Part shown: in pieces, positions 1 to 64,000 of the stretch
How the letters are laid out: each line of letters opens with the position of its first letter
Position numbering within the stretch: the stretch's first letter is position 1
NCBI GenBank assembly: GCA_016183425.1
Contig: JACPEP010000006.1
Coordinates: 62,001-126,000, forward strand
Direction: 5' to 3'
Length of the DNA stretch: 64,000 bases
Source: Chloroflexota bacterium
GTDB taxonomy: Bacteria > Chloroflexota > Dehalococcoidia > JACPEP01
Translations under genes and position numbers: made by a program
Notes under the pieces: model-generated
Databases searched by the model: none
What the model saw: only the letters and a program-made list of their open reading frames with translations
Told to the model about the DNA's origin: nothing

Positions 1-1
1 A

Positions 2-1195
2 AGACGCTTCGCTGAGACGGTGGGCGACATCGATCTCATGGGCACCGCTGCCGACGCAGAGGCGGTCATCCAGGCCTTTGTTCATCTGCCCCAGGTGAGA
101 GAGATGTTGGTGGCTGGTGACACCAAGGGCAGCGTAGTCATCCATAGTGGCCTTCAGGTGGATCTGCGCATCGTGGAACACGAGGCCTTCGGCTCCCTCC
201 TTCAGTACTTCACGGGGGGCAAAGACCATAACATCGCCCTGCGCGACCGGGCCCATCGACAGGGTCTTAAGCTCAGCGAGTATGGCATCACCGATATAAA
301 GACGGGTATTCTAGAGAAGTTTGATACTGAGGAGGCCTTTTACCGCCGCCTGGGGCTGCCCTGGATCCCCCCTGAGCTGAGAGAGAATCGGGGGGAGATA
401 GAGTCGGCGGAAAAGGGCGAGCTGCCCGATTTGCTTGAGTTGAGGGACATCAAGGGGGACCTTCATGACCACACTAATTGGAGTGATGGGCACACACCAC
501 CGGAAGGGATGGTAGAAGCGGCGGTGGCCCGGGGTTACCAGTACCTAATCATCTCTGACCATTCGGCGGGTCGTGGGGTGGCCCGGGGTCTCACTGTGGA
601 GAGACTTCATCACCAGGCAGAGCTGATTCGGGAGATGAATCGTCGTTACCCCATCACCGTTCTGGCGGGCTCGGAGGTGGATATTCGGGCCGATGGCTCC
701 CTGGACTTTCCCGATGAGATTCTGGCGGAGCTGGATGTGGTGGTGGCCTCGGTGCACTCGGCTATGGGGCAGGAGGCGCCTCGGATGACGGAGCGCATTC
801 TAAAGGCAATTCGGAACCCCCACGTGGATATTATCGCCCATCTCACCTGCCGTCTCCTGGGGGAACGGGAGCCTATTGAGGTGGATTTGGAGGCGATCTT
901 CCGCGCCGCCGCTGAAACAGGAACCGCTCTGGAGATAAACGCTATGCCCAGCCGCCTGGATTTGAAGGACGTCCATATCATGAGGGCCAGAGAGCTGGGG
1001 GTGCCCTTGGTCATTTCTACCGACGCCCACGGTCCGGAGCAACTGGACGTGATGCGCTTTGGCGTCGGCACGGCGCGTCGCGGATGGTGTCGCCCTGAAG
1101 ACATTCTCAATACTCGTCCCTGGCCAGAGGTGGCCGCCTTTTTGCGGAAAAGGGTCAAGGTGGCCAAGGCTGGTACGGTGTCGCCCACCTTTTAG
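2..1195 (+). CDS. polX: DNA polymerase/3'-5' exonuclease PolX, 5'-truncated by the window edge
   Basis: Family X DNA polymerase with a C-terminal PHP nuclease domain, acting in DNA repair. The reading frame is open to the first base and reads RRFAET before VGDIDLM, the palm motif carrying the catalytic Asp pair. The GTG at position 20 is therefore internal and the true start lies outside the window. The rest of the palm/thumb follows, then the PHP domain with its HxH metal motif (GDLHDHTNWSDGH), an SDHS motif and a terminal STDAHG motif. These match bacterial PolX; roughly the first third of the protein is missing here. A GCCCAC/GTGGGC stem spans the stop codon. Confidence 0.93.
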   Translation, partial: RRFAETVGDIDLMGTAADAEAVIQAFVHLPQVREMLVAGDTKGSVVIHSGLQVDLRIVEHEAFGSLLQYFTGGKDHNIALRDRAHRQGLKLSEYGITDIKTGILEKFDTEEAFYRRLGLPWIPPELRENRGEIESAEKGELPDLLELRDIKGDLHDHTNWSDGHTPPEGMVEAAVARGYQYLIISDHSAGRGVARGLTVERLHHQAELIREMNRRYPITVLAGSEVDIRADGSLDFPDEILAELDVVVASVHSAMGQEAPRMTERILKAIRNPHVDIIAHLTCRLLGEREPIEVDLEAIFRAAAETGTALEINAMPSRLDLKDVHIMRARELGVPLVISTDAHGPEQLDVMRFGVGTARRGWCRPEDILNTRPWPEVAAFLRKRVKVAKAGTVSPTF

Positions 1196-1200
1196 TGGGC
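1183..1200 (+). terminator. Weak stem-loop across the polX stop
   Basis: A six-base perfect stem (GCCCAC 1183-1188, GTGGGC 1195-1200) with a six-base loop overlaps the polX stop codon. No T-run follows, so it is at best a weak terminator or an mRNA 3' stabiliser. Confidence 0.3.
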
Positions 1201-1216
1201 TCTGTAGCCAAAGTAT

Positions 1217-1245
1217 TTGACGAAAGGATTTTCTCGAAGTATCAT
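1217..1245 (+). promoter_or_regulatory. Sigma-70-like promoter before the unknown gene at 1283
   Basis: TTGACG at 1217-1222, a 17-base spacer and TATCAT at 1240-1245, in an AT-rich patch between polX and the next gene, about 30 bases before a predicted leader. This is a consensus match by eye only. Confidence 0.4.
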
Positions 1246-1282
1246 GCTATATTATTCTCATTAGTCTGTTGGCGAGGGTAAG

Positions 1283-2053
1283 ATGGCTCAAGAGACAGGA
1301 GATAGAGCCAACGAAGATATAGAATCCCGGGACGGGTTCTATGTTCCAGGAGATGAGGAGGCGGTGGCCCAGTTCAAAAGGGACATCGCCGGTGGGAAAC
1401 ACTGGTTTGTTGCGCTTCTTGCGGCTATGAACCAGTGGCGTTCTCCTCAGGAAAACTGGTGCGGCCGAGATTACTGCTACCTGGTGGGGGGCGAAGCCTT
1501 TGACTGGCTTCTACTTGCGGAGCGACTGTGCGAGACGGTGGACGGCGCCGTGCCCGAAGATGAAAAGATGTCCCTCCTCTTCCAAGGACGCCTTCCCATT
1601 GAGATGGAGACCCAAGAGTTGTGTCGTCTCATGGGGGAGACGAAGTATCGGGCTTATTTAAACTATTTCTATGGTATAGAGGTGGAGGAGGCCCTGGCCG
1701 TGGCCGTGGAAGAGGAGGTACGTAAAGAGCGCGGCCTGGGGGGGTTGAACAGAGAGGCATCTGTCGCTGAGGAGGTATTCGGCCGCATTTACGGTGCTAC
1801 TGAGCATCAGTTGTGGCAGGGCTTCCGGAGGGAAATGGGCCATTCCCGAAGTGATGGTGTCACGTTGAGCCAACTAAAAGAGTTTACCTACTGGCTCTTC
1901 AAATATCGTCTGAAGCGAGGGCCGAAGGCTCGGGTGGCCAGCGACACCAAGAAGGGGCTGGAATTCTTGCAGCGTCTTCGCCAACGAACGCGGCGCTGGG
2001 ATATTGAGGTGTGCCCTCTTCCCTCCAGCCGGCCGCCCCCTTCTTCGTCCTGA
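1283..2053 (+). CDS. Conserved hypothetical protein, 256 aa
   Basis: I do not recognise a named domain. The protein is soluble and acidic and looks largely alpha-helical. It has a conserved-looking CGRDYCYLVGGEAFDW segment near residues 60-75, a helical centre rich in Glu, and a basic C-terminus ending in a Pro/Ser-rich tail. No signal peptide or membrane helix is visible. ATG 1283 has a GAGG ribosome site nearby and its own promoter-like sequence. It lies 48 bases before the radical SAM gene, so the two may be co-transcribed. Strong coding bias and lack of overlap with other frames support it as a real gene. Confidence 0.7.
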   Translation: MAQETGDRANEDIESRDGFYVPGDEEAVAQFKRDIAGGKHWFVALLAAMNQWRSPQENWCGRDYCYLVGGEAFDWLLLAERLCETVDGAVPEDEKMSLLFQGRLPIEMETQELCRLMGETKYRAYLNYFYGIEVEEALAVAVEEEVRKERGLGGLNREASVAEEVFGRIYGATEHQLWQGFRREMGHSRSDGVTLSQLKEFTYWLFKYRLKRGPKARVASDTKKGLEFLQRLRQRTRRWDIEVCPLPSSRPPPSSS

Positions 2054-2101
2054 AGGAGGAAAAAGGAGTGTGTCATTATCCTTGTCGTAGAAAGGAGCAC
2101 G

Positions 2102-3556
2102 ATGGCCACCGGTCTATTATCAAGCGCTCGTACCTATTTTCATCAAGCCAAGATACACGCCATGGAGCGGGGTCTCTCTGAAGCCCTGGGGCTCCTTACC
2201 CGGTCTTCGGAGGAGAACTATTCTCGTATCGCCCGGGTCTTCACTGCCTTCGCCTCCAACGAGACCCAGAAGAAGGTGGCGGAATACATGGAGACCTATC
2301 TGGCGCCGGGCCAGCCAGGGGCCGTTTTTCTTCACCATCTGGCGGACATCCACCCCAACTTCCGCCGCAAGTTCATCTCTCGCTTCATCACCAGTATCGT
2401 CTTCCACGACAATAATCACAGCCAACGCCTCAAGGACGGCCGAGAGATCCCTATCCCCGCCGCTATGGTTATCAGCCCTACCATGCGCTGCAACCTGCGC
2501 TGCGTGGGCTGCTACGCGGGTAACTATACCCAACGGGATGACCTAAGCCAGGAGGAGATGGAGAAGATTCTGGGAGAGGCCAGGGAGCTGGGCATCCGTT
2601 ATTTTATTGTCGTCGGCGGGGAACCTACCGTTTACAAACCCTTGTGGGATATGTTCGAAAAATTTAACGACTGTGCCTTCCAGTTCTACACCAACGGCCA
2701 CCTCCTGACCGATGACAAGATAGCCCGCCTGGTGGAACTGGGCAACGCCGTTCCCGCCCTCAGCATCGAGGGGTTCAAGGAGAACACCGACGCCCGCCGC
2801 GGCGATGGTGCTTTTGAAAGGATATTGAAGACCATGGATCGCCTCCGGGAGGCCAGGGTCTTCTTTGCCTTCTCCGCCACCGCCACTCGGTTCAACGTGG
2901 ACGATATCGTCAGCGACGAATTCATTGACCTTATGGTGGAGAAGGGGGCCCGTTACGGCTGGTACTTCGCTTACTGCCCTGTGGGGCGCAACCCCGATAT
3001 GAACTACATGCCTACCCCGGAGCAGCGGAATAAGCTGCGCTTGGGGATCAACCGCATTCGCAAGACCAAGCCTGTCCTGGTGGCTGACTTCTGGAACGAT
3101 GGCCCCCTCTCGGAGGGCTGCCTGGCTTCCGGCCGGCGTTACCTTCACATCAACAACAAAGGGGACGTAGAGCCCTGCGTATTCGTGCACTTCGCCGTAG
3201 ACAACCTCAAGAAGACCCCTCTTAAAGAAGCCCTGGCTTCGGACTTCTTTGCCGCTTTCCGCGGGTCCCAGCCCTACGGCAAGAACCTCCTTCGTCCTTG
3301 TCCCATCATCGACCGGCCAGAGCTTCTGCGCAACGCTGTGGCCCATTACGGTGCCTACGCCACCCATGAAGGCGCCGAGGTCACCATTACCGATCTGGCG
3401 GAGCCCTTAAATCAGTATGCCAGCGGCCTTCGTGAGGTCTATAAAAAGGTGTGGCAGGAAGAGTATGGTTGGGCGGGCTTGCTTTACGGCGATACCTATA
3501 AGTTAGATGACGCCGCCGATGATGGCAATTTCGCCGGTTGCCCTCTCTGTCGCTAG
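2102..3556 (+). CDS. Radical SAM protein with SPASM-like C-terminus
   Basis: 484 aa. A helical N-terminal region of about 115 residues precedes a radical SAM core with CxxxCxxC at C130, C134 and C137 (MRCNLRCVGCYAG). The VVGGEPTVY glycine-rich motif and a TNGHLL strand follow. The C-terminal part has GCLASGRRYLHINNKG, DVEPC and a final CPLC, the pattern of an auxiliary Fe-S (SPASM/twitch-like) region. Proteins of this layout modify peptides, act as maturases or carry out cofactor or lipid chemistry; the substrate is unknown. ATG 2102 has AGGAG eight bases upstream. lipA follows after 62 bases, but that does not prove a role in lipoylation. Confidence 0.85.
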   Translation: MATGLLSSARTYFHQAKIHAMERGLSEALGLLTRSSEENYSRIARVFTAFASNETQKKVAEYMETYLAPGQPGAVFLHHLADIHPNFRRKFISRFITSIVFHDNNHSQRLKDGREIPIPAAMVISPTMRCNLRCVGCYAGNYTQRDDLSQEEMEKILGEARELGIRYFIVVGGEPTVYKPLWDMFEKFNDCAFQFYTNGHLLTDDKIARLVELGNAVPALSIEGFKENTDARRGDGAFERILKTMDRLREARVFFAFSATATRFNVDDIVSDEFIDLMVEKGARYGWYFAYCPVGRNPDMNYMPTPEQRNKLRLGINRIRKTKPVLVADFWNDGPLSEGCLASGRRYLHINNKGDVEPCVFVHFAVDNLKKTPLKEALASDFFAAFRGSQPYGKNLLRPCPIIDRPELLRNAVAHYGAYATHEGAEVTITDLAEPLNQYASGLREVYKKVWQEEYGWAGLLYGDTYKLDDAADDGNFAGCPLCR

Positions 3557-3618
3557 GTGGGGTGGGGGATTCCTCTCCTCGGGCAGTATAGCGGCATATT
3601 GGGATAGAGGCAGGAAGC

Positions 3619-4503
3619 GTGGACTCCCGACCTAGGCTACCTCCCTGGCTAAAGGTTCCCCTGCCGGGAGGGCCCCGCTACCGGGGCGTGCATAGCTTGA
3701 TTGAAAGGCACCGCCTTCACACAGTGTGCCAGGAGGCCAGGTGTCCCAACATGGGCCAGTGCTTTGAGGAAGGAACAGCTACCTTTCTTATCCTGGGGGA
3801 TGTGTGCACCCGTCGCTGTCGCTTTTGTGCTATTACCAGTGGTCGGCCCTTCCCTTCTGACCCTGAGGAGCCGAGGCAGGTGGCCGAGGCAGTGCGTACT
3901 CTGGGTCTGCGCTACGCCGTCGTCACTTCGGTGACCAGGGACGATCTGCCCGACGGTGGCGCTGCCCACTTCGCCGCCACGGTGACGGAGATAATGAAAC
4001 TCAGTCCCCACTGTCTGGTAGAGGTTCTGATTCCCGACTTTGAGGGCTCCGAGGTGGCCCTGCGCCAGGTGGTGGCCGCTGGCCCGCGGGTTTTGAACCA
4101 CAATGTGGAAACGGTGCCCTCCCTTTACCCCCTAGTCCGGCCGGGGGGGGATTATGGCCGCTCTTTGGAGCTCTTGCATCGGGCCAAAAAGCGGGGCGCC
4201 ACCACCAAGTCGGGTATGATGCTGGGCCTGGGGGAAGGGGTGGCGGAGGTGCATCGGGTGATGGACGACCTGCGGCAGGTGGGCTGTGACCTGCTCACCC
4301 TGGGCCAGTATCTGCGCCCCTCCCGGGAGCACCTGCCCGTAGCCCGGTTTTACTCGCCAGAGGAGTTTGATGCCCTGGCGGAGGAGGCAAGGGCTCTTGG
4401 CTTCTCCGGGGTAGAGGCGGGGCCGTTGGTGCGTAGCTCATATCACGCCCATCGCCAGGCGTCGCAAATAGTTGCTGAGACCCATCGCTCTCCCCAGTCT
4501 TAA
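3619..4503 (+). CDS. lipA: Lipoyl synthase
   Basis: Radical SAM enzyme that inserts two sulfurs into octanoyl groups on lipoyl-dependent proteins. All ligands are present: the sacrificial auxiliary cluster at C37, C42 and C48 (VCQEARCPNMGQC), the SAM cluster CTRRCRFC at C63, C67 and C70, and the C-terminal RSSYHA signature whose Ser binds the auxiliary cluster. At 294 aa it has the normal length. The start is GTG 3619 with AGGAAG upstream. No lipB or lipM lies next to it. Confidence 0.96.
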   Translation: MDSRPRLPPWLKVPLPGGPRYRGVHSLIERHRLHTVCQEARCPNMGQCFEEGTATFLILGDVCTRRCRFCAITSGRPFPSDPEEPRQVAEAVRTLGLRYAVVTSVTRDDLPDGGAAHFAATVTEIMKLSPHCLVEVLIPDFEGSEVALRQVVAAGPRVLNHNVETVPSLYPLVRPGGDYGRSLELLHRAKKRGATTKSGMMLGLGEGVAEVHRVMDDLRQVGCDLLTLGQYLRPSREHLPVARFYSPEEFDALAEEARALGFSGVEAGPLVRSSYHAHRQASQIVAETHRSPQS

Positions 4504-4684
4504 GACTGCCTTGAAGGTCTGCTCGCTCCACTTAACCACCTTCGTCGCTCCCACGAGTTAAAACTGCCCCACCCGCAACGGGGTTTTCCTCTTTTCCGAG
4601 GTTTGGCGGTGCCCCCTCCCCGCCGCTACGGGGACAAATTTCCTTGCCGGCAAGGAGGCAAAGACACTCCCTTCGGGTAAACCC
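4504..4684. other. Intergenic region after lipA, no gene
   Basis: Short GC-rich inverted motifs are present, including CTTGCCGGCAAG near 4642-4654. I see no convincing T-tailed terminator and no coding bias. Confidence 0.4.
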
Positions 4685-4712
4685 TTGACAAAGGCAACAG
4701 GGGGTGCATAAT
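4685..4712 (+). promoter_or_regulatory. Promoter of the catabolic island
   Basis: Consensus -35 TTGACA (4685-4690), 16-base spacer and CATAAT (4707-4712) directly after a TG. This places a start about 40 bases before ATG 4762, which has AAGGAG at a good distance. It probably drives the TPP enzyme and the downstream hydroxylase. Confidence 0.6.
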
Positions 4713-4761
4713 TCATCACATCGGTTTCGTCGACCCTTTATGACGGGGAAGGAGTAAACAA

Positions 4762-6402
4762 ATGGCTACCATGACGGGGGCTTCCGTTCTGGTACGTTCG
4801 TTGCGGGCTCATGGGGTGGAGGCGGCTTTTGGGATTCCCTCTAACCATACCATAGAGGTGTGGGATGCTTTGTATCACGAGCCGGCTATCCGCTTCATCG
4901 GGGGGCGGCATGAGGAGGGGCTGGCCCACATGGCGGAGGGGTACGCCCGGGCCTCGGGGAAGGCCGGGGTGGCTATCACCAGCGCTGGTCCGGGGGCAGC
5001 CAAGACCATGTCCCCCATGGGAGAGGCCTATGCCCACTCCTCCCCGGTGCTCCACATCGCCAGCCAGGTGCCCTCCGAGCTGGTGGGTAAGGAAAAAGGC
5101 GTCCTTCACGACACCAAAGACCAATTGGGTATGTTTCGTAGTGTAACCGCCTGGTGCACCCTTATTGAAAGGGTGGAGGAGATCCATCCTACGGTCAGCG
5201 AGGCCTTTCGCCGTTTCCAGACCAAGCGGCCCCGCCCGGTGCACCTGGAGATTCCGGCTGACATAATCAGTAAAGCGACCTCCGTGGACATCGAGCCTCC
5301 GGTGGAAAGCCCACGTCCCAAGGGCGACCCCGAGAGGGTGGAGGCGGCGGTAACGGCTCTTAAGGCGGCGCGCCGCCCCGTGCTCTGGGGAGGGGGAGGG
5401 GTCATCTGCGCTGAAGCCAGCGAAAAGTTTGTGCGCTTGGCGGAGCGCTTGGGGGCTCCCGTTCTTACCACGGTGTCGGGCAAGGGGAGCATTCCAGCCG
5501 ACCATCCTCTGTATCTGGGGCCTTTCACCACCAGCGCCCCGGTTAGGGATTTCCTCAAGACCTGCGATGTCATGGTGGCCGTGGGCACTCGCTTCACCGG
5601 AGGCCGCACCGCCAACTGGACGCTGCCTCTGCCCCGCCAGGTCATCCACGTGGATATTGACCCCAGGGAGATGGGCAAAAACTTTCCGGCCACCATCAGC
5701 ATCGTGGGCGATGCGGGAGAGGTGCTGGATCAGATGCTGGAGCTTATGGGGGAAGAGGACTTTCAAAAAGGTCCTGAGCTTTTAAAGGACGCGGACAATG
5801 TCAAGGCGCAAGCGGTGGATGCCTTTAAGGATGGGAAGATACCGGGAGCCTACGGGGGTGCCAATCAGCTACGAACCATGCTCGCCATACGGGAGGTGCT
5901 GCCCAGGGATGGGCTGATGATTTGCGACCCCTGCGTCCCCACCTATTCCGCCCAGCAGGGATTCCCCACCTACCAGCCCCGCACCTTTTTCTATCCCCAC
6001 GGCTGGGTCACTCTGGGTTGGGGGTTTCCCTTCTCCGTGGGGGCCAAGGTCGCCCGCCCCCACCGCCCCGTCGCTCTCATGATTGGCGATGGAGGTTTTA
6101 TGTACAATGCTCAGGAGCTGGCCACCGCCATGCTCTACGGCATTAACGTGGCCGTCATTCTCTTCAACGACAATGCCTGGGGAACCATCAAGGAAATTCA
6201 GCGAACCAGGTTTGCCGGGCGCTATTTCGGCGTCGATCTCCACAATCCCGATTTCATGAAGTTCGCCGAGGCTTTCGGAGCTCCAGGAGTGCGGGTGAGT
6301 ACCTTGAAAGAGCTCCTCCCCGCTTTGGAGAAAGCTCTGCAAGCGCCGCTGCCCACCATCATCGAGGTAGAAATAAACAACGGCTTCGCAAACTTCACCT
6401 AG
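4762..6402 (+). CDS. Thiamine-pyrophosphate-dependent enzyme, acetolactate synthase/benzoylformate decarboxylase family
   Basis: 546 aa with the three-domain layout of the POX/ALS superfamily. The N-terminal pyrimidine-binding domain carries the catalytic Glu in GGRHEEGLAHMAEG (about E51). A central domain (about 190-330) resembles the Rossmann-like middle domain. The C-terminal diphosphate domain has GDGGFMYN followed some 26 residues later by NDNAWG, the Mg-TPP motif. It likely decarboxylates or carboligates a 2-oxo acid; the substrate is not deducible. It begins a + strand run with molybdenum hydroxylase genes 35 bases downstream. A second family member lies at 57206-58834, also near a molybdenum hydroxylase. 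Confidence 0.88.
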   Translation: MATMTGASVLVRSLRAHGVEAAFGIPSNHTIEVWDALYHEPAIRFIGGRHEEGLAHMAEGYARASGKAGVAITSAGPGAAKTMSPMGEAYAHSSPVLHIASQVPSELVGKEKGVLHDTKDQLGMFRSVTAWCTLIERVEEIHPTVSEAFRRFQTKRPRPVHLEIPADIISKATSVDIEPPVESPRPKGDPERVEAAVTALKAARRPVLWGGGGVICAEASEKFVRLAERLGAPVLTTVSGKGSIPADHPLYLGPFTTSAPVRDFLKTCDVMVAVGTRFTGGRTANWTLPLPRQVIHVDIDPREMGKNFPATISIVGDAGEVLDQMLELMGEEDFQKGPELLKDADNVKAQAVDAFKDGKIPGAYGGANQLRTMLAIREVLPRDGLMICDPCVPTYSAQQGFPTYQPRTFFYPHGWVTLGWGFPFSVGAKVARPHRPVALMIGDGGFMYNAQELATAMLYGINVAVILFNDNAWGTIKEIQRTRFAGRYFGVDLHNPDFMKFAEAFGAPGVRVSTLKELLPALEKALQAPLPTIIEVEINNGFANFT

Positions 6403-6437
6403 AGGCGCGCAGTCTTTATCCGGGGAGGAAGGCGGTT

Positions 6438-9221
6438 GTGGTTCACTTTTGGGTCAACGGCGAGGAAATCCATAGTCAGGCACCGGAGGACCTCAGCCTC
6501 CTGCGCTTCCTCCGCGATCACCGGCGCCTGGTAGGAACCAAGGATGGCTGCTCCCAAGGCCATTGCGGCACCTGCACCGTAATTCTAGATGGCAAGGCGG
6601 CCAAGGCCTGTCTCCTGAAGCTGGGCAACATGGCGGGCAAACGAGTAGAGACCATCGAGGGGCTGAGCCGTGGTGGCTTTCGGCACCCCTTGCAGCAGGC
6701 CTTCATGGTCAAGGGGGCTGTTCAGTGCGGCTTCTGTACCCCGGGCGTGATCATGGCCGCCAAGGCCCTCCTGGACCGGAACCCTTCGCCCTCCGTGGCC
6801 GATATCAAGAAGGCCTTGACGGGCAACCTCTGCCGCTGCACCGGCTACGTGAAGATGGTGGAGGCGGTTCAGGCGGCGGCTGCCATCATGAGAAGCGCTT
6901 CTCCCCAAATCCCCGACGCCCGCGACGAGGAAACGGCCGTCATCGGCCGCTCCGTGACTCGGAAGGACGACCATTTGAGAGTGACGGGACAGCTCAAGTT
7001 TGCCGACGACCTCTACTTAGACGATATGCTCTACGGCAAAATCCTGTGGAGTCAGTACCCCCACGCCGAAATAGTGTCCATGGACATGGCAAAAGCCAGG
7101 TCTATGCCCGGTGTCCACTCTGTCCTCACCGCCGCTGACGTGCCGCCCCCCAACCGTTTGGTGCCCCCCACGGGGTCGTCGGAGCTCAGTCCGCCCCTTC
7201 TGGCGGATAAAAAGGTTAGGTTCACTGGCGAGCCAGTGGCCCTCGTCCTGGCGAAGACGCCGGAGGAGGCGGAAGCCGCCTGCTCCGCCATCCAGGTGGA
7301 GTATCGAGAGCTGCCCGGCGTCTTCTCTCCCGTCCAGGCTATGGCGGCCGATGCACCGTATATCCACGACAGCGGCAACGTTTTCGAGCATATCCCCTTC
7401 CACAAGGGCGACGTGGCCCGGGGCTTCGCCCAGGCTGAGGTGGTGGTGGAGGGAGACTACTCGGTGCCCCGCATCGAGCATGGCTACCTGGAGCCGGAGG
7501 CGGGGGTGGCGGTGCCCCAGGATGGCGGCGTAACCCTCTGGGTGAGCACCCAGTGGCCCACCCAGCACCGGGACATAATTGCCAAAGCCCTGGGGCTGCC
7601 GACGGAGAGGGTGCGTCTGGCCAAGGTAGCCTGTGGCGGCGGTTTCGGTGGCAAGCTATCGATGACCATCCATCCCCTTCTTGCCCTGGCGGCCCTGCGC
7701 AGTCAGAAGCCCGTCAAAATAGTCCTCAGCCGGGTGGAATCCTTACGTATCCACCCTAAAAGGTGCTCCTGCTATTTACACTACAAGACGGGAGCCACCA
7801 GAGAGGGACGTCTGACGGCGGTGGAGGCGTCCTTCGTCATGGATAGTGGCGCCTACGGGCAGAGCAACCATCTGGTTTTCCTCACCGGTGTTATCTTCGG
7901 CGGTGGCCCCTACGTCGTCCCCAACTACAAAATGGATGCCCGAACGGTGGCCACCAACCAGGTTCCTTCGGGAGCCATGCGAGGTTTCGGCTCCATTATT
8001 ACCTCTTTTGCTGTGGAATCTCAGATGGACATGCTGGCTCGAAAGTTGCACATGGACCCCTTGGAGTTTCGCCTCCGGAACGCCGTGGATGTGGGCAGCA
8101 TTGCCGCCAGCGGCCAGGTTCTGGGGCCGGGCACCGGGGTTAAAGAAGTCCTTAACCAGATAAAATGGGCGTGGGAAGGCTTGACCCCGGCGATCCCCTC
8201 CCAGCCCCATAGAAAGATCGGCGTGGGCACAGCCCTGGCCTGGAAGAATGCCGTAGGCACCGGGGCCTTCGGGGACAGGGAGGCCACCCTCCAGGTCACC
8301 GAAGGAGGCCGCATCCTGCTGCGGGTGAGCTGCCCGGACATCGGTCAGGGCTCCGATACCGTGCTCGCCCAGATCGCCGCCCAAACCCTGGGCGTGAGCT
8401 ACGACCTTATCGACGTCCTTAGCGGCGATACCCACCAGACGCCCGCATCAGGCGGTACTTCAGGCCAATCGGTGACTATGACGGTAGGCAATGCGGTTGT
8501 GGAGGCGGCCCGACTTCTTAAGGCCCAGCTCACGGCTTATGTGGCCCGGCAGTTGGGGGTGGTGGAGGGGCAGGTGAGTATAGAGAGGGATCGCTTTGTA
8601 GACGGAGACAAAGTCCTCATCACCTTATCAGCCCTAGCTCGTCTCGCCCTGTCTGAAGGCGAGCAATTTCAAGTCATAGGCACCTACACCATTCCCAAGA
8701 AGACCCCTTTGTCCCTCACCGGCAACACCGATGGCGCTATCGACCCCAAAGAATACCGCACCCACTATTGTTTCCCCGCCTGTGCTAATATTGCCGTGGT
8801 AGAAGTAGATGAGAGAACGGGAGAGACGAAGGTCTTGAAGGTGATCGCCGTCCATGACGTGGGCAAAGCTCTTAATCCCCGAAATATCGAGAGCCACGTT
8901 CACGGCAGCGTGGCCTTGGGCCTGGGCCTGGCCCTGAAGGAGGAGTTCCTTATCGAGAAGGGGTACAACGTTACCGATAGCCTGAAGAAATACGGAATGC
9001 CCACCATCGCCGACATCCCTGACATCGACATCCACCTGGTAGAAGTGCCCGAACCCGAGGGGCCCTTTGGTGCCAAGGGGATGGCAGAAAGCGCTGCCCT
9101 GGCCGTGGCCCCTGCCATAATCAACGCTATCTACGACGCTACTGGTGTACGTCTCCACCATCTGCCCGTCACCCGAGAGCGACTCAAGGAGGCGTTAAAG
9201 CAGAAAGTGCTTTTGGCATAG
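6438..9221 (+). CDS. MOP-type molybdenum hydroxylase (fused 2Fe-2S and Mo domains, no FAD)
   Basis: 927 aa, xanthine oxidase family. The N-terminal plant-type 2Fe-2S domain has C38, C43, C46 and C58; the second 2Fe-2S domain has C97, C100, C132 and C134 (CGFCTPG, LCRCTGY). The molybdopterin domain starts near residue 170 and carries GGGFGGK, GAMRGFGS and FGAKGMAES with the catalytic Glu. This spacing and length match the aldehyde oxidoreductase MOP of Desulfovibrio, which also lacks FAD. It should hydroxylate an aldehyde or N-heterocycle and pass electrons to an external acceptor. GTG 6438 has GGAGG upstream. No FAD-subunit gene is nearby. Confidence 0.9.
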   Translation: MVHFWVNGEEIHSQAPEDLSLLRFLRDHRRLVGTKDGCSQGHCGTCTVILDGKAAKACLLKLGNMAGKRVETIEGLSRGGFRHPLQQAFMVKGAVQCGFCTPGVIMAAKALLDRNPSPSVADIKKALTGNLCRCTGYVKMVEAVQAAAAIMRSASPQIPDARDEETAVIGRSVTRKDDHLRVTGQLKFADDLYLDDMLYGKILWSQYPHAEIVSMDMAKARSMPGVHSVLTAADVPPPNRLVPPTGSSELSPPLLADKKVRFTGEPVALVLAKTPEEAEAACSAIQVEYRELPGVFSPVQAMAADAPYIHDSGNVFEHIPFHKGDVARGFAQAEVVVEGDYSVPRIEHGYLEPEAGVAVPQDGGVTLWVSTQWPTQHRDIIAKALGLPTERVRLAKVACGGGFGGKLSMTIHPLLALAALRSQKPVKIVLSRVESLRIHPKRCSCYLHYKTGATREGRLTAVEASFVMDSGAYGQSNHLVFLTGVIFGGGPYVVPNYKMDARTVATNQVPSGAMRGFGSIITSFAVESQMDMLARKLHMDPLEFRLRNAVDVGSIAASGQVLGPGTGVKEVLNQIKWAWEGLTPAIPSQPHRKIGVGTALAWKNAVGTGAFGDREATLQVTEGGRILLRVSCPDIGQGSDTVLAQIAAQTLGVSYDLIDVLSGDTHQTPASGGTSGQSVTMTVGNAVVEAARLLKAQLTAYVARQLGVVEGQVSIERDRFVDGDKVLITLSALARLALSEGEQFQVIGTYTIPKKTPLSLTGNTDGAIDPKEYRTHYCFPACANIAVVEVDERTGETKVLKVIAVHDVGKALNPRNIESHVHGSVALGLGLALKEEFLIEKGYNVTDSLKKYGMPTIADIPDIDIHLVEVPEPEGPFGAKGMAESAALAVAPAIINAIYDATGVRLHHLPVTRERLKEALKQKVLLA

Positions 9222-9254
9222 ACCCAATTTCAGTTTCAAGGAAGGAGAGCCCAA

Positions 9255-10943
9255 ATGAGAGACAGAAGGAGTTTCTGGCAGAAGCAGTTGTCCCGTCGCC
9301 GCATGTTAAAAGGCTTGGGGAGGGCTGGCATGGGGGTGATGGGCCTGGCCGCCGTGGGTTGTGCCGCCGCTCCCGCCGCCACGCCCACCCGGGCGCCAGC
9401 AGCGCCTGGGGCCGCCACCCCTACCTCCAGGCCGGCAGCCAGCCCAACACCCGTCGCCAAACAGTTAGACCGCCTGGTTCTGGGCCACAATCGGGATATC
9501 GTCACCCTCGACCCTGGCTTAACCAGCAGCACCATTCCGGCCATGGGTGCCCTCCAGATGATGTACGATGGCCTCACCGTCCATGACCGCAAGTCCCAGG
9601 CGGTTCCTAGCTTAGCCACGAGCTGGGAGAACCCTGACCAGTTGACCTGGCTTTTCAAGCTGCGTCCGGGGGTCAAGTTCCACAATGGATATGACTTTGA
9701 GGCCGCTGACGTCAAGTTCACTATAGAGCGGATGATAGACCCTCAAACCAAGTCGCCCCTGGTTACCCTGGTGAGAAACGTGGACAAAGTAGAGGCGGTG
9801 GACCAAGGCGCCGTCAAGATCGTCACCAAAGTGGTGGAGCCAGCTTTTTTGCGGATGATACCCGACGTGTTTATCATTTCCCAGAAGTATCTTAAAGAGA
9901 GCGACCCCGCCATTATGCAAAACAAGCCTGTAGGCACTGGACCTTATCGCTTTGTCAAATGGACTAAGGACGATGCCTTGGAGCTGACGGCGCTAGAGAA
10001 TCACTTCCGCATCGGCAAGCCTCCGTCACGGACCTTTTTCCAGCGGGTCATCCCCAGCGACACCCCTCGCATGGCTGCCTTGACCACGGGAGAAATCGAA
10101 TACGCCTTCGGCGTTCCCCCCGAACAGTGGGAGCAGATAGAGAAAGATCCCAACTTGGGTCTCCTGGTGGATGACTGGAACTTGAGCTTCCCTCACCTGG
10201 GGATAAGCCAGTTTGGGGAGTCTCCCTTGCGGGATAAGCGGGTTCGCCTGGCCATTAACTACGCCATTAACCGCGAGGAAATGGCCAAGGGGTTGTTCAA
10301 AGGGAAGGTGCGGCCCGTGGGTCAGCCCCTTAGCCCCGCCTGCTTCGGCTATGACGAGGCCATCAAGTCCTACCCTTATGACCCTCAAAAGGCTAAGGCT
10401 CTTTTAGCCGAAGCGGGGTATCCCAACGGTCTTGAGATAACCTTCTGGATCACTCCTGAGGCCTCTTATCTGATGCAAAAAGAGTACAACGAAGCGACTA
10501 TGGGCTTTCTCAACGCTGTCGGCATTAAGACCAATGTCAAGACGGTGCCCGTGGGCCAAAGCTCCCAATTTTTCGAGAGGATGCGGGGCAGGAACGAGGG
10601 TCCTGAAGGTATCTTCCATATGGCGGGCATGTGTGGCGTGTTTCTGGACGCCTTCCAGCTCTTGGAGTCCCACTACGTCACCTTTAATGAGCAGACCGGG
10701 TTGGGGAACAAGATGTACTGGTCGGACTCGGAGATAGACGCTTGGGCCAAAGAGGCCCGAAACATCCTGGACGAAAAAAAGCGAAAGGAGCTCTACAGCA
10801 AGATCTTCCGCAAGATGAATGAGGAGGCCTTGACCATCCCCCTCTTCAGCATGGTCTATGCCTGGGGCTACAACAAAAAGAAGGTAAAAGCTATCTATCC
10901 CCGCCAATCACGCCATGCCGCCTGGGATATCGAGGTGGCGTGA
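9255..10943 (+). CDS. Family-5 extracellular solute-binding lipoprotein
   Basis: 562 aa, SBP_bac_5 type (peptide/nickel/opine ABC receptors). The leader has twin arginines (SRRRMLKG) and a lipobox ending AVGCA, so it is predicted to be Tat-exported and lipid-anchored. An Ala/Pro/Thr linker follows. The mature domain has the family motifs: SWENPDQLTWLFKLRPGVKFHNG, VGTGPYRF and a YDPQKAKALLAEAGYP segment. It sits between two molybdenum hydroxylase genes with 33- and 25-base gaps, suggesting it captures their substrate or precursor. No permease or ATPase gene is present in the window. Confidence 0.9.
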   Translation: MRDRRSFWQKQLSRRRMLKGLGRAGMGVMGLAAVGCAAAPAATPTRAPAAPGAATPTSRPAASPTPVAKQLDRLVLGHNRDIVTLDPGLTSSTIPAMGALQMMYDGLTVHDRKSQAVPSLATSWENPDQLTWLFKLRPGVKFHNGYDFEAADVKFTIERMIDPQTKSPLVTLVRNVDKVEAVDQGAVKIVTKVVEPAFLRMIPDVFIISQKYLKESDPAIMQNKPVGTGPYRFVKWTKDDALELTALENHFRIGKPPSRTFFQRVIPSDTPRMAALTTGEIEYAFGVPPEQWEQIEKDPNLGLLVDDWNLSFPHLGISQFGESPLRDKRVRLAINYAINREEMAKGLFKGKVRPVGQPLSPACFGYDEAIKSYPYDPQKAKALLAEAGYPNGLEITFWITPEASYLMQKEYNEATMGFLNAVGIKTNVKTVPVGQSSQFFERMRGRNEGPEGIFHMAGMCGVFLDAFQLLESHYVTFNEQTGLGNKMYWSDSEIDAWAKEARNILDEKKRKELYSKIFRKMNEEALTIPLFSMVYAWGYNKKKVKAIYPRQSRHAAWDIEVA

Positions 10944-10968
10944 CCAGCCGTTCTTCATAGAGGTAGCA

Positions 10969-13752
10969 ATGGAAACAAGGGTGCGTTTCCTGGTCAATGG
11001 AGGGGAGGTCACGGCCTCTACTACCCCAGCAGACCCCACCCTGCTCCGTTTCCTTCGGGACAAGCTTCGCCTCATGGGGGCCAAGAACGGCTGTGGTGGG
11101 GGGCACTGCGGCACCTGCATCGTCATTATCGACGGTAAGGCCACCCGCTCCTGTCTAGTGAGGCTATCCCGCCTTGAGGGCAAAAGGGTGGAGACGGTGG
11201 AAGGGCTGAGTCGAGATGGCCAGTTGCACCCCCTTCAGGAGGCCTTCATTGACCTGGGGGCGGTGCAGTGTGGCTTTTGTACCCCAGGCGCCCTCATGGC
11301 GGCCAAGGCCCTTCTGGACAGGAACCTTTATCCCTCGGAGGAGGATTGCAAGAAGTCTCTGGAGATGGTGGTCTGTCGCTGTGGCGCTTACCATCGCATG
11401 ATCCAGGCGATACAGGTGGCGGCGGAGCGCCTGCGGGGCGAGCCTCGAAGCTTTTCCTCCTTCCACCTGGGCCAACGCAGCGACGTCGTCGGCCTGGGGG
11501 TGGAGCGGAAGGGCGATCGGACGAAGGTTACTGGCCAACTGAAGTATGCCGATGACATGTACTTTGGGGGGATGCTCCACGGCAAGATTCTGTGGAGCGC
11601 CCACCCCCATGCCCGTATTACGGCCATGGAGACCTCCGCTGCCCAGAGGATGCCCGGCGTGGTGGCCGTTCTCACCGCCGGCGACGTGCCTGGCCCCAAC
11701 GACCTGGGGAAAAATCAGCCGGTTCTTTGCGATAAAAAAGTGCGCTTTATCGGCGACCCGGTGGCGGCCGTCTTCGCCGAAACTCCGGAGCAGGCGCAAG
11801 CGGCTCTGAATAAGATCCGTGTGGAATACCAGCCCCTGCCCGCCGTTTTCTCTCCCTTCGAGGCTATGGCGGAGAACGCCCCCGCCATCCATGACAAGGG
11901 CAACCTGGAGGCCTACGTACCCTTCCACAAGGGCAACGTCCCCCAAGCCTTGGCGGAAGCTGATATCATCGTGGAGGGCTCTTACTATACCCCTTTCATT
12001 GAACACGCCTATCTGGAGACGGAGGCCGGGGTGGCGGTGAAAGAGGGGGACAGGATAACCATGTGGATAGGCAGCATGAACCCCCGCGGCCTGAGAGACG
12101 CCGTGGCCAAGGCCCTGAGCTTGCCCCCGGAGAGGCTGCGCTTTGCGGAAACCCCCTCTGGCGGGGCCTTCGGCGGCAAGCTGACGGTCACCATCCACGC
12201 CATTTTAGCCTTGGGGGTACTGAAGACGGGGAGGCCGTGCAAGGTAGTCCTCAGCCGGGCGGAATCCCTGCGCATGCACCCCAAACGGAACGCTGTCCAT
12301 TTGGAATACAAAACGGCTGCCAAGAGGGACGGGCGGCTCACTGCCGTGGAGGCTCGTATCGTCTCGGACCAGGGGGCTTACTCTGCCCTGGGGCGGGCCT
12401 GCCTGGAGCAGATGATGGTTTTTGGCTGCGGCCCCTACGTGGTGCCCAACGCCAAGATAGACGGCTACTGCGTCTATACCAATAAGGTGCCGGGAGGCGC
12501 TATGAGGGGCTTCGGGGACAACATGGCCGCCTTCGCGGTGGAGTCGCAAATGGATAAGCTGGCCCGAGCCCTGGATATGGACCCCTTCGAGCTACGCCTA
12601 AAGAACGCCCTCAGCCCCGGCGACTTCACCGCCGCGGGACAGCTTCTCAAGGCCAGCGTTCCTATGAAAGAAGTCATCACCAAGGCTCGAGAGGCTTTTC
12701 TAGGCATGTCGCTCTACAGAACGAAACCTGGCCAAAGGATAGGGGTAGGTATGGCCAGCGCCTTCAAAAACGTGGGTGGGGGTGGCACCTTCGGGGCGAT
12801 AGCGGAGGTGACCCCCCAGGGCGACATTCTGCTTCGGGTGGGCTGCCCCGACGTGGGCCAGGGCTCCAATACCATCTTCGCCCAGATGGCGGCTCAGGTT
12901 CTGGGCGTGAGCTATGAGAAGGTGAGGGTCATCCATGGCGATACCCATGAGACCCCCCCCTCCTCGGCCGGCACCGGAGGTCAGCGGGTGACGGTGAACA
13001 TGGGCAACGCCGTCCTCAAAGCCAGCTACTCTTTAAAAGCAAAGCTCAATACCTACGTCGCCCGTCAGATGGGGGTAGAGGAGAAAGCCGTGGCGCTCCA
13101 GGGAGATGGTTTCGTGGATACCGTTAGGGGGCACCCCCTGGTCACCCTGCCCCACCTGGCTCGCCTTGCCCTCTCCGAAGGGGAGGAGCTTCGGGCCGAG
13201 GAGTACTATACCATGCCTCCCACCCATTCCCTCTCCCTCACCGGCAACACCGATGGCGCTATCGACCCCCAGGTCTACGCCAATTATTTTTCCTACTCGT
13301 ACTGCACCCACGTGGCCGTGGTGACGGTGGACGAGAGGACGGGGGAGGTGAAAGTGCGTAAGCTCATCGCCGTCCACGACGTGGGGCGGGCCCTGAACCC
13401 TCGCAACTGCGAGACCCAGGTGGAGGGGAGCGTAATGATGGGACTGGGCTATGCCCTGAGCGAGGAGTTTGTCATCGAAGATGGAGTTAATGCCACCGAT
13501 ACTTTGAAGAAGTGTGGCATTCCGGGGGTCAGGGAGCTGCCGGAGGTGGATGTCATTCTGGTGGAGGACCCCCAGCCAGGCGGTCCTTTCTTTGCCAAGG
13601 GCATCTCCGAGGTGGCCACGGTGCCCACCACCCCCGCCATCATCAACGCTATCTACGACGCCATTGGTGTCCGCATTCAACGCCTCCCCGCCACTCCGCA
13701 GCGGGTCCTGGCGGGGCTGAAACAGAAAAGGGGACATGATGAAAGCTCGTAA
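10969..13752 (+). CDS. Second MOP-type molybdenum hydroxylase
   Basis: 927 aa from ATG 10969, which has AGAGG just upstream; an earlier in-frame ATG at 10915 lies inside the preceding gene and is unlikely. 2Fe-2S ligands are C42, C47, C50 and C62, then C101, C104, C136 and C138. The second cluster reads CRCGAY rather than the usual CRCTGY. The Mo domain has GGAFGGK, GAMRGFGD and FFAKGISEVA, the last holding the active-site Glu. It is a paralogue of the enzyme at 6438, equal in length and architecture, probably with a different substrate. Electrons must leave by an external carrier because no FAD domain exists. Confidence 0.9.
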   Translation: METRVRFLVNGGEVTASTTPADPTLLRFLRDKLRLMGAKNGCGGGHCGTCIVIIDGKATRSCLVRLSRLEGKRVETVEGLSRDGQLHPLQEAFIDLGAVQCGFCTPGALMAAKALLDRNLYPSEEDCKKSLEMVVCRCGAYHRMIQAIQVAAERLRGEPRSFSSFHLGQRSDVVGLGVERKGDRTKVTGQLKYADDMYFGGMLHGKILWSAHPHARITAMETSAAQRMPGVVAVLTAGDVPGPNDLGKNQPVLCDKKVRFIGDPVAAVFAETPEQAQAALNKIRVEYQPLPAVFSPFEAMAENAPAIHDKGNLEAYVPFHKGNVPQALAEADIIVEGSYYTPFIEHAYLETEAGVAVKEGDRITMWIGSMNPRGLRDAVAKALSLPPERLRFAETPSGGAFGGKLTVTIHAILALGVLKTGRPCKVVLSRAESLRMHPKRNAVHLEYKTAAKRDGRLTAVEARIVSDQGAYSALGRACLEQMMVFGCGPYVVPNAKIDGYCVYTNKVPGGAMRGFGDNMAAFAVESQMDKLARALDMDPFELRLKNALSPGDFTAAGQLLKASVPMKEVITKAREAFLGMSLYRTKPGQRIGVGMASAFKNVGGGGTFGAIAEVTPQGDILLRVGCPDVGQGSNTIFAQMAAQVLGVSYEKVRVIHGDTHETPPSSAGTGGQRVTVNMGNAVLKASYSLKAKLNTYVARQMGVEEKAVALQGDGFVDTVRGHPLVTLPHLARLALSEGEELRAEEYYTMPPTHSLSLTGNTDGAIDPQVYANYFSYSYCTHVAVVTVDERTGEVKVRKLIAVHDVGRALNPRNCETQVEGSVMMGLGYALSEEFVIEDGVNATDTLKKCGIPGVRELPEVDVILVEDPQPGGPFFAKGISEVATVPTTPAIINAIYDAIGVRIQRLPATPQRVLAGLKQKRGHDESS

Positions 13753-13760
13753 GGACTGCT

Positions 13761-13865
13761 ATGAAAATAATGATCACCCTGACCCGCCGCAGGCGGGGAG
13801 GGTCTCGGCCCACGGGTGTCGAGCTTCTGAGCCGTAGTGGAGCGAAGGCGAAGAATGACATTTTT
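13761..13865. repeat. Palindromic intergenic repeat, copy 1
   Basis: Begins TGAAAATAATGATCACCCTGA and ends GAAGAATGACATTTTT. It shares its ends and an internal GGTCTCGGCCCACGGGTG block with 58860-58984, and its ends with 56966-57069 and 57079-57191. Open frames inside it are artefacts. Confidence 0.75.
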
Positions 13866-13938
13866 AATCCATCGGTGGTCGCCCACGGGGCGACGGAAAC
13901 CTGGCGGAATATGCGGATGGTAGCGAAAGGAGAAGCAG

Positions 13939-15180
13939 ATGATTCCCTCAGAACTTAACCCCAACAAAAGTGCCTTACTGTTGCTGGACATGCAGGAGGA
14001 ATTCTTGAAGCCGGAGGGCGCTCTGGCCCGCGCCGGCCTGTTCTCGGTTACCCCTAAGGGTCGAGAGGAGGTTATCACCAATGCCCGGAAAGTGTTGGAA
14101 GCTGCCCGGCGGGCGGGGAGGCCGGTGGTCCATATTCAAACGGTGTTCAGGCCGGGGCACCCGGATTGCTACTTCGCCCCTCTCTGGCGGCAGGCCATCA
14201 TCTCTGATTCGGCGTGCTTGGTGGAGGGAAGCCGGGGCGCCGCCATTCCAGATGAGATTGGCCCTGAGGAGGAGGAGTTTGTCATCGCTAAGAAGGGACA
14301 CAGCGCCTTCCAACATACCTATCTAGACCGTCACCTGGGTGGTTTGGGGGTGGACAACTGCATTGTCCTGGGGAACCTCCTGGGCGCTATGGACGAGACC
14401 TTGAGACAGGGTTCTGCCCTGGGCTATGAGAATGTTTTGGTGACCGATGCTAGCTATCCTCTAAAATCTCCCCATCTGGAGACCCTGGGCAATCGAGCTT
14501 CTCAGGTAAAAGCGGAGGAGGCAGTTTCCTGGATTGGCAATGGTAATGTTGGCAAAAGGGAGCCGACAAGCTGGAGGCCCGGCCTGATAATCGTGGACCT
14601 GCAGAATGATCACAACCACCCTGAGGGGTTCAATCGGCGCATGGGCTATGGCATGACACCGTGGGAACAGACGCAGGAGATAATCAGGAACAACAATAAG
14701 CTGTCCGCAGCCATGAGGGCCAAGGGTTTCCCGGTGATCTACATTCAGAGCGTCCGTGGTAAGGATGACATCATTGATACCGCGGGAGCCAAGTCGACAC
14801 GGCGAAACAAGCCTATCCCACTCGGGGAGAGTTTCATTATCGAGGGAACTTGGGGGGCGGAGATCCTGGCGGATCTGGACCGTCAGGAGAGCGATTTTGT
14901 GGTGAGGAAGAGGGGTCATAGCGCCTTTGGCACTACCCACCTGCATCGTATGCTCCGAAACCTGGAGGTAAACCTTATTTTGGTCACCGGAGGCGCTATA
15001 ACGGGGTGTGGCTCCGATACCACTCGAGAGGGCGTGGGCCTGGGCTACCGGGCCATCGTCATCCCCGACGCCATGTACTCGCCCGAGAGCAGAGAAAAAG
15101 GAATCCCTGCCCTTGCCAGTCGGGCTGAGGTCATGAACACGGATGAGGTACTGCCCAGGATAGCTCGGGATAACTGGTAG
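13939..15180 (+). CDS. Tandem-domain isochorismatase-family hydrolase; first domain lacks the catalytic Cys
   Basis: 413 aa built from two cysteine-hydrolase domains (about 1-200 and 208-413). The family triad is Asp-Lys-Cys. Domain 2 has D220, K324 and C357 (TGGAITGCGSD). Domain 1 keeps D17 (LLLDMQEEF) and K118 (AKKGHSAF), but the Cys position, aligned through the shared GY motif at 163/370, is A150 (GNLLGAMDE). So domain 1 is probably structural or regulatory. Relatives hydrolyse N-carbamoyl amides, nicotinamide and isochorismate. ATG 13939 has AAAGGAG upstream. Its position between a hydroxylase and a solute-binding lipoprotein suggests amide or ring-cleavage product hydrolysis. Confidence 0.86.
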   Translation: MIPSELNPNKSALLLLDMQEEFLKPEGALARAGLFSVTPKGREEVITNARKVLEAARRAGRPVVHIQTVFRPGHPDCYFAPLWRQAIISDSACLVEGSRGAAIPDEIGPEEEEFVIAKKGHSAFQHTYLDRHLGGLGVDNCIVLGNLLGAMDETLRQGSALGYENVLVTDASYPLKSPHLETLGNRASQVKAEEAVSWIGNGNVGKREPTSWRPGLIIVDLQNDHNHPEGFNRRMGYGMTPWEQTQEIIRNNNKLSAAMRAKGFPVIYIQSVRGKDDIIDTAGAKSTRRNKPIPLGESFIIEGTWGAEILADLDRQESDFVVRKRGHSAFGTTHLHRMLRNLEVNLILVTGGAITGCGSDTTREGVGLGYRAIVIPDAMYSPESREKGIPALASRAEVMNTDEVLPRIARDNW

Positions 15181-15219
15181 AAGGTGAAGAAGGTCAATGC
15201 AGCAAAAAGGAGCGAAAGA

Positions 15220-16878
15220 ATGAGGGGGGAAAGTAACTACTGGAAAACGATGGCTAAAGAGCGGCTAACCCGCCGCCAGGTGTTGGGGGGAGCCGCTAGG
15301 GCTGGACTGGGGCTGGCGGGCCTTTCTCTTCTCGGCTGCGCCGCCGCCCCAGCGGCCACGCCGACCAAGGCTCCCGCCGCGGCGGGAACTCCAACGGCGG
15401 TCAAACCCCAATATGGCGGCAAGATCATCGGGGCCGCTGAAGCGACTCCGGGCATGGACCCCGGCAGTAATCTGGCAGGCTCCCACGATGATCTGCTTAA
15501 AAACCATATCTACAATGGCTTGGTAGGCCTTACCGTAAAGGGGGAGTACGTGCCGGACCTGGCCGAGTCCTGGGAGAACCCGGACAAGACCACCTTTATC
15601 TTTAAGCTGAGACGGGGAGTCAAGTTCCACGACGGCACTGACTTCAACGCTCAGACTCTCAAAGAAGGGTTTTACGACCGCTATACCAGCGGCCAAAAGG
15701 TCCATAGGACGCCTCCTCAATTCGCTAAAGAAAAGATAATAAAGTCATGGGATAGCGTTGACGACTACACCGTAAAGATCAGCCTTGAAAAGGTGTTCGC
15801 CAGCTTCTTTTATCAAAACGTGGCCGCTCGAAGTGGAGGCTTCGTTGCCTCCCCCACTGCCCTGAAGAAGCAGAACAATGACTTGACGACCCAAGGTGTT
15901 GGCACTGGGCCCTTCACGGCGGGGGATTGGGTCCTTGACGATCGTGTATCCTTGAAGAAGTTCCCGGGCTATTGGGAAAAGGACCTACCCTACCTGGACG
16001 AGATCGTATGGAGGATCATCCCCGACCAGAACACCGCCATCAACATGCTCAGAATAGGGGATATCAACCTCATTCTCACTGTCCTCGTCAAAGATGCGTC
16101 CCTGCTGGAAAGCGACCCCAATGTCGTGGTGCGGAAGGTTCCCGGCAGCAAGCGGAAGACCCTTTCTTTCAACATGGTGAGGCCCCCCTTCGATAAACTG
16201 GCCAACCGACAGGCGGTGGCCTATGCCATAGACCGCAAGGCCCTAGCGGATGCTGTCTGGCAGGGTTTTTACCCACCTGGGGACGGTCCCTTCCCTCCCT
16301 CTTCCTGGGCTTATGACCCCAACCTTAAGGGCTATCCCTATGACCCGGCCAAGGCCAAAGAGAAGCTGGCAGAGGCGGGCAACCCTGAAGGCTTCACCGT
16401 AACCACGGCCGCCGCCACCGGCCGCCCTGACGAGATCACCATGTCCGAGGTGATACAAGCCCAGCTAGCCAAGGTGGGCATAAAGCTGAACATTCGCACT
16501 ATGGACAACGCCACCTGGACGAAAGCGCGGGACAAGGGAATCGAGGAGTTCCAAATGATGAGCTCCAGCACCGGTTCCTCCGATGAGCCTGGCTATCTCT
16601 ATTACGTGGAGTACTCGCGGTTTGGGAGGACTGACTTCTACCGGGTGGAAAACAAAGAGATGGAGGCCCTATACTGGAAGTCTGAGGAGAGCTATAACCT
16701 GGAGGAACGAAGGCCCTATCTCCAAGAGTTGGCCAAGCTGATCACCAGGGATGTTTGGTCTTTCCTCATCCTGGCATATCCCTTCAACATCTACGCTTAC
16801 CGGAAGGGGGTAAACGACACCGAGTTGGGCACCAACTATACCGATATTCGCTTGAAGAAAGCGTGGTTGTCAAAATAG
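15220..16878 (+). CDS. Family-5 extracellular solute-binding lipoprotein (second)
   Basis: About 552 aa from ATG 15220, preceded by AAAAAGGAG; a GTG at 15184, four bases after the previous stop, is in frame but has no ribosome site. The leader contains LTRRQVLGG and a lipobox LLGCA, followed by an Ala/Pro/Thr linker. The mature part shows SBP_bac_5 motifs: SWENPDKTTFIFKLRRGVKF, GVGTGPF and a YDPAKAKEKLAEAG segment. It has the same role as the neighbour at 9255: binding of a peptide-like or small organic ligand at the cell surface. No transporter partners are adjacent. Confidence 0.9.
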   Translation: MRGESNYWKTMAKERLTRRQVLGGAARAGLGLAGLSLLGCAAAPAATPTKAPAAAGTPTAVKPQYGGKIIGAAEATPGMDPGSNLAGSHDDLLKNHIYNGLVGLTVKGEYVPDLAESWENPDKTTFIFKLRRGVKFHDGTDFNAQTLKEGFYDRYTSGQKVHRTPPQFAKEKIIKSWDSVDDYTVKISLEKVFASFFYQNVAARSGGFVASPTALKKQNNDLTTQGVGTGPFTAGDWVLDDRVSLKKFPGYWEKDLPYLDEIVWRIIPDQNTAINMLRIGDINLILTVLVKDASLLESDPNVVVRKVPGSKRKTLSFNMVRPPFDKLANRQAVAYAIDRKALADAVWQGFYPPGDGPFPPSSWAYDPNLKGYPYDPAKAKEKLAEAGNPEGFTVTTAAATGRPDEITMSEVIQAQLAKVGIKLNIRTMDNATWTKARDKGIEEFQMMSSSTGSSDEPGYLYYVEYSRFGRTDFYRVENKEMEALYWKSEESYNLEERRPYLQELAKLITRDVWSFLILAYPFNIYAYRKGVNDTELGTNYTDIRLKKAWLSK

Positions 16879-17125
16879 GCTTCACTTGCCACCTTCCCTC
16901 CGAAAGGGGGGAGAAGTTTGGCTTGAGGATGCCGGAAGAAGCGGTGGGAGGACAAAGCCAATGAAAAGTAAGGGCAATTATCCCTTGAAAAGTAAAATAT
17001 CTGCTAGACTAGAGTCACTAAAGGTAAAGGCTGACTCCATAGTCGAAAAGGGGGTATCACACAGGATATTAACCCATGCTCCTCGGTGTGTTTTTTAACC
17101 TCCAAGCACTAGGACGAGCAAAAAG

Positions 17126-17890
17126 ATGATGGATGATACGCTCACACTAGCACTTAATGGAGAGGTAACGGTAGAGGAATTCTCTCGTTCCATCCGTCAC
17201 TTCAGTGATCTTATTACAGCCCTGAAGGACGAGGTCGGTGGCGGAGCTACAATTACATGGGTTATCTATGACCTGCAGGTCAGTAGTGCAATTGCTACCG
17301 TGCGCGGCCTGTCTAACCAGCCAGACAAAGTAGAAGATGTGAAACGTGCCTATATTGAGGTGGGGCGTCATCTCGAGGAGCGCACGCCAATTCCATTTGG
17401 AAGGTCGGTCCAAACGCCAGCACGAGGTCTTGTCAGCGTCCTCGGTACTAGAATAATCTCCATCCGCTTCGAAACGGCTGATGAAGATGTAACTGTAGCC
17501 AGCACTCAGCTACCGCCTGCCCAACTGGAATCTGAGCGGATGACTGCCTATGGAGCAGTGGTAGGGAGGATACAGACTCTTTCAAATAGGCAAGGACTTA
17601 GATTTACTCTGTATGACAGTCTTCATGACAGAGCTGTTTCTTGTTATCTCCAAGAAGGCAAGGAAGAGGTATTACGTGGTCTATGGGGCAGCAGAGTGAT
17701 TGTGCATGGCTGGGTTAACCGTGACTTGGCTTCGGGAAGACCAATCGTAATCCGCCGGATAAGCAGAATTGACTCCCTTCCAGATAAGCCTAACCGCCAT
17801 AGCTATCTCTCGGCACGTGGAGTTGCCCCCAGGTCACCGGATGACCCATTGCCCGAAGAAACGATAAGGCGAATAAGAGATGCCTGGTGA
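17126..17890 (+). CDS. Unknown protein overlapping a PIN nuclease gene
   Basis: 254 aa. No named domain recognised. Residues 1-100 look like an alpha/beta module; residues about 138-215 (GAVVGRIQ, RFTLYD, VIVHGWV) have the strand pattern of an OB-fold, which is an inference. The gene ends 11 bases inside the PIN gene at 17880, implying translational coupling. The stretch 17100-18320 is visibly AT-richer than the genes on either side, suggesting transfer. It may be the antidote or specificity partner of the PIN protein, though it is much larger than a usual VapB. Confidence 0.6.
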   Translation: MMDDTLTLALNGEVTVEEFSRSIRHFSDLITALKDEVGGGATITWVIYDLQVSSAIATVRGLSNQPDKVEDVKRAYIEVGRHLEERTPIPFGRSVQTPARGLVSVLGTRIISIRFETADEDVTVASTQLPPAQLESERMTAYGAVVGRIQTLSNRQGLRFTLYDSLHDRAVSCYLQEGKEEVLRGLWGSRVIVHGWVNRDLASGRPIVIRRISRIDSLPDKPNRHSYLSARGVAPRSPDDPLPEETIRRIRDAW

Positions 17891-18317
17891 ACGGCGCAAG
17901 CTCTATTGGGATGCGTGTGTTTTCCTCTCCTACATTGAAGAGGTTGATGAACGTATGCCAATCCTTGACTCCTTATTAGCCGACAGTGCCCTCACCTATG
18001 GAGATATTGAGATAGTAACATCAATGCTTACTGTTGCGGAAGTCGCCTTTGCCCCATTCGAGAAGGCTAATAAGGTGCTTGACCCAGATATCGAGAAAAA
18101 GATTGAGGGACTATGGATACCTGGTGGTGCTGTCAGGTTAATAGAGTTCCATTATTCCTTGGCAGAGGGGGCTAGAGATTTGGTTCGCATGGCTGTTTTC
18201 AATGGTTGGAGATTGAAGCCTCCCGATGCAATTCACTTGGCCAGTGCCAAAGCCATGGGCGTCGAGGAGTTCCACACATATAACCTGAACGAGTTACAGA
18301 AATTTGCTACCACCTAG
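17880..18317 (+). CDS. PIN-domain ribonuclease, VapC-like
   Basis: 145 aa. Conserved acidic positions of the PIN nuclease fold: D11 (YWDACVF), E54 (TVAEVAF) and D116 (PPDAIHLASA). The usual last Asp is replaced by Asn in TYNLNEL (N135/N137). PIN proteins cleave RNA and often act as toxins. The start overlaps the upstream gene by 11 bases. The partner is a 254-aa protein instead of a small DNA-binding antitoxin, so this is not a textbook VapBC pair. Confidence 0.8.
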   Translation: MPGERRKLYWDACVFLSYIEEVDERMPILDSLLADSALTYGDIEIVTSMLTVAEVAFAPFEKANKVLDPDIEKKIEGLWIPGGAVRLIEFHYSLAEGARDLVRMAVFNGWRLKPPDAIHLASAKAMGVEEFHTYNLNELQKFATT

Positions 18318-18461
18318 GCTTTCCAATAGTAGCTCCGCATACGCAGGTTCCTCGATTACCAGGGATGTGAGACTTACTTGTCTAGAGGGGATAATTGCCA
18401 AAATGAAAATGGATCGACTTCATGAAGGTATGATGTGCGGAAAAGAAAGGCGGGCCGGTCG

Positions 18462-18815
18462 GTGGCATCGTTAGCCGAAGCGCAACTGGTGCAGTTTCTG
18501 GTATTTGACCTGAAGCCGGAGGTGACGGCAGAGGAAAGGGAAGAGCTCCTGAAGGCGACCCGAGCCCTGGAGCAGATTCCCGGCGTCATCTCCGTTAGGC
18601 TGGGAACGACCCTGGCTAACCCCCCTACCCGCCGCTATCAACTGGGCTGCATCATCTACTATGCCGACATTAAAGCCCGAGAGGGTTTCTTGCCTCACCC
18701 CATCCATCGGGACTTCGCTGAGAAGTACCTTCGGATGACCAATCGAGAGGACCGCCTCAACTCCATCGTTGACCTGCGGCCATCCTCGGAAAGCCTCCCA
18801 TACAAGGAGAGGTGA
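18462..18815 (+). CDS. Dabb-like (stress-responsive alpha/beta-barrel) protein
   Basis: About 117 aa from GTG 18462; GTG 18435 in the same frame is an alternative start. The core resembles the dimeric alpha+beta barrel: VQFLVFDLKPEVTAEE, an ALEQIPGVISVRLG strand/turn and a Y-rich segment before a HPIHRDF motif. It shares this plan with the protein at 23239. Dabb proteins form dimers with a central cavity, and some act as cyclases or ligand binders. It is followed after 50 bases by the first of two flavoprotein genes, so it may handle their product. Confidence 0.7.
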   Translation: MASLAEAQLVQFLVFDLKPEVTAEEREELLKATRALEQIPGVISVRLGTTLANPPTRRYQLGCIIYYADIKAREGFLPHPIHRDFAEKYLRMTNREDRLNSIVDLRPSSESLPYKER

Positions 18816-18865
18816 ACGACTATGGAGAGGTATCCTTGAGGGTCTAGTCAGTAAAAGGAGGCATA

Positions 18866-20122
18866 ATGGAAACGGTAGTCATCGTTGGCGGCGGACCCGG
18901 TGGCTGTGCCGCGGCCCTCATCGCCGCCAAGGCGGGGGTGAAGGTAGTCCTCATGGAGAGGATGGATTCCCTATCCGGCGATTCCCCCTGGTGTGGCCAG
19001 CTCATGGGCTGGGGACCCCAGCACGAGTGCCGCCTTATGGGCGGCGGCGACTTCTACGATGTGTGGCGCTCCCTGGAGATGCGCCGTAAGAGCGACTATG
19101 GGGTTCCCGATGGCAATATCACCTGGGACGTCACCAAGGTGGAGGAGGCCACCTTGGCCGCTATGAAGGCGGCCGGGGTAGAGGTGATGCTGCGCTCCCG
19201 GGCGGTGGATGTGGAGATGCAGGGAAACCGGATGACGACGGTGGTTCTGGCCGACGGCCGTCGCGTGAAGGGGGACGCCTTCGTCGATGCCACTGGCGCC
19301 GGAGGCAGTCTGGAGATGTGTGAACAGTACGGCCAGGGGTGTGCCATGTGCGTGCTCAAGTGCCCCATCTTTGGCGATCGGGTGACCATTAGCGACAAGG
19401 CGGGTGTTCCCGACGTGGTGGAGCGGCCACCCAGCTACTACAGCATGAACTTCTTTGCCCTGGAGAGCTTCTCTCCAAAACTGCGTCGCACCGTAGCGGA
19501 AAACCCAGAGGGCTATTCCTACTTCCCCGTGCCGGAGGAATTCTATCAAACTGACTTCACTTCCCGGTGGCCCCGCCCCCAGCGGCCGGTGAAGGCCAGA
19601 TGGACGCTGAGCACTATTGAAGTGGTGAATGTGCGCTTTGCCAAAACCCACATTCTTCTCCCCATGGAGTATATCCGGCGCATACCCGGTTTTGAGAACG
19701 CCTGGCTGGCCATGCCCCTCGTCGCCTCCGCCATGGCCGTTAAGGGAGCCTCCATCCCGCCCCATGACAAGGCCATGAAGGTCATGGGGCTGGACAATGT
19801 CTTCGTCGCCGGCTTGCGGGCGGGAGACTACAGCTCCGCCGTTCCTGCCATATTCACCGGCGAGCTGGCGGGTCACAACGCCGCCCGAAGGGCTCTGGGT
19901 AGGGATCTTCTGGAATTGCCCCCAAGCACCATCCAGGGATTCTTCATCTCTAAGATTAACAGAGGTCGTACCCCAGCGGAATGGGGGAGCGAGAATCGCC
20001 CTCCGGACACCAGGTTTCCCGATGCGGGCTTCGATATACCGCGTTTGGTGGATTATGCCCGAATAAAGGCATCTGTTATGGATGCCGGTCTTATTGACGT
20101 CTACCAGCGCCCGTTGGCTTGA
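18866..20122 (+). CDS. FAD-dependent oxidoreductase (tandem copy 1)
   Basis: 418 aa. An N-terminal Rossmann motif GGGPGGCAAALIAAKAG with the acidic end of the second strand (VLMER) binds FAD. A DATGAGGSLE motif closes the FAD site. Four cysteines at C152, C159, C162 and C166 (GCAMCVLKC) could ligate an Fe-S cluster or be redox-active; they are conserved in the next gene. A LDNVFVAGLRAGDYSS C-terminal motif matches FAD-containing dehydrogenases. There is no signal peptide. ATG 18866 has AAAGGAGG upstream. The substrate is unknown. Confidence 0.82.
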   Translation: METVVIVGGGPGGCAAALIAAKAGVKVVLMERMDSLSGDSPWCGQLMGWGPQHECRLMGGGDFYDVWRSLEMRRKSDYGVPDGNITWDVTKVEEATLAAMKAAGVEVMLRSRAVDVEMQGNRMTTVVLADGRRVKGDAFVDATGAGGSLEMCEQYGQGCAMCVLKCPIFGDRVTISDKAGVPDVVERPPSYYSMNFFALESFSPKLRRTVAENPEGYSYFPVPEEFYQTDFTSRWPRPQRPVKARWTLSTIEVVNVRFAKTHILLPMEYIRRIPGFENAWLAMPLVASAMAVKGASIPPHDKAMKVMGLDNVFVAGLRAGDYSSAVPAIFTGELAGHNAARRALGRDLLELPPSTIQGFFISKINRGRTPAEWGSENRPPDTRFPDAGFDIPRLVDYARIKASVMDAGLIDVYQRPLA

Positions 20123-20153
20123 CAAAATTCAGGGAAGCCGGTACGCTTAGCGC
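20120..20153 (+). repeat. Duplicated 3' flank of flavoprotein copy 1
   Basis: The bases from the stop codon onward (TGACAAAATTCAGGGAAGCC, then GTAC and TTAGCG) recur at 21435-21468 after the second flavoprotein. The duplication unit therefore extended past the coding sequence. Confidence 0.75.
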
Positions 20154-20186
20154 TTCTGAAAGCTGGCGAAGAAGAAAGGAAAGGAC

Positions 20187-21437
20187 ATGGAAAGGGTAGT
20201 CGTCATCGGCGGCGGGCCCGGAGGCTGTGCGGCGGCTCTGGTGGCTGCCAAACAGCCGGTGGAGGTGGTGCTGCTAGAGCGGGCAGATACCCTATCGGGG
20301 CTCTCAACCTGGTGTGGGCAAATGATGGGTTGGGGTCCCCGGCAGGAGGCTAAACTCATGGGCGGGGGGGATAACTACGGGGTTTGGGAATCCCTGGAGA
20401 TGGATCGGAAGAGCGATTTTGGGGTTCCCGATGGCAACATAACCTGGGATGTCACCAAAATAGAAGACGCTTCCCAGAGGGCTATGGCTGAGGCCGGCGT
20501 GAAGGTGATGTTGCGGGCCCGGGCGGTAGATGTGGTGATGACGGGAAGCAAAGTGGAGGCGGTGGTCTTGGCCGACGGCACCAAGATAACAGGAGATGCC
20601 TTCGTGGATGCCACCGGCTCTTGTGGCAGCATAGAGATGTGCCAGCAGTATGGCCAGGGATGTGGCCTCTGTGTCCTCAAATGCCCCATGTACGGCGATC
20701 GGGTTAGCATAACGGCTAAAGCCGGTGTTCCCGACGTCCCCGGACAGCCTGGCTACATCCATTCCAACCTCATCGATTTGCAGAGCCTGTCCCCCCAGTT
20801 GCGCCGGCAAGTAGAGGAAACCTCGGGGGGATATTGCTACCTTCCCGTGCCGGAAGAGCTGTACCGAGTTGACATGACCGAGGACTGGCCTCGGCCGGAA
20901 ACGGCCTTCATGACCCGGTGGCATCACGAGGAGATCGAGATCATAAACGTCCACTTCGCCAAGACCCACCTGGTCATGCCTCTGAAGTACATCCATCGCA
21001 TTCCTGGTTTTGAAGATGCCTGGATGATAACCCCCCAGGTATCCACGGGCGAGCCCATTTCCTCCAAGCAGCCCGCCCCTCACGACAACACCTTGCTGGT
21101 GAAGGGGCTGGATAACATCTTCGCGGGTGGCCTCAGGGCCGGCGCCTACTCCTCGGGCCAGCCCGCCATGTTCACCGGGGAGCTGGCCGGCCATAACGCT
21201 GCCCGCAAGTCCCTGGGGCGGGAGCTCCTGGAGTTACCTTTGACTACTATCCAGGGGTTCTTTATCGCTAAGGTCAACAAGAGCAAAACCCCTACTGAGT
21301 GGCCCCCCCACCAGAAGCCAGATGTGGTTTTTGAGCAGAACGGCTTTACTGTTCGGCGGGTCACCGACTACCAGCGAATCAAGGAGTCTATTGTTGATGC
21401 CGGTCTCGTGGACGTCTACCAGCGTAAGCTGGCTTGA
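20187..21437 (+). CDS. FAD-dependent oxidoreductase (tandem copy 2)
   Basis: 416 aa, close paralogue of the preceding protein along its whole length. It shares GGGPGGCAAALVAAK, the STWCGQMMGWGP region, the DATGSCGSIEMC motif and the GCGLCVLKC cysteine set at the same positions, plus a near-identical ending (DAGLVDVYQRKLA). ATG 20187 follows an AAAGGA ribosome site. Retention of both copies with an identical cysteine motif suggests two related substrates, or a heterodimer. Confidence 0.82.
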   Translation: MERVVVIGGGPGGCAAALVAAKQPVEVVLLERADTLSGLSTWCGQMMGWGPRQEAKLMGGGDNYGVWESLEMDRKSDFGVPDGNITWDVTKIEDASQRAMAEAGVKVMLRARAVDVVMTGSKVEAVVLADGTKITGDAFVDATGSCGSIEMCQQYGQGCGLCVLKCPMYGDRVSITAKAGVPDVPGQPGYIHSNLIDLQSLSPQLRRQVEETSGGYCYLPVPEELYRVDMTEDWPRPETAFMTRWHHEEIEIINVHFAKTHLVMPLKYIHRIPGFEDAWMITPQVSTGEPISSKQPAPHDNTLLVKGLDNIFAGGLRAGAYSSGQPAMFTGELAGHNAARKSLGRELLELPLTTIQGFFIAKVNKSKTPTEWPPHQKPDVVFEQNGFTVRRVTDYQRIKESIVDAGLVDVYQRKLA

Positions 21438-21468
21438 CAAAATTCAGGGAAGCCCGTACAGTTAGCGG
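21435..21468 (+). repeat. Duplicated 3' flank of flavoprotein copy 2
   Basis: Partner of 20120-20153; differs at only a few positions over 34 bases and then diverges. Confidence 0.75.
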
Positions 21469-21522
21469 CATCGAAAACCTCGGTGAAGAGGCTTTTGGTA
21501 AGATAGCAAGAGGAGGAGATAT

Positions 21523-23190
21523 ATGAGCCCCGAAGGGAACTATTGGAAGCGAGCCCTAAATCACCGTTTGTCGCGTCGCGCCTGGTTGGCCAGGGCATCC
21601 AGAGTAGGCATGGGTCTGGCGGGACTTTCCCTGGTGGGTTGTGCCGCCGCTCCGGTGGCCACCCCCACTAAAGCGCCCACTACGCCGGTGTCCACGCCGA
21701 GGCCAGCCGTCACCCCCACCCCCGCCGTCGCCAAACCTATCCCTGGGGGAACGCTCACTGCTACCATCCGCAGCAATTTGAGCGAGGACCCTGCCTACCA
21801 GCTTCACGGCGGCCACGATCAGATGGCCAAGTACCACATCTACAACACCCTCCAGAACCTGACCCGCAAGGTCACCGTGGAGCCGGAGCTGGCCCTCTCC
21901 TGGGAGAACCCGGACCCTACTACCTTCGTCTATAAGCTGCGTAAGGGGGTCAAGTTCCATGATGGGGCCGACTTCAACGCCCAGGCGGTCAAGGCCAACT
22001 TTGACCGGATGCTAGACCCCAATGTTAAGTTCGATGGCGCATCTAACGTAACAAAAAATGTCAATGCCGCGGAGGTAGTGGATGATGCCACGGTGAAATT
22101 GATCCTCAAGGGACCCTATGCTGATTTTGATATCAGCGTGCCCGCCGAATTCGGTATCATATCACCCTTGGCCCTGGCTAAGTACAAGAACGACTTACGG
22201 CAGAACGGCGTGGGCACCGGCCCCTTCCAGGCCGGGGAGTGGGCCATGGACAGCCACGCCACCCTCAAAAAGTTCCCTGGCTACTGGCAGCAAGGGTTGC
22301 CCTACCTGGATGAAATCAAGTTTCGGGTCGTCCCGGACAGCACTGTGGCCGTCACCCTCCTCAAAACCGGTGAGTCGGACTTCGACTTGGACTTCACTTT
22401 TAAAGAGATCCCCCTTATAAAGGGGGACCCCAACGTCGTCTTTGTGGTAGAGCCTGGGATCAAGCGCCGAGCGGTCATACTCAACATGGTCAAAGAACCC
22501 TTCTCCAAGAAGGCAGCGCGCCAGGTCATCGCCTATGGTGTCGACCGCAAGGCCATCTCCGAGGTGGTCTTCGGGGGGCTTTTCCCGCCCGCGGATTCCA
22601 TCTTCCCCCCCTCCTCCTTCTTCCACGACACTACCATAAAGAACTATCCCTTCGACCCGGCCAAGGCCAAGGAGAAGATGGTGGAAGCGGGGTATCCCCA
22701 GGGGTTCGAGTTCAACGCCGCCGTCAGCACCGCCTATCCCACCGAGATCCAAGTGGCCGAGATCATGAAGGACCAGTTGGGCAAGATCGGCGTAAAGGTA
22801 AATGTGAACGTAGTGGAGCACGCCACCTTTATGGATGCCTGGCAGAAGGAGACCAAGAAATACGATGTCATGATCATCTCCGCCGGCCACAGCATGGAGC
22901 CCACCCGTCTGGTGGAAAGGTACTACACCCAGAAGGGCGACTACAATATGCTCAAGGTGCCCTTCCCAGAGCTGGATTCCCTGGTGGACAAGGTCAAAAG
23001 CACCTACAAGGCGGAGGAACGGAAAGCCCTCTTTAATGCGGCGGACAAGCTCATTACCGAGAACGTATGGGCGGGCTGGATCTATGTCTACGAGAGCAAC
23101 TGGTTCGCCTATCGTAAGCGGGTGATGAACTACGTCCATGGCCCCCATCCCTTCTATGCCCGTTTCCGGGAGACGTGGCTGGCCAAGTAG
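21523..23190 (+). CDS. Family-5 extracellular solute-binding lipoprotein (third)
   Basis: 555 aa. Leader with SRRAWLARAS and lipobox LVGCA, then a long Thr/Pro/Ala linker. Mature domain with SWENPDPTTFVYKLRKGVKF, GVGTGPF and YPFDPAKAKEKMVEAGYP motifs typical of SBP_bac_5. It is closer in sequence to the lipoprotein at 15220 than to that at 9255. AGGAGG lies ten bases before ATG 21523. As with the other two, no cognate permease or ATPase is encoded here. Confidence 0.9.
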   Translation: MSPEGNYWKRALNHRLSRRAWLARASRVGMGLAGLSLVGCAAAPVATPTKAPTTPVSTPRPAVTPTPAVAKPIPGGTLTATIRSNLSEDPAYQLHGGHDQMAKYHIYNTLQNLTRKVTVEPELALSWENPDPTTFVYKLRKGVKFHDGADFNAQAVKANFDRMLDPNVKFDGASNVTKNVNAAEVVDDATVKLILKGPYADFDISVPAEFGIISPLALAKYKNDLRQNGVGTGPFQAGEWAMDSHATLKKFPGYWQQGLPYLDEIKFRVVPDSTVAVTLLKTGESDFDLDFTFKEIPLIKGDPNVVFVVEPGIKRRAVILNMVKEPFSKKAARQVIAYGVDRKAISEVVFGGLFPPADSIFPPSSFFHDTTIKNYPFDPAKAKEKMVEAGYPQGFEFNAAVSTAYPTEIQVAEIMKDQLGKIGVKVNVNVVEHATFMDAWQKETKKYDVMIISAGHSMEPTRLVERYYTQKGDYNMLKVPFPELDSLVDKVKSTYKAEERKALFNAADKLITENVWAGWIYVYESNWFAYRKRVMNYVHGPHPFYARFRETWLAK

Positions 23191-23238
23191 GTTGCGTCGT
23201 TGCCGAGTAAAGGCTTTCCATAAGTAAAGGAGGAGAGG

Positions 23239-23592
23239 ATGCCATCCATTAGTGGGGCCAAGATCATCCACTGCACCCTGTATAACCTGAAGCCAGATGT
23301 GACGGAAGAGCAGAAGAAGGCGTATTTTGCTGCCTGCAAAGCCTTTGAACAGGTCCCCGGGGTGTTGGCCGTGGAGCAAGGGCCGACCGTGCCGGGGGCG
23401 GGACCACCGGCTCATCCCGGAGGGCCTCTTCTGGTCAGGGAGAAGCCACCCTACCAGTACATACGCCTCATTTACTACGCTGACGCTCAGGCCCGGGCCC
23501 GGCTCCTTGTCCACCCGGTTCACGACCGTTTTCAGGAAGTAACCCAGCCCCTGACTCTAAACAGAACGTCCTGTGCTCTGGAAATAGAATAG
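23239..23592 (+). CDS. Dabb-like alpha/beta-barrel protein
   Basis: 117 aa. Similar plan to the protein at 18462: IIHCTLYNLKPDVTEEQ, then FEQVPGVLAVEQGP, then YQYIRLIYYADAQARARLL and HPVHDRF. A Gly/Pro-rich loop is inserted in the middle. Probably a dimeric barrel; catalytic residues cannot be assigned. It lies between a solute-binding lipoprotein and a cyclase-family gene. Confidence 0.68.
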   Translation: MPSISGAKIIHCTLYNLKPDVTEEQKKAYFAACKAFEQVPGVLAVEQGPTVPGAGPPAHPGGPLLVREKPPYQYIRLIYYADAQARARLLVHPVHDRFQEVTQPLTLNRTSCALEIE

Positions 23593-23649
23593 GTTAGAGT
23601 CAAAGAGAAGAGGAGGAAGGCCCCTGTCCAGGGACAAGAAAGGAGTACC

Positions 23650-24441
23650 ATGCGCATCATCGAGTTGACCATGCCTCTGTACGAAGGTATGGGCTACAGC
23701 AGCGTTTATCCCCAGGAGCAACCCTTCACCGTGGAAGAGGTCTACACCTGGGATGTGGATGGCCACCAGCGAGAGGCCTACACCTTGAGTTCGGAGCCGG
23801 GCACCCGCTTCATTCTGCCCAGTATCTACGTGGAGCAGAGAGACGGCCCCAAGCTGGATGAGATCGACCTCTCTAAGTTCATCATGCGGGACATGGCCGT
23901 GGTGGACATCCCAAAGAGGGCCGAGGAGCCCATTTTGCCGGAGGAGCTAGATAAGGCCATAGCAAAGGCAGAGATACAGCCCGGGGATGCCATCCTGATC
24001 CGCACGGGGTGGGGGGACAACGAGAGCTACTTAAAGCTGGGCGAGGACTTCGAGTTGAAAAGTCCCTATTACGGCCCCGGTTTCGTCACCCACCTTATCG
24101 AGGTGCTGGAGCAGTATCAAACCGACCTGCACTGCTACGACGTGGCCAACATGCACCACTACTCAGATGTCAAGGCCACCTGGTGTGCTCAGAAGCCGCG
24201 CCCCCGGTCCTGGACGTCTCTCGAGGCCAAAGCCTATGTTCAAATGGAACATGAGACGCGTCGCTATGCCGTCCGCAGCGATCGCCGGCGGACGAGCCTT
24301 TTTGCGGCCGGTATCACCTGCATCGGCGGCCTGACCAACTGCGGTGCCATCTCGCGCCCCCGGGTAAAGCTCATCGCCTTGCCCCTGCGCATAAAGGGGC
24401 GCACCGTGGCCGCCTGCCACGCCGTCGCCATAGAGCCATAG
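23650..24441 (+). CDS. Cyclase-family protein lacking the metal-binding motif
   Basis: 263 aa, related to the cyclase/kynurenine formamidase family (C-terminal GITCIGGLTNCGAISRPRV and KLIALPLRIKGRT blocks, and IQPGDAILIRTGW in the middle). The family's HxGTHxDxPxH zinc/manganese motif maps to residues 49-59 but reads EPGTRFILPSI. G51, T52 and P57 remain while both metal His, the Asp and the last His are gone. It may have lost metal catalysis, use another chemistry or serve as a binding protein. ATG 23650 follows AAGGAG. Confidence 0.75.
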   Translation: MRIIELTMPLYEGMGYSSVYPQEQPFTVEEVYTWDVDGHQREAYTLSSEPGTRFILPSIYVEQRDGPKLDEIDLSKFIMRDMAVVDIPKRAEEPILPEELDKAIAKAEIQPGDAILIRTGWGDNESYLKLGEDFELKSPYYGPGFVTHLIEVLEQYQTDLHCYDVANMHHYSDVKATWCAQKPRPRSWTSLEAKAYVQMEHETRRYAVRSDRRRTSLFAAGITCIGGLTNCGAISRPRVKLIALPLRIKGRTVAACHAVAIEP

Positions 24442-24505
24442 GGAGCCGGATTAAGGATAGGCCGAAGGGGGGCCCGGCGGATAGTGCAAGTTACCGCAAA
24501 CACTA

Positions 24506-24534
24506 TTGCATCGTGGTGAAAAATATGGTATATT
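24506..24534 (+). promoter_or_regulatory. Promoter of the respiratory operon
   Basis: TTGCAT (24506-24511), 17-base spacer and TATATT (24529-24534) with an extended TGG just before the -10. It lies about 110 bases before the first gene, in an AT-rich gap. Confidence 0.6.
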
Positions 24535-24643
24535 ACTTTCGGTCTATACCCTTGAGTGGACTTTCACAACATTGGGGGATATTTCACTAGGTATGAGCCT
24601 ACCCCAGAAGTAGGGTGAGTAGCGCTGGGCTGGGGGGGAGAGT

Positions 24644-24934
24644 ATGGACCCAGTATTTATTACTCCAGCTAACTGGGAATCGATAGGCCAGGTCCTCTTG
24701 AATCTGGCCCTTTTTGTTGCCCTGGCCTTTGTTTCTGCCTTTACCTTCGCCATTGCCCACGCCATCGTCCCCTCTCTCCTGGTGACCGGCGAGCTACCTC
24801 AAAGAGCCAATCAGATTCGATACCCTTTTTACTTCCTGTCCTTTGTTACTATGTTGGCGGCGTTGGCGGCGCTGGCCATGTCTCTTTTTGGTGTAGGCGT
24901 TATTCATCAGGTTTATCCTCGGTGGTGGATATAG
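24644..24934 (+). CDS. Small two-helix membrane protein heading the respiratory operon
   Basis: 96 aa. Two hydrophobic helices (about 17-45 and 62-88) with an intervening polar loop GELPQRANQIRYPF. No named family recognised. It starts 110 bases after a good promoter and is followed 40 bases later by the multiheme cytochrome, so it belongs to the operon and may be a small accessory subunit or assembly factor. Confidence 0.65.
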   Translation: MDPVFITPANWESIGQVLLNLALFVALAFVSAFTFAIAHAIVPSLLVTGELPQRANQIRYPFYFLSFVTMLAALAALAMSLFGVGVIHQVYPRWWI

Positions 24935-24974
24935 CTCTCTCTATGGGTTATGAGATGATTCAGGTGCCGCTCAG

Positions 24975-25478
24975 ATGAGGTGGCTGCTCCCGGCGCTGGG
25001 GGTAGTTATTGTCTTCGTCCTCCTGGGGGGCGCTATCTTCGGTCTGTCTGGCCGGTTGGGAGCGGCCCCTGAGCAGCCAGTGGCTTTTCCTCATGATGTT
25101 CACGTCAAAGGCGTGGGCCTTGACTGTACCTTCTGCCATCGTACCGCCACCACGGGCGACGCCGCGGGCATCCCCTCCGTAGAGCAGTGTATGTTCTGCC
25201 ATAGAGTGGTGGGACAGGGCAATCCGGAGATTGAGAAGGTGCGGCAGGCGGGGCAGAACCAATCACCCATCGACTGGATAAAGGTGCATCGGCTGCCCGA
25301 CAGTGTTCATTTCACCCATGCGCCCCACATCAGGGCCGGTGTAGCATGTGCCACCTGCCATGGGCAGGTAGAGGGTATGAAGCAGGCGCGGCAGGTGCGG
25401 GACCTGAGGATGGGGGACTGCGTTAGCTGTCATCGCCAGAACAACGCCACTACAGACTGTGCTGCGTGTCATTACTAA
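24975..25478 (+). CDS. actA: Pentaheme cytochrome c, ActA-like
   Basis: 167 aa. One N-terminal membrane anchor (about 5-26) then five CxxCH heme motifs at C51, C72, C125, C149 and C162. Heme count and operon position match ActA of alternative complex III, although the protein is shorter than the roughly 200+ aa usual for ActA. It would sit on the outer face of the membrane and take electrons from the FeS/molybdopterin-like subunits. The gene call follows from the complete downstream Act gene set. Confidence 0.85.
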   Translation: MRWLLPALGVVIVFVLLGGAIFGLSGRLGAAPEQPVAFPHDVHVKGVGLDCTFCHRTATTGDAAGIPSVEQCMFCHRVVGQGNPEIEKVRQAGQNQSPIDWIKVHRLPDSVHFTHAPHIRAGVACATCHGQVEGMKQARQVRDLRMGDCVSCHRQNNATTDCAACHY

Positions 25479-25505
25479 CTAAAATAGGAACGAGCAGAGA
25501 GTACT

Positions 25506-27743
25506 ATGGCGCTAACCCGTAGACAGTTTCTAAAGGTAGCGGCCACTTCCACGGTGGGCGCAGTGGCCTTCGTTGCCTGCAGCACCCCTCAAGATGAGTT
25601 CCTGATTCAGAGCCCGGTCAAGATGCCGGAGGACCTGGTGGCGGGGGCGGACAACTGGTACGCCAGCGTCTGCCGACAGTGTCCAGCGGGTTGCGGAACA
25701 ATCGTGCGTGTCATGGAGGGGCGGGCCAAGAAGATCGAGGGTAACCCCCTTCACCCTATCAATAGAGGCAAACTCTGCGCTCGCGGTCAGGCGGGGTTGC
25801 AAGCCCTCTATCACCCCGACCGACTTCGGGGGCCCCGGCGGCGGGTGGGGGAGCGGGGCTCCGGCCAGTTTGAGGAGATAAGCTGGGATGAGGGGCTTAG
25901 CCTACTTCTCTCTCGTCTCAAGGAGCTGCAGGGTAAAGGACAGGCCGATACCCTTCTCATGGTCACCGACCCGGTGGACGGTCACCTGGCTCTTTTGGTG
26001 AAACGCTTTCTGAGGGCCTTCGGCGGCCAGCACCTGGTCTACGAGCCTATGGAGCCGACGACGCTGACAACATCCTTGCAGCGCACCTTTGGCCAGGACT
26101 TGATTCCCCATTTTGATCTGGAGAATACCCAGTTCCTGCTTTCCTTTGGGGCCGACTTCTTGGAGACATGGCTCTCTCCCGTGGCCTACGGTGTCGGCTA
26201 CGGGCAGTTTCGACAGGGTAATCGTCGGCGGGGGACCCTGGTGGTGGTAAGTCCTCGCTTCTCCACCACCGCTGCCAGCGCCGATGAGTGGATTCCCATC
26301 AAGCCAGGGACGGAGGGGGTACTGGCCCTGAGCCTGGCCTACGTTATCCTTTCCCAGGGTTTGGCCAGCCCCCAGGTGGCCCAGGCTATGACTGGCGGCG
26401 CGGGAGTCGGGGCGCTAGAATCTTTTCGGCCTGAGGCGGCATCCACCATCACCGGCATCCCTGCCCGGGACATCACTCGGCTGGCTCGGGATTTTGCCCA
26501 GCAGCGTCCCAGCCTGGCTATAGGGGGCGGCCCGGCTGCCGCCCAGAGCAACGGTCTTTTCAATCTTTCGGCGGTTTTCGCCCTGAACTTCCTCGTCGAG
26601 AGTGTCGGTCAACGGGGTGGAGTCCTCAACAATCCTTCTCCCGCTATCCCAGACGTGGGGCCCGCCTCGTACAACTCCCTGGCCGACTGGGTAGGGCTGG
26701 AGGAGCGTCTGAGAACCGGGCAACCCCGGCCCGTAAATCTGCTCCTGACCCGAAACGCCAATCCCGTTTACGGTCTGCCATCTCAGTTCGCCTCGGCCTT
26801 GAGCCGGGTGCCTTACATCGTCAGTTTTTCTAGCTTCATGGACGAAACTACCGCGAAGGCAGACCTCATCCTCCCGGGACATGTTTATCTGGAGGAATGG
26901 GGTAATAGCGTGCCCAATCCGGGGCCCGGCTTTGAGACGATAGGATGGCAGCAACCGGTGGTCAACCCGGTGGGAGATACCCGTAGCTTCCCTGACGTGC
27001 TCCTTGCCCTGGCTCAAGGATTGGGCGGTGAGACAGAGCGCGCCCTGCCCTGGAGTACATTTAGAGACATGCTTTGGGAGGGGGCGAAAAGCTTGCATCA
27101 GCGTGGCTCGGTAAGGGCCGCTGACTTCGAGTCCTTCTGGATAGGCTTGTTGCAAAGGGGTGGCTGGTGGGACACTACCGCCCGGGGGGGTCAACAGACC
27201 ACCAAGGCTCCGGTGTTGCCCCGGGAGCCGCGGCTGCCCTCTTTCAGCGGGGAGGGAGACTTCCATCTTATACTCTTCCCCTCTATTTCCCTTGGCGATG
27301 GCCGGGGAGCTCACCTCCCCTGGCTTCAGGGAACGCCCGATCCTTTGACCACGGTAGCCTGGCAGACCTGGGTGGAAATGAACGCTCAGTCGGCTCAGAA
27401 GATGGGCCTACAGGAAGGGGATGTGTTGGCCGTGGAGTCGCCGGTGGGGGTGGTGGAAGCCCTTCTCTATTTGCATCCCGCTATCCCTCCGGGGGTGGTA
27501 GCTATGCCTATGGGTCAAGGCCATGACGCTTACGGCCGCTATGCTCAGGGTAGAGGTGCTAATCCCCTGTCCTTGATTTCCCTTCCCAAGGATAGCGATA
27601 ATGGGTCTTTGGCCTGGGCTGCCACCAGGGTAAGGATCAGGAAGACGGGGCAGCGCGTCAAGCTGGCTAAGCTGGAAGGATTTGTAACCCCCACCCAGTT
27701 GCCGGGCACGGAGATCGTGCCCGAAGCTCAGGTAACCAGATAG
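25506..27743 (+). CDS. actB: Molybdopterin-oxidoreductase-like subunit, ActB N-terminal half
   Basis: 745 aa. Tat leader (LTRRQFLKV) near a possible lipobox Cys (FVACS). The N-terminal [4Fe-4S] motif is present: C56, C59, C63 and C91 (CRQCPAGC and KLCARG). FGADFLETWLSP is characteristic of ActB. In canonical alternative complex III the molybdopterin-like and FeS halves are one protein; here they are two genes separated by 11 bases. To my knowledge the described ActB proteins carry no Mo cofactor; whether this one does cannot be seen. Exported, extracytoplasmic. Confidence 0.87.
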   Translation: MALTRRQFLKVAATSTVGAVAFVACSTPQDEFLIQSPVKMPEDLVAGADNWYASVCRQCPAGCGTIVRVMEGRAKKIEGNPLHPINRGKLCARGQAGLQALYHPDRLRGPRRRVGERGSGQFEEISWDEGLSLLLSRLKELQGKGQADTLLMVTDPVDGHLALLVKRFLRAFGGQHLVYEPMEPTTLTTSLQRTFGQDLIPHFDLENTQFLLSFGADFLETWLSPVAYGVGYGQFRQGNRRRGTLVVVSPRFSTTAASADEWIPIKPGTEGVLALSLAYVILSQGLASPQVAQAMTGGAGVGALESFRPEAASTITGIPARDITRLARDFAQQRPSLAIGGGPAAAQSNGLFNLSAVFALNFLVESVGQRGGVLNNPSPAIPDVGPASYNSLADWVGLEERLRTGQPRPVNLLLTRNANPVYGLPSQFASALSRVPYIVSFSSFMDETTAKADLILPGHVYLEEWGNSVPNPGPGFETIGWQQPVVNPVGDTRSFPDVLLALAQGLGGETERALPWSTFRDMLWEGAKSLHQRGSVRAADFESFWIGLLQRGGWWDTTARGGQQTTKAPVLPREPRLPSFSGEGDFHLILFPSISLGDGRGAHLPWLQGTPDPLTTVAWQTWVEMNAQSAQKMGLQEGDVLAVESPVGVVEALLYLHPAIPPGVVAMPMGQGHDAYGRYAQGRGANPLSLISLPKDSDNGSLAWAATRVRIRKTGQRVKLAKLEGFVTPTQLPGTEIVPEAQVTR

Positions 27744-27754
27744 GAGGCGGCGGC

Positions 27755-28465
27755 TTGTCCGAAGAGTACAAATGGGGTATGGTGGTGGATGTGGATCGCT
27801 GCACCGGCTGCCAGGCCTGCGTCGTTGCCTGCCAGGTGGAGAATAATGCCCCTCTGAGCAGCGAGGAATCCTTTCAGCGCCGTAGGCCCATGCAGTGGAT
27901 CCGCATCGAACGCTATTGGGAGGGTGAGTACCCCCACATCAAGGCTCGCTTCCTGCCCCTACTTTGCCAACAATGCGGCAATGCCCCCTGTGAACCAGTC
28001 TGTCCCGTCTATGCCACCTACCACAATAGGGAGGGGCTCAACGTGCAGATCTATCCTCGATGTATAGGTACTCGCTTCTGCGCCAACAACTGCCCTTATA
28101 ACGCCCGTTTCTTTAACTGGGTGGAGCATCAGTGGCCCCCCGTCATGGCCAATTACCTTAATCCCCACGTCACAGTGCGTCCTCGGGGTATAATGGAAAA
28201 GTGCACCTTCTGCATCCATCGCCTTCATCGTGCCCAGCGCCAGGCCAAGGGGGAGGGGAGGGTATTGCGGGACGGGGAAGTCCAGCCCGCCTGTGTCCAA
28301 ACGTGTCCCACCAATGCCCTGGTTTTTGGCAACCTTAAAGACCCCAACAGCCGGGTGTCCAGTATGGTTCAAGACGAAAGACATTACCGGCTGCTGGAGG
28401 AGCTGGGGACGGAGCCCAGCGTGGTATACCTGAAGAAAGTGGTGCCGGGTGGCAGAGCATCCTGA
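27755..28465 (+). CDS. FeS-cluster subunit, ActB C-terminal half
   Basis: 236 aa from TTG 27755 with GGAGGCGG upstream. Four ferredoxin-like motifs: C16/C19/C22/C26 (CTGCQACVVAC), CQQCGNAPCEPVC, CIGTRFCANNC and a C-terminal CTFC with ACVQTCP. The third motif lacks one Cys, the pattern expected for a [3Fe-4S] cluster as in ActB. It should carry electrons between the molybdopterin-like subunit, the NrfD-like quinol-oxidising subunits and ActA. No signal peptide of its own, so it is probably co-exported with the Tat partner. Confidence 0.88.
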   Translation: MSEEYKWGMVVDVDRCTGCQACVVACQVENNAPLSSEESFQRRRPMQWIRIERYWEGEYPHIKARFLPLLCQQCGNAPCEPVCPVYATYHNREGLNVQIYPRCIGTRFCANNCPYNARFFNWVEHQWPPVMANYLNPHVTVRPRGIMEKCTFCIHRLHRAQRQAKGEGRVLRDGEVQPACVQTCPTNALVFGNLKDPNSRVSSMVQDERHYRLLEELGTEPSVVYLKKVVPGGRAS

Positions 28466-29810
28466 GGTTCGGAGGCCTTTGGCATCCTCCCAGGAGGTCA
28501 CCAGACATCTCTTGGGGGGGGGCCGAGGGCGATCACCTTCCTTTTGGCTGTTGGTGGGGGTGCTGACGGTTCTTTTTGGGGCCGGGGTAGTGGGTCTTAT
28601 CATACGGCTTCAGGGGGGATTCCATGAGCGGTCGGTGTGGGGTTACTACGCTGCCACCGTCGCTTATCTGCTTACCATTACCCAAGGAGCGCCACTGGTA
28701 GCCGTAGCCTTGAGGCTGACCAAGGCTGATTGGCGACGGCCCGTGACCCGTGCCGCCGAGCTTTTCACTGTGGTGGGCGTTCTTAATTTCTTCCTTTTTC
28801 TACCCCTCTTGGCCCTGGTTCCTTCCGCTCAAGGGCGGTCCACTGTTTGGCTGCAATGGCCCTGGGGGGCACCTCACGTGTGGGATACCCTGGCCTGGGC
28901 ACTCCTCGTTTTGTGCGGCTTGGCCCTCCTCTACACCAGCGTGTTGCCCGATGTGGCCGCCGCCCGGGACGGAGCCACCGGCTTTCGTCAGCGTGTCTCC
29001 GCCTGGTTGGCTTCCCATTGGCAAGGCACGGAGCGCCAGTGGCGAGTCCAACGAGGGGGTTTGGTGCTCCTGGGCGTCTTCTATCTTATGCTTTTTGTCC
29101 TGGTACATACCCTGTTCAGCTCCGATTTTGCTATGAGCATAGTGCCCGGATGGAAGGACGCCATCTTTCCTCCCTTTCACGCCCTTAGCGGCCTCCAATC
29201 TGCGGTCGCGGTCACCGTAGTAGCCATGTATCTCTGGCGCCGGGCAGAGGGCCAGCCGTACCTGGGACGTGACCAGTTCTGGGCCCTGAGCAAGGTGCTC
29301 TTTGCTCTCTCCTTGCTGTGGTTCTATTTCTGGTTTGCTCAGTTCCTAACCATGTGGTATGGCCGTCTGCCCATAGAGCAGACACTGCTCCAGTTACTCA
29401 TGGTGGGGCCGTACCGGGTGCCTTTCGTACTGGCTTTTTCCCTTAATTTTCTCGTGCCCTTCTTCATCCTGTTGTGGAACCCGGCGCGGAAGAGCATCCT
29501 TGGCCCTACCCTGGCGGCTACCAGCATCCTGGTGGGCACCCTCTTTGACCGGATACGAATTTACGTGTCCGCTTATTCTGTAGAAGAGAGTGCTGCCCAT
29601 ATCCTGGAGCAAGTGCCGGCGACCCGGCTACCGGACGGGGTTGACATCCTTATGGTAGTCGGGCTGGTAGCGGGGGCTGTGTTATTTTACGTGTTGGCCG
29701 CTCGGTTAATACCACCCATAGCGATCTGGGAGGTGAAAGAGGGTTTGTACTTGAGAGTGGAGCGGCTTTTCTTGCGCAAAGGGGTATCGGTAGTGGGCAA
29801 GCCGGAGTGA
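28449..29810 (+). CDS. NrfD/ActC-like quinol-oxidising membrane subunit (first)
   Basis: 453 aa, about ten membrane helices. Family features include the VKEGLYLRVE tail and paired helices with RLTKADWRRPVTRAAE, which is repeated in the next gene as RLTHAEWRRPATRAAE. The start GTG 28449 overlaps the FeS gene by 17 bases. As an NrfD-type subunit it would bind menaquinol and anchor the extracytoplasmic electron-transfer subunits. Either this or the next protein corresponds to ActC, the other to ActF; I do not assign which. Confidence 0.85.
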   Translation: MAEHPEVRRPLASSQEVTRHLLGGGRGRSPSFWLLVGVLTVLFGAGVVGLIIRLQGGFHERSVWGYYAATVAYLLTITQGAPLVAVALRLTKADWRRPVTRAAELFTVVGVLNFFLFLPLLALVPSAQGRSTVWLQWPWGAPHVWDTLAWALLVLCGLALLYTSVLPDVAAARDGATGFRQRVSAWLASHWQGTERQWRVQRGGLVLLGVFYLMLFVLVHTLFSSDFAMSIVPGWKDAIFPPFHALSGLQSAVAVTVVAMYLWRRAEGQPYLGRDQFWALSKVLFALSLLWFYFWFAQFLTMWYGRLPIEQTLLQLLMVGPYRVPFVLAFSLNFLVPFFILLWNPARKSILGPTLAATSILVGTLFDRIRIYVSAYSVEESAAHILEQVPATRLPDGVDILMVVGLVAGAVLFYVLAARLIPPIAIWEVKEGLYLRVERLFLRKGVSVVGKPE

Positions 29811-29848
29811 CCCGGTGACGTTTTGTGGGTTCTCTATCAGGAGGCGCG

Positions 29849-31225
29849 GTGCAGGAACGAAGGGATACTAGCTTCCCTCAGATCAACCAGGACCTATTGC
29901 GGGGGGTAATCAAGACGCCTATATGGTTCTGGCTGGTTCTGGGAGCCTTGGGGATGGTAGTCCTGGGGGGGGCGGGGGCAATGGGCTATCTCTTCTACGT
30001 GGGTTTGGGTCTCACTGGTCTGAACTGGCCGGTGATGTGGGGGGCGTTTATCACCACCTTCGTCTTCTGGGTGGGTATCAGCCATGCTGGGGTCATGCTC
30101 TCTGCCATTCTGAGGCTGACCCACGCCGAGTGGCGGCGTCCGGCCACCAGGGCGGCGGAGGTGCTCACGGTTTTCTCCCTGGCCACGGCCGCCCTTTTCC
30201 CCATCATCCACGTAGGCCGGCCCTGGCGAGCCCTTTACTGGATATTCCCTTATGACTTCGCCCGGGGCATCTGGCCCAACATCCGCTCTCCCCTGATTTG
30301 GGACCCGGCGGCCATCTTTACCTACCTTACCGGCAGCAGCCTCTTCGTCTACATCGCATTGCTGCCGGACCTGGCCGCGGCCCGAGACCACACTACGGGC
30401 TGGCGGCACACTCTCTACTCGGTGATTTCGCTAGGCTTTCGGGGGACGGCCCGTCAATGGCGGTTGCAGGTAATGGGAGGCATCCTTCTATCGGCCCTCA
30501 TTCTACCGGTATTCGTATCGGTGCACAGTATCGTATCCTGGGACTTTGGCATGACCATGGCCGTTAGCGGCTGGCACGTGACCATTTTCGCTCCCTACTT
30601 CGTTATCGGCGCCGTGCATTCGGGCGTCGCCGCCGTGGTCACTCTCCTGGCTTTAATGCGTTGGGTCTTTGGGTGGCAGGACTACATTCGCCGTGAGCAC
30701 TTCGATGCCCTGGGGCGTCTGATGCTGGTGGTGTCCACCGCTTGGCTCTATTTCTTCTTCATGGAGTTTCTCTTCGCCTTATATAGCGGCGAATCCGCTG
30801 AAATTGCCCTTCGGGAGATGCAGGTATTCACGCCGCCCTGGAGCTACTTCTTCATCACCTTCCTTCTCACGGCTTATTTCATTCCGGTGCCGCTGTGGCT
30901 CTTCCGGGGCGTGCGACGCAGCGTCCCTCTCATGTTCCTGACCTCTCTCTCGGTCAATATCGGCATGTGGCTGGAGCGTTTTCTCATCTTTGTTCCCGGT
31001 TTGGCGCGGAAACAGGTGTTCACCTTCGACTGGTATACTTATCGTCCCAGTGCCGTAGAGATAACCATCATCGCCGCCTCCTTCGCTGTGGTGGCTTTGG
31101 GGGTGCTCCTCTTTTCCAAGTTCTTCCCCTTGGTGCCCATTTACGACGTCAAGGAGGGGGAGGTGTTCAGCACTCGGATCGAGGTGGGGCGAAGAAAAGT
31201 TCCGGCGGTGGTGCGAGAAGAATAG
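29849..31225 (+). CDS. NrfD/ActC-like quinol-oxidising membrane subunit (second)
   Basis: About 458 aa from GTG 29849, chosen because AGGAGG ends four bases upstream; GTG 29825 is an in-frame alternative. Around ten membrane helices, paralogous to the previous protein (TRAAEVLTVFSLATAALFPIIHVGRPW; DVKEGEVFSTRIE tail). RPWRALYWIFPYDFARG matches the conserved quinone-site region of ActC. Together the two form the membrane core of the complex, as in alternative complex III. Confidence 0.87.
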   Translation: MQERRDTSFPQINQDLLRGVIKTPIWFWLVLGALGMVVLGGAGAMGYLFYVGLGLTGLNWPVMWGAFITTFVFWVGISHAGVMLSAILRLTHAEWRRPATRAAEVLTVFSLATAALFPIIHVGRPWRALYWIFPYDFARGIWPNIRSPLIWDPAAIFTYLTGSSLFVYIALLPDLAAARDHTTGWRHTLYSVISLGFRGTARQWRLQVMGGILLSALILPVFVSVHSIVSWDFGMTMAVSGWHVTIFAPYFVIGAVHSGVAAVVTLLALMRWVFGWQDYIRREHFDALGRLMLVVSTAWLYFFFMEFLFALYSGESAEIALREMQVFTPPWSYFFITFLLTAYFIPVPLWLFRGVRRSVPLMFLTSLSVNIGMWLERFLIFVPGLARKQVFTFDWYTYRPSAVEITIIAASFAVVALGVLLFSKFFPLVPIYDVKEGEVFSTRIEVGRRKVPAVVREE

Positions 31226-31239
31226 TTTGATGGGGGGTT

Positions 31240-31773
31240 GTGGTCATGGCCAGGAGAGGAATTCTAGGCTTATTTAGAGATGCTGACGGGGCGGCAGAGG
31301 CCGTAGATTGGTTGCGCCGCTCCCAGTTCTCCAGCGAGGAGTTTGAGGTTCTTACCGGGAGCCCCTATCCCGAGGGAGCCTTCGGGGAGGGCCATATCAA
31401 ACACCGCCTGTTCATCTTTCCCTTCGTAGGGGCCGCCTTGGGGTTCGCGGTAGCCATCCTTCTCAACATCGGCACTCAGGTGTCCTACCCTATAGTCACC
31501 GGGGGTAAGCCCATTCTTTCCCTGCCCCCTATGACCATAATCACCTATGAAGGCACCCTTTTGGGCGCCATCCTTTTCACCGTGTTGGGCATCGTATTTG
31601 AGTCGCGTCTGCCGTCGCGTCTCCCCAAGATATATGACCCTCGTATTAGCGATGGCTACATAGGTGTAATGGTAGCCTGCCCCGAGGAGCGCCTGAACGA
31701 GGTGGATCGGGGACTGCGACAGGCGGGAGCCGTGGACGTGAAGTGGGAGCCGGGGGCAGCGGCGAAGATATGA
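31240..31773 (+). CDS. actD: ActD-like DUF3341 membrane subunit
   Basis: 177 aa with DUF3341 character: RGILGLFRDADGAAEAVDWLR at the N-terminus, a GHIKHRL motif, two membrane helices (about 64-86 and 106-126) and a cytosolic C-terminal FDR-like ending with PEERLNEVDRGLRQAGA. In alternative complex III ActD spans the membrane beside ActC/ActF. Its stop overlaps the actE start as ATGA. The start may be GTG 31240 or ATG 31246. Confidence 0.87.
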   Translation: MVMARRGILGLFRDADGAAEAVDWLRRSQFSSEEFEVLTGSPYPEGAFGEGHIKHRLFIFPFVGAALGFAVAILLNIGTQVSYPIVTGGKPILSLPPMTIITYEGTLLGAILFTVLGIVFESRLPSRLPKIYDPRISDGYIGVMVACPEERLNEVDRGLRQAGAVDVKWEPGAAAKI

Positions 31774-32315
31774 ACGCCCTGGGAAACATCACCCACCCCT
31801 TGGTCGGTCGTCGCCTTTTATGGTTGGCGGGGGGCCTGGTGCTATTATTAGGATGTACCCCCACTGGCGCTTACCGGGTGGACATCATGCGGGAGATGCA
31901 CTACCAGATATCCTATCGCTCTCAAGAACCTCCCCGCCTGGATTCCCCTGCGGGCGCTGTGCCCGTGACGGGAGGGGAACGAAGCTATACCTTGAGCGAA
32001 GCGACGGCGCTCACCAATCCTGTGCCTCCGGGGAAAGAGAGCCTGGAGAGGGCGGCGCGCCTGTACCAGGTGAATTGCTCTGCCTGCCACGGCCCCAAAG
32101 GGAGGGGCGACGGCGTGGTGTCTGGATTCTTTGTTCAGGCCAACACACCGCCCCCCATAGACTTGGCCAGCGAACGCGTGCGTTCTCGTACCGAGGGCCA
32201 ACTCTTCTGGTTCATCACCAATGGCCTAGGCAACATGCCTCCCTTCCGCAAGCTCTTGACGGAGGAGGAGCGCTGGACGGTAATCCAGTTCATTCATCAG
32301 GTTCAGGCTCAATAG
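31770..32315 (+). CDS. actE: ActE-like lipoprotein cytochrome c, C-terminus altered by an insertion
   Basis: 181 aa from ATG 31770, which overlaps the actD stop. Lipobox LLLGC29, one heme site C103-SAC-H107 and a distal Met in GNMPPF (M156). It hands electrons to a soluble carrier or oxidase. The last 57 bases of coding sequence are repeated exactly at 32969-33025, where the frame continues QSTSR before a stop. The original protein therefore probably ended four residues later, and the present TAG was created by the insertion at about 32312. Confidence 0.88.
   Translation: MNALGNITHPLVGRRLLWLAGGLVLLLGCTPTGAYRVDIMREMHYQISYRSQEPPRLDSPAGAVPVTGGERSYTLSEATALTNPVPPGKESLERAARLYQVNCSACHGPKGRGDGVVSGFFVQANTPPPIDLASERVRSRTEGQLFWFITNGLGNMPPFRKLLTEEERWTVIQFIHQVQAQ
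32255..32311 (+). repeat. 57-bp direct repeat, left copy (actE 3' end)
   Basis: Identical over all 57 bases to 32969-33025. The two copies bracket the inverted-repeat segment carrying the DUF4160/DUF2442 pair. Confidence 0.95.
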
Positions 32316-32413
32316 TCCGGTAGGGTGGGTTAAGTGAAACGAAACCCACCTCACAAACTTCAGTCCTTTTGGGGACGCTATATGCAATTGCACTGGTGAG
32401 GTATAATTATTTT

Positions 32414-32629
32414 GTGCCAACAGTGTTAAGGCTTGGGAAATTTCGGTTTTTCTTTTTCAGCAACGAGGGTGACGAACCTGTCCATATTCATGTTGAGTCC
32501 GAGGATAAATATGCTAAATTTTGGCTTGAACCGGTGCAGCTTGCAAAATCGATTGGGTATAGCGCAAGAGAACTGAGCGAAATAAGGAATTTAATCGTGG
32601 AGAATGTGAATATTCTCAAGGGGAGATGA
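32414..32629 (+). CDS. DUF4160 protein, toxin-antitoxin-like
   Basis: 71 aa from GTG 32414, chosen because DUF4160 proteins typically begin MPTVLR; an upstream TTG at 32369 is in frame. The sequence shows the family core: RFFFFSNEGDEPVHIHVE, then KFWLEP and an ELSEIRNLIVENV helix. DUF4160 genes commonly pair with DUF2442 genes, as here; biochemical function is not established. The stop is one base from the next start. Confidence 0.82.
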   Translation: MPTVLRLGKFRFFFFSNEGDEPVHIHVESEDKYAKFWLEPVQLAKSIGYSARELSEIRNLIVENVNILKGR

Positions 32630-32630
32630 G

Positions 32631-32873
32631 ATGAATATTTCGGTCAGTAGGACTTTAGAAGCGATGGCTTCTGATGTATGGTTTGATGCCGACATGATGC
32701 ATGTCCGCCTCTTGGACGGAAGGGAAATCAGTGTGCCTCTTGAGTGGTTCACCAGGCTGCGGCATGCCACCGACGAACAGAAAAAGAAATGGCGGCTGAT
32801 TGGCAAAGGTATCGGAATACACTGGGAAGATATAGACGAGGATATCTTGGTAGCCGCCCTATTGAGAGTATAG
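32631..32873 (+). CDS. DUF2442 protein, partner of DUF4160
   Basis: 80 aa. Family features: a VWFDADMMHVRLLDGREISVPL strand pair, WFTRLRHATDEQ, then GIGIHWEDIDEDI. One base separates it from the DUF4160 gene, so the two form a translationally coupled pair. DUF2442 is often listed as a toxin-antitoxin-type partner. The pair is the only cargo of the inverted-repeat segment. Confidence 0.85.
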   Translation: MNISVSRTLEAMASDVWFDADMMHVRLLDGREISVPLEWFTRLRHATDEQKKKWRLIGKGIGIHWEDIDEDILVAALLRV

Positions 32874-32968
32874 CTAGCGCTGTTAGTCGTCAGGGTGGGT
32901 GAAGTGAAACGCAACCCACCCCTGCCAAGTGAAGGTGGGTTTCGCTGCGGCTACGCCCACCCTACCAA

Positions 32969-33041
32969 CTTGACGGAGGAGGAGCGCTGGACGGTAATCC
33001 AGTTCATTCATCAGGTTCAGGCTCAGTCCACCAGTCGCTGA
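32969..33041 (+). pseudogene. Duplicated 3' end of actE
   Basis: 57 bases identical to the end of actE, followed in the same frame by QSTSR and TGA at 33039-33041. This is the displaced original tail of the gene, with no start or upstream part. Confidence 0.85.
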
Positions 33042-33076
33042 GAGCATCCGGCGACCCACGTCCTGAAACATCTTTG

Positions 33077-33130
33077 CCCACCCCTGCCAAGGAAAGGTGG
33101 GTTCCTCTGCGCTACACCCACCCTACCAAA
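33077..33130. repeat. Further copy of the CCCACCC inverted repeat
   Basis: Closely resembles 32912-32967: CCCACCCCTGCCAA, then GGTGGGTT, then CCCACCCTACCAAA. It shows that the repeat also exists without the gene pair. The rest of 33042-33220 holds nothing recognisable apart from the leader of the next gene. Confidence 0.65.
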
Positions 33131-33220
33131 TCCTAGCGAATCCAGGTTATAAGAAGGGATTGCCCCCGTGGGCTGCCTACAGTATCATTGCTATTGGAGA
33201 ATCGCAGGGGGCAAAGGAAC

Positions 33221-36007
33221 TTGTCTCGTAAGGAGCTTATCTTATTGGGCGTCATCCTGGTGGTGGCCGCTTTCTTCCGCCTCTACCAGTTGGACTCCGC
33301 TCCCCCCGGCCTTCAGTACGACGAAGCCTACAACGGCATGGACGCCCTAAGGGTGCTCCAGGGGGAGCGCCCTATGTTCTTCGAGGGCAATAACGGACGG
33401 GAGCCTCTTTTTATCTACCTGGTGGCCCTTTCGGTAGCCCTGGTGGGCAAGGGCGTTCTGGCGGTGCGGCTAGTCTCGGTGGTCATGGGACTGGCCGTAG
33501 TGGCGGGAAGCTACTTCCTGGTGCGGCGCCTCTATGGGGTGCCGGTAGCTCTCATAAGCGCCGGATTGCTTTCCGTCTCCTTCTGGCACGTGCTGGTCAG
33601 CCGCTGGGGATATGAAACGGGGCCGCTGCTCTTTTTGGAGGTGTTGGCTCTCCTCCTCTTCTGGGAGGCCATAGATAAGGGGAACAATATAGCGGCCCTG
33701 GGGGGTGGGGTGGCTTTAGGAGCTTCCCTTTATACTTATCCCTCCAGCCGTTTTCTACCCATTGCCTTTTTGGTGTTTGTGGTTGTTAGTGCACTTCTTA
33801 AACCTATCTTTATTAAAGAGAGGGGACGCTCCCTCATCATTTTCTTTGCCGCGGCGTTGGTAGCCCTGATCCCTCTGGGCCAGTACGCCGTCACCCATTC
33901 TCAGTCCTTCCTCCTCCGGACCTCTCAGACCAACGACATCCGTTACATCCTGGAGAAAGGGGATTTTGGTCCCTTTCTGGGCGATTCCCTCAATGCTCTG
34001 GCCATGTTCAGCTTGAGGGGCGACCCTCAGTGGATGTATAACTTTTCGGGCCGTCCCCTCTTTGATCCCGTCACGTCTCTCCTTTTTTACGCCGGAGTAG
34101 GTTTGGTCTTAGCCCGCTTTCGTGACCCCCGCCACGCTCTGGCCTTGATAACGGTAGGGGTGATGCTCGTTCCTATCGCTATTACCGGCCAAAGCCCTCA
34201 CCTGGTGCGGGCGGTGGGCATCATTCCCTTCCTGTACCTTTTTCCCGCGCTGGGTATCCTCTGGCTGTGGCAAAGGGTGGCGATACGTTTTGTTGTTCAT
34301 GGGCAAAAAATGGCCGTCGCTTTTCTGGCTCTCCTCTTCTTAGCTACTGCTGCATCCACCTATTACCACTTCTTTCAGGTGTGGGCCAAAGAGCCGCAGG
34401 TGCTGCAAGAGTACGACGCCGATTTGGTGGATGGGCTTCACTTTCTCCAGCGCTATAATGGCTCGGAAAGGATCTTCCTCGCCACGGAGCAGCCCAACCA
34501 CCCGGCAGTGGCTTTTTTGGCTCCTCATGCAGAGCAGGTGAGACAGTTTACGGGCTTCTCCCGCTTCACCGGGCGCTCCACCCTGGTTCTGCCCGCCGCG
34601 GGAGACATCCTCTACCTGTTTCCCCGTTGGATGACCCCTTCTGCGGAGCAAATGGCGTCCTTTGCCTCCATGCAACCGGTAGCCACGGGGCGGGACATGG
34701 ATGGCAAACCCAGCTTTGTTGCCTACCGCTTGGACAGCCAGGCCCTGGCCGCGGCCCGCTCCGTAACCCCGCAAAAGGTTCTCAACAAAGATTTGGGGGG
34801 TGAGGTGAGGCTGGTGGGGTACGTTGCCCCATCGGAAATACGCTCGGGAGAAGAATTGCCCCTCATATTGTACTGGCAGCCCTTAGGCCGCGCTAAAGAC
34901 GACTATCGCATTACCTTCTCCATCACCGATGACCGAGGCCAGCGCCGGAGTTGGAGGTGGCTGACCGGTGACGATAGCTACCCCCCCGGCCTGTGGGAAG
35001 ATGGGGACCTGGTCATCACCAAGTATGGGCTAGGCCTGTACCCCGGCCTGCCCCGGGGAGAGGGTTGGGTGACAGTTCGCTTCGCCCCTCCCCGGAGCGA
35101 GGCCGGCGGCCTCTCAGCGACCCTGGGCCCGGTGCGATGGCTTACGAACCCCACCCCGCCCCCGCTCCAATTTTTGGGCGCGCGCTCCTTCACCCGCGCC
35201 AGAATAGCTGACGACCTTCTTCTCCTGGGCTGGAACAAAGGGGAGGGCAACTTCCAGCCGGGAGATCGGGTTCCGGTAACCCTTTTCTGGCAAGCTCTGC
35301 AGAAGGGGGTAGAAAACTATCGTTTCGCTATCCAATGGGTGGATGGGGAGGGGCGCCTTTGGGATGCGGCCCCCCGGCTTCTAGCAGGAGGGGTTTATCC
35401 CCCTGGGGAATGGGCCCCGGGGGAGGTGGTTAGAGATGACGTGGCTTCCCCTCTCAGCGTCAGAATGCCGCCGGACCGCTACCAAGCTCACCTCAAGGTT
35501 TTCCTGGGAGAACGCCTGGTGAGCCGCCTGTCAAACCTATTCTCTATTCAGGTTGTTCCCGGCCAGCGGGAATACCGGGAGCCATCCCTGCCTCACTCGG
35601 TCTACGCCAGGATGGGAGACGATATGGAGCTTCTGGGCTACCGCCTGTCCCCAGAGGGCATTGCCTCTCCGGGGGAGCTGAAGGTAACCTTGTACTGGAG
35701 GGCCTTGAAAAAGATGGAGCGGGATTATACTATTTTCTTGCACCTCCTGGATGATTCGGGAAGATTGACCGGCCAGGTGGACGGGCCGCCCAGGGCGGGT
35801 CAGTACCCCACCAGCCGCTGGGCGCCTGAGGAGGTGGTGGAGGAGGAGCGCTATTTACCCTTGCCTCAGGGCATGACCTCAGCGAGGTATCAACTGAGGG
35901 TGGGCGTGTATTGCTTCCCCCAGATGGAGCGCCTCCCCATCTCCGACAATCGAGGTAATTCTCTGGGCACCAGTCTCCTGTTGCAAGAGATTCCCGAGGG
36001 CGGATAA
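33221..36007 (+). CDS. GT-C glycosyltransferase (PMT/ArnT type) with three C-terminal beta repeats
   Basis: About 928 aa from TTG 33221 with AAAGGA upstream; TTG 33188 is an alternative. The N-terminal half is polytopic, with the GT-C first-loop acidic motif QYDEAYNGMDAL and a NGREPLFIYL segment typical of ArnT/PMT-like dolichyl/undecaprenyl-phosphate-sugar transferases. The second half (from about residue 515) contains three similar beta-rich units, each with an LLGY/LVGY start, a TLYWRAL/ILYWQPL/TLFWQAL strand and a SRWAPEEV/GEWAPGEV-like turn. It probably glycosylates a surface polymer or protein. The gene downstream begins five bases after its stop. Confidence 0.85.
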   Translation: MSRKELILLGVILVVAAFFRLYQLDSAPPGLQYDEAYNGMDALRVLQGERPMFFEGNNGREPLFIYLVALSVALVGKGVLAVRLVSVVMGLAVVAGSYFLVRRLYGVPVALISAGLLSVSFWHVLVSRWGYETGPLLFLEVLALLLFWEAIDKGNNIAALGGGVALGASLYTYPSSRFLPIAFLVFVVVSALLKPIFIKERGRSLIIFFAAALVALIPLGQYAVTHSQSFLLRTSQTNDIRYILEKGDFGPFLGDSLNALAMFSLRGDPQWMYNFSGRPLFDPVTSLLFYAGVGLVLARFRDPRHALALITVGVMLVPIAITGQSPHLVRAVGIIPFLYLFPALGILWLWQRVAIRFVVHGQKMAVAFLALLFLATAASTYYHFFQVWAKEPQVLQEYDADLVDGLHFLQRYNGSERIFLATEQPNHPAVAFLAPHAEQVRQFTGFSRFTGRSTLVLPAAGDILYLFPRWMTPSAEQMASFASMQPVATGRDMDGKPSFVAYRLDSQALAAARSVTPQKVLNKDLGGEVRLVGYVAPSEIRSGEELPLILYWQPLGRAKDDYRITFSITDDRGQRRSWRWLTGDDSYPPGLWEDGDLVITKYGLGLYPGLPRGEGWVTVRFAPPRSEAGGLSATLGPVRWLTNPTPPPLQFLGARSFTRARIADDLLLLGWNKGEGNFQPGDRVPVTLFWQALQKGVENYRFAIQWVDGEGRLWDAAPRLLAGGVYPPGEWAPGEVVRDDVASPLSVRMPPDRYQAHLKVFLGERLVSRLSNLFSIQVVPGQREYREPSLPHSVYARMGDDMELLGYRLSPEGIASPGELKVTLYWRALKKMERDYTIFLHLLDDSGRLTGQVDGPPRAGQYPTSRWAPEEVVEEERYLPLPQGMTSARYQLRVGVYCFPQMERLPISDNRGNSLGTSLLLQEIPEGG

Positions 36008-36011
36008 AACG

Positions 36012-37823
36012 ATGGTAACGTTGGGCGACGAGAAAGGGTTGCGCATCCTTATACCGGCCACTCATCCGGAACAGGCAGAGGACCTGTTCGCGGTTGCTTC
36101 CCGCGTCTTTCGCCGCCGCCTGGGCCGGGTGGTGGTTCTGGGGGTGGTGGAGGTACCTGATGGAAGCAACCTCTCTCTGGGGGCCCTTCAGGCCCGGGCA
36201 CAGCGCCAGTTCCTGGGCACGGTAGCGCCTTTGGGGGAGAAAGAGGGCATAGAGGTTAAAACGGTGGTTCGAGTTGCTCGTGAGGCGTGGCGCGGGATTC
36301 AGGAAGTGGTGGCGGAAGAGGGCATCCACCTGCTTCTCCTGGAGTGGATGGGGCAGCGGAAGCAAGAGGAGGGTCTTTTCGGCACCACCATTCGACGCCT
36401 GGCGGCCAGCCCGCCCTGCCACCTGGCGGTGGTGAAGCTAAGGGATATATCAGATTGTCGCAGCATCCTGGTTCCGGTACGAGGCGGCCCCCACGCCGAG
36501 TTGGCCCTGGAGCTGGCTTTGGCCCTCTCCGAAAGCCTCCCGGCAAAGGTTACCGTAATGAATGTCACCACCCAAATTGAAGAAAAGGGGCCCGATGATC
36601 TGATACCTCGAACCCAAAGACGGGAGCACGTACAACTGCTGAGGGTACCTTCTCCCTCGGTGGAGGAGGCCATCCTAGAGGAAGCTAAGAGGCATCAACT
36701 GGTGGTCATGGGCGCTTCGGCGGCCCTGGATGGGCATGATACCCTCTTTGGGGTCATACCAGAGGCCATTATGAGTCAGACCCAAGCTGCCGTTATCATC
36801 ACTAAAACCCGGGAGCCGGTCTATTCCAGCCCTTCCTTAGCTCAGGTGGAGCCGGTAGCGGCTCAGGTGGACAAGTGGTTTGCCGAGAACACCTTTCACG
36901 GCCGGGAATTCCGTGACTACGATGAGCTGCTTTACCTGAAGAGAAAGCAGGGCCTCACCATCAGCCTGGGACTGCCCGCCCTCAACGAAGAGGATACCAT
37001 CGGCACTGTCCTCCGCGTGGTGAAGGGGGAGCTTATGGAACATTGTCCCCTTCTGGATGAGATCGCCGTGCTGGATGGCGGCTCCACCGACCGGACGATG
37101 CCCATTGCCCGGGGCTGGGGAGTGCCTGTCTACTATCACAAGGAGGTCCTGGCAAGGTATTCCCGCCGTCCCGGCAAAGGAGACGCCCTGTGGAAGAGCC
37201 TCTATTTCCTTAAGGGGGACATCTTGCTGTGGATTGATACCGATATTATGAATATCCATCCCCGTTTCATCTGCGGCGTCCTGGGGCCCCTGCTGAGGGA
37301 GGAGCACATTCAATACGTTACCTCCTTTTACGGGCGGGCCATGCAGCCCTCGGACTACTATCAGGGGGAGTCCGACCCGGTGGCCCACCTGGTGGCCCGG
37401 CCCCTCATCAACCTGTTTTTCCCCCAGCTTTCAGGACTGGTGGAGCCCCCCAGCCGAGAGCACGGCGGCCGGCGCCGTGCTCTGGAGCAGGTTCCCTTCT
37501 TCTCTGGCTTTGGTGTGGAGATGGGGCTTCTCTTGGACATGTGGGCGCGCTTTGGACTCAAAGCCATCGGTCAGTCGGACCTGGAGGATAGGGTTCAGCG
37601 AGACCTGCCCCTTATCGTCCATTGGCGACGCTCTTTTGGCGTCATACAGGCGATAATGAAGCGGGTGGAGCAGCAGAGAAGGGTCAGCCTTCTGGAGGGA
37701 ACCGACCTGAGCATGAAGCTCCTTCGCTATGAGCAGGATCGCCTCTATCTGGAGCTCCAGGAGGTAGAAGAGACGGAGCTACCCCCCATGGTTACCGTGC
37801 CCGAATACAGCCCTCGGAGGTAA
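36012..37823 (+). CDS. Universal stress protein domains fused to a GpgS-like GT2 glycosyltransferase
   Basis: 603 aa. Residues about 5-285 resemble two Usp-type alpha/beta domains (ILIPATHPEQAEDLF; SILVPVRGGPHAELALELALALSE; VVMGAS). From about residue 310 a GT2 domain resembles glucosyl-3-phosphoglycerate synthase: SLGLPALNEEDTIGTVL, LDGGSTDRT, RRPGKGDALWKSL and the metal-binding WIDTDIMN, then GFGVEMGLL. GpgS makes the precursor of glucosylglycerate, a compatible solute. A Usp fusion suggests stress control of the synthase. Usp domains may be degenerate; ATP motifs are not clear. Confidence 0.82.
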   Translation: MVTLGDEKGLRILIPATHPEQAEDLFAVASRVFRRRLGRVVVLGVVEVPDGSNLSLGALQARAQRQFLGTVAPLGEKEGIEVKTVVRVAREAWRGIQEVVAEEGIHLLLLEWMGQRKQEEGLFGTTIRRLAASPPCHLAVVKLRDISDCRSILVPVRGGPHAELALELALALSESLPAKVTVMNVTTQIEEKGPDDLIPRTQRREHVQLLRVPSPSVEEAILEEAKRHQLVVMGASAALDGHDTLFGVIPEAIMSQTQAAVIITKTREPVYSSPSLAQVEPVAAQVDKWFAENTFHGREFRDYDELLYLKRKQGLTISLGLPALNEEDTIGTVLRVVKGELMEHCPLLDEIAVLDGGSTDRTMPIARGWGVPVYYHKEVLARYSRRPGKGDALWKSLYFLKGDILLWIDTDIMNIHPRFICGVLGPLLREEHIQYVTSFYGRAMQPSDYYQGESDPVAHLVARPLINLFFPQLSGLVEPPSREHGGRRRALEQVPFFSGFGVEMGLLLDMWARFGLKAIGQSDLEDRVQRDLPLIVHWRRSFGVIQAIMKRVEQQRRVSLLEGTDLSMKLLRYEQDRLYLELQEVEETELPPMVTVPEYSPRR

Positions 37824-37828
37824 CGATG

Positions 37829-40036
37829 CTACTCCAGGCTGCCTTTATGGGGTAACACCCCCTTTATAAAGGCGGGCGCCCACCAATTCAGGTCTCCCAG
37901 GAGGCGCATAGTGGCGGGAACCACCAGAGCGCGCACCAGGGTAGCATCGATGAAGACCGCCAGCGCCAAAGCCACCCCCATGGATTTGATGAGGACGATG
38001 TCCGCCAGGGCGAAGGAACCCAGCACCAGTACCATAACGAGAGCGGCTCCGGTGATAATGCGCCCACTGCGCTGCAGGCCCAGGGCCACGCTGGCCGTGT
38101 TGTCCCCGCTCTCGTCGTAAGCTTCTTTGATTCGGCTGAGGAGGAAAACCTCGTAGTCCATACTCAAGCCAAAGACGGTGCAGAACATGAGGATGGGCAG
38201 GGTGGCCTCCACCAGGCCTTGAGGCGTGAAGTTAAGCACCCCGGCAAAGTGCCCCTCCTGAAAGATGTACACCAGCGCCCCGTAGCTGGCCATGATGCTC
38301 AAGGCGTTCATAAACACTGCCTTTAGAGGCAGAACCACGGAGCGGAAAAGGAGAAACAAGGCGACATAGATAATTCCTACTACCATGAGTATCGCCCGGG
38401 GAAAGTCCTGGTACAGCCCATCTACCACGTCCTTGATGATAGCGCTGGTGCCGGTCACAGATACCTTCAGATCGCCTCCCGGCGTCATTTGTCGAATCCG
38501 CTGCACCAAGGCCTGGCTCTCCCCGGACATGGGCTTGGTGTGGATTACTACTCGCAGCATGGTCGCCTTATCTCCGCCCAGGCTCTTCACCGCTTTGGTT
38601 ATCTCCGGGGACCACTGGGACGGCTGCGAGTACAGGGCCATGTATTGCTCTTTGGTCAGCCGAGGATCCAGGGTAACGAGGCTGGTCACCCTGGCCACGT
38701 CCTTTTCTTTGGCGATCCCCTGAGCCAACTCGTAAAGGGCGGCCACGTTCTCGGGACGAAGAACCCCCTTGTCCGACTGGACGACCACCAGGATAGGGGA
38801 TTGTTCCCCGGCCCCAAATTTCTCTTCTAAAAGGTTGAAGCCGCGGCGAGAATCCACCCAGGGGGGTAGGGCGCTGGCATCCACCGAGCCCAGTTGCACA
38901 CTCAGGAAGGGAATGCCCAGGGCGGAAAGAAAGAGGAAGAGGGGTACCAGCACCAGCACGGGATGCTTCATCACCCCCAGGGCCAGCCGGTGCCATAATG
39001 TGCCGCCCTGGGCAGGAATGCGGATGAGGGAGAGGGAGTTCACCCGTCTCCCCAGTAGGGAGAGGAGGGCGGGGAGGAAGGTCAGTGCCGCCATTACGGA
39101 TACCAGAACCACCAGACCACCGCCGATGCCCAGGGAGCGGAGCATCGTGGAGTTGAAGGTCAAGAGCCCCATAAGGCCAAAGAATACCGTGGCCCCAGAG
39201 AAGAAGACCGCCCGTCCTGCGGTGGCGGTGGCCACGGCCACCGCCTCGGCCACCCCCCGCCGATTCAGCTCCTCTCGGAAGCGGCTGACGATGAAAAGGG
39301 AGTAATCTATGCCCACCCCCAGCCCTAGCATGGAGGCCATGTTCAGCACAAAGATGGACATGGTGGTGACCTGGGCCAGGAAGTAAATCAGGGCCAGGGT
39401 GGTGAACACCGCCACCCCGCCCATGGCCACCGGAGCCCCGGCGGCCACTAAGGCGCCGAAGATGAGGAGCAGGGCTACCAGAGCTAAGGGGAAGGTATAA
39501 ATTTCCGCCCGCTGTAGGTCATTTTCGCTCACCTTTTGAATGTCGTAGGCGGTGGCAAAGGGCCCGGCCACGTGTGTTTCCAGCTCCACGGGCTTGATGG
39601 CCTCTCTGAGCTTTGGTACAAGATTCATAGCGGTATCGGCATCTACGTTGAGGTTAACCAACGCGTAGGTCGTTGTGCCATCGGGGGAGATAAGGCTGGG
39701 ATCCCCTGAGGAGGCATAGGTCTCTATGCCGCTCACCTCTCTCATACCTTTTAGGCCGGCTAAAGCCGTGTCCATCTGCTGAAGGAAGCGGGGGTCGGTG
39801 GCAGGGAGGGAGGGGCTGCTGAAAACGACTTGAAGCGAGCTGGGGCTTGTCCCCAACTCCCGATTCAGGACATCAAAAGCCCGTGCTGATTCGCTGTCCG
39901 GATTTGTATAGCCACCGGCCTTGAGGACCCCCGATACCTGGGGGACAAAGATGAGACTGGCGCCGAAGATCACCGCCCATAGGAGGAGTACCCACCAGCG
40001 GGCGCGAACCACAAAACTACCCAGGCGATAGAACAT
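37829..40036 (-). CDS. MMPL/RND family exporter
   Basis: 735 aa with two MMPL halves, about 12 membrane helices and two large extracytoplasmic loops. GVGIDYSLFIVSRFREEL and FGLSMDYEVFLLSRIKEAYD are the paired MMPL signatures holding the transport Asp residues. It exports lipids or hydrophobic molecules using the proton gradient. It converges with the Usp-GpgS gene (five-base gap) and is divergent from the MFS genes, sharing a 129-base promoter region. Confidence 0.93.
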   Translation of the reverse strand: MFYRLGSFVVRARWWVLLLWAVIFGASLIFVPQVSGVLKAGGYTNPDSESARAFDVLNRELGTSPSSLQVVFSSPSLPATDPRFLQQMDTALAGLKGMREVSGIETYASSGDPSLISPDGTTTYALVNLNVDADTAMNLVPKLREAIKPVELETHVAGPFATAYDIQKVSENDLQRAEIYTFPLALVALLLIFGALVAAGAPVAMGGVAVFTTLALIYFLAQVTTMSIFVLNMASMLGLGVGIDYSLFIVSRFREELNRRGVAEAVAVATATAGRAVFFSGATVFFGLMGLLTFNSTMLRSLGIGGGLVVLVSVMAALTFLPALLSLLGRRVNSLSLIRIPAQGGTLWHRLALGVMKHPVLVLVPLFLFLSALGIPFLSVQLGSVDASALPPWVDSRRGFNLLEEKFGAGEQSPILVVVQSDKGVLRPENVAALYELAQGIAKEKDVARVTSLVTLDPRLTKEQYMALYSQPSQWSPEITKAVKSLGGDKATMLRVVIHTKPMSGESQALVQRIRQMTPGGDLKVSVTGTSAIIKDVVDGLYQDFPRAILMVVGIIYVALFLLFRSVVLPLKAVFMNALSIMASYGALVYIFQEGHFAGVLNFTPQGLVEATLPILMFCTVFGLSMDYEVFLLSRIKEAYDESGDNTASVALGLQRSGRIITGAALVMVLVLGSFALADIVLIKSMGVALALAVFIDATLVRALVVPATMRLLGDLNWWAPAFIKGVLPHKGSLE

Positions 40037-40069
40037 CTCACCTCCCTGCTATCAAGACTGGTATTCGGT

Positions 40070-40098
40070 TTGACAAAAGAGCCAAAAGCAATTATAAC
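40070..40098 (+). promoter_or_regulatory. Promoter of the MFS gene run, overlapping a minus-strand -10
   Basis: TTGACA (40070-40075), 17-base spacer and TATAAC (40093-40098) on the plus strand. The minus strand reads TATAAT at 40096-40091, a possible -10 for the MMPL gene, so the two divergent promoters may compete. Confidence 0.6.
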
Positions 40099-40165
40099 AA
40101 ACTCATCGTTTCTGCGAGCAGGGTGTTTTGCATAGCATGAGAGAAAAGGGCACGACAGGCACCTT

Positions 40166-41407
40166 ATGACAATCCCCACGAAGGAAGCGAGGCCCTCTCC
40201 GTACCGATGGGTAGTTATCAGTATGCTGTGGGGGCTGAACGTTATCGAGCCGATAACCCTTCAGTCCCTGGGCGTCATGCTGCCCGCCATCACCCAGGAT
40301 CTCTCAGTAACCCCCAGCCAGGCGGGGTTGTTGGGGGCGGCCGCCTGGTTGGGCCGGGCCCTTTTCTCCATTCCCTTTAGCGCCTGGCTTTCCCGCTACG
40401 GTCCGCGCCGCCTGGTGGGGGGCGCTATCCTGACCGCCGTTGTTCTCGTTTTCCTCCAGGGCCTTTCCCCGGCCTATGGTTTTCTGTTGGCCAGCCGCGT
40501 GGCGCTGGTGGTGGTGCTGGTGGCCGAAGTGCCCGCCCGGCCCCTTCTTATTCAGCAGTGGTTTCCCCGCCGTGAGATCTCCCTGGTCAACGGCATATAC
40601 TCTGCCCTTAACGGTACCGGGGTGGCCACGGCGGTGGTGTTAACCCCCTTCCTTCTTCTGGCTCTGGGAGGATGGCGCAACACATTGTATGCCTATGCTG
40701 TCCTCTTTGCCCTGGGTGCCCTTTTGTGGATCCTTTTGGCTCGAGAGGGCCGTAGCGAAGAGTATCAGTCGAGATACTTGGCCCAAAAAAGAACGCCCCT
40801 GATGGCGGTGATGAAGTATCGGGAGCTGTGGCTCCTGGCGTTGGGACAGTTGGGGGGCTATATAGCCTGGTCCGCCCGTCTCACCTTCTACCCCACCTTC
40901 ATGCTGGCTGCCTATCAAATGCCCATTACCACCTCCGGGTTCATTCTGGCCATGCACCAGTTGGGCTACATCGTCGGGTGCTTCATTTCCGGCATCGTAG
41001 CCGAGAAGGTGGGCTACCGTCGCCCCCTTATCTATATACCGGGTATCCTCATGCCCCTTTTCTCCTTTGGACTTCTGGTCACCAGTTGGGTGCCTCTGTT
41101 GGCCTTTTTCGCCGTGGCCAGCGGTCTTATCTGGCTTTTTAACCCCATCATCCATACCATTCCCTACGAGCTGCCGGGGATAAAGCCTCGGGAGGTGGCG
41201 GTGGCCTCCGCCTTTGTCGCCACCGCTATGATGGGCGGGGGCAGCCTGGGTCCCTTACTGGCGGGGGTGCTCTATCAGGGGCTGGGCTCCCTCTACACCG
41301 CCCTGGCCATAACCTGCATCTTTCCGGGCCTCTACTTCGTCACTGGCATGTTGATCCCTGAAACAGGCCGTCGCGCCCGGGAAGCTACCCGAGTCACCAG
41401 TTTATGA
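40166..41407 (+). CDS. MFS transporter (tandem 1)
   Basis: 413 aa, 12 predicted helices, CynX/NimT-like branch of the major facilitator superfamily. Conserved RWVVISMLWGLNVIEPI at the start, PSQAGLLGAAAWLGRAL and a LIQQWFPRREI loop are shared by all three tandem paralogues, as is the late IHTIPYELPGIKPREVAVA block. Substrate unknown. First of a tight run with seven-base spacing to the next gene. Confidence 0.9.
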   Translation: MTIPTKEARPSPYRWVVISMLWGLNVIEPITLQSLGVMLPAITQDLSVTPSQAGLLGAAAWLGRALFSIPFSAWLSRYGPRRLVGGAILTAVVLVFLQGLSPAYGFLLASRVALVVVLVAEVPARPLLIQQWFPRREISLVNGIYSALNGTGVATAVVLTPFLLLALGGWRNTLYAYAVLFALGALLWILLAREGRSEEYQSRYLAQKRTPLMAVMKYRELWLLALGQLGGYIAWSARLTFYPTFMLAAYQMPITTSGFILAMHQLGYIVGCFISGIVAEKVGYRRPLIYIPGILMPLFSFGLLVTSWVPLLAFFAVASGLIWLFNPIIHTIPYELPGIKPREVAVASAFVATAMMGGGSLGPLLAGVLYQGLGSLYTALAITCIFPGLYFVTGMLIPETGRRAREATRVTSL

Positions 41408-41414
41408 ATATGGG

Positions 41415-42650
41415 TTGAGAGTGATGGGATCCGGAGAGGGAATGAGATACCGCTGGGTTATAGGGGCCCTCTTTTTTGGTGCCATTTACGGTACCATGCT
41501 CTTTTCCTACTCTTTGGGCATGATGTTGCCGGAGATGACCAAAGAGTTGGGTCTGACTCCCCTTCAAGTGGGTTGGCTGGGCTCGGCGGCCTGGCTCATT
41601 AGTGCCGCTTTGTCAATACCTCTGGGTGTCTGGCTTTCTGGCTACAGCCCAAAAAGGCTGATGGCCTTGGCTCTTTTCATCGGTGGCCTGAGCCTATTAC
41701 TCCAGGGATGGGCGCGAAACTTCGTCACTCTTCTGGTTGGCCGCCTGGCTATGTCCGCCGTTCTGGTTGCCCGCTCGCCCAGCCAGACCCTCCTCATACA
41801 GCAGTGGTTTCCCCGTCAGGAAATACCCTTCGTTAACGGGCTCAACAGCGCCTTCAGCGGCACGGGCGTTATTACGGCCCTGGCCCTGACCCCTTTGCTC
41901 CTCATTCTTTTCTCCGGCTGGAGAAGCATCTTTTTCGCCACCGCCCTCATTTTCTTCCTTCTGGCTCTGGCGTGGCTCGTTTTCGGCCGAGAGCGAATCA
42001 CCCCGGAATATCGGGCCCGCCTCGCTTCCCAGGAGCGCAGCCCGATCGCTGCCCCCTTGAGGTACAAAGAGCTGTGGATTCTGGGACTGGGGGAGGTGGG
42101 GTGCTTCGCTACCTGGACAGGACGTATAGTCTTCTGGCCCATCTATGCCCTAGAAAGCTACGCCATGCCGTTGCCTCTCATCGGCATTATTATGGCCATC
42201 CACGAGGTTGGCTATATCCTCAGCGCCCTGGTCTCCGGGTACCTATCCAGCCGGCTGAGGCAGCGCCGTATTTTCGTTTGGGCGCCGGGGATAGCGATGC
42301 CCTTCCTCGCCTTCAGCCTCCTTATCACCGATTCCGTGCCCCTTTTGATCCTGCTATCCTTCCTTAATGGGTTCACCTGGACCTTTCAACCCATTGTGTA
42401 TACGGTGCCCTTCGATCTGCCGGGAGTAAAGCCGCGAGAGGTGGCGGTGGCCACCGCCTTCCTTTCCACCTTTATGACAGTGGGCTCGGCTTTGGGGCCC
42501 CTCATGATAGGTGCTATCTACCAGGGGACGGGGTCTCTCTTTATGGCTCTCGCCATAAGCTGCATCCCTCCTTTGGGGATGGCCCTGGCCGCGCCATCGG
42601 TGCCGGAGGCGCGTCCCCGTCCCGTGGCGGAGGGGGGGCTGGTTCCATGA
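41415..42650 (+). CDS. MFS transporter (tandem 2)
   Basis: 411 aa, 12 helices, paralogue of its neighbours: LIQQWFPRQEIPFVNGL, YKELWILGLGEVGCFATW and VYTVPFDLPGVKPREVAVA. The ORF opens at an upstream start codon 41415 whereas ATG 41424 and ATG 41442 are alternatives; I keep the longest. It overlaps the third copy by four bases. Confidence 0.88.
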   Translation: MRVMGSGEGMRYRWVIGALFFGAIYGTMLFSYSLGMMLPEMTKELGLTPLQVGWLGSAAWLISAALSIPLGVWLSGYSPKRLMALALFIGGLSLLLQGWARNFVTLLVGRLAMSAVLVARSPSQTLLIQQWFPRQEIPFVNGLNSAFSGTGVITALALTPLLLILFSGWRSIFFATALIFFLLALAWLVFGRERITPEYRARLASQERSPIAAPLRYKELWILGLGEVGCFATWTGRIVFWPIYALESYAMPLPLIGIIMAIHEVGYILSALVSGYLSSRLRQRRIFVWAPGIAMPFLAFSLLITDSVPLLILLSFLNGFTWTFQPIVYTVPFDLPGVKPREVAVATAFLSTFMTVGSALGPLMIGAIYQGTGSLFMALAISCIPPLGMALAAPSVPEARPRPVAEGGLVP

Positions 42651-43900
42651 GCCGGAAAGCCGCCATCCAAATTCGAGAAGCCCCGTCAAAGGCGTCTCCC
42701 TACCGTTGGGTGGTTCTGGCGGCCTTCTGTGCCGTGGACCTAGCCACCATGCTATCCTCCCAGTCCATGGGGGTGATGCTCCCCGCTATGAAGGTAGACC
42801 TATCCCTTTCCCCCTTCCAGATGGGGTTGCTCGGTGCCTCCTCTTGGATGGGTACCTTCCTCTTTGCCATTCTCTTTGGCGCAGGGCTGTCTCGCTACAG
42901 TCCCAAGAAGGTTACCTTCTTCACCGCCATCAGCGGCAGTATCTTGGCCTTTTTTCAAGGAATGGCCCAAAGCTTCCTGGGACTTTTCATCCCCCGCTTC
43001 GGGGCCGTCGTCGCCTCGGTGGGTCGTATGTCCGCCCGCACCATCATAATCCAGCAATGGTTTCCGCTGCATCAGGTGGTATTGGCCACCGGCATTAACT
43101 CAGCCACCAGTGGCATTGCCTTAGCTATAGCCACCGGGTTGACACCATTCCTCCTCATTGCCTTGGGAGGGTGGCGGAGTACTTTTTATCTCTACAGTCT
43201 GCTTCTGCTCGTGATGAGCGGTGTGTGGCTGGTGGTGGGCCGCCAGAGGGTCACTCCCAGCTTTCAGCAAGGCCTTACCTCCCAGCAAGATAGTCCTTTG
43301 AGAATTATCTGGCGACACAAGATGCTTTGGCTGCTGGGCTTAGGCTCTATGGGATGCAACCTGGGCTGGGGAGCGCGCATGGTTTTCTGGCCTACCTACA
43401 TGCTGGAGGCCTATAGAATGCCGGTCACCATCTCCGGACTCATGTGGAGCGTCCACGAGGTAGGCTACATACTGGGCAGTGTGGGCGCGGGCTGGATAGC
43501 CAATCGGGTAAAGGTGCGCAACCCCCTCATCTGGCTGCCGGGGTTTTTCATCCTTCTCTTCGCCCTGGGGATGCTCTCCACCGGCAACGTGCTTTTATTG
43601 GCCCTTTTTACCTTTAGCGGTGGCTTCTCGTGGTTTTTCAACCCTATTATCCATAGCATGCCCTATGAGTTGCCGGGCGCCAAGCCCCAGGAGGTGGCGG
43701 TGGCGGTGGCGTTCTTGAGAACGATGACTACCTTTGGCTCCACCATCGGCCCCATCCTGGCCGGGCTCCTGTATCAGACCACCGGCTCTCTCTACTGGGC
43801 GCTGGTGATTACCAGCTTGTCTCCGATACTGACGGTAATAGCTGGCCTCATTATGCCCGAGCGGGAGCCCCGGCAGAGGGAGGGAATGGGCCACCTTTAA
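42647..43900 (+). CDS. MFS transporter (tandem 3)
   Basis: 417 aa, 12 helices, third paralogue: SKASPYRWVVLAAFCAVDL, IIQQWFPLHQVVLATGINS and IHSMPYELPGAKPQEVAVAV. It begins in an ATGA overlap with copy 2 and ends where the next gene starts (TAATG), indicating one transcript and tight coupling. Confidence 0.9.
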   Translation: MSRKAAIQIREAPSKASPYRWVVLAAFCAVDLATMLSSQSMGVMLPAMKVDLSLSPFQMGLLGASSWMGTFLFAILFGAGLSRYSPKKVTFFTAISGSILAFFQGMAQSFLGLFIPRFGAVVASVGRMSARTIIIQQWFPLHQVVLATGINSATSGIALAIATGLTPFLLIALGGWRSTFYLYSLLLLVMSGVWLVVGRQRVTPSFQQGLTSQQDSPLRIIWRHKMLWLLGLGSMGCNLGWGARMVFWPTYMLEAYRMPVTISGLMWSVHEVGYILGSVGAGWIANRVKVRNPLIWLPGFFILLFALGMLSTGNVLLLALFTFSGGFSWFFNPIIHSMPYELPGAKPQEVAVAVAFLRTMTTFGSTIGPILAGLLYQTTGSLYWALVITSLSPILTVIAGLIMPEREPRQREGMGHL

Positions 43901-44667
43901 TGGTACTGGGGGAAGAATCGAGCCCGACGGCCGGGGCTGGCGGCGCCTTGGCTACCCTCTTTTTCACATTGGCTCTTGTCCCCGCCCTGTTGGTTTATAA
44001 CCTGTTTCTCCTGACCTCCCCTCCGGTTGCCCAGCCCCTGGCTGCCTTCGTCATCGGTGAGGTGTCCCAAATAGACGGGGTGGTAGCTCAAGTTCGGACC
44101 CAGCTCGAATCCTCGCCCCGGCCAGAGGACCCTTTCCTCGTGCCCGATTTCCCTTTGGAGGTGTGGCTGGAACCCCAGGAGGCGGCTAGCAAAACACCTA
44201 TCCAGCTAAGGGACTACATCCTCCACGAGGCGGCCGGTGGCGTTTACCAAGGGAGGCTATCGTCTCCTTCTGGGCGGGACGCCGTGGCCAGCAAGAATCC
44301 CGTGTTCTGGTCTTTGGCAGGAATCTTGAGCTACCAGGGGCATCGTTTCCTGGGCCGGGTTCTTCTCTGGGTGTCTGCGGTAGCTGCTTTCCTGGGGCTG
44401 GCTGTCATTGTTCTTGAGCCTGGGTGGGGAAAGTCCCTGGGGGTGGGCTTCACCTTGGCCAGCTTTCCTTTGCTGGCGTTGTCCGTTTTAGGGGGGTGGA
44501 GGGTGGCTGCTCTGGCTCAGGGGCAGGAAGATGCTTTCTTGGCCGCCATGCTGAAGGCAGTTTCGATCATTCTCTATCATACGGGATGGAACTACCTTCT
44601 TTTCCTGGGTTTGGGGGTGGGGCTGTACCTGGTGGGCTATCTGGCTCCTCGCTGGAGGCTACGCTGA
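43900..44667 (+). CDS. Membrane protein of unknown function
   Basis: 255 aa. One N-terminal helix (about 19-41), an external acidic stretch of roughly 100 residues containing PFLVPDFPLEVWLEP, then four helices from about 150 to 250. No family recognised. Its ATG overlaps the stop of the third MFS gene, so it is co-expressed and could be an accessory of those transporters; that is an inference from spacing only. Confidence 0.7.
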   Translation: MVLGEESSPTAGAGGALATLFFTLALVPALLVYNLFLLTSPPVAQPLAAFVIGEVSQIDGVVAQVRTQLESSPRPEDPFLVPDFPLEVWLEPQEAASKTPIQLRDYILHEAAGGVYQGRLSSPSGRDAVASKNPVFWSLAGILSYQGHRFLGRVLLWVSAVAAFLGLAVIVLEPGWGKSLGVGFTLASFPLLALSVLGGWRVAALAQGQEDAFLAAMLKAVSIILYHTGWNYLLFLGLGVGLYLVGYLAPRWRLR

Positions 44668-44698
44668 TCAATTGAGATTGCTTAAAAAAGATAATATT

Positions 44699-44735
44699 TG
44701 GGGGTGATTTCAAGGCGATATTAAACAGTCTCTTT
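44699..44735 (+). repeat. Short dispersed repeat, copy 1
   Basis: TTTGGGGGTGATTTCAAGG followed by GATATTAAACAGTC; the same string with one difference occurs at 50053-50088. It lies just upstream of the tRNA promoter. Confidence 0.7.
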
Positions 44736-44757
44736 ACCGGTGAGGTGGCGACAAAGA

Positions 44758-44786
44758 TTGATATGCTCTTAGCCGTGTGCTACCCT
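44758..44786 (+). promoter_or_regulatory. tRNA-Gly promoter
   Basis: TTGATA (44758-44763), 17-base spacer and TACCCT (44781-44786) with TGC before it, ending nine bases from the tRNA 5' end. Confidence 0.5.
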
Positions 44787-44795
44787 AAGTATTAA

Positions 44796-44871
44796 GCGGG
44801 AGTAACTCAGTTGGTAGAGTCCCTGCCTTCCAAGCAGGTTGTCGCGGGTTCGAATCCCGTCTCCCGCTCCA
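44796..44871 (+). tRNA. tRNA-Gly (anticodon TCC)
   Basis: A 76-base cloverleaf: acceptor GCGGGAG/CTCCCGC, D-arm with AACTCAGTTGGTAGAGT, anticodon arm CCTGC-CTTCCAA-GCAGG with TCC as anticodon, and T-arm GCGGGTTCGAATCCCGT. The discriminator base T is followed by an encoded CCA. It reads GGA/GGG glycine codons. Confidence 0.97.
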
Positions 44872-44919
44872 CAATAGGGCTAGTACTTGGTTGCGTAGAA
44901 GTCTAAACATTTCCTCGCC

Positions 44920-44993
44920 CCTCTGTGGGAGAGGATTAAGGTGAGGGGGCTTCAATTTCACCCTCACCCGGACCTCTCCCATCAAGGGAGAGG
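44920..44993. repeat. Long imperfect inverted repeat
   Basis: Arms of about 30 bases (44920-44947 and 44961-44993) built from CCTCTC..GGGAGAGG and GGTGAGGG/CCCTCACC blocks around a short loop. This is a common type of intergenic palindrome; related GACCCCCTCTCC text recurs at 50002-50030. The remainder of 44994-45170 holds only a fragment resembling the CCTGAGC repeat near 45048-45085. Confidence 0.65.
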
Positions 44994-45178
44994 TGATTCT
45001 TCTTATCGATTAGGCATTTATGCAAGGCGGGGAAACCCTTCTTCCCCGCTCATCCTGAGCGTGTCGAAGGAGGAGCGGATTGTTCAAGAAATTTCGAAGA
45101 CAGGAGACTAGTACAGTCCCTCCCAGTGGGCCGGCTCTCTTATTTTTGGGGCCCAGCAATTTTTCCCCCACAAAAGTA

Positions 45179-45207
45179 TTGACAAGGTAACAAAATCGTG
45201 ATAAACA
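45179..45207 (+). promoter_or_regulatory. Promoter of the ComQXP-like locus
   Basis: Perfect -35 TTGACA (45179-45184), 17-base spacer and TAAACA (45202-45207) with a TGA before it; the -10 is weak. Predicted start is about 50 bases before the precursor ATG, in an AT-rich leader. Confidence 0.5.
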
Positions 45208-45264
45208 TGTGTACTAGATTAAGCTTGCAAGACGCGGGTAAATCAAAAAAAGGAGGAGGGTCAC

Positions 45265-45480
45265 ATGAGTCTACAGGCAATAAAACATCTGGTGGCCGGG
45301 CTGCACTCTGACAAGGACTTGAAAGACCGCTTTGGGTCAAAACCTGATGAGGTGATGGCTCAGTTCAAGCTGAGTGCAAAGGAAAGAACCGCCATCAAGC
45401 AGGCGCACTTTCGAGTCCAAGCCGACGGCACGCTAGTTCTGAAAGCAGAAGCCGGCACTCTCGATTGGTGGTGGTCATAG
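45265..45480 (+). CDS. Small peptide precursor, ComX-like, C-terminus with three Trp
   Basis: 71 aa. The N-terminal 45 residues look like a helical leader (LVAGLHSDKDLKDRFGSKP, then FKLSAKERTAIKQAH), comparable in layout to ComX pheromone precursors and to Franean1_4349-type RiPP leaders. The end is TLDWWWS, with W68-W70 one residue from the C-terminus. ComX is cut and prenylated on a Trp near its C-terminus by ComQ, and a ComQ-like gene follows directly. A strong AAAAGGAGGAGG ribosome site precedes ATG 45265. The pheromone role is inferred; no cleavage site can be assigned. Confidence 0.75.
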   Translation: MSLQAIKHLVAGLHSDKDLKDRFGSKPDEVMAQFKLSAKERTAIKQAHFRVQADGTLVLKAEAGTLDWWWS

Positions 45481-45484
45481 GCGC

Positions 45485-46477
45485 CTGGAAGTAGTAGGCT
45501 TTGCCAAAGTTGCCACGGAACCGAAAGCCCACCTCAGGGAAGTAAGCGGCGTCGTTTTTCGGGAGATCCAGGTCACGCTGGGCCTGGTAAAAGAGAACAA
45601 AGGCTTACGGAATATTCTTCTGGAGGCGATTCAGGCCCAGGCAGGGGAATCTCTATCGCTGCGTCGCTCCTTTTTAACTCTTATCATCTATCAGTTACTG
45701 GGGGGGCATCTGGAACGAGGCGTACCGGCGGGGGCGGCCATCGAATTCTTTGCTGCCGCCCTGGATGTGTTTGATGACCTTGAGGACCGGGACGCCAAAA
45801 CGGCCCTATGGCGGAAACACGGACAGGCTCAGGCCCTAAATGCGGCCACGGCTTTGCTTATGCTGGCTTACGGGGCAGTAGCGCGCTTGAGGCTGAAGGG
45901 AGTTGACGACTTCACCATCGCCCGAGCTACTGAAACAATAGCCTCCCTGGGCGCTACCGCCTGTGCCGGTCAGCACTACGACCTCGCATGGGAATCAAAG
46001 CCCTTTGTCAGCGAAAGCCAATACTTCAAAATGATCGAGATGAAGTCGGGGTCGTTGATGGAGTGCGCCTGCCGGATGGGTGCCGTCGTGGCAGGAGCCG
46101 ATGAAAAGACGGTGGATTCTTATGGTCTTTTTGGCCGCAACCTGGGTATGGCCGCCCAGATCATGAACGACACGGAGTCAACCCAAGACCGACAGTCGGC
46201 GAAGAGTGACCTTATCAAGAGGAAAAAGACGTTACCGGTTATCTTTGCCTTCAGCCACGCCGAGCCTGAAGATCGCAAGTGGTTGACGGATCTTTATGGT
46301 CAAGATATCCCCATGGAGCCACGCGAAGAACAACGGGTATCCCAAATATTGCAGCGCTGCGGAGCCATCCACTATTCGGTAATTCGGGCCGAGCTCTACA
46401 AGCAAAAGGCAATTCAGTCGCTGAAAGCAGTTTCAGACTCTATCAGGCAGACTCTGCAGGCAGTGCTAAGTATTTGA
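45485..46477 (+). CDS. ComQ-like isoprenyl transferase with no normal start codon
   Basis: Trans-prenyltransferase fold. The first Asp-rich motif is DDLED followed by RD. The second is NDTES (QIMNDTES) and is followed by KSDLIKRKKTLPVIFAF, a form typical of ComQ-type enzymes and not of chain-elongating synthases with two DDxxD motifs. The first ATG/GTG/TTG, GTG 45767, lies immediately before the first motif and would remove the N-terminal helices, yet upstream sequence in frame (RRSFLTLIIYQLLGGHLERGVPAGAAIEFFAAALDV) clearly belongs to the enzyme. The frame is open back to 45443. I place a CTG start at 45485 tentatively (330 aa). Confidence 0.78.
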   Translation: MEVVGFAKVATEPKAHLREVSGVVFREIQVTLGLVKENKGLRNILLEAIQAQAGESLSLRRSFLTLIIYQLLGGHLERGVPAGAAIEFFAAALDVFDDLEDRDAKTALWRKHGQAQALNAATALLMLAYGAVARLRLKGVDDFTIARATETIASLGATACAGQHYDLAWESKPFVSESQYFKMIEMKSGSLMECACRMGAVVAGADEKTVDSYGLFGRNLGMAAQIMNDTESTQDRQSAKSDLIKRKKTLPVIFAFSHAEPEDRKWLTDLYGQDIPMEPREEQRVSQILQRCGAIHYSVIRAELYKQKAIQSLKAVSDSIRQTLQAVLSI

Positions 46478-46503
46478 CCCTGGGTAGCTAAAGCAAAGCA
46501 ATC

Positions 46504-48750
46504 ATGGATGCATACCCTGTTTCTCCCCCTCTTTCTCTGTCCCAGACGGTATGGGAAAAGGTAGCCAGTTGGCTGCTACTAGCTGTCGGGGGTACTGTTG
46601 GCGTCGGCCTCGTTGCTATATTCGTCCTGACCCTCACGACTTCCTACGTTGGCGTTGACCTTGTCTTGCGAAATGGTAAGTGGTATGTCGGTCAGCTAAG
46701 CGAATCCGGTACCGCCGGTCGCGACGGCATAAGGTCGGGAGACGAGGTCATAGCCGTAAACGGGCTAAGCCCAAAGGAAGTCAGCGGTGGCTTGGGCTAT
46801 ATCGGCGCATCACGCGTTCGATCCCTGAAAGTCGTGAATGGCGTCGGTGAGGCCAAGGAGACTGCGACAACCACCGGTCCGGTCCCTGCAGGAGCGCGGC
46901 AAGAGTCTATTGCCATGTTCGTTGTCGGTGCCGCCTTCTGGACGGTGGGGTTCGTTTCTCTGCTCAGGAAGCCGCAATCACGTATAGCCCTATGGCTTTT
47001 CCTAATGAGTCTCAGTGTTGCCGTTGCCCCACTGGTATCCTTGTTACCACTGCGTGGCTGGCTTGAGATACGGCCCCTGGAAGCCGTGAACGGGTTTCTA
47101 GCCCCCTGGCTCATGGTGCGTTTTTTCCTCGAGTTTCCGGCGGAGAAGCGAATCAAACTACTGGGTAAGGACATCACGGACCTCGTTTATCTTCCCCCTG
47201 TGCTCCTCCTAGTGGTGTATGCATGGGTTGGGTACCAAGATTCGGCGTTCTACACCTGGTTTCGGCCGGTGCTCCTTTGGAATCTGGCAACGGGTTTCCT
47301 CTTGGTGATTGGCTTCATCACCCACAGCTACTTGACTGCCTCCTTCGGCAGGTATAAGCAGCAGATAAAGATCGTCGCGGTCGCTGCTGCCATTAGCCTC
47401 TTGCCTTTTGTTATCCTCGCTGTGTTGCCGAATGCCTTGGGCTTGAGTGGTCTCGTCCCGCCTTATATAAGCGTTATTGGTCTCGTTCTTTTGCCTCTTT
47501 CTCTGGGATATGTGATCCTGGTGAAGAACCTTCTGGACATCGATGTGGTGGTTAGCCAGGTAGTATCTCACAGTGCGCTGCTGTTGCCTCCGGTCAGTGC
47601 CAAAATCCAGCAACTGGTTCAGCGTCGGATGAGCAAGGGTAGATACGATTATCGGGAAGCCGCCTCCAGTCTCGTCATGGAGCTCTCGTCACAGACGGAG
47701 CTTGAGCAAGTCTTGCGAGGGTTTGCTTCAAGCGTCAGACGTTTCTTAGGACTTGATGGGGCCTGCGCCTTCGTCGTTGACAGAGAGAAGCCTTCGGTAA
47801 TCGCCGCCGCCTCTGGGATATACGAGGACGACGTGGCTCTAAAACGTCTGGTCATCGGTTGGGCTCGCGCCGTAAGAGATGACCCCGAGCATCAGTTCCC
47901 GAATAAGGCTCCCCCTCAGGCGGGTGTGGCCTTCTTCGTGCCTCTTTTCAGGGGTGAAACCGACGTGGGAATGCTCATATTGAGCCACAAGCTGCCGCCA
48001 TTGGGTTACTCGGTGGACGATGTGTATTTTCTGCTCACTATTCAAAACCCAGCGTCGTTGCTCATTCACAATGCCTTGCTGCTGCACCAGGCGAGGAGGA
48101 ACGCTATAGAGCTTGAGGCAGTTCAGAAAAGCGTCCAAGAATATGCGACTTCTCTGGAAAGAAGCAAGAAGGAGGTGGAACAAGCCTTCTTTAACACTGT
48201 CCGGACGCTTGTCCTGGCGTTGGAAAGCCGAAATCCCTACACGAAGCAGCACTCCGAGCGGGTTGCCCGGCTCGCCCAAAGGATCGGGATGGCCCTGGGA
48301 CTGGCTCCCGAGGATTCGCGCAACCTGGAGATTGCGGGGCTCGTCCACGACATAGGCAAGATAGGGATTCCAGATAACGTCTTGCTCAAGCGAGGGCCCC
48401 TGGAACATCAGGAGAGAGCAGAGGTGGAACTCCATGCGATTAGGGGCGTAGAGATGCTGCGGTTCTTGGGCTTCTTGGCCGAGGTTATTCCCCTAGTCGA
48501 GCACCACCACGAACGGTATGACGGTACCGGGTACCCCCACGGCTTGAAAGGCGCTGCCATACCCCTGGGAGCGCGCATTCTGGCGGTCGCCGATGCCTAT
48601 GACGCGATGACCTCAGAACGCCCTGGGCAGCCCGCCCTCTCGTCAAAAGAGGCGATGGAGAGGCTCAAAGAGGGTGCGGGAACTCAGTGGGATCCGCAGG
48701 TAGTGACGGCATTTCAACGTCTCAACAAGCTGGATAGTGAAGCGACATGA
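46504..48750 (+). CDS. ComP-like membrane receptor with GAF and HD-GYP output
   Basis: 748 aa. One helix (about 22-48), an extracytoplasmic PDZ-like domain (about 50-120, GQLSESGTAGRDGIRSGDEVIAVNG), then seven more helices to about 340, ending KNLLDIDVVV. This membrane half resembles the receptor part of ComP. Next come a linker, a GAF domain (about 400-525), a coiled coil, and an HD-GYP domain with H583, H615-D616, HHHER (667-671) and GYP (676-678). HD-GYP enzymes degrade cyclic-di-GMP. No kinase core is present. It starts 26 bases after the ComQ-like gene. Confidence 0.85.
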   Translation: MDAYPVSPPLSLSQTVWEKVASWLLLAVGGTVGVGLVAIFVLTLTTSYVGVDLVLRNGKWYVGQLSESGTAGRDGIRSGDEVIAVNGLSPKEVSGGLGYIGASRVRSLKVVNGVGEAKETATTTGPVPAGARQESIAMFVVGAAFWTVGFVSLLRKPQSRIALWLFLMSLSVAVAPLVSLLPLRGWLEIRPLEAVNGFLAPWLMVRFFLEFPAEKRIKLLGKDITDLVYLPPVLLLVVYAWVGYQDSAFYTWFRPVLLWNLATGFLLVIGFITHSYLTASFGRYKQQIKIVAVAAAISLLPFVILAVLPNALGLSGLVPPYISVIGLVLLPLSLGYVILVKNLLDIDVVVSQVVSHSALLLPPVSAKIQQLVQRRMSKGRYDYREAASSLVMELSSQTELEQVLRGFASSVRRFLGLDGACAFVVDREKPSVIAAASGIYEDDVALKRLVIGWARAVRDDPEHQFPNKAPPQAGVAFFVPLFRGETDVGMLILSHKLPPLGYSVDDVYFLLTIQNPASLLIHNALLLHQARRNAIELEAVQKSVQEYATSLERSKKEVEQAFFNTVRTLVLALESRNPYTKQHSERVARLAQRIGMALGLAPEDSRNLEIAGLVHDIGKIGIPDNVLLKRGPLEHQERAEVELHAIRGVEMLRFLGFLAEVIPLVEHHHERYDGTGYPHGLKGAAIPLGARILAVADAYDAMTSERPGQPALSSKEAMERLKEGAGTQWDPQVVTAFQRLNKLDSEAT

Positions 48751-48757
48751 GGGAACC

Positions 48758-49873
48758 TTAGGGCTTGTAGTCCGAGGCGTTCTCAAACTGCTCGATGCCG
48801 CCGTAACCGATCCACATGTAGACCCGGGGGTGAACCCCCCAAATCTTGACCGGCTGATCTGAGGTGTTGAACTCCTGGTGGGTGACCCCGATGGGGATAC
48901 ACACCAGATCGCCGGCCTTCCAATTGTAGCGCACCCCGTTCTGGATGATGTAGCCCTCGCCAGAATCTATCCAGTGGAGCTCCTCGTAGAGGTGGCGATG
49001 CTTGCCTGTGTAGCCCCCAGGGGGGATCTCCTGCTGGAAGCAGTCCAGGGTTCGCAGCACCGATTTGCTCCAGGGATGCACGATGTACCTTATCTTTCCC
49101 TGGCAGGTATTCTCCCAGGGGACGGTATCGGCGGGGATCCAGCGCTGGGCCTGCATCCGCCAGCGGTTCTCGTCCGGGATGTCTTTCAGGTAGCGATCGT
49201 AGATGGTCTTGGGTTCCCCTCCGTCCCACCGGGTAACGGCTCGGCGGGCATAGATGATGTCCTGCATCTCCTGGATGATATGGAAGTCGCCCAGGGGCTT
49301 TCCCCGTCGCTGATAGGTCTCGTCTATGTCGAAAAGCTCCATGTCGGCCAGGCCCAGATATTCGAAGATATGGGAGATGACGGTGAGGCCAAATTTGGTG
49401 GGGGGTTCCTTGAAGAAGTGGCCGTGGATGGAGTAGGTGGGGACACACAGCACCCCCTCCCCCTGGCATTCGTAGTGGACGCCGTCCTGCTCTTCGATGT
49501 AAGCGCCGCTGGGGCGAATGAAGCAGGCCTCCATCCAGTGGCGGTGGCAGCCCGAGGCTCCCACTTTGTAGTCGGGCCCCACGGGTTTACCGGCATGGCC
49601 GTGGGCCTCCATAGTGTAGATGGGGAAGTGCATTTCCTCCCACTTTCCCCTTCGCCAGGGGATGAAGACCGCCCGACCCTTGCGCGACGGGCCGCCCTTT
49701 TTATCGGCGGAGGTTCCTTTGGGGCTGGCCACCCCCGGCACATCGGCACAGTGGATGACCCGCGGCAGCTTGGCCATGTGAGCCTTTTCATCATCCCGAT
49801 TGACGTAGACCCATCTTTCGTACTCCTGGGGCTCCTCTTCCCGCTCCCGCAACATCTCCCGCTCGAGTTCCAT
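48758..49873 (-). CDS. Double-cupin protein, dioxygenase-like
   Basis: 371 aa with two cupin barrels. N-terminal metal motif HRHWMEACF and later IHGHF; C-terminal motif KHRHLYEELHW with THQEF. Both barrels keep plausible His/Glu ligands. Bicupins of this type include gentisate-1,2-dioxygenase-like ring-cleaving enzymes, but substrate residues cannot be assigned. It converges with the HD-GYP gene (seven bases apart). The start ATG has GGAGG upstream on its strand. Confidence 0.78.
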   Translation of the reverse strand: MELEREMLREREEEPQEYERWVYVNRDDEKAHMAKLPRVIHCADVPGVASPKGTSADKKGGPSRKGRAVFIPWRRGKWEEMHFPIYTMEAHGHAGKPVGPDYKVGASGCHRHWMEACFIRPSGAYIEEQDGVHYECQGEGVLCVPTYSIHGHFFKEPPTKFGLTVISHIFEYLGLADMELFDIDETYQRRGKPLGDFHIIQEMQDIIYARRAVTRWDGGEPKTIYDRYLKDIPDENRWRMQAQRWIPADTVPWENTCQGKIRYIVHPWSKSVLRTLDCFQQEIPPGGYTGKHRHLYEELHWIDSGEGYIIQNGVRYNWKAGDLVCIPIGVTHQEFNTSDQPVKIWGVHPRVYMWIGYGGIEQFENASDYKP

Positions 49874-50001
49874 TCTTGATTCTCCTCCTTCGCTAAACGG
49901 CGTCTCTACCTATCCCGACATATACTTCGCCTCGCATTTTATGCCATCAGCGAGGTCTTCACAATAGGCTTACCCCCGAGAGTGGATGGACCTCACTCCC
50001 C

Positions 50002-50088
50002 GACCCCCTCTCCGGGAAGGAGAGGAAAGCGACATTTTGTTGCTGACGGGGGTTTGGGGGTGATTTCAAGGTGATATTAAACAGTCCA
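50002..50088. repeat. CCCTCTCC palindrome and short dispersed repeat, copy 2
   Basis: GACCCCCTCTCCGGG..GGAGAGG resembles the palindrome at 44920-44993. At 50053-50088 TTTGGGGGTGATTTCAAGG plus GATATTAAACAGTC repeats 44699-44735. Nothing coding in 49880-50090. Confidence 0.6.
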
Positions 50089-50099
50089 TGGACCACACG

Positions 50100-50128
50100 T
50101 TGTTTTGGCACCCCCCAGGTGGTATACT
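50100..50128 (+). promoter_or_regulatory. rph promoter
   Basis: TTGTTT (50100-50105), 17-base spacer and TATACT (50123-50128) with extended TGG; about 25 bases of leader precede the GTG start. Confidence 0.55.
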
Positions 50129-50160
50129 GGCCTTGGCCGAACCTAGCAGGGAGGTAATGG

Positions 50161-50880
50161 GTGGCAAGAATCGATGGCAGGGCACCTGATGAGCTCCGCC
50201 CGGTGCGCATCATACCTCGTTATCTCCTTCATGCCGAGGGTTCGGCGCTCATCGAGCTGGGACTGACGCGGGTTGTCTGCGCGGTCACCGTGGAGGAGCG
50301 GGTTCCTCCCTTCCTGCGCGGTGGGGGGAAAGGATGGGTCACCGCCGAGTATTCTATGTTGCCGCGGGCGACACTGACGCGCACCCCCAGAGAGGCCGGC
50401 CGCACCACGGGCCGCAGCCACGAGATCCAGCGTCTCATCGGCCGCTCCTTACGGGCGGTCACCGATCTAAACCTTTTGGGGGAAAGAACCCTGGTGGTGG
50501 ACTGCGATGTCCTCCAGGCCGACGGCGGTACCCGCACGGCCGCCATCACCGGCGCCTATGTGGCCCTTTCTCAGGCGATGCACGGCCTGGTTGTCCAGGG
50601 GGCGCTGCCCCGAATGCCGCTACGCACTGCCGTCGCCGCCGTGAGTGTCGGCGTGGTGGACCGGGAACTCCTCCTGGATCTGTGCTACGAAGAGGACTGT
50701 CGGGCGGAGACGGACTTCAACATTGTCATGACCAGCCAGGGCGAATTTGTGGAGATTCAAGGCACCGCCGAGAGCAGACCCTTCTCCCAGGAGACGGTGC
50801 TCGCCATACTCTCGCTAGCCAGAAAGGGCACCGATCACCTTTTTAAGGTGCAGCGCTCCGTTCTCAGGGCCGAGGTTTGA
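50161..50880 (+). CDS. rph: Ribonuclease PH
   Basis: 239 aa, phosphorolytic 3'-5' exoribonuclease that trims tRNA 3' ends. Family motifs are present: [47 protein letters not shown] (the RPH signature), [43 protein letters not shown] split over adjacent strands, and [16 protein letters not shown]. Full length. GTG 50161 has GGGAGG six bases upstream. It is isolated on the + strand and ends four bases from a convergent gene. Confidence 0.96.
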
Positions 50881-50884
50881 AAGG

Positions 50885-51526
50885 CTATAAAGCCTGATCC
50901 ATAGCGCTTGAGCGGTGCTGCCCCAGGTGACAGGTATCATTAAAGGCAAGCAGCCGCGTCCCCTCAGCTCCGAAGCTCAGCACGGAGAGGGAGGCGTTTT
51001 CCAGACTCAGGGACCAGAACTGGTTCAAGTCCATGCCCAGAACAGAGAGAAGTATCACTCGGATAACGGCGTCATGGGAACAGATTACCGTTCCTTCCTG
51101 GGGGTACTGGGACTGAATGCGAGCCAGAACGGACATGGCTCTCTGGCGCACAACCTCCAGACTCTCTCCACCGGGCATCTGAACCTGGGCCGGAGCCCGG
51201 TACCACATCTCCAGCAACGGCCCGAAACGCTTCTCTACCTCCTCCTTCAGCAGCCCGCACCATAGGCCGTGGTCTATCTCAGTCAGGTCCGGTTCCACCT
51301 GAACCTCCAACCCCTGGGGCAGAGCGACATTGATGGCCGTATGCAGGGCTCGCCGCAGGGGGCTGGCGTAGACCGCCGTCACGGGCACGGTCCGAAGACG
51401 CTGGGCTATCAGAGCCACCTGCTCCTGGCCCCGAATAGACAGCTCGGTATCGATGCGGCCCTGGTAGCGGCCCGTCTCGTTCCAGGTGCTTTCCCCATGC
51501 CGCACCAGGAAGATAGTGCCCATCAC
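50885..51526 (-). CDS. Histidine phosphatase (phosphoglycerate-mutase-like)
   Basis: 213 aa. Catalytic RHGEST motif at the N-terminus, then NETGRYQGRIDTELS, an Arg in ASPLRRALHTA, Glu in TEIDHGLWCGLL and the second His in CSHDAVIRV. A cofactor-independent housekeeping or dephosphorylating role is likely (for example alpha-ribazole phosphatase, or PhoE type); the substrate is unresolved. It shares its direction with the aldolase gene 20 bases upstream. Confidence 0.9.
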   Translation of the reverse strand: MMGTIFLVRHGESTWNETGRYQGRIDTELSIRGQEQVALIAQRLRTVPVTAVYASPLRRALHTAINVALPQGLEVQVEPDLTEIDHGLWCGLLKEEVEKRFGPLLEMWYRAPAQVQMPGGESLEVVRQRAMSVLARIQSQYPQEGTVICSHDAVIRVILLSVLGMDLNQFWSLSLENASLSVLSFGAEGTRLLAFNDTCHLGQHRSSAMDQAL

Positions 51527-51546
51527 CTATTTGCCGGGGAGGGGGT

Positions 51547-52257
51547 CTACCACCAGCCCTTCTCTTGTCCCAACTGGAGGTAGTAGCGCCAATAGGCGGG
51601 ACCTTGAACCTCGTTGACGAAGTGGCCGGCGGCCATCTCTGGCCATGTCCAGGGATTCAGCTCCCCCATCTGAGAGGCGACGAACTGGGTGCGGCAGGCC
51701 AGCTCCAGCCAATCCACTCGAAATAGACAATCCTCGACGCCCTTGCCCACGGTGACAATACCATGCCCCCGAATGAAGGCGGCCATTCTCTGCCCCAGGG
51801 CCTTGACCAGCCCCTGGCCCTGCTCCACCAGATGCACCAACTGCGGCCCGGCGTCGAAGTGGGGCACCCCGCCCGGAAAGAGAGCGGTGTGGCGGGATAT
51901 AGCCAGTAGCTCCTGTTTGGTGCAGCTAAAGGTGGTGGCAAAGAAGGGGTGACAGTGGCAAACGCTGAGGACGTCGGGACGGGCCTTGTAGATCTCGGTA
52001 TGGATGACGTACTCTGAAACCGGCTCCTCCAACCCCGTTTCCCGCCCATCCAGATAGACCACCGTTATACCATCGGCGTCCATGTTGCCCAGGTGGGCCA
52101 TGGTCTCAGCGCTGTGACGGTGGGCGGGGATGTACACCGTGTCGGTGCCGGGAACCCGGTAGCTGATATGCCCCTCGTAGGTCTCTCGCCAGCCCTGATG
52201 GTACAGAATGCGGCAGGCCTTGGCCAGCTTTTCCTTGATCTCAGCGGGGTTGTCCAA
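51547..52257 (-). CDS. Class II aldolase/adducin family protein
   Basis: 236 aa. Zn ligands: HCHPFF and a distal RGHGIVTVG; an early GHISYRVPG loop and PAHRHSAETM are typical. Family members cleave phosphorylated sugars or decarboxylate hydroxy acids. No phosphosugar-specific signature seen. It lies 19 bases downstream of the ferredoxin gene, so likely part of the minus-strand catabolic run. Confidence 0.88.
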   Translation of the reverse strand: MDNPAEIKEKLAKACRILYHQGWRETYEGHISYRVPGTDTVYIPAHRHSAETMAHLGNMDADGITVVYLDGRETGLEEPVSEYVIHTEIYKARPDVLSVCHCHPFFATTFSCTKQELLAISRHTALFPGGVPHFDAGPQLVHLVEQGQGLVKALGQRMAAFIRGHGIVTVGKGVEDCLFRVDWLELACRTQFVASQMGELNPWTWPEMAAGHFVNEVQGPAYWRYYLQLGQEKGWW

Positions 52258-52276
52258 TGTTTAACTCCTCTCTATG

Positions 52277-52558
52277 CTAACGACTTTCAGCTCTTGGTGA
52301 CGATGGGGAAGGGGGAAGCGGGTAGGGGAACCAGCCCTGGGGCACCTCCAGGTAAGCGGATACCTGAATGGCATCCTGAGGGCAGTCCATCTTACAGAGT
52401 AGACAACTGTGGCAGTCGCCAGGGTAGCGGATTTGGGCAACCCAGCCCCCGGCCCAGGGAGGACGCCTCTCCCCCAAATATAGGACATCGGCGGGGCAGC
52501 TTTCGATGCAGATACCACAGCCGTTGCAGCGTTCAGGGTCGATACCCTGGATGCTCAT
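52277..52558 (-). CDS. 4Fe-4S ferredoxin, AprB-like
   Basis: 93 aa with two cluster motifs: CNGCGICIESCP and CHSCLLCKMDCP separated by a longer loop. Its ATG overlaps the stop of the flavoprotein gene by four bases, the arrangement of AprBA-type pairs. Likely the electron partner of that flavoprotein. The last 15 residues are Pro/Ser-rich. Confidence 0.9.
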   Translation of the reverse strand: MSIQGIDPERCNGCGICIESCPADVLYLGERRPPWAGGWVAQIRYPGDCHSCLLCKMDCPQDAIQVSAYLEVPQGWFPYPLPPSPSSPRAESR

Positions 52559-54312
52559 AGTGCCACCTCATTAAGCAACTCAGCAGGAAAGGCCGGGACG
52601 TGAAGGGTGAAGGGTATCCTCTCCCTTTTTGCCGGCTGGATGGGATAGCGCTGGAAGGGCAAAGGCCAGAAGCTCAGCCTTGTCTCATCGCCCTCGCGCC
52701 GGGCCACGATCCACTTCAGCCAGTTGGCATCGTCCCGGTAGGGATAGTCCTCCCGGAAGAGCTTCTCTCCTCGACTTTCCTTTCTCTCCAGGGCTGCCAG
52801 GTAGCCCAACTCTGCCATGGCGACCACGTTGCGGGCCTCGTTGGCCTTGACCAACTCATGGATATCCGGGGCAGAGACGAGGGGAAGCCTCTCGGTGGCG
52901 AGGCGGCGTATTCGCGCCAGCGCCTCCCGCAGCCGATCTTCCCTTTTGAAGAAGCTATAAGGGGCAGGAGTCACGATGCGGTTGAGGGCGTAGATGATGT
53001 TCAACGCCTTCTCCTGGCCATCTTGCCTCAGAGGGGCAAAGGCCTCGTTCCGGAGGCGGTTCACCTGCTGGGAGGAGAGGTGGGCCTTCCCCGCCTCTTG
53101 CGCCGCTTCCCAGGCGGCCTCCCCGGTTCCATAGCCCAAGGTTATCGCGCCCATAGCGCCGCCAATGGCGGCGCTATTAGAGGAGCCGGAGCCGCCGTAG
53201 GTGACGGAGCCCGCGGCCAGGAGCCCGGGAAGGTTGGTGGCCCCCCGGGCGTCTACCTTTATGCCCCCGGAGAGGCCGAGCATGGTGTAGGGGGTCACCT
53301 CCACCGGCTCCTTGAGGATATCGATGCCGAACTCGTCGAAGGCAGCCATGGTGGTGGCAGCGGTGCGGCGCAGCACGGCCACATCTTCGGGGGAGAAGTG
53401 GGTCATGTCCACGAAGCAAGGCCCGCGCCCCTCCAGCATCTCGGTGACTACCGCCCGGCAGATGGATGACATCCCCGCTCGCTCCCGGCGCTCCGGGTGG
53501 TAGCGCTCCATGATGCGCTCCCCCCGGGCGTTGATGACCCGCGCCCCCAGGGCGATCTGCTGAGACTGGCCGTGGCCAGGGAACCTCCGCGCCCAGAAGG
53601 CGAAGCGGCTGTGGTGGCAGAACTCCAGGCCCGCCAGCTCCGCCCCGGCCCGAAAGGCGGCCATCTGTCCCTCGCCAGTGAGGTTGTCCAGGTGAGTATA
53701 GTGGAGCTTGGAGGTGAAGGGGCCGGTGGCCAGCACGGTGGCTCGCGCCTGGATGACGTAGAACTGCCCGCGGCGGGTATGGAAGCCCACCGCCCCCACC
53801 ACCCGTCCCCCGGTGGGGTTCTCGCCATCGGAGGTGAGAAGGTCGGTGATCGTGACCCGCTCCAGAATGGGGATGCCGCTCCTTTCCACCTGGCGGCGCA
53901 TCACCTCCATTACCTGGACGCCGTCGGCCTGGAGAACGGTGATGTCGCGGCCAAAGCCGAAGGGGACGTACTTCAGGCCCCCTTTTTCGTCCCGTTCAAA
54001 GGCTACTCCCCAAGACTCCAACTCTCTCACTCGCTCCTGGGCGGTGTCGGTGAAGGCCTGAAGCTGGTCCTGGTCGATGAGGTAGGAGCTGTTCTCCACG
54101 TACTCTTTGAGCCACTGGCGGCGTCTTGCGGAGGACATAGGAGGTTGGGGGGCCTCGAAGCTGTGGGCGTAGAGAGCGCCGCCGCTACGGGATATGTGGG
54201 CCTTCTCCACCAGGAGCACGCGCGCCCCCAGCTCATGGGCGCGCAGGGCGGCGCGGCACCCCGCCGGGCCACCCCCGACAATCAGAACGTCGGTGTCTAT
54301 AGTCTCATCCAT
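52555..54312 (-). CDS. FAD-dependent oxidoreductase, AprA/fumarate-reductase-flavoprotein family
   Basis: 585 aa. N-terminal FAD motif VLIVGGGPAGCRAALRA with acidic strand end (LLVEK), an HISRSGGALYAHS loop, ATGPFTSKLHYTHLDNLTGEGQMAAFRAG and a GLSGGIKVDARGATNLPGLLAAG motif typical of the family. It pairs with the overlapping ferredoxin. True AprA would reduce adenylylsulfate; I see no proof for that, and no sulfate genes lie nearby. It overlaps the hydroxylase gene by eight bases. Confidence 0.86.
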   Translation of the reverse strand: MDETIDTDVLIVGGGPAGCRAALRAHELGARVLLVEKAHISRSGGALYAHSFEAPQPPMSSARRRQWLKEYVENSSYLIDQDQLQAFTDTAQERVRELESWGVAFERDEKGGLKYVPFGFGRDITVLQADGVQVMEVMRRQVERSGIPILERVTITDLLTSDGENPTGGRVVGAVGFHTRRGQFYVIQARATVLATGPFTSKLHYTHLDNLTGEGQMAAFRAGAELAGLEFCHHSRFAFWARRFPGHGQSQQIALGARVINARGERIMERYHPERRERAGMSSICRAVVTEMLEGRGPCFVDMTHFSPEDVAVLRRTAATTMAAFDEFGIDILKEPVEVTPYTMLGLSGGIKVDARGATNLPGLLAAGSVTYGGSGSSNSAAIGGAMGAITLGYGTGEAAWEAAQEAGKAHLSSQQVNRLRNEAFAPLRQDGQEKALNIIYALNRIVTPAPYSFFKREDRLREALARIRRLATERLPLVSAPDIHELVKANEARNVVAMAELGYLAALERKESRGEKLFREDYPYRDDANWLKWIVARREGDETRLSFWPLPFQRYPIQPAKRERIPFTLHVPAFPAELLNEVAL

Positions 54313-56599
54313 TACCCTTACCTTTCAAAGCCCGCCATATCCCCTCCGGCGTCATGGGCTGCTCCCGCAGCCGCACCCCCACCGCCTGGTAGATGGCGTT
54401 GGCGATGGCGGGGGCGGTGGGGATGAGGGCCGGCTCCGCCAGTCCTTTGGCCCCGAAGGGGCCGTTGGGGTCGTACGTCTCCACTAGGGTAACAGATATG
54501 GCGGGCATATCGCAAGCGGTGGGAAGGGGGTAATCAGCGAAGCTGGGGTTGGTCACCCCTCCCTCTTCGACTATCATCCTTTCCATGAGGCCGAAGCCCA
54601 GCCCCTGGGCGATAGCGCCCTGAATCTGGCCCTGGGCGGCCAGAGGGTTCAGGGCGCGACCCAGGTCATGGGCGGCGGCGACGCGAAGCACCTCCACCTG
54701 CCCCGTCTCCCGGTCCACGGCCACTTCAGCCACTTGAGCGGCGAAGGGATAGGCGATAGAGATATTGCCGTACTTGGTCTCCGGGTGGATCATGGTGACG
54801 GTTTGAGGGATATAGCTTCCCCGGCCAGTAATGAGACCGCCCCCCTGGCGATAAGAGGCGCGTCGGGCGATGTCCCCCAGGGTCAATCCTTTTTCCGGGG
54901 AGCCGGTAACGAACACCCGCCCGCCGTGGCATTCCAGGTCTTCCTCCCTGGCCTCTAGCTCCTGGGCCGCCAGAGCCAGTATCTGCCTTCGAGCATCCCT
55001 GGCCGCCACCAGCACGCCGTTGCCCCCCAGGGTAGTGGCCCGGTCCCCCCAAGTTCCCAGCCCGTGAGGGCTTACCTGGGTGTCCACGGGAGCCACCTCC
55101 ACCTGGGACAAAGGAACCCCTAGCACCTCCGCCGCTATCTGGGCAAAAACGGTGCGGGCACCCTGCCCCAGATCCACCTCTCCCGTGAAGACGGTGACAC
55201 GGCCCTCCTCTCCCACCTGCAAGTACGCCGATGAGCCATCGAAGAAGGGAAGAAAAGAGCGGTTGCCCGAAACATGGACGCAACAAGCCAGGCCCAATCC
55301 CCGGCCCGCCATAGGCGGGCTGGTCTCTCTCTGCCGCCAGCCGGCGATCCGCGCCGACTCCTCCAGACACTGTGTCAGGCCGCAGCTATCCAGCCGCCAG
55401 CCGTGGACGGTGACATCTCCCGGCTGGGCGGCGTTCTTGAGCCGCAGCTCCAGGGGGTCCCGCCCCAGCTCCCGGGCCACCTCGTCCAAAGCCTGCTCCA
55501 GAGCGAAGTGAGACTGGGGCTGGCCGAAGCCTCGAAAGCAGCCAGTGGCCACCTTATTGGTGTAGACGGCATAGGCCTCCGTTTTGATGTTGGGGATGCG
55601 ATACATATTGTCGTGCCTCAAGGCAGCGCTGAGGAGGATGGCTGGCGTGTAGTTGACGTAGGCGCCACAGTCGGCGATGACCCTCATCTCCTGACCCAGA
55701 AGGGTGCCATCTTTTCTCACCGCCAGGCGAATATTAAAGATCATGGGCACCCGAGGGTTTCCGGCCACGAACTCCTCTTCCCGGCTGTTAACCAGGCGCA
55801 CTGGCCGCCCGGCTTCTCGGGCCAGGAGGGCGCACAGGGGGTGGAGCTTCACCTCGATCTTAGCGCCGAAGGCGCCCCCTAGAGCCGTTTGGATGATGCG
55901 GATGCTGTCTTGACTTATACCCAGGGCGCGGCTGTAGGTGAGGCGGGCTACCGCCGGTGACTGGGTAGGGAGCCAGAGGGTCAGCTTGCCCGTGCCGTCC
56001 CACTCGGCCACGGCGGCGTTGGGCTCCAGGTAGGCCTGGTGAACCAAAGAGGTCGCAAAGCTTCCCTGGTAGATATAGTCCGCCTGGGCGAAGGCCCGGG
56101 CCGCCTCCCCCCTTTCATAGGCGAAGCGGGAGGCGATGTTGTCCGGGGCCCCTTGGTGGATGAGGGGGGCCTGGAGGCTCATGGCCTCCAGGGGGTCGAA
56201 AACAGCGGGGAGCAGCTCGTACTCCACCCTAATGAGGGAAAGGGCCTCCAGGGCGGTGTCCCCATCCACGGCAGCCACCGCCGCCACCTCGTCCCCCACA
56301 TAGCGAACCTTGTCCACCGCCAGGAGGGTCTCATCCTGGATAGGAGTGCCGGCCACGCCGTAGCGGGGAAGCGGGATGTCTCTTCCCGTTACCACCACCT
56401 TCACCCCCGCCAACTTTCGGGCCCGGCTGGCATCAATGTTTAGGATTCGGGCGTGGGGGTGGGGACTTCGGAGCACTTTGCCATGGATCATGCCAGGCAG
56501 CTTTACATCGGTGCCGAAGACAGCCCGGCCGATGACCTTGTCCCAGGCATCTACCGCCGGCGTGGGACGCCCAATCAGGGAAGCCGAGCCGAGGGTCAC
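54305..56599 (-). CDS. Molybdenum hydroxylase large subunit (xanthine dehydrogenase family)
   Basis: 764 aa, molybdopterin domains only. Motifs: IGRPTPAVDAWDKVIGRAVFGTD at the N-terminus, GGAFGAKIE, GCFRGFGQPQ and FGAKGLAEPA with the catalytic Glu. Unlike the 927-aa enzymes at 6438 and 10969 it lacks the 2Fe-2S domains, so it needs a separate small subunit, not found here unless the adjacent ferredoxin serves. It starts with GTG in a four-base overlap with the cupin gene. Confidence 0.9.
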   Translation of the reverse strand: MTLGSASLIGRPTPAVDAWDKVIGRAVFGTDVKLPGMIHGKVLRSPHPHARILNIDASRARKLAGVKVVVTGRDIPLPRYGVAGTPIQDETLLAVDKVRYVGDEVAAVAAVDGDTALEALSLIRVEYELLPAVFDPLEAMSLQAPLIHQGAPDNIASRFAYERGEAARAFAQADYIYQGSFATSLVHQAYLEPNAAVAEWDGTGKLTLWLPTQSPAVARLTYSRALGISQDSIRIIQTALGGAFGAKIEVKLHPLCALLAREAGRPVRLVNSREEEFVAGNPRVPMIFNIRLAVRKDGTLLGQEMRVIADCGAYVNYTPAILLSAALRHDNMYRIPNIKTEAYAVYTNKVATGCFRGFGQPQSHFALEQALDEVARELGRDPLELRLKNAAQPGDVTVHGWRLDSCGLTQCLEESARIAGWRQRETSPPMAGRGLGLACCVHVSGNRSFLPFFDGSSAYLQVGEEGRVTVFTGEVDLGQGARTVFAQIAAEVLGVPLSQVEVAPVDTQVSPHGLGTWGDRATTLGGNGVLVAARDARRQILALAAQELEAREEDLECHGGRVFVTGSPEKGLTLGDIARRASYRQGGGLITGRGSYIPQTVTMIHPETKYGNISIAYPFAAQVAEVAVDRETGQVEVLRVAAAHDLGRALNPLAAQGQIQGAIAQGLGFGLMERMIVEEGGVTNPSFADYPLPTACDMPAISVTLVETYDPNGPFGAKGLAEPALIPTAPAIANAIYQAVGVRLREQPMTPEGIWRALKGKGNG

Positions 56600-56934
56600 T
56601 TCGGGTAGTACCTTACCTCAAAGGTGACGCACCCGATGGGCACCTGGTAGGGGCCGTGCTTCATGCCCGGGGGGCGACAGGCGTACATCCCTTCGGTGAA
56701 GGTCTGCTTCTTGGCCACGTCGATGAGCCCCCCCTGGACGATCCACACCTCCTCCCAGAAGTCGTGGGTCAGGGTCTCCGTGGTCACCACCCCCGGCTCG
56801 AACCGTAGAAGGCGGGTATGGTCCCCCGTCTTCTCATCCTGGCTCAGTGTCTTTTCGTAGACGCCCGGCCAGCCCGCCACGGGCCGCCACGGGAGTGGGC
56901 CAACGTCGAAGAACTCTAGCTCCGGTTTGGGCAT
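56596..56934 (-). CDS. Small cupin protein
   Basis: 112 aa, single barrel. Conserved THDFWEEVWIVQGG and PPGMKHGPY blocks give one His, a Glu and a distal His as metal ligands; resembles ChrR-type/quercetinase-like small cupins. It is probably a lyase, isomerase or binding protein for the same pathway, translated with the hydroxylase (four-base overlap). Confidence 0.83.
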   Translation of the reverse strand: MPKPELEFFDVGPLPWRPVAGWPGVYEKTLSQDEKTGDHTRLLRFEPGVVTTETLTHDFWEEVWIVQGGLIDVAKKQTFTEGMYACRPPGMKHGPYQVPIGCVTFEVRYYPK

Positions 56935-56965
56935 ATCTCCTCCTTTTCTAAGGTACTACCCAACT

Positions 56966-57069
56966 TGTCACCCTGAGCCCGCCTCTAGCGGAAAAAGGGT
57001 CTGGCGGGGGGGATCGTACCAGATGGCCCATCCCCACCCCAGATGCTTCGCTCCGCTCAGCATGACATT
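56966..57069. repeat. Palindromic intergenic repeat, copy 2
   Basis: TGTCACCCTGAGCCC at one end, GCTCAGCATGACATT at the other, with GGGGGGATCGTACCAGATGG in the centre shared with the neighbouring copy. Confidence 0.75.
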
Positions 57070-57078
57070 AGTCTCTTC

Positions 57079-57191
57079 TGTCACCCTGATCCGCCTTGGG
57101 CGGAGAAGGGTCTGGTGGGGGGGGATCGTACTAGATGGCCCATCCCCGCCCCAGATTCTTCGTCCGCCCCAGGTGGACTCAGAATGACATT
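57079..57191. repeat. Palindromic intergenic repeat, copy 3
   Basis: TGTCACCCTGATCCGCC and ACTCAGAATGACATTC at the ends, and the same centre (GGGATCGTACTAGATGG) as copy 2, 10 bases away in tandem. Confidence 0.75.
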
Positions 57192-57205
57192 CATCCACTG
57201 GGCCA

Positions 57206-58834
57206 CTACCTCCCCAGTGTCGTGGCGTAGCGGACGGAGGTATCGCTGGTGGCCGTGGGGTCGGTAAGCACGTTTACACAGGCGGGGAGGCCGGAGGCAA
57301 AGGCCCGCTCCAGGGCGGGGCGAATGTCCTCCGGGCGTTGGACGAACTCTCCGTGGCCCCCCAGCGCCTCCACCATCTTATCGTAGCGCCTTACCCCTAG
57401 CTCCGTGGCCACCACCGCCCCCGGGCCGTACTTTATCTCCTGGCCATGCTTTATCATGCCCCAGGCGCCGTCGTTGCTGATGACACAGACAATGGGCAGG
57501 CGATGGCGGATGGCGGTATCCATCTCCATGGCGGACAGGCCGAAGGTGCCATCGCCACTGAGGATGAGGGCCTGCTTCTGGGGATAGGCCGCCTTGGCGG
57601 CCAGGACAAAGGGCAGCCCCGACCCCAAACAGCCCAAGGGGCTTCCCCCCAGGTTCTGCCCCATATGGTGAACCCGAAGGGTCTGACGGCCGAAATCCCC
57701 GATATCGCCGCCATCCACAGCGAAGAGAGCGTCATCGTTCAAGAAATCCCGAACCTCCCGGCACAGACGCAGGGGATGGATGGGCACCGCCGAGGAATTC
57801 CATAAAGGGGCCAGGCGGGCCTGATGTTCTTCCTGCCTCCGCCTCAGCTCCCCCAACCAGGCTCCCCGCTCGGCAACCTGGCGCCCCTCCATCTCTTTCA
57901 TCAACTGGCCCAGCACCGCCCCGGCGTCACCGGCGATGGGCACCGTCGCGGGACGAATCCGCCCCAGCTCCGCGCCATCGATGTCTACCTGGATGACCTT
58001 AACGTCTGACCGAAACGAGAGGGAGCGGTATCGGGAGCCTACGGAAAGGATGACGTCGGCATCCTCCTGGCCGTAGGCGCCCAGGGCCAGAGGGTGGTCA
58101 CTGGGGAGGGCGCCGATTCCCCGATAGGTGAAGGCGACGGGGAGGGCGGCCATTTCTACCAGGCGTCGAAACTGAGCGTCTGCTTGGGACCACCAGACGC
58201 CGCTTCCCGCCACGGCCACCGGGCGCGCAGCCCCGGCCAGGAGTGCCGCCGCCTGGCGAATCAACGCCGGATCGCCCTGAGGCCGGGGGGGCGTTACAGG
58301 CGGGGGGAAGAAGACCTCCTCCTCGGTCACCTCTCCCATGAGGATGTCCATGGGCACGTCCAGATATACGGGGCCAGGGCGGTCGGAGAGGGCATGACGA
58401 AAGGCCGTGGCCACGTACTCCGGGATGCGCTTGGTTTCGAAGCAGGTCTCCGCCCACTTGGTTATGGGACGCACCAGCCGGGCCTGGTCCAGCTCTTGAA
58501 GCACCCCCACCAGGAACTCTTTCAAGGGGCTGCGGCCGGCCAGGAGAACCATGGGGCTGCCGGAAACAAAGGCGTTGACTATGCCGCTGATGGTGTTGGT
58601 CAGTCCAGGGCCAGCGGTGACCAGAGCCACGCCGGGGCGGCCGGTGGCCCGGGCCCAGCCCTCGGCCATATGGGCCGCCGCCTGCTCATGGCGGGTATCC
58701 AGAAAGGGGATGCCCATTGGGGCACAACCCCGATAGATGGGGTCGATGTGGGCGCCACTGAGGGTGAAGATGCGCTCCACCCCCTGGATTTTCAGCGCTC
58801 TGGCCGCCAGGTAACCGCCGTCCACCCTTGCCAT
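57206..58834 (-). CDS. Second thiamine-pyrophosphate-dependent enzyme
   Basis: 542 aa from ATG 58834. A longer frame to 58987 only reads through a repeat. ARVDGGYLAARALKIQG starts the pyrimidine domain; the catalytic Glu lies in DTRHEQAAAHMAEGWARATG; the C-terminal GDGTFGLSAMEMD and SNDGAWGMIKHGQ form the Mg-TPP motif. Close in plan to oxalyl-CoA decarboxylase and acetolactate-synthase-like proteins. It is separated from the cupin gene by two repeat copies. Paralogue of the enzyme at 4762. Confidence 0.87.
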   Translation of the reverse strand: MARVDGGYLAARALKIQGVERIFTLSGAHIDPIYRGCAPMGIPFLDTRHEQAAAHMAEGWARATGRPGVALVTAGPGLTNTISGIVNAFVSGSPMVLLAGRSPLKEFLVGVLQELDQARLVRPITKWAETCFETKRIPEYVATAFRHALSDRPGPVYLDVPMDILMGEVTEEEVFFPPPVTPPRPQGDPALIRQAAALLAGAARPVAVAGSGVWWSQADAQFRRLVEMAALPVAFTYRGIGALPSDHPLALGAYGQEDADVILSVGSRYRSLSFRSDVKVIQVDIDGAELGRIRPATVPIAGDAGAVLGQLMKEMEGRQVAERGAWLGELRRRQEEHQARLAPLWNSSAVPIHPLRLCREVRDFLNDDALFAVDGGDIGDFGRQTLRVHHMGQNLGGSPLGCLGSGLPFVLAAKAAYPQKQALILSGDGTFGLSAMEMDTAIRHRLPIVCVISNDGAWGMIKHGQEIKYGPGAVVATELGVRRYDKMVEALGGHGEFVQRPEDIRPALERAFASGLPACVNVLTDPTATSDTSVRYATTLGR

Positions 58835-58859
58835 AGCATCCCCTATCTGCGAGACTGCT

Positions 58860-58984
58860 GTGAAAATAACGGTCACCCTGATCCGCCAGAGGCGGACATG
58901 TCCGCCGAAGGCGGAGAAGGGTCTCGGCCCACGGGTGTCGAGATTCTTCGCCTCCGCTCCGCTACGGCTCAGAATGACATTTTT
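58860..58984. repeat. Palindromic intergenic repeat, copy 4
   Basis: TGAAAATAACGGTCACCCTGA to CTCAGAATGACATTTTT; nearest to copy 1 at 13761-13865 in the central GGTCTCGGCCCACGGGTGTC block. It sits directly upstream of the TPP enzyme start. Confidence 0.78.
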
Positions 58985-58989
58985 CATCC

Positions 58990-59200
58990 TCTGGTGATGA
59001 ACTGTTTAATGATACCCCGTGCTTTAGCGTGGGGTGTTTCCAAACACTCTCTACCTGTCCCCCCTGCCATAGGCAGACTAACTCTATCACAGCGGCCAAC
59101 TAGCTTCAAGGCATACAATCCGCCTCTCGCCAGGTCGAGTCTGCGACAGGCAGAGTCCGATGGTTATCCCTGGCTGACCTCTGGCAACCCTTTCGCCCCT
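58990..59200 (-). mobile_element. Decayed IS200/IS605-like right end
   Basis: A hairpin at about 59011-59033 (ACCCCGTGCT-TT-AGCGTGGGGT, two G-T wobbles) has the form of IS200/IS605 terminal stem-loops. On the minus strand upstream of it is a broken open frame ending near RECLETPHAKARG, which may be the tail of an OrfB-type protein; no intact transposase remains. This is based on shape only. Confidence 0.4.
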
Positions 59201-61750
59201 CTATGGCATAGGGGTAGGCGGCAGTGGCACGAGCTGAGGGTGAGGTGGGGGCGGGCGGGGCGTCTGACTCGGCGATGGGGGTTGGGGCGTCAGCAGGGGC
59301 GGGGGGAGGGGTTGTACAGGCAGGCGCGTCTCACCCCCCAGGCTGACCTCGTCCAGCCACAGCACCGCCCCCTCGCCGGTCAACTCAAAGCGAACCTCTA
59401 CATCTCCCTGGAGAGCCTCCAGGTCTATCCAGGCGTGACGCCACGCATCCTCAGCGTTAAGAGTCTGGGACAGTCTCTTCTCTCCTCCCACGCCTATTGC
59501 CCTGACCGTAAGCTGCCCCGGAGACGCCGTGGCGGGCGTTCGATACACTAAGGAGAGAGTGGCCCCGGAGCGAGGTACGTACACCCTTTGGGATAAGGAG
59601 GCCGTCCCCGATAGATAGGCACCGTAATCCCCGCTGTGGCGAAAGGTCTTGGCCAGAACCGTTCCGCTGACGGTCCACCCCGTCACTCCCTCCTCAAAGC
59701 CGCCGTTGGCGATCAGGTTGTCCCCCGGAGGTAGATAAAAGTCGTAGGGGATGGTACCCGCCATGGCGATAGCCTTGGGCGGCCACTGACCGAAGTCGGC
59801 TCGGCTGGCCGCGAAAAGATACGTCCCTTGGGGATAGGTTCCCAGGCGATAGGTGCCCGCAGCGCTGGTGGTGGTGGAGAAGGAAGAACCCACTGCCAGG
59901 ACGCTGGCCCCCGACAACGGCTGGCCTCGGTAATCCGTTACTCCGCCGGTGACGAAGAAAGGCACCGTGGTCTGGGCATCGCCGGGGAAAGGGGTATAGG
60001 GATCGGCGTTTCCTTCCGCATCCCTGGCCCGAACACGGAAATTGTAGGCCGTGCCCTCCGCCACCGGGAGCGGAGAGGTGGGGCCAAATACGGCTGAGGT
60101 GGCGGAGGTATTCTCCAACCAGGTGACCCACCTATCTTCCGCCCAGTACTGGACATCGTACCTGACGCTGGTGCTTCCCGAAGACCACCTCACCGGAAAG
60201 GATTTGCCTGAGGCATAGGTGGGAAGGGCCTCCATTACTGCTGACGCCGCCGGCCTCACCGGCTCCACTAACAAATAGGGCTCCCCTCCCACATCCCCGT
60301 TGGCGTAGCTGGTGCCGGGAAGGGAGATATTATAGATGCCACTGGTCGGCGTAATGGTGGTCTTATTGCCGTACTTGTCTACCAGGAGGGCGGGCGAGGC
60401 GGAGGCCTGGATGCCCGCCACGGTGGATACGGCGGAGGAGTTCCACAACGCCGTCACCTTGCCCTTAGATGTCCCGTAGAAAGTTACCCCTATGGCCGAG
60501 CCTATGGTCTGATAAACCACTCGCGTGGGATAAGCAAAATATGTCGCTGCCACCTGGTAAGATGTGTAGGCGGGCCGCTCACTGGCGCTATTGCGTATAA
60601 GCCCGTACCAATCGTAAGTCCCCAGGTCATCGTCGTAGAGCTGAAAAACAAAGGTCTTGTCCACGCCGGCGGCGGCCGCCATGGCATAAGCCTGGATGAT
60701 GAAAGATGCCTGCTCCTCCAAGCTGCCCCGCCACTGAGTGGGGCAGCCCAGGTAGGGGGAAACCTGGGTATCGCTGCAAACGGGAATGTTGGTTTCGTTG
60801 ACCCATATGGGCTTGGAGATGCCCCGCCCCGCCATCTCAGAACGGGCCCACAAAGGCACATTATAAAGGTGATAAGGGCTGACGTAGAGATGCCAGGGAA
60901 GGCCGTCGAAGTAGTAGTTGTGAGAAGGCGCAGTGGCATCGGCCACCATCAAATCCAGGAGGCGGGGCAGGAACGTGGTGTCTGTCCAATAGGCCAACCC
61001 GGCGAAAAGTACCGTAGCGGAAGGGTCGGCCGCCTTAGCTGCCTGGTAGCCCACCTTGAGGAGCTGATAGTAGTCCGCATAGCTGCCACTCCAGAAAACA
61101 GGCTGGCCGTTGCTGTCCTTGAGGTCGGGCTCGTTCCACATCTCCCACACCTTGACCCGGCCCTTGTAGCGGCTAACGGTGGTGTAGACGAAGCGGGCCC
61201 AGTAGTTGTCCGGATTTATGGTGCCATCGCCCAGGAAAACGGGGAGGTAGAGGTTCTTGGGTGAGGAGGCGGCGACGCTGGACTGGGGGATAGGTTGTCC
61301 CGAGGGCTGGGAAAGGGAAGGAAAAAGGGACGCTCGGTTCTCCAGGCGAGGCACGGGCACGGCCAGGCTGCCCGCGGTGGCTGACCAAAGAGGTGTCCCT
61401 AAGAGGATGGCGTTTGTCTCCAGGCCGTGGGCCACGTCGCCCGCCACCACCTCATCCTGCAGGCTGTAGGCGGCATCCCCCAGATAGCCCGGCGACGTTT
61501 CAATTTCGTGCCAGTACATGGGCCATCGGGTCCAGCGGACCCCCGAGGCCACCGCCTGCTGGTATCTTTGTTCTGAAGCGTTGTATCCGGCGCCGTTGAC
61601 GAAGACGATGCCGAAGCGGTCGTTCCTCTCCGCCACCGGAGGTAGGGTGGCCAGAGAAAAGGCGGCGGCGCCGTCCCCCCAGCGCTGGGGGGACGGCGCC
61701 GCTAAAAGAATTCCTATAGTTACGACAATGACTAACCAGAAAGGACGCAA
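59201..61750 (-). CDS. Secreted glycoside-hydrolase-like protein, clan GH-A
   Basis: 849 aa. Signal peptide (about 1-30). A TIM-barrel-like catalytic region (about 40-430) has VWEMWNEPD with the acid/base Glu and IWVNETNIP with a candidate nucleophile Glu, in the manner of clan GH-A enzymes (GH39/GH5-like). Then come a beta domain, an Fn3-like segment (about 530-600), a carboxypeptidase-regulatory-like domain (TGGVTDYRGQPLSGASV), a jelly-roll binding-like domain and a Pro-rich tail of about 25 residues. The signal-peptide codons contain a 38-bp perfect palindrome. Substrate unknown. Confidence 0.8.
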   Translation of the reverse strand: MRPFWLVIVVTIGILLAAPSPQRWGDGAAAFSLATLPPVAERNDRFGIVFVNGAGYNASEQRYQQAVASGVRWTRWPMYWHEIETSPGYLGDAAYSLQDEVVAGDVAHGLETNAILLGTPLWSATAGSLAVPVPRLENRASLFPSLSQPSGQPIPQSSVAASSPKNLYLPVFLGDGTINPDNYWARFVYTTVSRYKGRVKVWEMWNEPDLKDSNGQPVFWSGSYADYYQLLKVGYQAAKAADPSATVLFAGLAYWTDTTFLPRLLDLMVADATAPSHNYYFDGLPWHLYVSPYHLYNVPLWARSEMAGRGISKPIWVNETNIPVCSDTQVSPYLGCPTQWRGSLEEQASFIIQAYAMAAAAGVDKTFVFQLYDDDLGTYDWYGLIRNSASERPAYTSYQVAATYFAYPTRVVYQTIGSAIGVTFYGTSKGKVTALWNSSAVSTVAGIQASASPALLVDKYGNKTTITPTSGIYNISLPGTSYANGDVGGEPYLLVEPVRPAASAVMEALPTYASGKSFPVRWSSGSTSVRYDVQYWAEDRWVTWLENTSATSAVFGPTSPLPVAEGTAYNFRVRARDAEGNADPYTPFPGDAQTTVPFFVTGGVTDYRGQPLSGASVLAVGSSFSTTTSAAGTYRLGTYPQGTYLFAASRADFGQWPPKAIAMAGTIPYDFYLPPGDNLIANGGFEEGVTGWTVSGTVLAKTFRHSGDYGAYLSGTASLSQRVYVPRSGATLSLVYRTPATASPGQLTVRAIGVGGEKRLSQTLNAEDAWRHAWIDLEALQGDVEVRFELTGEGAVLWLDEVSLGGETRLPVQPLPPPLLTPQPPSPSQTPRPPPPHPQLVPLPPTPMP
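61665..61702. repeat. 38-bp perfect palindrome inside a signal-peptide sequence
   Basis: Two 19-base halves (61665-61683, 61684-61702), exact reverse complements with no spacer, centred on AGCGCT and rich in G/C runs. It lies within the first 30 codons of the glycoside-hydrolase-like gene, encoding APSPQRWGDGAA. Confidence 0.92.
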
Positions 61751-61799
61751 TACTTTCAGCCTCCCTAATTCCTCCTTTCCTTATTGTATTCTCAGGAGC

Positions 61800-63647
61800 T
61801 TAGCGGAGCTTGTCAAGACCCTGGCTCTCCAGGGTGGCGGGAAGGGGCACTCCCGTCTCCGCATCCCAGCCCATGGCCTGATAGTAGTCTCGCAGCATCT
61901 TCTCCCAGTGGGGCATCATCGCCCTTCCCTGAGCCGGCCCGTCCACCGGCGAGGAGCCGTAGCGAGGAGAGGGGCGGTCCCCAGCGGGAGAGATGCCGTG
62001 ACGCAGGTCAAAGGCCCTCATGGTGTTGACCGCTTTGCGCCCGATGGCCATGGCATCTGAGATGCTCACTTCCCACCCCGTGGCCGCCTGCAAAGCCTCT
62101 GTCAAGAATTCCATGTTAGTTCGGGTCTGGAAGCGGCACACCCCCAGGGAGTCTTCGAACTGCATGGCGCCCTTGGTCACTGCTACGAAAGTGGCCACCT
62201 CCTCGGGGGAGAAGGCGTTCTTCAAAGGGGGATGGCCCAACTGCTCCACGGGTACAGTGTACACCGTCTCAATAGTGCCTGAGCTGGAGACACAGGTATC
62301 GAAAAGCTCTACCCAGCGTGCCCGATGGTCATGGCCTCGGGGGCTGGCGCCCTTCTGAGTGTGAACGGCCATATTGATAGCCTCCCCGCCCAGGCGTTGG
62401 GCGGCCCGCATCACCCCTTCCGCCAGAAGGTCGCCGAGACCCCGACGGTGGGCGATCTGGCTCAGAAGGGACATGGCGGCCCCGGAGTTGCCCCAGGTCA
62501 ACTCCAGCCTGTCCGTGGCCTCCTTATCCAGGAGTCCCTTCTGATGGGCCTCCATAGCAAAGCCCATCACCCACCCCGCCTCGTTGACGTCCATGCCCAG
62601 TCGATCCACCTCGTTGGCCAGGACCATGGCCGAGACCACGTCCCTCACCCCGATATTGGAGGCACAGGCGGCAAAGCCTTCGTATTCCGGCTCCTCGATG
62701 ACCCTTCCGGCCCAGGGACCGGAGGGAATCTTAAGTAAGTGACAGTGGTGGAACTGACATGCCCAGCATGGGTGAGGCTCTGGTTGGAATTGGGAGCGGA
62801 TGTAGGGCCCGGTGAACTTGTCCAGGTCCGCCTGGTCAAAGGGCCACCGGTTGGTGGTATAGTTTTTGGTGGGTAGCCATCCCCCCCGGGCCGCCCCCTG
62901 GAAGAGATTCAAGGTTCCCCAGTCATAGATATCCCGGGCTCGGGGATCGTCCTTTATCTTTTGGATCTGCTCTTTGGCCAGGGCGGACAGCCGGGCAGCG
63001 TCGTGGAGGGGAAATTTGCGGCGGCTTCGGGCGACGGCGATGGCCTTCAGCTTCTTAGCTCCCGCCACCGCCCCCACCCCGTTGTGGGCGGCCACATGGC
63101 CCCGGTCGCCTACGATGGCGGCGAAGCGAACCCGGTTCTCCCCCGCCGGCCCGATGCCGAAGACGCTGCTGGCTCGGCCAGGGAGGGCCAGATCCGCCTT
63201 CACCAGGTCCTCCGTCTCCCAGGTATCCTTACCCACCAGATGGGCAGCATCTCTCAGCTCCGCCGTGCCGTCGTGGATGTAAAGATAGACCCATTGGGGA
63301 GATGCGCCCTGGATTATGATGGCGTCGAAGCCGGAGAACTTGAGATAGGCACCCCAGAAGCCGTTGGCCTGGGTAGCCGTAGCCCCTTCGGTGAGAGCGC
63401 CCTTGGTCACCACGGAGAAGGTGCCCGAGCCCCCCACCGTGGTTCCCGCCAAAGGGCCGGAGGCCAACATGAGGCGATTATCGGGATGAGACCAGGCGAC
63501 GCCAGGGGGAACCTCCTCATAGAGGTATCGGGCGAGAAGGCACGTTCCGCCCACGTACTGCCGGAGGAAGGATTCCTCCACTGTCTCGGAGCTTATCTTA
63601 CTCTGAGACAGGTCTACCCGCAGAATTCTGCCCGCATAGCCGTCCAT
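61800..63647 (-). CDS. Aldehyde ferredoxin oxidoreductase (tungsten/molybdenum)
   Basis: 615 aa. N-terminal YAGRILRVDLSQSKI, GPLAGTTVGGSGTFSVVTKG and GAYLKFSGFDAIIIQG match the AOR family pterin-binding domain. Cluster Cys lie in CWACQFHHC, spaced CxxC-x4-C where x3 is usual, with a fourth Cys in SLGVCRF. Oxidises aldehydes to acids with ferredoxin. A MoaD-like gene 13 bases upstream fits a tungstopterin enzyme with its own sulfur carrier. Confidence 0.9.
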   Translation of the reverse strand: MDGYAGRILRVDLSQSKISSETVEESFLRQYVGGTCLLARYLYEEVPPGVAWSHPDNRLMLASGPLAGTTVGGSGTFSVVTKGALTEGATATQANGFWGAYLKFSGFDAIIIQGASPQWVYLYIHDGTAELRDAAHLVGKDTWETEDLVKADLALPGRASSVFGIGPAGENRVRFAAIVGDRGHVAAHNGVGAVAGAKKLKAIAVARSRRKFPLHDAARLSALAKEQIQKIKDDPRARDIYDWGTLNLFQGAARGGWLPTKNYTTNRWPFDQADLDKFTGPYIRSQFQPEPHPCWACQFHHCHLLKIPSGPWAGRVIEEPEYEGFAACASNIGVRDVVSAMVLANEVDRLGMDVNEAGWVMGFAMEAHQKGLLDKEATDRLELTWGNSGAAMSLLSQIAHRRGLGDLLAEGVMRAAQRLGGEAINMAVHTQKGASPRGHDHRARWVELFDTCVSSSGTIETVYTVPVEQLGHPPLKNAFSPEEVATFVAVTKGAMQFEDSLGVCRFQTRTNMEFLTEALQAATGWEVSISDAMAIGRKAVNTMRAFDLRHGISPAGDRPSPRYGSSPVDGPAQGRAMMPHWEKMLRDYYQAMGWDAETGVPLPATLESQGLDKLR

Positions 63648-63660
63648 GGCGACGCCCCCT

Positions 63661-63951
63661 TTACCCTCCCGCGTAGGCGGGGACTAAGGTGACCCTATCT
63701 CCCTCCTGAAGCAGCGTGGATTCCCATTCCACAGCCTCCACCAGGCTGCCGTTCCAGACCAGGCAAAGGTACTCAGACGGAGAGGCGGCCCAGATCCGGG
63801 CCGCCTCCGGGAAATGGTCTATCAGGTCTCGGAAAAGTGTCTGGAGCGTTTGAGGCCCTTTTGTCTCCCATTCAAAAACCAGCCGCTGAGCGCCGTCGCC
63901 CCCGAAGGCCCTGCTCAACCAGGGGAGAACCTCGATATTGACCCGTACCAT
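63661..63951 (-). CDS. MoaD/ThiS-family sulfur carrier
   Basis: About 96 aa from ATG 63951; GTG 63963 is an in-frame alternative. Beta-grasp protein ending LVPAYAGG with the C-terminal Gly-Gly that is adenylated and thiocarboxylated. It likely supplies sulfur for the pterin cofactor of the adjacent oxidoreductase. The sequence from 63964 to the window end holds no recognisable gene. Confidence 0.85.
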   Translation of the reverse strand: MVRVNIEVLPWLSRAFGGDGAQRLVFEWETKGPQTLQTLFRDLIDHFPEAARIWAASPSEYLCLVWNGSLVEAVEWESTLLQEGDRVTLVPAYAGG

Positions 63952-64000
63952 TGACCTAGCCACTCCCAGGACGACGCCCCTGGCAATGCTTCCCCTTGGA

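Follow-up and report, generated by a model that had tools for sequence, protein, structure and literature searches.

The gene pair and its surroundings

The window (the whole 64-kb stretch of DNA analysed here) belongs to a 2.7 Mb genome in 52 contigs and carries two co-directional ORFs that overlap by 11 nt (Table 1). The upstream ORF specifies a protein of 254 aa, hereafter the partner, and the downstream ORF a protein whose match to the PIN domain family PF01850 lies over the cut-off. The pair had been singled out in a sequence-only reading, and both ORFs, their overlap and the assignment of the second as a PIN nuclease agree with what was described there. The same is true of the AT-richer island in which the genes were said to lie, as GC content, taken per 500 bases, is 47.6–50.4% between 16750 and 18499 and 55–64% in most of the neighbouring segments. 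The named relatives found by a pattern-limited scan of genome contigs are mostly from Chloroflexota, and the closest among them are Dehalococcoidia; the genome itself is therefore probably one of Chloroflexota.

Around the pair are two similar-looking genes for binding-protein-like products (15184-16878 and 21523-23190) and two similar-looking genes for FAD-oxidoreductase-like products (18866-20122 and 20187-21437), all judged by eye; from their sequences it looks as if part of a metabolic cluster had been duplicated. Beside the pair is a gene for a 126-aa protein (18435-18815) that has eight matches in its own genome, itself included, some of them close together. Among 40 related genomes (41 with its own), two have matches, both weak, too small a number for locating an empty site.

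Table 1. Features of the window copy, with the domains of the partner protein given in residues.
Feature	Position	Strand	Basis or remark
Left terminal-repeat-like sequence GGCAATTATCCCTTGAAAAGTA	16973..16994	+	12-base start occurs exactly only twice; likeness to L054 end
Promoter-like TTGAAA-14-TAGACT at left repeat	16985..17010	+	Counted by eye; putative
Antitoxin-like partner, 254 aa, ATG start	17126..17890	+	ORF list
Codons of partner C-terminal tail PEETIRRIRDAW	17852..17887	+	12-column matrix, p 0.001
PIN nuclease (putative toxin), 145-aa ORF, ATG start	17880..18317	+	PF01850, E 2e-7
Conserved PIN-family C-terminal stretch YHLGFPIVAPHTQVPRLPGM	18308..18370	+	Frame other than that of the PIN ORF; translation against 26-row family alignment
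Right terminal-repeat-like sequence GGCAATTATCCCCTCTAGACAAGTA (minus-strand reading)	18375..18399	-	Inverted copy of the 12-mer
Partner, ferredoxin-like domain	residues ~1-125		Predicted model
Partner, OB-fold	residues 137-222		Predicted model
Partner, C-terminal tail (helix)	residues ~223-254		Predicted model

Coupling of the partner and PIN genes

Coupling was counted over 400 genomes of the phylum. The partner was found in 22 of these by a search with the single sequence, and a profile built without regard to the PIN gene gave 34 places in 30 genomes. The coupling count covers the 26 clear places, with scores of 58 bits or more; the other eight, which include G069, G294:C336 and G101:C8, score below this. 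A search for conserved co-occurrence had been proposed in the sequence-only reading, where finding the two genes mostly apart in other genomes was held to speak against a functional pair. The search found a PIN match directly downstream of 21 of the 26 clear partners, and on this count the view that the genes are mostly apart is rejected. The five clear partners without an intact PIN gene are G109:C33, where only a PIN remnant lies beside the partner, G165 and G181, where the N-terminal half of the partner is missing, and G023 and G229. In the reverse direction, a partner adjoins every one of the 21 top-scoring PIN places (67 bits or more). This figure is partly circular, as the PIN profile was built with proteins encoded next to partners and 12 of the 21 are among its rows; nine are not.

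The pattern-limited scan of genome contigs gave 16 loci, 14 of them with a PIN gene directly downstream; the locus L063 ends about 100 bases behind its partner match. In L068 (3386-4366), the OB-fold and tail of the family are attached to a different N-terminal region, and no PIN gene was found in the locus. Among viral contigs (IMG/VR), there are four partner loci, and a PIN gene lies directly downstream in all four. These sets overlap to some extent, L059, L060, L067 and L069 being places already found in the single-sequence search and L006 the same place as L067. Carriage of the window partner by plasmids or phages was considered and set aside, as tblastn searches of plasmids and phages with this protein gave no match, though the four IMG/VR contigs hold relatives. 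Scans of the viral contigs using the partners of L048 and L012, or the terminal repeat of L054, returned nothing useful. In the 41 nearer genomes, partner matches are present in five, the window's own genome included, and those of G404, G412 and G414 are partial.

Distances between partners and distances between the adjoining PIN proteins are correlated over 27 distinct pairs (r 0.895; 0 of 2000 permutations), a set that leaves out four second copies, the partial partners L055 and L065, and loci without both proteins. For 18 of the 27 pairs, the pair with the closest partner is also one of the two with the closest PIN proteins. Species history may also yield a correlation of this kind.

Predicted structure of the partner

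The 254-aa partner matches no Pfam family at E values up to 10 and no NCBIfam family over its cut-off, and by these two collections it belongs to none of the DNA-binding sequence families found in VapB antitoxins (AbrB, RHH, HTH, Phd). The absence of such matches rules out a known VapB. Neither it nor the PIN protein matches any family among the PADLOC models, and Panacea or a known defence protein is likewise ruled out by the lack of Pfam and PADLOC matches.

An AlphaFold2 model of the whole protein (pLDDT 85.3, pTM 0.52) divides it into the three parts listed in Table 1. When residues 1-130 were folded alone, the values rose to pLDDT 93.6 and pTM 0.88, and this part has a ferredoxin-like look. 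Structural searches gave it no firm relative (Foldseek E 0.023 at best; Z 7.0 or less), a result that excludes nothing. The predicted OB-fold is like those of SSB, PriB and the anticodon domains of synthetases (best Z 9.1, rmsd 4.0 over 82 residues), and the model thus lends support to the OB-fold that had been suspected from the sequence. The further claim that the partner is not a VapB-type antitoxin stands for the body of the protein, which has no known DNA-binding family and a predicted OB-fold, but not for its C-terminal tail, which resembles those of VapB proteins. Judged by sequence, the partner and its relatives look like a new, previously undescribed antitoxin family. Antitoxins of PIN toxins that were earlier reported as new are HTH, AbrB, RHH or MerR proteins (PMC2701414, section 9).

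The C-terminal tail of the partner

A type II antitoxin is usually a small protein that binds DNA and plugs the toxin with its tail. Upstream of the 30 PIN places ranked 22-51 lie ORFs of other kinds, most of them short, and 27 of the 30 have an R-x-x-W motif near the C-terminus (by eye). Three of these ORFs were compared with Pfam; one matches MazE_antitoxin over the cut-off and two have no match. A 170-aa ORF with an R-x-x-W tail precedes the PIN gene in L115, and is perhaps another unusual antitoxin body.

A tail matrix of 12 columns was made from 17 of the 30, conventional antitoxin-like proteins that lie beside related PIN proteins. The last 12 residues of the window partner are the best-scoring segment of the whole protein (p 0.001 in 1000 shuffles). 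Of 34 partner rows, 26 have their best match at the C-terminal end (p 0.05 or less in 19 of them) and eight have it elsewhere. These rows are all related; only identical ones were dropped, and three second copies of one locus that differ in their first residues stayed in the set (25 of 31 are C-terminal without them). The tryptophan is kept by few partners, most of their tails being without it. In L006 (the same place as L067) and L007 the partner has no tail and is separated by an 8-nt gap from the PIN gene, which is kept, so that a different route of neutralisation is possible in these.

The likeness to VapB can be set beside the structure of Shigella VapBC, in which Arg64 of VapB contacts Asp7, Glu42 and Asp98 of VapC, and the tail arginine appears to replace a metal (PMC3384007).

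The PIN protein

Three catalytic acids of the PIN protein (D11, E54 and D116) are invariant in the 26 aligned members of the family. At the fourth acid position, Asp is found in 22 members, Asn in two (the window copy and L065), Ser in one and Glu in one. The window protein has Asn at residue 135, as had been read from the sequence, and since four of the 26 rows, window included, have Asn, Ser or Glu here, the substitution would not by itself have to inactivate it. At the end of the PIN ORF, the conserved C-terminus of the family is found in another frame (Table 1), and the window copy may be decaying, the 3' end of the PIN gene perhaps being damaged.

IS1595 elements carrying the pair

In some genomes the pair travels as cargo of IS1595-family transposons. 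Two complete elements are evident. That of L054 (JACVQK010000018.1) is 2457 bp long, with 23 of 24 terminal bases matching and an 8-bp duplication, TAAGTCAA; that of L060 (JAJPIZ010000011.1) is 2712 bp long, with 20 of 24 terminal bases matching and an 8-bp duplication, TTGTTTAT. Neither result was equalled in shuffled sequences (0/60 in each case). Inside both elements, the pair lies directly behind a gene for an IS1595 transposase (PF12762; E 4e-48 in L054 and 4.6e-42 in L060), so that the two have the transposase, terminal repeats and 8-bp target duplication by which an IS1595 transposon is recognised. An IS1595 transposase is also present upstream of the pair in L057, which brings the loci with a transposase recognised beside the pair to at least three of the 16 with flanks listed, the searches having covered a minority of the other flanking ORFs. 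The ends of the two elements (2864-2920 in L054; 2985-3030 in L060) carry promoter-like sequences that point into the element, TTGACA-17-TAGACT and TTGACA-17-TAATAT, respectively (counted by eye).

A search for terminal repeats accompanied by an exact duplication covered 22 stretches, among them the window and, under the two names L003 and L059, a single locus in duplicate. In several stretches the flanking DNA extends for no more than 1.5 kb, and L055 and L057, which lie at contig ends, fell outside the search. Such repeats are clear only in L054 and L060. In L062 and L072, 14 of 24 terminal bases match (1/60 shuffles), which is not claimed among 22 tests.

Repeats around the window copy

The window pair is bracketed by an inverted 12-mer, GGCAATTATCCC, which is found at 16973 (+) and 18399 (-), and these are its sole exact copies in the genome. 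Neither this repeat nor the displaced PIN C-terminus had been mentioned in the sequence-only reading. Two such 12-mer matches within the 64-kb window were obtained in 6 of 100 shuffles. Of all sites in the genome, the left repeat comes closest to the outermost 16 bases of the L054 element, with 1 mismatch, and the right repeat, which differs from that 16-mer at four places, is for this reason absent from the genome matches listed for it. By more general tests the inverted repeat is unremarkable. Being under the 14-nt limit of the repeat search, it was unreported there. Over 20 nt, 15 bases agree, and 17 of 100 shuffles were as good; the search that included an exact 8-bp duplication gave 11 of 24 terminal bases in the window (45/60 shuffles). 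There is no exact 8-bp target duplication with matching ends at the window copy; the flanks of its repeats, AAAAGTAA and AAAATGAA, agree in six of eight positions (by eye).

No IS1595 transposase was detected between the repeats, either in the ORF list or when both intergenic stretches were read in all six frames. The only PF12762 match in the genome (L176) is on another contig, and this transposase has no repeat like that of the window. Because of their uniqueness in the genome, their position and their likeness to L054, the window repeats may be the remaining ends of a transposon, and we infer that the stretch between them is a copy without transposase.

Distant relatives with other tails and toxins

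Distant relatives of the partner are about 300–380 aa long and align with it over 214 columns of the body (hhalign E 1.4e-15). Most of the body is kept in 12 loci (L124-L135). Downstream of it is a PIN ORF of another type in seven (L124, L125, L127, L128, L130, L131 and L133), a broken or partial PIN ORF in four (L126, L129, L134 and L135) and, in the single case of L132, a RelE/ParE-like protein (PF06296 and PF05016, over cut-off). Several of these PIN assignments were made by eye; Pfam confirmed those of L048/L124, L053/L125 and L131, and that of L128 was confirmed separately. The PIN protein of L048 is nearest to the tRNA(fMet) VapC models, yet below their cut-offs.

The profile that gave the distant relatives also finds the tail of this branch in the short antitoxin-like proteins L136, L137 and L141 (31–48 bits). 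Behind L137 lies a VapC of the distant-branch type, and none was seen behind L136 or L141. The same tail is carried by a 140-aa ORF ahead of the VapC gene of L147 (by eye). In the cases seen, then, the type of toxin goes with the tail, while the body is shared. Searches of plasmids with two distant partners gave no match. In L139 (1378-2487), a body without tail lies behind an N-terminal extension, and the next ORF is ribbon-helix-helix-like (by eye); this protein matches five plasmid records, four of them cyanobacterial, over residues 1-125, that is, the N-terminal extension only, and has no match among phages.

Discussion

The two genes probably form a type II toxin-antitoxin module, consisting of a VapC-like PIN toxin and an antitoxin with an OB-fold body and a VapB-like plugging tail, which is carried as IS1595 cargo and is present in the window as a copy without transposase. 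A new toxin-antitoxin pair had been one of the suggestions of the initial reading, and the conserved coupling, the VapB-like tail and the apparent co-inheritance of the two proteins all point towards it. Under this interpretation, the PIN protein would be a metal-dependent RNase of the VapC kind, as suggested by its domain and conserved acids, and the 254-aa protein its antitoxin, with the C-terminal tail binding the toxin. The conserved arginine of the tail would enter the acidic active site of the PIN protein, as Arg64 of VapB does in the Shigella complex. In place of the DNA-binding domain of VapB, the antitoxin would have its ferredoxin-like and OB-fold body, which probably binds nucleic acid or some other ligand and may in this way govern how the toxin is released or made. 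The module would move as cargo of IS1595 elements, the window being a copy that lacks the transposase and in which the 3' end of the PIN gene may be damaged. Toxicity, neutralisation, the target of the RNase and the role of the OB-fold are what we infer in this scheme.

As in VapBC systems (including FitAB), the PIN toxin gene is directly downstream of its partner gene, here overlapping it, the tail of the partner has a conserved arginine, and the first three catalytic acids are kept. The features by which such a module is recognised from sequence, a PIN toxin with its acids and adjacent, co-directional genes, are both present. The difference lies in the window partner, which is 254 aa long, has a ferredoxin-like and OB-fold body and falls into no recognised family of DNA-binding proteins. 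The open-access literature on OB-fold antitoxins of PIN toxins has nothing on this pair among the titles and abstract beginnings listed, and the pair is not described among the matches listed for PIN pairs of Chloroflexi and transposons or for passengers of IS1595.

The similarity of the OB-fold to SSB, PriB and synthetase anticodon domains, together with the lack of a DNA-binding antitoxin family by sequence, could also fit a defence pair, in which the OB-fold senses invading single-stranded nucleic acid and frees the PIN protein to cut RNA against phages. We think this rather unlikely, given that neither protein matches PADLOC, and a fold alone shows no function and is compatible with a toxin-antitoxin module too. 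If, instead, the pair were an accessory of transposition, for instance by regulating the IS1595 element or acting as its nuclease, its place directly behind the transposase in the complete elements of L054 and L060, and behind that of L057, would be explained; yet a transposase was recognised at three of the 16 loci with flanks listed, the partner has a VapB-like tail, and the toxins beside distant bodies are VapC proteins of other types and, in one case, RelE, all of which makes this very improbable. A PIN protein and an OB-fold protein are a plausible combination for an RNase, and a housekeeping nuclease for RNA processing with an RNA-binding partner may be imagined, but the patchy distribution (30 of 400 genomes), the flanks that differ between loci and the transposon cargo in two of them leave it scarcely credible.

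The window copy may, on another reading, be dead, that is, a remnant of an element without transposase in which the PIN C-terminus was lost by a frameshift and the antitoxin alone is intact. The displaced frame of the conserved PIN residues, the lack of a transposase ORF in the bracketed stretch, and PIN genes that are broken or missing in relatives (L008, L010 and L015) all favour this, and we regard it as a serious possibility towards which we do not quite lean. The partner ORF and three catalytic acids of the window PIN protein are intact, and a one-base error in the draft genome could produce the same picture of frames.

Returning to the toxin-antitoxin module, carriage of such pairs by transposons has a precedent in the Tn3 family, members of which carry type II pairs as cargo, PIN toxins among them (PMC7157771). 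The carriers here belong instead to the IS1595 family, and the antitoxin lies outside the six antitoxin families of that study. The L054 and L060 elements share with IS1595 insertion sequences the DDE_Tnp_IS1595 and zinc-ribbon domains, terminal inverted repeats and 8-bp duplications, and differ from them by holding a two-gene toxin-antitoxin cargo, while the window copy has no transposase. A body that is paired with different toxins, here two PIN types and one RelE, recalls the Panacea antitoxins (PanA), of which multidomain forms neutralise by separate domains (PMC10440598); in contrast to these, the bodies tested have no Pfam match, PanA (DUF4065) is absent, and the toxin types seen are far fewer. 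It is tempting, if somewhat speculative, to view the ferredoxin-like and OB-fold body as a portable antitoxin scaffold in the manner of Panacea, which exchanges its C-terminal tail to suit at least two PIN types and RelE, has ligand sensing by the OB-fold where others have a DNA-binding domain, and has spread in Chloroflexota partly as IS1595 cargo, with the terminal repeats supplying a promoter.

The complete IS1595 elements of L054 and L060, with the pair inside and target duplications at their ends, represent a concrete route of spread. A similar tail on an OB-fold body, with relatives that have other tails, would part toxin binding from gene regulation, and a family with swapped tails would permit direct tests of how antitoxins evolve through tail exchange.

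Follow-up and report, generated by a model that had tools for sequence, protein, structure and literature searches.

Does a gene set comprising a small peptide, a ComQ-like prenyltransferase and a ComP-like receptor in a bacterium of the phylum Chloroflexota form a signalling system whose receptor is itself a cyclic-dinucleotide enzyme? The question is raised by a three-gene module on the + strand (positions 45265-48747) of the window, i.e., the whole stretch of 64,000 nucleotides that was analyzed. The module consists of a 71-aa precursor, a ComQ-like prenyltransferase and a ComP-like membrane receptor, and is flanked by a tRNA-Gly gene (44796-44871) on one side and a convergent gene (48758-49873) on the other. 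The host genome, which belongs to the class Dehalococcoidia, comprises 2.7 Mb in 52 contigs. The first-pass annotation had described a peptide ending in DWWWS, a ComQ-type gene and a receptor, in that order, and all three genes were indeed found in their places. The single promoter claimed ahead of the locus was not confirmed: the TTGACA hexamer at 45179-45184 (+) is perfect, the candidate -10 element TAAACA, 17 nt downstream and ending at 45207, matches at only 3 of 6 positions, and a consensus promoter scan reported none at 45179-45207. The precursor gene is preceded by a Shine-Dalgarno sequence read as AGGAGG (45251..45256, +), 8 nt upstream of the ATG.

The receptor (46504..48750, +; 748 aa) is predicted from Pfam, alignment with ComP and hydropathy to contain a first transmembrane (TM) helix, a PDZ-like domain, about seven further TM helices, a GAF domain, a coiled coil and an HD-GYP domain. 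Pfam detected the PDZ domain weakly (E = 0.025), GAF with E = 1.2e-5 and HD-GYP (PF13487) with E = 3e-43; the protein also has a membrane region. The proposed resemblance of the PDZ/multi-helix half to ComP was borne out, as residues 27-353 align with a genuine Anoxybacillus ComP (BLASTP E = 2e-6; hhalign probability 98%). The hydropathy profile shows seven strong peaks, and one weaker region was placed by alignment. Most relatives have about 10 helices, and the window receptor therefore lacks two, which are carried in relatives by a stretch of approximately 45 residues. The AlphaFold2 (AF2) model of the receptor is of low confidence (pLDDT 46.8).

At the output end, the HD-GYP domain (48250..48702, +) matches solved phosphodiesterases, namely 5z7c (the best, E = 7.3e-38), 4mcw (1.5e-30) and 4r8z. 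All metal-site motifs are intact in the alignment with these structures (HSERV, HDIGK, ELHAIRG, HHHERYDGTGYP and DAYDAM). The output is indeed GAF plus HD-GYP instead of a kinase, and this swap recurs in relatives. Among the Dehalococcoidia, HD-GYP outputs were found in three genomes (the window's own, G038 and G031). Among the remaining strong class members that were examined, the outputs are histidine kinases, some with receiver domains, and the histidine kinase version is present in G199 ('Candidatus Dehalogenimonas etheniformans' GP). Outside the class, Sphaerobacter thermophilus S 6022T (G702) has a precursor ending in IGTLGWWA, a ComQ-like enzyme with NDAQD and a receptor with HD-GYP plus GGDEF. 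A second Sphaerobacter species shows the same arrangement, including HD-GYP plus GGDEF, and its precursor ends in SLGWWS. The core of the window precursor, AGTLDWWWS, resembles both Sphaerobacter cores. A single origin of the HD-GYP swap is compatible with the data (58% of bootstrap trees).

The linkage of the three genes is conserved as well. When the ComQ-like protein was compared with the other class genomes, its best three matches (G038, G007 and G031) all proved to adjoin a receptor of the same build. G038 and G007, for which the upstream sequence is present, also have a small precursor, ending in PMGGW and SPEWT, respectively, while the upstream part of the G031 locus is cut by a contig end. 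A profile of the sensor half identified 13 strong loci in 393 class genomes; a ComQ-like gene adjoins the receptor at nearly all of them (the G280 receptor has none nearby), and a homologous precursor with Trp as the last or next-to-last residue is found where the contig allows. The other precursor endings include GWF, GWL, GTWS, SNWL, LFWL, LYWL and LWL, and G038 alone has W as its final residue. The module is thus conserved across families of Dehalococcoidia and in Sphaerobacter.

Which nucleotide the receptor would act on is the point at which an alternative has most to recommend it. Prenyl-peptide signalling may be the right reading, with an HD-GYP domain whose substrate is a different nucleotide (3'3'-cGAMP) or whose function is protein interaction rather than cyclic-di-GMP hydrolysis. 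The substrate of an HD-GYP domain cannot be read from its sequence; the best solved match, 5z7c, is a 3'3'-cGAMP phosphodiesterase, and no match to a PilZ receptor was obtained in the host genome. However, 4mcw, which is PmGH, a cyclic-di-GMP enzyme, is also a strong match, and all metal-site motifs are present. Moreover, the host genome encodes one GGDEF protein with an intact motif, along with four HD-GYP proteins, and the Sphaerobacter homologue has GGDEF in the same protein. We consider this alternative unlikely.

The precursor (45265..45480, +) carries an NHLP-like leader and ends in a core (...GTLDWWWS, C-terminus TLDWWWS) whose penultimate residue is Trp. A leader-only profile was derived from the 12 remaining family precursors; the window sequence was left out, and each member was trimmed of its last eight residues. 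Among the 602 ORFs of the window, it retrieved the precursor ORF alone (E = 1.8e-12; next best E = 1). Trp occupies position -1 or -2 in 13/13 family precursors, compared with 6% of window ORFs, with the reservation that the 13 precursors are related and are therefore not independent counts for the placement of Trp. Values of dN/dS of about 0.07-0.25 between pairs of precursors indicate purifying selection. Judged from its sequence, the precursor ORF is more than a chance reading frame.

Direct homology to ComX was not found: the window precursor has no Pfam match to PF05952 (ComX), and a profile alignment with two ComX sequences gave no significant result. Against models of the NHLP clan, the window precursor scores weakly (13.5 bits against a cut-off of 40), and the G007 precursor passes the cut-off of the Os1348 NHLP model (45.3 vs 40). 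The leader thus appears to lie near the NHLP/Os1348 clan, as does that of PalX of Paenibacillus. This leader type is also what would be expected if the peptide were a prenylated RiPP with some other role, e.g., an antimicrobial or membrane-active lipopeptide, with the receptor used for feedback or self-protection; PalX itself was discovered through its RiPP cluster, and a signalling role has not been proven for it (PMC10853753). However, the locus encodes no immunity protein, transporter or further tailoring enzyme, and the sensor half of the receptor is of the ComP type, a known sensor of a prenylated Trp peptide. We regard another role of this kind as improbable.

The ComQ-like gene encodes a putative Trp prenyltransferase (45485..46477, +, with CTG 45485 as the assumed start) in a frame that is open from 45446 to 46477. 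It matches the polyprenyl synthetase family PF00348 in Pfam with E = 6.8e-33. The first Asp-rich motif (FARM) is intact (DDLED at 45773, +), and the second is NDTES (46166, +), an NDxxx pseudo-SARM. In Bacillus ComQ, NDxxx or GDxxx is required for Trp prenylation, and an exchange of N for D sharply lowers activity (PMC5331326). Genuine ComQs, plasmid-borne and located beside annotated comX, show NDIQS, NDFDA and GDYHA. As a stand-alone marker, NDxxx was ruled out, since three rows inside the clade of chain-elongating synthases carry it too. In a tree of 43 rows, the 22 chain-elongating synthases form a clade (support 100/99), and every peptide-associated enzyme lies outside it, including that of the window; the tree leaves the branch order among the peptide-associated enzymes, and thereby the place of the window enzyme, unsettled. 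The references in this tree were database records, and one further Bacillus ComQ sequence served as query only. The AF2 model of the ComQ-like protein (pLDDT 77.9, pTM 0.80) has a trans-IDS fold. A fold search with it matched trans-IDS enzymes of every kind, the Trp prenyltransferase Ord1 among them, and hence cannot separate Trp prenyltransferases from chain elongators. In the genome-contig scan, the lower-ranked matches were mostly ordinary prenyl synthases of other phyla.

No ATG, GTG or TTG occurs in the comQ frame before 45767, which is only two codons ahead of DDLED. The start is likely CTG 45485, 4 nt past the stop codon of the precursor gene, or else there is a base error in the MAG assembly. 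Taken with the absence of the roughly 45 receptor residues, including two TM helices present in relatives, the missing start would also fit a decaying locus in which signalling has been lost. On the other hand, comQ otherwise reads through without interruption and retains every motif, the Shine-Dalgarno sequence of the precursor gene is strong, the receptor is open over 748 codons, and a CTG start used through translational coupling, or one MAG base error, would account for the start gap. We give decay little credence. An ordinary chain-elongating synthase placed by chance next to a sensor gene and a small ORF that is no real gene is very improbable and, as an ordinary polyprenyl synthase beside unrelated genes, was ruled out by motif, tree and conserved linkage: polyprenyl synthetase is the strongest annotated family and the predicted fold does not tell the two functions apart, but the pseudo-SARM, the tree position, the conserved three-gene linkage and the leader profile speak against it, and two further synthases in the genome have second motifs of the DDxxD type.

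Overall, the locus as first described is confirmed and its interpretation supported. The two outcomes that had been named beforehand as speaking against it were both absent, as the ComQ-like enzyme does not cluster with the chain-elongating synthases and related genomes keep both the peptide and the receptor beside it. The finding holds and reaches further than the first description, with kin in Dehalogenimonas and Sphaerobacter. The genes, their families, the catalytic motifs, the conserved linkage and the output swap can be read directly from the DNA; the best explanation for them is probably a self-contained prenyl-peptide signalling cassette with an HD-GYP receptor. The NHLP-like leader of the precursor would dock on the ComQ-like enzyme, which would prenylate a Trp of the core DWWWS with geranyl or farnesyl; the likeliest target is the penultimate-position Trp shared by the family. 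After cleavage of the leader, the prenylated peptide would exit the cell via steps encoded outside the locus and, at sufficient density, would bind the sensor half (PDZ and multi-helix region) of the ComP-like receptor encoded alongside. Binding would make the HD-GYP domain of that same protein more or less active, without a kinase or response regulator, and would thereby shift the level of a cyclic dinucleotide, for which cyclic di-GMP is the likeliest candidate. For prenylation, export, the identity of the signal, its pairing with the receptor, the direction of the effect and the nucleotide cleaved, this is what we infer. Against this reading we counted the lack of a standard comQ start and of an exporter or protease in the locus, the NDxxx motif in three synthase-clade rows, the 3'3'-cGAMP phosphodiesterase as best solved HD-GYP match, the unreadable HD-GYP substrate and the lack of PilZ in the genome.

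On the best reading, the receptor would respond to a prenylated Trp peptide and would itself be a cyclic-dinucleotide enzyme; this would extend isoprenylated-peptide signalling beyond Firmicutes and join a peptide signal to a second-messenger enzyme within one receptor. The more specific proposal is one-protein quorum sensing in Chloroflexota: a prenylated-Trp peptide outside the cell would directly gate cyclic-di-GMP turnover by the receptor without a phosphorelay, through hydrolysis in Dehalococcoidia and through hydrolysis and synthesis in Sphaerobacter; we see the arguments on this proposal as evenly balanced. Sphaerobacter thermophilus S 6022T and Dehalogenimonas etheniformans GP are genome-sequenced cultured carriers in which the peptide and the response could be tested, and communication between cells of organohalide-respiring Chloroflexota would also be of relevance to bioremediation.

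A census of comQXPA from 2014 found none outside Firmicutes (PMC4008528). In our literature search, which covered mostly open-access papers, neither a ComQ/ComP locus with an HD-GYP output nor any ComQ locus from Chloroflexota was reported; the first-pass annotation, too, had placed comQXP in Firmicutes and knew of no such version from this kind of bacterium. Like comQXPA of Bacillus and other Firmicutes, the window module combines a ComQ-type enzyme with a FARM and an N/GDxxx pseudo-SARM, a small precursor with Trp near the C-terminus and a PDZ plus multi-helix ComP-type sensor, encoded by adjacent genes. It differs in its phylum, in a precursor without detectable homology to ComX, in the gene order (peptide-ComQ-receptor, X-Q-P, instead of comQ-comX-comP), and in a GAF plus HD-GYP output in place of the HisKA_3 kinase, with no adjacent ComA, the next gene being convergent.

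In the RpfC/RpfG system of Xanthomonas, a diffusible fatty-acid signal factor acts through a phosphorelay to a separate response regulator that ends in an HD-GYP phosphodiesterase. This diffusible-signal-factor system is also named in PMC8895600. The window module would share with it a diffusible signal and a pathway ending in an HD-GYP phosphodiesterase, whereas its receptor and HD-GYP domain are one protein and its predicted signal is a peptide, not a fatty acid. PalX-PalQ-PalP of Paenibacillus alvei combines an NHLP-type precursor with a Trp prenyltransferase of the trans-IDS-like kind and a membrane sensor encoded in linkage. The SARM of PalQ has both its aspartates, the enzyme requires a precursor that ends in Trp itself, and PalP is a histidine kinase (PMC10853753). 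The window module resembles PalXQP in enzyme class and linked sensor protein, and probably in precursor type, but its second motif, NDTES, does not retain both SARM aspartates, its Trp is penultimate (WWWS), and its output is HD-GYP. PalX is the nearest characterized precursor, and PalXQP the nearest characterized system with an NHLP-type precursor. The system would thus work like comQXP with a PalX-like precursor, but it departs from both families in defining features.

Outside the Dehalococcoidia, two Chloroflexota genomes of another class, Sphaerobacter thermophilus (G702; locus L179, 2370-6865) and G813 (L198, 2113-6585), carry a precursor, a ComQ-like enzyme and a receptor that combines HD-GYP and GGDEF in one protein. 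Between these two Sphaerobacter loci, identity was 78% for the precursor, 69% for the receptor and 47% for the ComQ-like enzyme; in another genus pair (L149/L151), the precursor was 86% and the enzyme 53% identical. The ComQ-like enzyme is less conserved than the precursor in both pairs, and in Sphaerobacter also less than the receptor, which possibly reflects pherotype-like divergence.

An uncultured Firmicutes MAG contains a comQXPA-like locus (L045, 1575-5393) with a 68-aa ORF ending in GAGWY, a ComQ-like enzyme with NDSRS, a ComP-like kinase and a response regulator. The ComQ-like gene and ComP-like kinase on a 3.1-kb contig of Syntrophaceae UBA7544 (L042) cluster with Dehalococcoidia, indicating either transfer into Thermodesulfobacteriota or a misbinned contig.

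G188 has a short ComQ-like ORF of 214 aa (L152, 6725-7369); the adjoining precursor and receptor look intact. In G280, a ComP-like receptor stands alone (L148, 3525-5930), with neither ComQ nor a precursor found nearby.

Four Dehalococcoidia genomes (G346, G180, G057 and G011; L153, L154, L157 and L160) harbor a distinct, second locus type, comprising a small peptide (C-terminus LPWV, AQWS, AGWI or EAWF), a prenyl-synthase-like enzyme and a ComP-like sensor. Two of these loci were seen to have a HisKA_3-type kinase motif. Their enzymes have a DDxxD-type second motif, form a separate clade in the 43-row enzyme tree (support 100/99) and may be PalQ-like.

In Dehalococcoidales STB_92, the precursor gene is immediately preceded by genes for a kinase and for a response regulator whose C-terminus is HD-GYP-like (L106, 1-3864). 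This arrangement resembles RpfG and would represent an alternative connection to the same HD-GYP output as that of the window receptor.

Follow-up and report, generated by a model that had tools for sequence, protein, structure and literature searches.

The 71-residue reading frame examined here is the first gene, X, of a three-gene operon, X-Q-S, which we read, with a probability of roughly 0.7, as an autocrine or quorum-type system: a ComX/PalX-type prenyl-tryptophan pheromone would be sensed by its own receptor, with a c-di-GMP output replacing the phosphorelay. The reading is built on the computed gene order, the homology that links Q with ComQ and the sensor part of S with that of ComP, an NHLP-type leader, a conserved near-terminal tryptophan and the catalytic motifs. 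In the window, i.e., the whole stretch of 64,000 nucleotides analyzed from a Chloroflexota bacterium of the class Dehalococcoidia, the three genes lie on the same strand, with Q directly downstream of X (Table 1). Since a tRNA-Gly gene is located upstream of X (44796-44871) and the next long open reading frame after S, a frame of 371 aa, is found on the opposite strand, X-Q-S forms a compact unit.

Table 1. Positions of the genes, motifs and signals of the X-Q-S operon in the window.
Feature	Position	Strand	Remarks
Shine-Dalgarno sequence of X, AAGGAGGAGG	45250..45259	+	strong, 5' of the ATG
Precursor peptide X, 71 aa	45265..45480	+	NHLP-type leader, residues ~1-49; variable core, ~50-71
TGG TGG TGG, W68-W70	45466..45474	+	4th, 3rd and 2nd residues from the C-terminus
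Predicted ComQ-type Trp prenyltransferase Q	45485..46477	+	start uncertain; frame open from 45443
First Asp-rich motif DDLED (FARM, prenyl-diphosphate site)	45773..45787	+	RRG segment, present in canonical synthases, is missing
Pseudo second Asp-rich motif QIMNDTES	46157..46180	+	like ComQ, retains the upstream Gln and, of the Asp pair, the second one alone
ComP-like receptor S, 748 aa	46504..48750	+	TM1, PDZ-like loop, ~7 further TM, GAF, HD-GYP
HD-GYP (HD_5) output domain	48214..48702	+	HDIGK at 615, HHERYDGTGYP at 668

Translation of X gives MSLQAIKHLVAGLHSDKDLKDRFGSKPDEVMAQFKLSAKERTAIKQAHFRVQADGTLVLKAEAGTLDWWWS, ending in LDWWWS (codons GAT TGG TGG TGG TCA TAG), which confirms the frame as described in the first-pass annotation, with W68-W70 followed by a single serine, Ser71. 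A hidden Markov model trained on eight homologues and excluding the window sequence was searched against the 463 window open reading frames of at least 40 aa, and X was its sole match (E = 1.2e-12); the leader part alone was found with E = 1.9e-12. The homologues of X hold the same position beside the same two genes and are likewise preceded by AGGAGG-like sites. The match and the conserved neighbourhood exclude a chance reading frame, so that X is a real gene. The earlier description of X as a precursor with a C-terminal Trp core is supported, and a ComQ-type gene, which that description lacked, lies directly downstream. Three tryptophans followed by a single serine had been called rare; the WWW string by itself occurs in 5 of the 463 mechanically derived frames. 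The evidence for X rests on the family and the operon and not on the three tryptophans. As all three codons are TGG, the triplet could stem from slippage in the repeat.

No consensus sigma-70 promoter was found in this region of the window under the search rule used. Several homologous loci carry TTGACN-17-TATAAT-like sites; in the window there is a TTGACA at 45179, but the -10 element that goes with it is poor. An inverted, terminator-like repeat, ACCTCTCCC...GGGAGAGGT, lies between the tRNA-Gly gene and X (44972-44994). Further upstream, three tandem transporter-like genes of ~411-417 aa (MFS type by eye), which resemble paralogues, occupy 40166-43900 on the plus strand.

The leader had been said to resemble both ComX and Franean1_4349-type RiPP leaders, and the second half of this comparison stands. 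The Os1348 NHLP profile (NF038399) matches 17 of the 19 members of the X family (best E = 5.6e-12), and the Franean1_4349 profile PF14407 matches 3 of the 9 members scanned (best E = 6.4e-9). Window X on its own scores 0.057 against the NHLP profile, under the cut-off, and is tied to the family through the leave-one-out model; its leader is thus predicted to be of the NHLP clan (Os1348/Franean1_4349), the window member being assigned through its homologues. The ComX half did not hold up. Homology to the ComX leader was not established: hhalign gave E = 0.0095 and 0.049 when ComX sequences were taken singly and 0.02 when two were paired. The ComX profile PF05952 had no match at E ≤ 1 in any of the 9 members to which it was applied, and none in the window's own genome.

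In the alignment of the 19 members, the leader is recognizable, the core varies in length and sequence, and one near-terminal tryptophan is the invariant column. Besides WWWS in the window, the termini read GGW, NWL, GWL, GWF, EWT, FWL, YWL, FWM, LWV, WWAPEP, WSAPEP, WLVIAP, QWF, WWQ, WWA, FWWYYNW, FWWFYNW, NWW, FWN and, in G478, FWFG. The expectation that homologues would share the leader and the WWW around a variable middle is therefore borne out for the leader and the middle and not for the triplet: homologues bear one to three tryptophans, and all that they share is at least one Trp near the end. WWW as a conserved motif was rejected, being private to the window among the compared sequences, a set drawn from outside its genus and family. 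The opposite pattern, a kept middle with lost tryptophans, which had been named as contrary to a secreted core peptide, is not seen, as it is the middle that changes from lineage to lineage and a Trp near the end that is retained. Among the close relatives G199, G210, G082 and G188 the core is nearly constant (TADGVSLQS..GPM.GWF/L), and it differs between lineages, the pattern expected of lineage-specific pheromones.

The association of the tryptophan with Q was assessed using leaders found by a leader-only model, so that Trp played no part in their detection. A Trp within the last 8 residues was present in all 19 Q-adjacent leaders vs 8 of 17 non-adjacent ones (Fisher p = 2.6e-4), an association among the 36 distinct matches in the loci examined and not a census, with related sequences that are non-independent. 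Two of the eight non-adjacent Trp-bearing leaders (G031, G039) belong to modules split by contig ends. Other Chloroflexota NHLP peptides (L135, L138, L143, L151, L155) have Trp-rich C-termini as well (RPAWLFWP, RPGWFYWPS, WVPWRRGR, WIPWQWAPNRRK), and no ComQ-like gene was found within the ~1.5 kb examined around them.

Q belongs to the polyprenyl-synthetase family (PF00348, E = 6e-33) and aligns with the ComQ proteins of Anoxybacillus (hhalign E = 1.6e-27) and B. velezensis (E = 7.6e-18). In trees of 19 and 28 rows, the Q proteins and Firmicute ComQ split from 12 canonical synthases with supports of 100/100 and 100/99, respectively; inside the Q clade the branch order is weak, also as regards the window Q, and there are some long rows. 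Most Q proteins keep the DDxxD of the first Asp-rich motif, and none has the 'LIHDDxxD...RRG' segment of canonical synthases. At the second motif nearly all have ND instead of DD; as ND also occurs in 3 of the 12 canonical rows, this residue alone is not diagnostic of the ComQ type. The pseudo-SARM of ComQ has retained a single Asp of the pair, the second, which is critical for Trp prenylation, and an upstream Gln has been implicated in Trp recognition (PMC5331326, PMC13290415). Motifs and clade together predict that Q is a ComQ-type (trans-IDS-like) Trp prenyltransferase.

The start of Q is uncertain. There is no ATG, GTG or TTG codon between the end of X and 45767, where a GTG sits just before the first Asp-rich motif. 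Because this GTG would remove ~100 residues with conserved counterparts, a non-standard start is likely, probably CTG 45485 or ATT 45464, or else the sequence contains an error. Automatic annotation would probably truncate Q just before the first Asp-rich motif.

The tryptophans lie where one characterized ComQ accepts them. The ComQ of strain RO-E-2 was shown in vitro to require the acceptor Trp as the second, third or fourth residue from the end (PMC5331326), and W70, W69 and W68 of the 71 residues occupy exactly these positions, in keeping with the ComX-type position rule. Since all three are acceptable, any one of them may be the modified residue.

S is predicted to have an extracytoplasmic PDZ-like loop (residues ~47-90), a GAF domain (398-521) and an HD-GYP domain (571-733), and its transmembrane architecture is supported by hydropathy. 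S and its homologues share TM1, a PDZ-similar loop of ~80 aa and a multi-TM domain; the PDZ match of the window S itself is weak (0.025), and S is without the last two TM helices that homologues have before the cytoplasmic part. The PDZ loop and TM domain align with Anoxybacillus ComP (hhalign E = 4.4e-13 over 311 columns), which also has a PDZ match. Models of ComP show the same TM1, an 85-residue PDZ loop, which is a proposed ComX site, and further TM helices (PMC9620489). In the cytoplasmic part, GAF and HD-GYP stand in place of the HisKA_3 and HATPase output of ComP, and both signatures of HD-GYP c-di-GMP phosphodiesterases, HDxGK and HHExxDGxGYP, are present. Given the missing ComX profile match, the module may be classed as one that would work like ComQXP and not as ComX itself. 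No response regulator corresponding to ComA adjoins S. The window genome encodes one GGDEF protein and four HD_5 proteins, and a search of it for PilZ, as a c-di-GMP effector, gave no match.

Searches of genomes of the class and the phylum and of named contigs revealed homologous modules in more than 20 Chloroflexota loci. Within Dehalococcoidia the same neighbourhood is present in G007, G038, G082, G188, G199, G210, G218, G228 and G262, and in G031 and G039 it is broken up or truncated where contigs end. It is also seen on the named contigs L048, L049 and L053, with Q and S only on L050 and L054, and other Chloroflexota families contribute G330, G368, G597, G422, G499, G478, G550 and G487. 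The precursors of G443, G471 and G057 are less certain, and the module of G322 is partial. The gene order is Q-X-S in G422, G499 and G478, like that of Bacillus comQXP, and X-Q-S elsewhere. In L206 (G188), at ~3133-4863 of the reverse complement, Q is apparently shortened by a frame break, and precursor and receptor remain. The Q and receptor of L050, a contig of 3.1 kb under the label Syntrophaceae bacterium UBA7544, nest in the Dehalococcoidia clade, a placement due to either transfer or mis-binning.

Loci with a complete neighbourhood always have the receptor as their third gene. A Q homologue adjoins the receptor sensor domain in 19 of the best 30 loci; the remaining loci examined among them are without Q, and the sensor domain is therefore not exclusive to the module. 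A search for plasmids with this domain found nothing. The output part of the receptor varies: HD-GYP in the window, G031 and G038 (with an altered motif in G038), HD_5 plus GGDEF in G597, and GGDEF plus EAL in G422 and G499 (G597, G422 and G499 corresponding to loci L193, L203 and L205). HisKA plus HATPase is found in G218, G007, G368, G330, G550 and G478, and in L048 and L049 by their sequence; a histidine kinase plus receiver in G199, G082 and L053 and, judged by the similarity of its C-terminus, in G210. In G443, G471 and G057 there is a HATPase but no HisKA match. A c-di-GMP-turnover domain is thus carried by the receptors of six modules, and it recurs beyond HD-GYP, since those of G597, G422 and G499 end in HD_5 plus GGDEF or GGDEF plus EAL.

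The pathway that we infer, from prenylation through export and pheromone binding to a c-di-GMP output, would begin with the NHLP leader of X presenting the tail to Q. Q would then move a prenyl group (C10-C20) from a prenyl diphosphate onto one of the C-terminal tryptophans (W68, W69 or W70), a step that we regard as very probable, and the product would probably be a cyclised prenyl-Trp of the ComX/PalX type. After removal of the leader, the short lipopeptide would exit the cell and be bound, outside or within the membrane, by the PDZ/multi-TM domain of S; that the product of X is the signal for S appears likely. Binding would make the attached HD-GYP domain more or less active and thereby shift the c-di-GMP level, unlike the ComP/ComA phosphorelay, and we consider it reasonably likely that c-di-GMP hydrolysis is the output of S.

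The mature prenylated peptide might instead be an antimicrobial or another secreted RiPP, with S only as its regulator or immunity sensor. Most NHLP leaders are part of RiPP natural products, which would suit such a role. Prenylating membrane-active peptides has, moreover, raised their antimicrobial activity (PMC13290415). However, the operon is without genes for transport, immunity or additional tailoring, the receptor accompanies X and Q wherever the neighbourhood is complete, S has the sensor domain of ComP, and the cores are short and lineage-variable like ComX pheromones, which makes this role improbable. It is also unlikely that prenylated X stays in the producer's membrane and reports the prenyl-diphosphate supply or membrane state to S, with no communication between cells. 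The operon without an exporter and the location of the sensor in the membrane and PDZ loop would fit such a circuit, and sparse subsurface populations may hamper cell-cell signalling, but ComX, whose system is the nearest to have been characterised, leaves the cell and signals to others (PMC4008528), and the lineage-specific cores resemble pherotypes. Both Pfam and NCBIfam call Q a polyprenyl synthetase, as they would an ordinary short-chain isoprenyl diphosphate synthase next to an unrelated short gene X. There is very little chance of this, as the second Asp motif is degenerate, the RRG segment is lost and Q falls in the clade of ComQ, while X-Q-S (or Q-X-S) recurs phylum-wide and every leader found beside Q has a Trp in its last 8 residues.

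The pheromone reading has points against it as well. PalQ accepts a Trp only as the last residue (PMC10853753), while X ends in Ser. Q is without a standard start, S without two TM helices and the genome without a PilZ match, and the X-Q-S operon contains no exporter or protease gene. For ComX, too, we know of no exporter or protease.

The first-pass annotation had seen in the leader a hint of a link between the ComX and Franean1_4349 families; a system joining an NHLP leader to Trp prenylation is already published. PalX/PalQ/PalP of Paenibacillus alvei comprises an NHLP precursor ending in Trp, a Trp prenyltransferase and a sensor kinase; the leader aids prenylation, and PalQ needs the terminal Trp and tolerates no extension (PMC10853753). 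Set beside PalQ and PalP by the description in that paper, X-Q-S is alike in its three genes, its NHLP-type precursor with a near-terminal Trp and its predicted trans-IDS-like Trp prenyltransferase. The Pal system differs in belonging to a Firmicute, in having Trp as the last residue and in its histidine-kinase receptor, whereas X ends in Ser and S in HD-GYP. With ComQXPA of the Bacillus subtilis group, the module shares a homologous Q, a homologous PDZ/TM receptor domain, a Trp near the precursor C-terminus and the pseudo-SARM; the window differs in its NHLP leader, the order X-Q-S, the lack of an adjoining ComA and the HD-GYP receptor output. With the Os1348/Franean1_4349 NHLP-clan RiPP precursors (NF038399, PF14407) it shares the leader family and differs in its Trp-ended core and adjoining ComQ-type enzyme.

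All ComQXPA systems in a census of genomes up to 2013 were from Firmicutes (PMC4008528). Our literature search, whose coverage left most subscription journals and preprints aside so that a prior report may exist, found no description of the module in Chloroflexota and no ComP-type receptor with an HD-GYP or GGDEF output. The combination of NHLP leader, Trp prenyltransferase and kinase is already known, and what appears new is the phylum and the swapped receptor outputs. We give even odds to the wider claim that a ComP-like receptor for a prenylated peptide controls c-di-GMP in a single step (by HD-GYP here, and by HD_5 plus GGDEF or GGDEF plus EAL elsewhere in Chloroflexota), with no phosphorelay, in a phylum for which we found no described peptide quorum sensing.

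If it works, the module would provide a testable peptide communication system for Chloroflexota, including Dehalococcoidia, a class with organohalide-respiring and deep-subsurface members. It would also reveal a second phylum in which pheromones are made with NHLP leaders, and an exchange of ComP-type receptor domains among kinase, hybrid kinase and c-di-GMP outputs. The modules supply new candidate Trp prenyltransferases, more than 20 in number, which may be useful for peptide lipidation; the Trp that they would modify is last, penultimate or internal and single or multiple.
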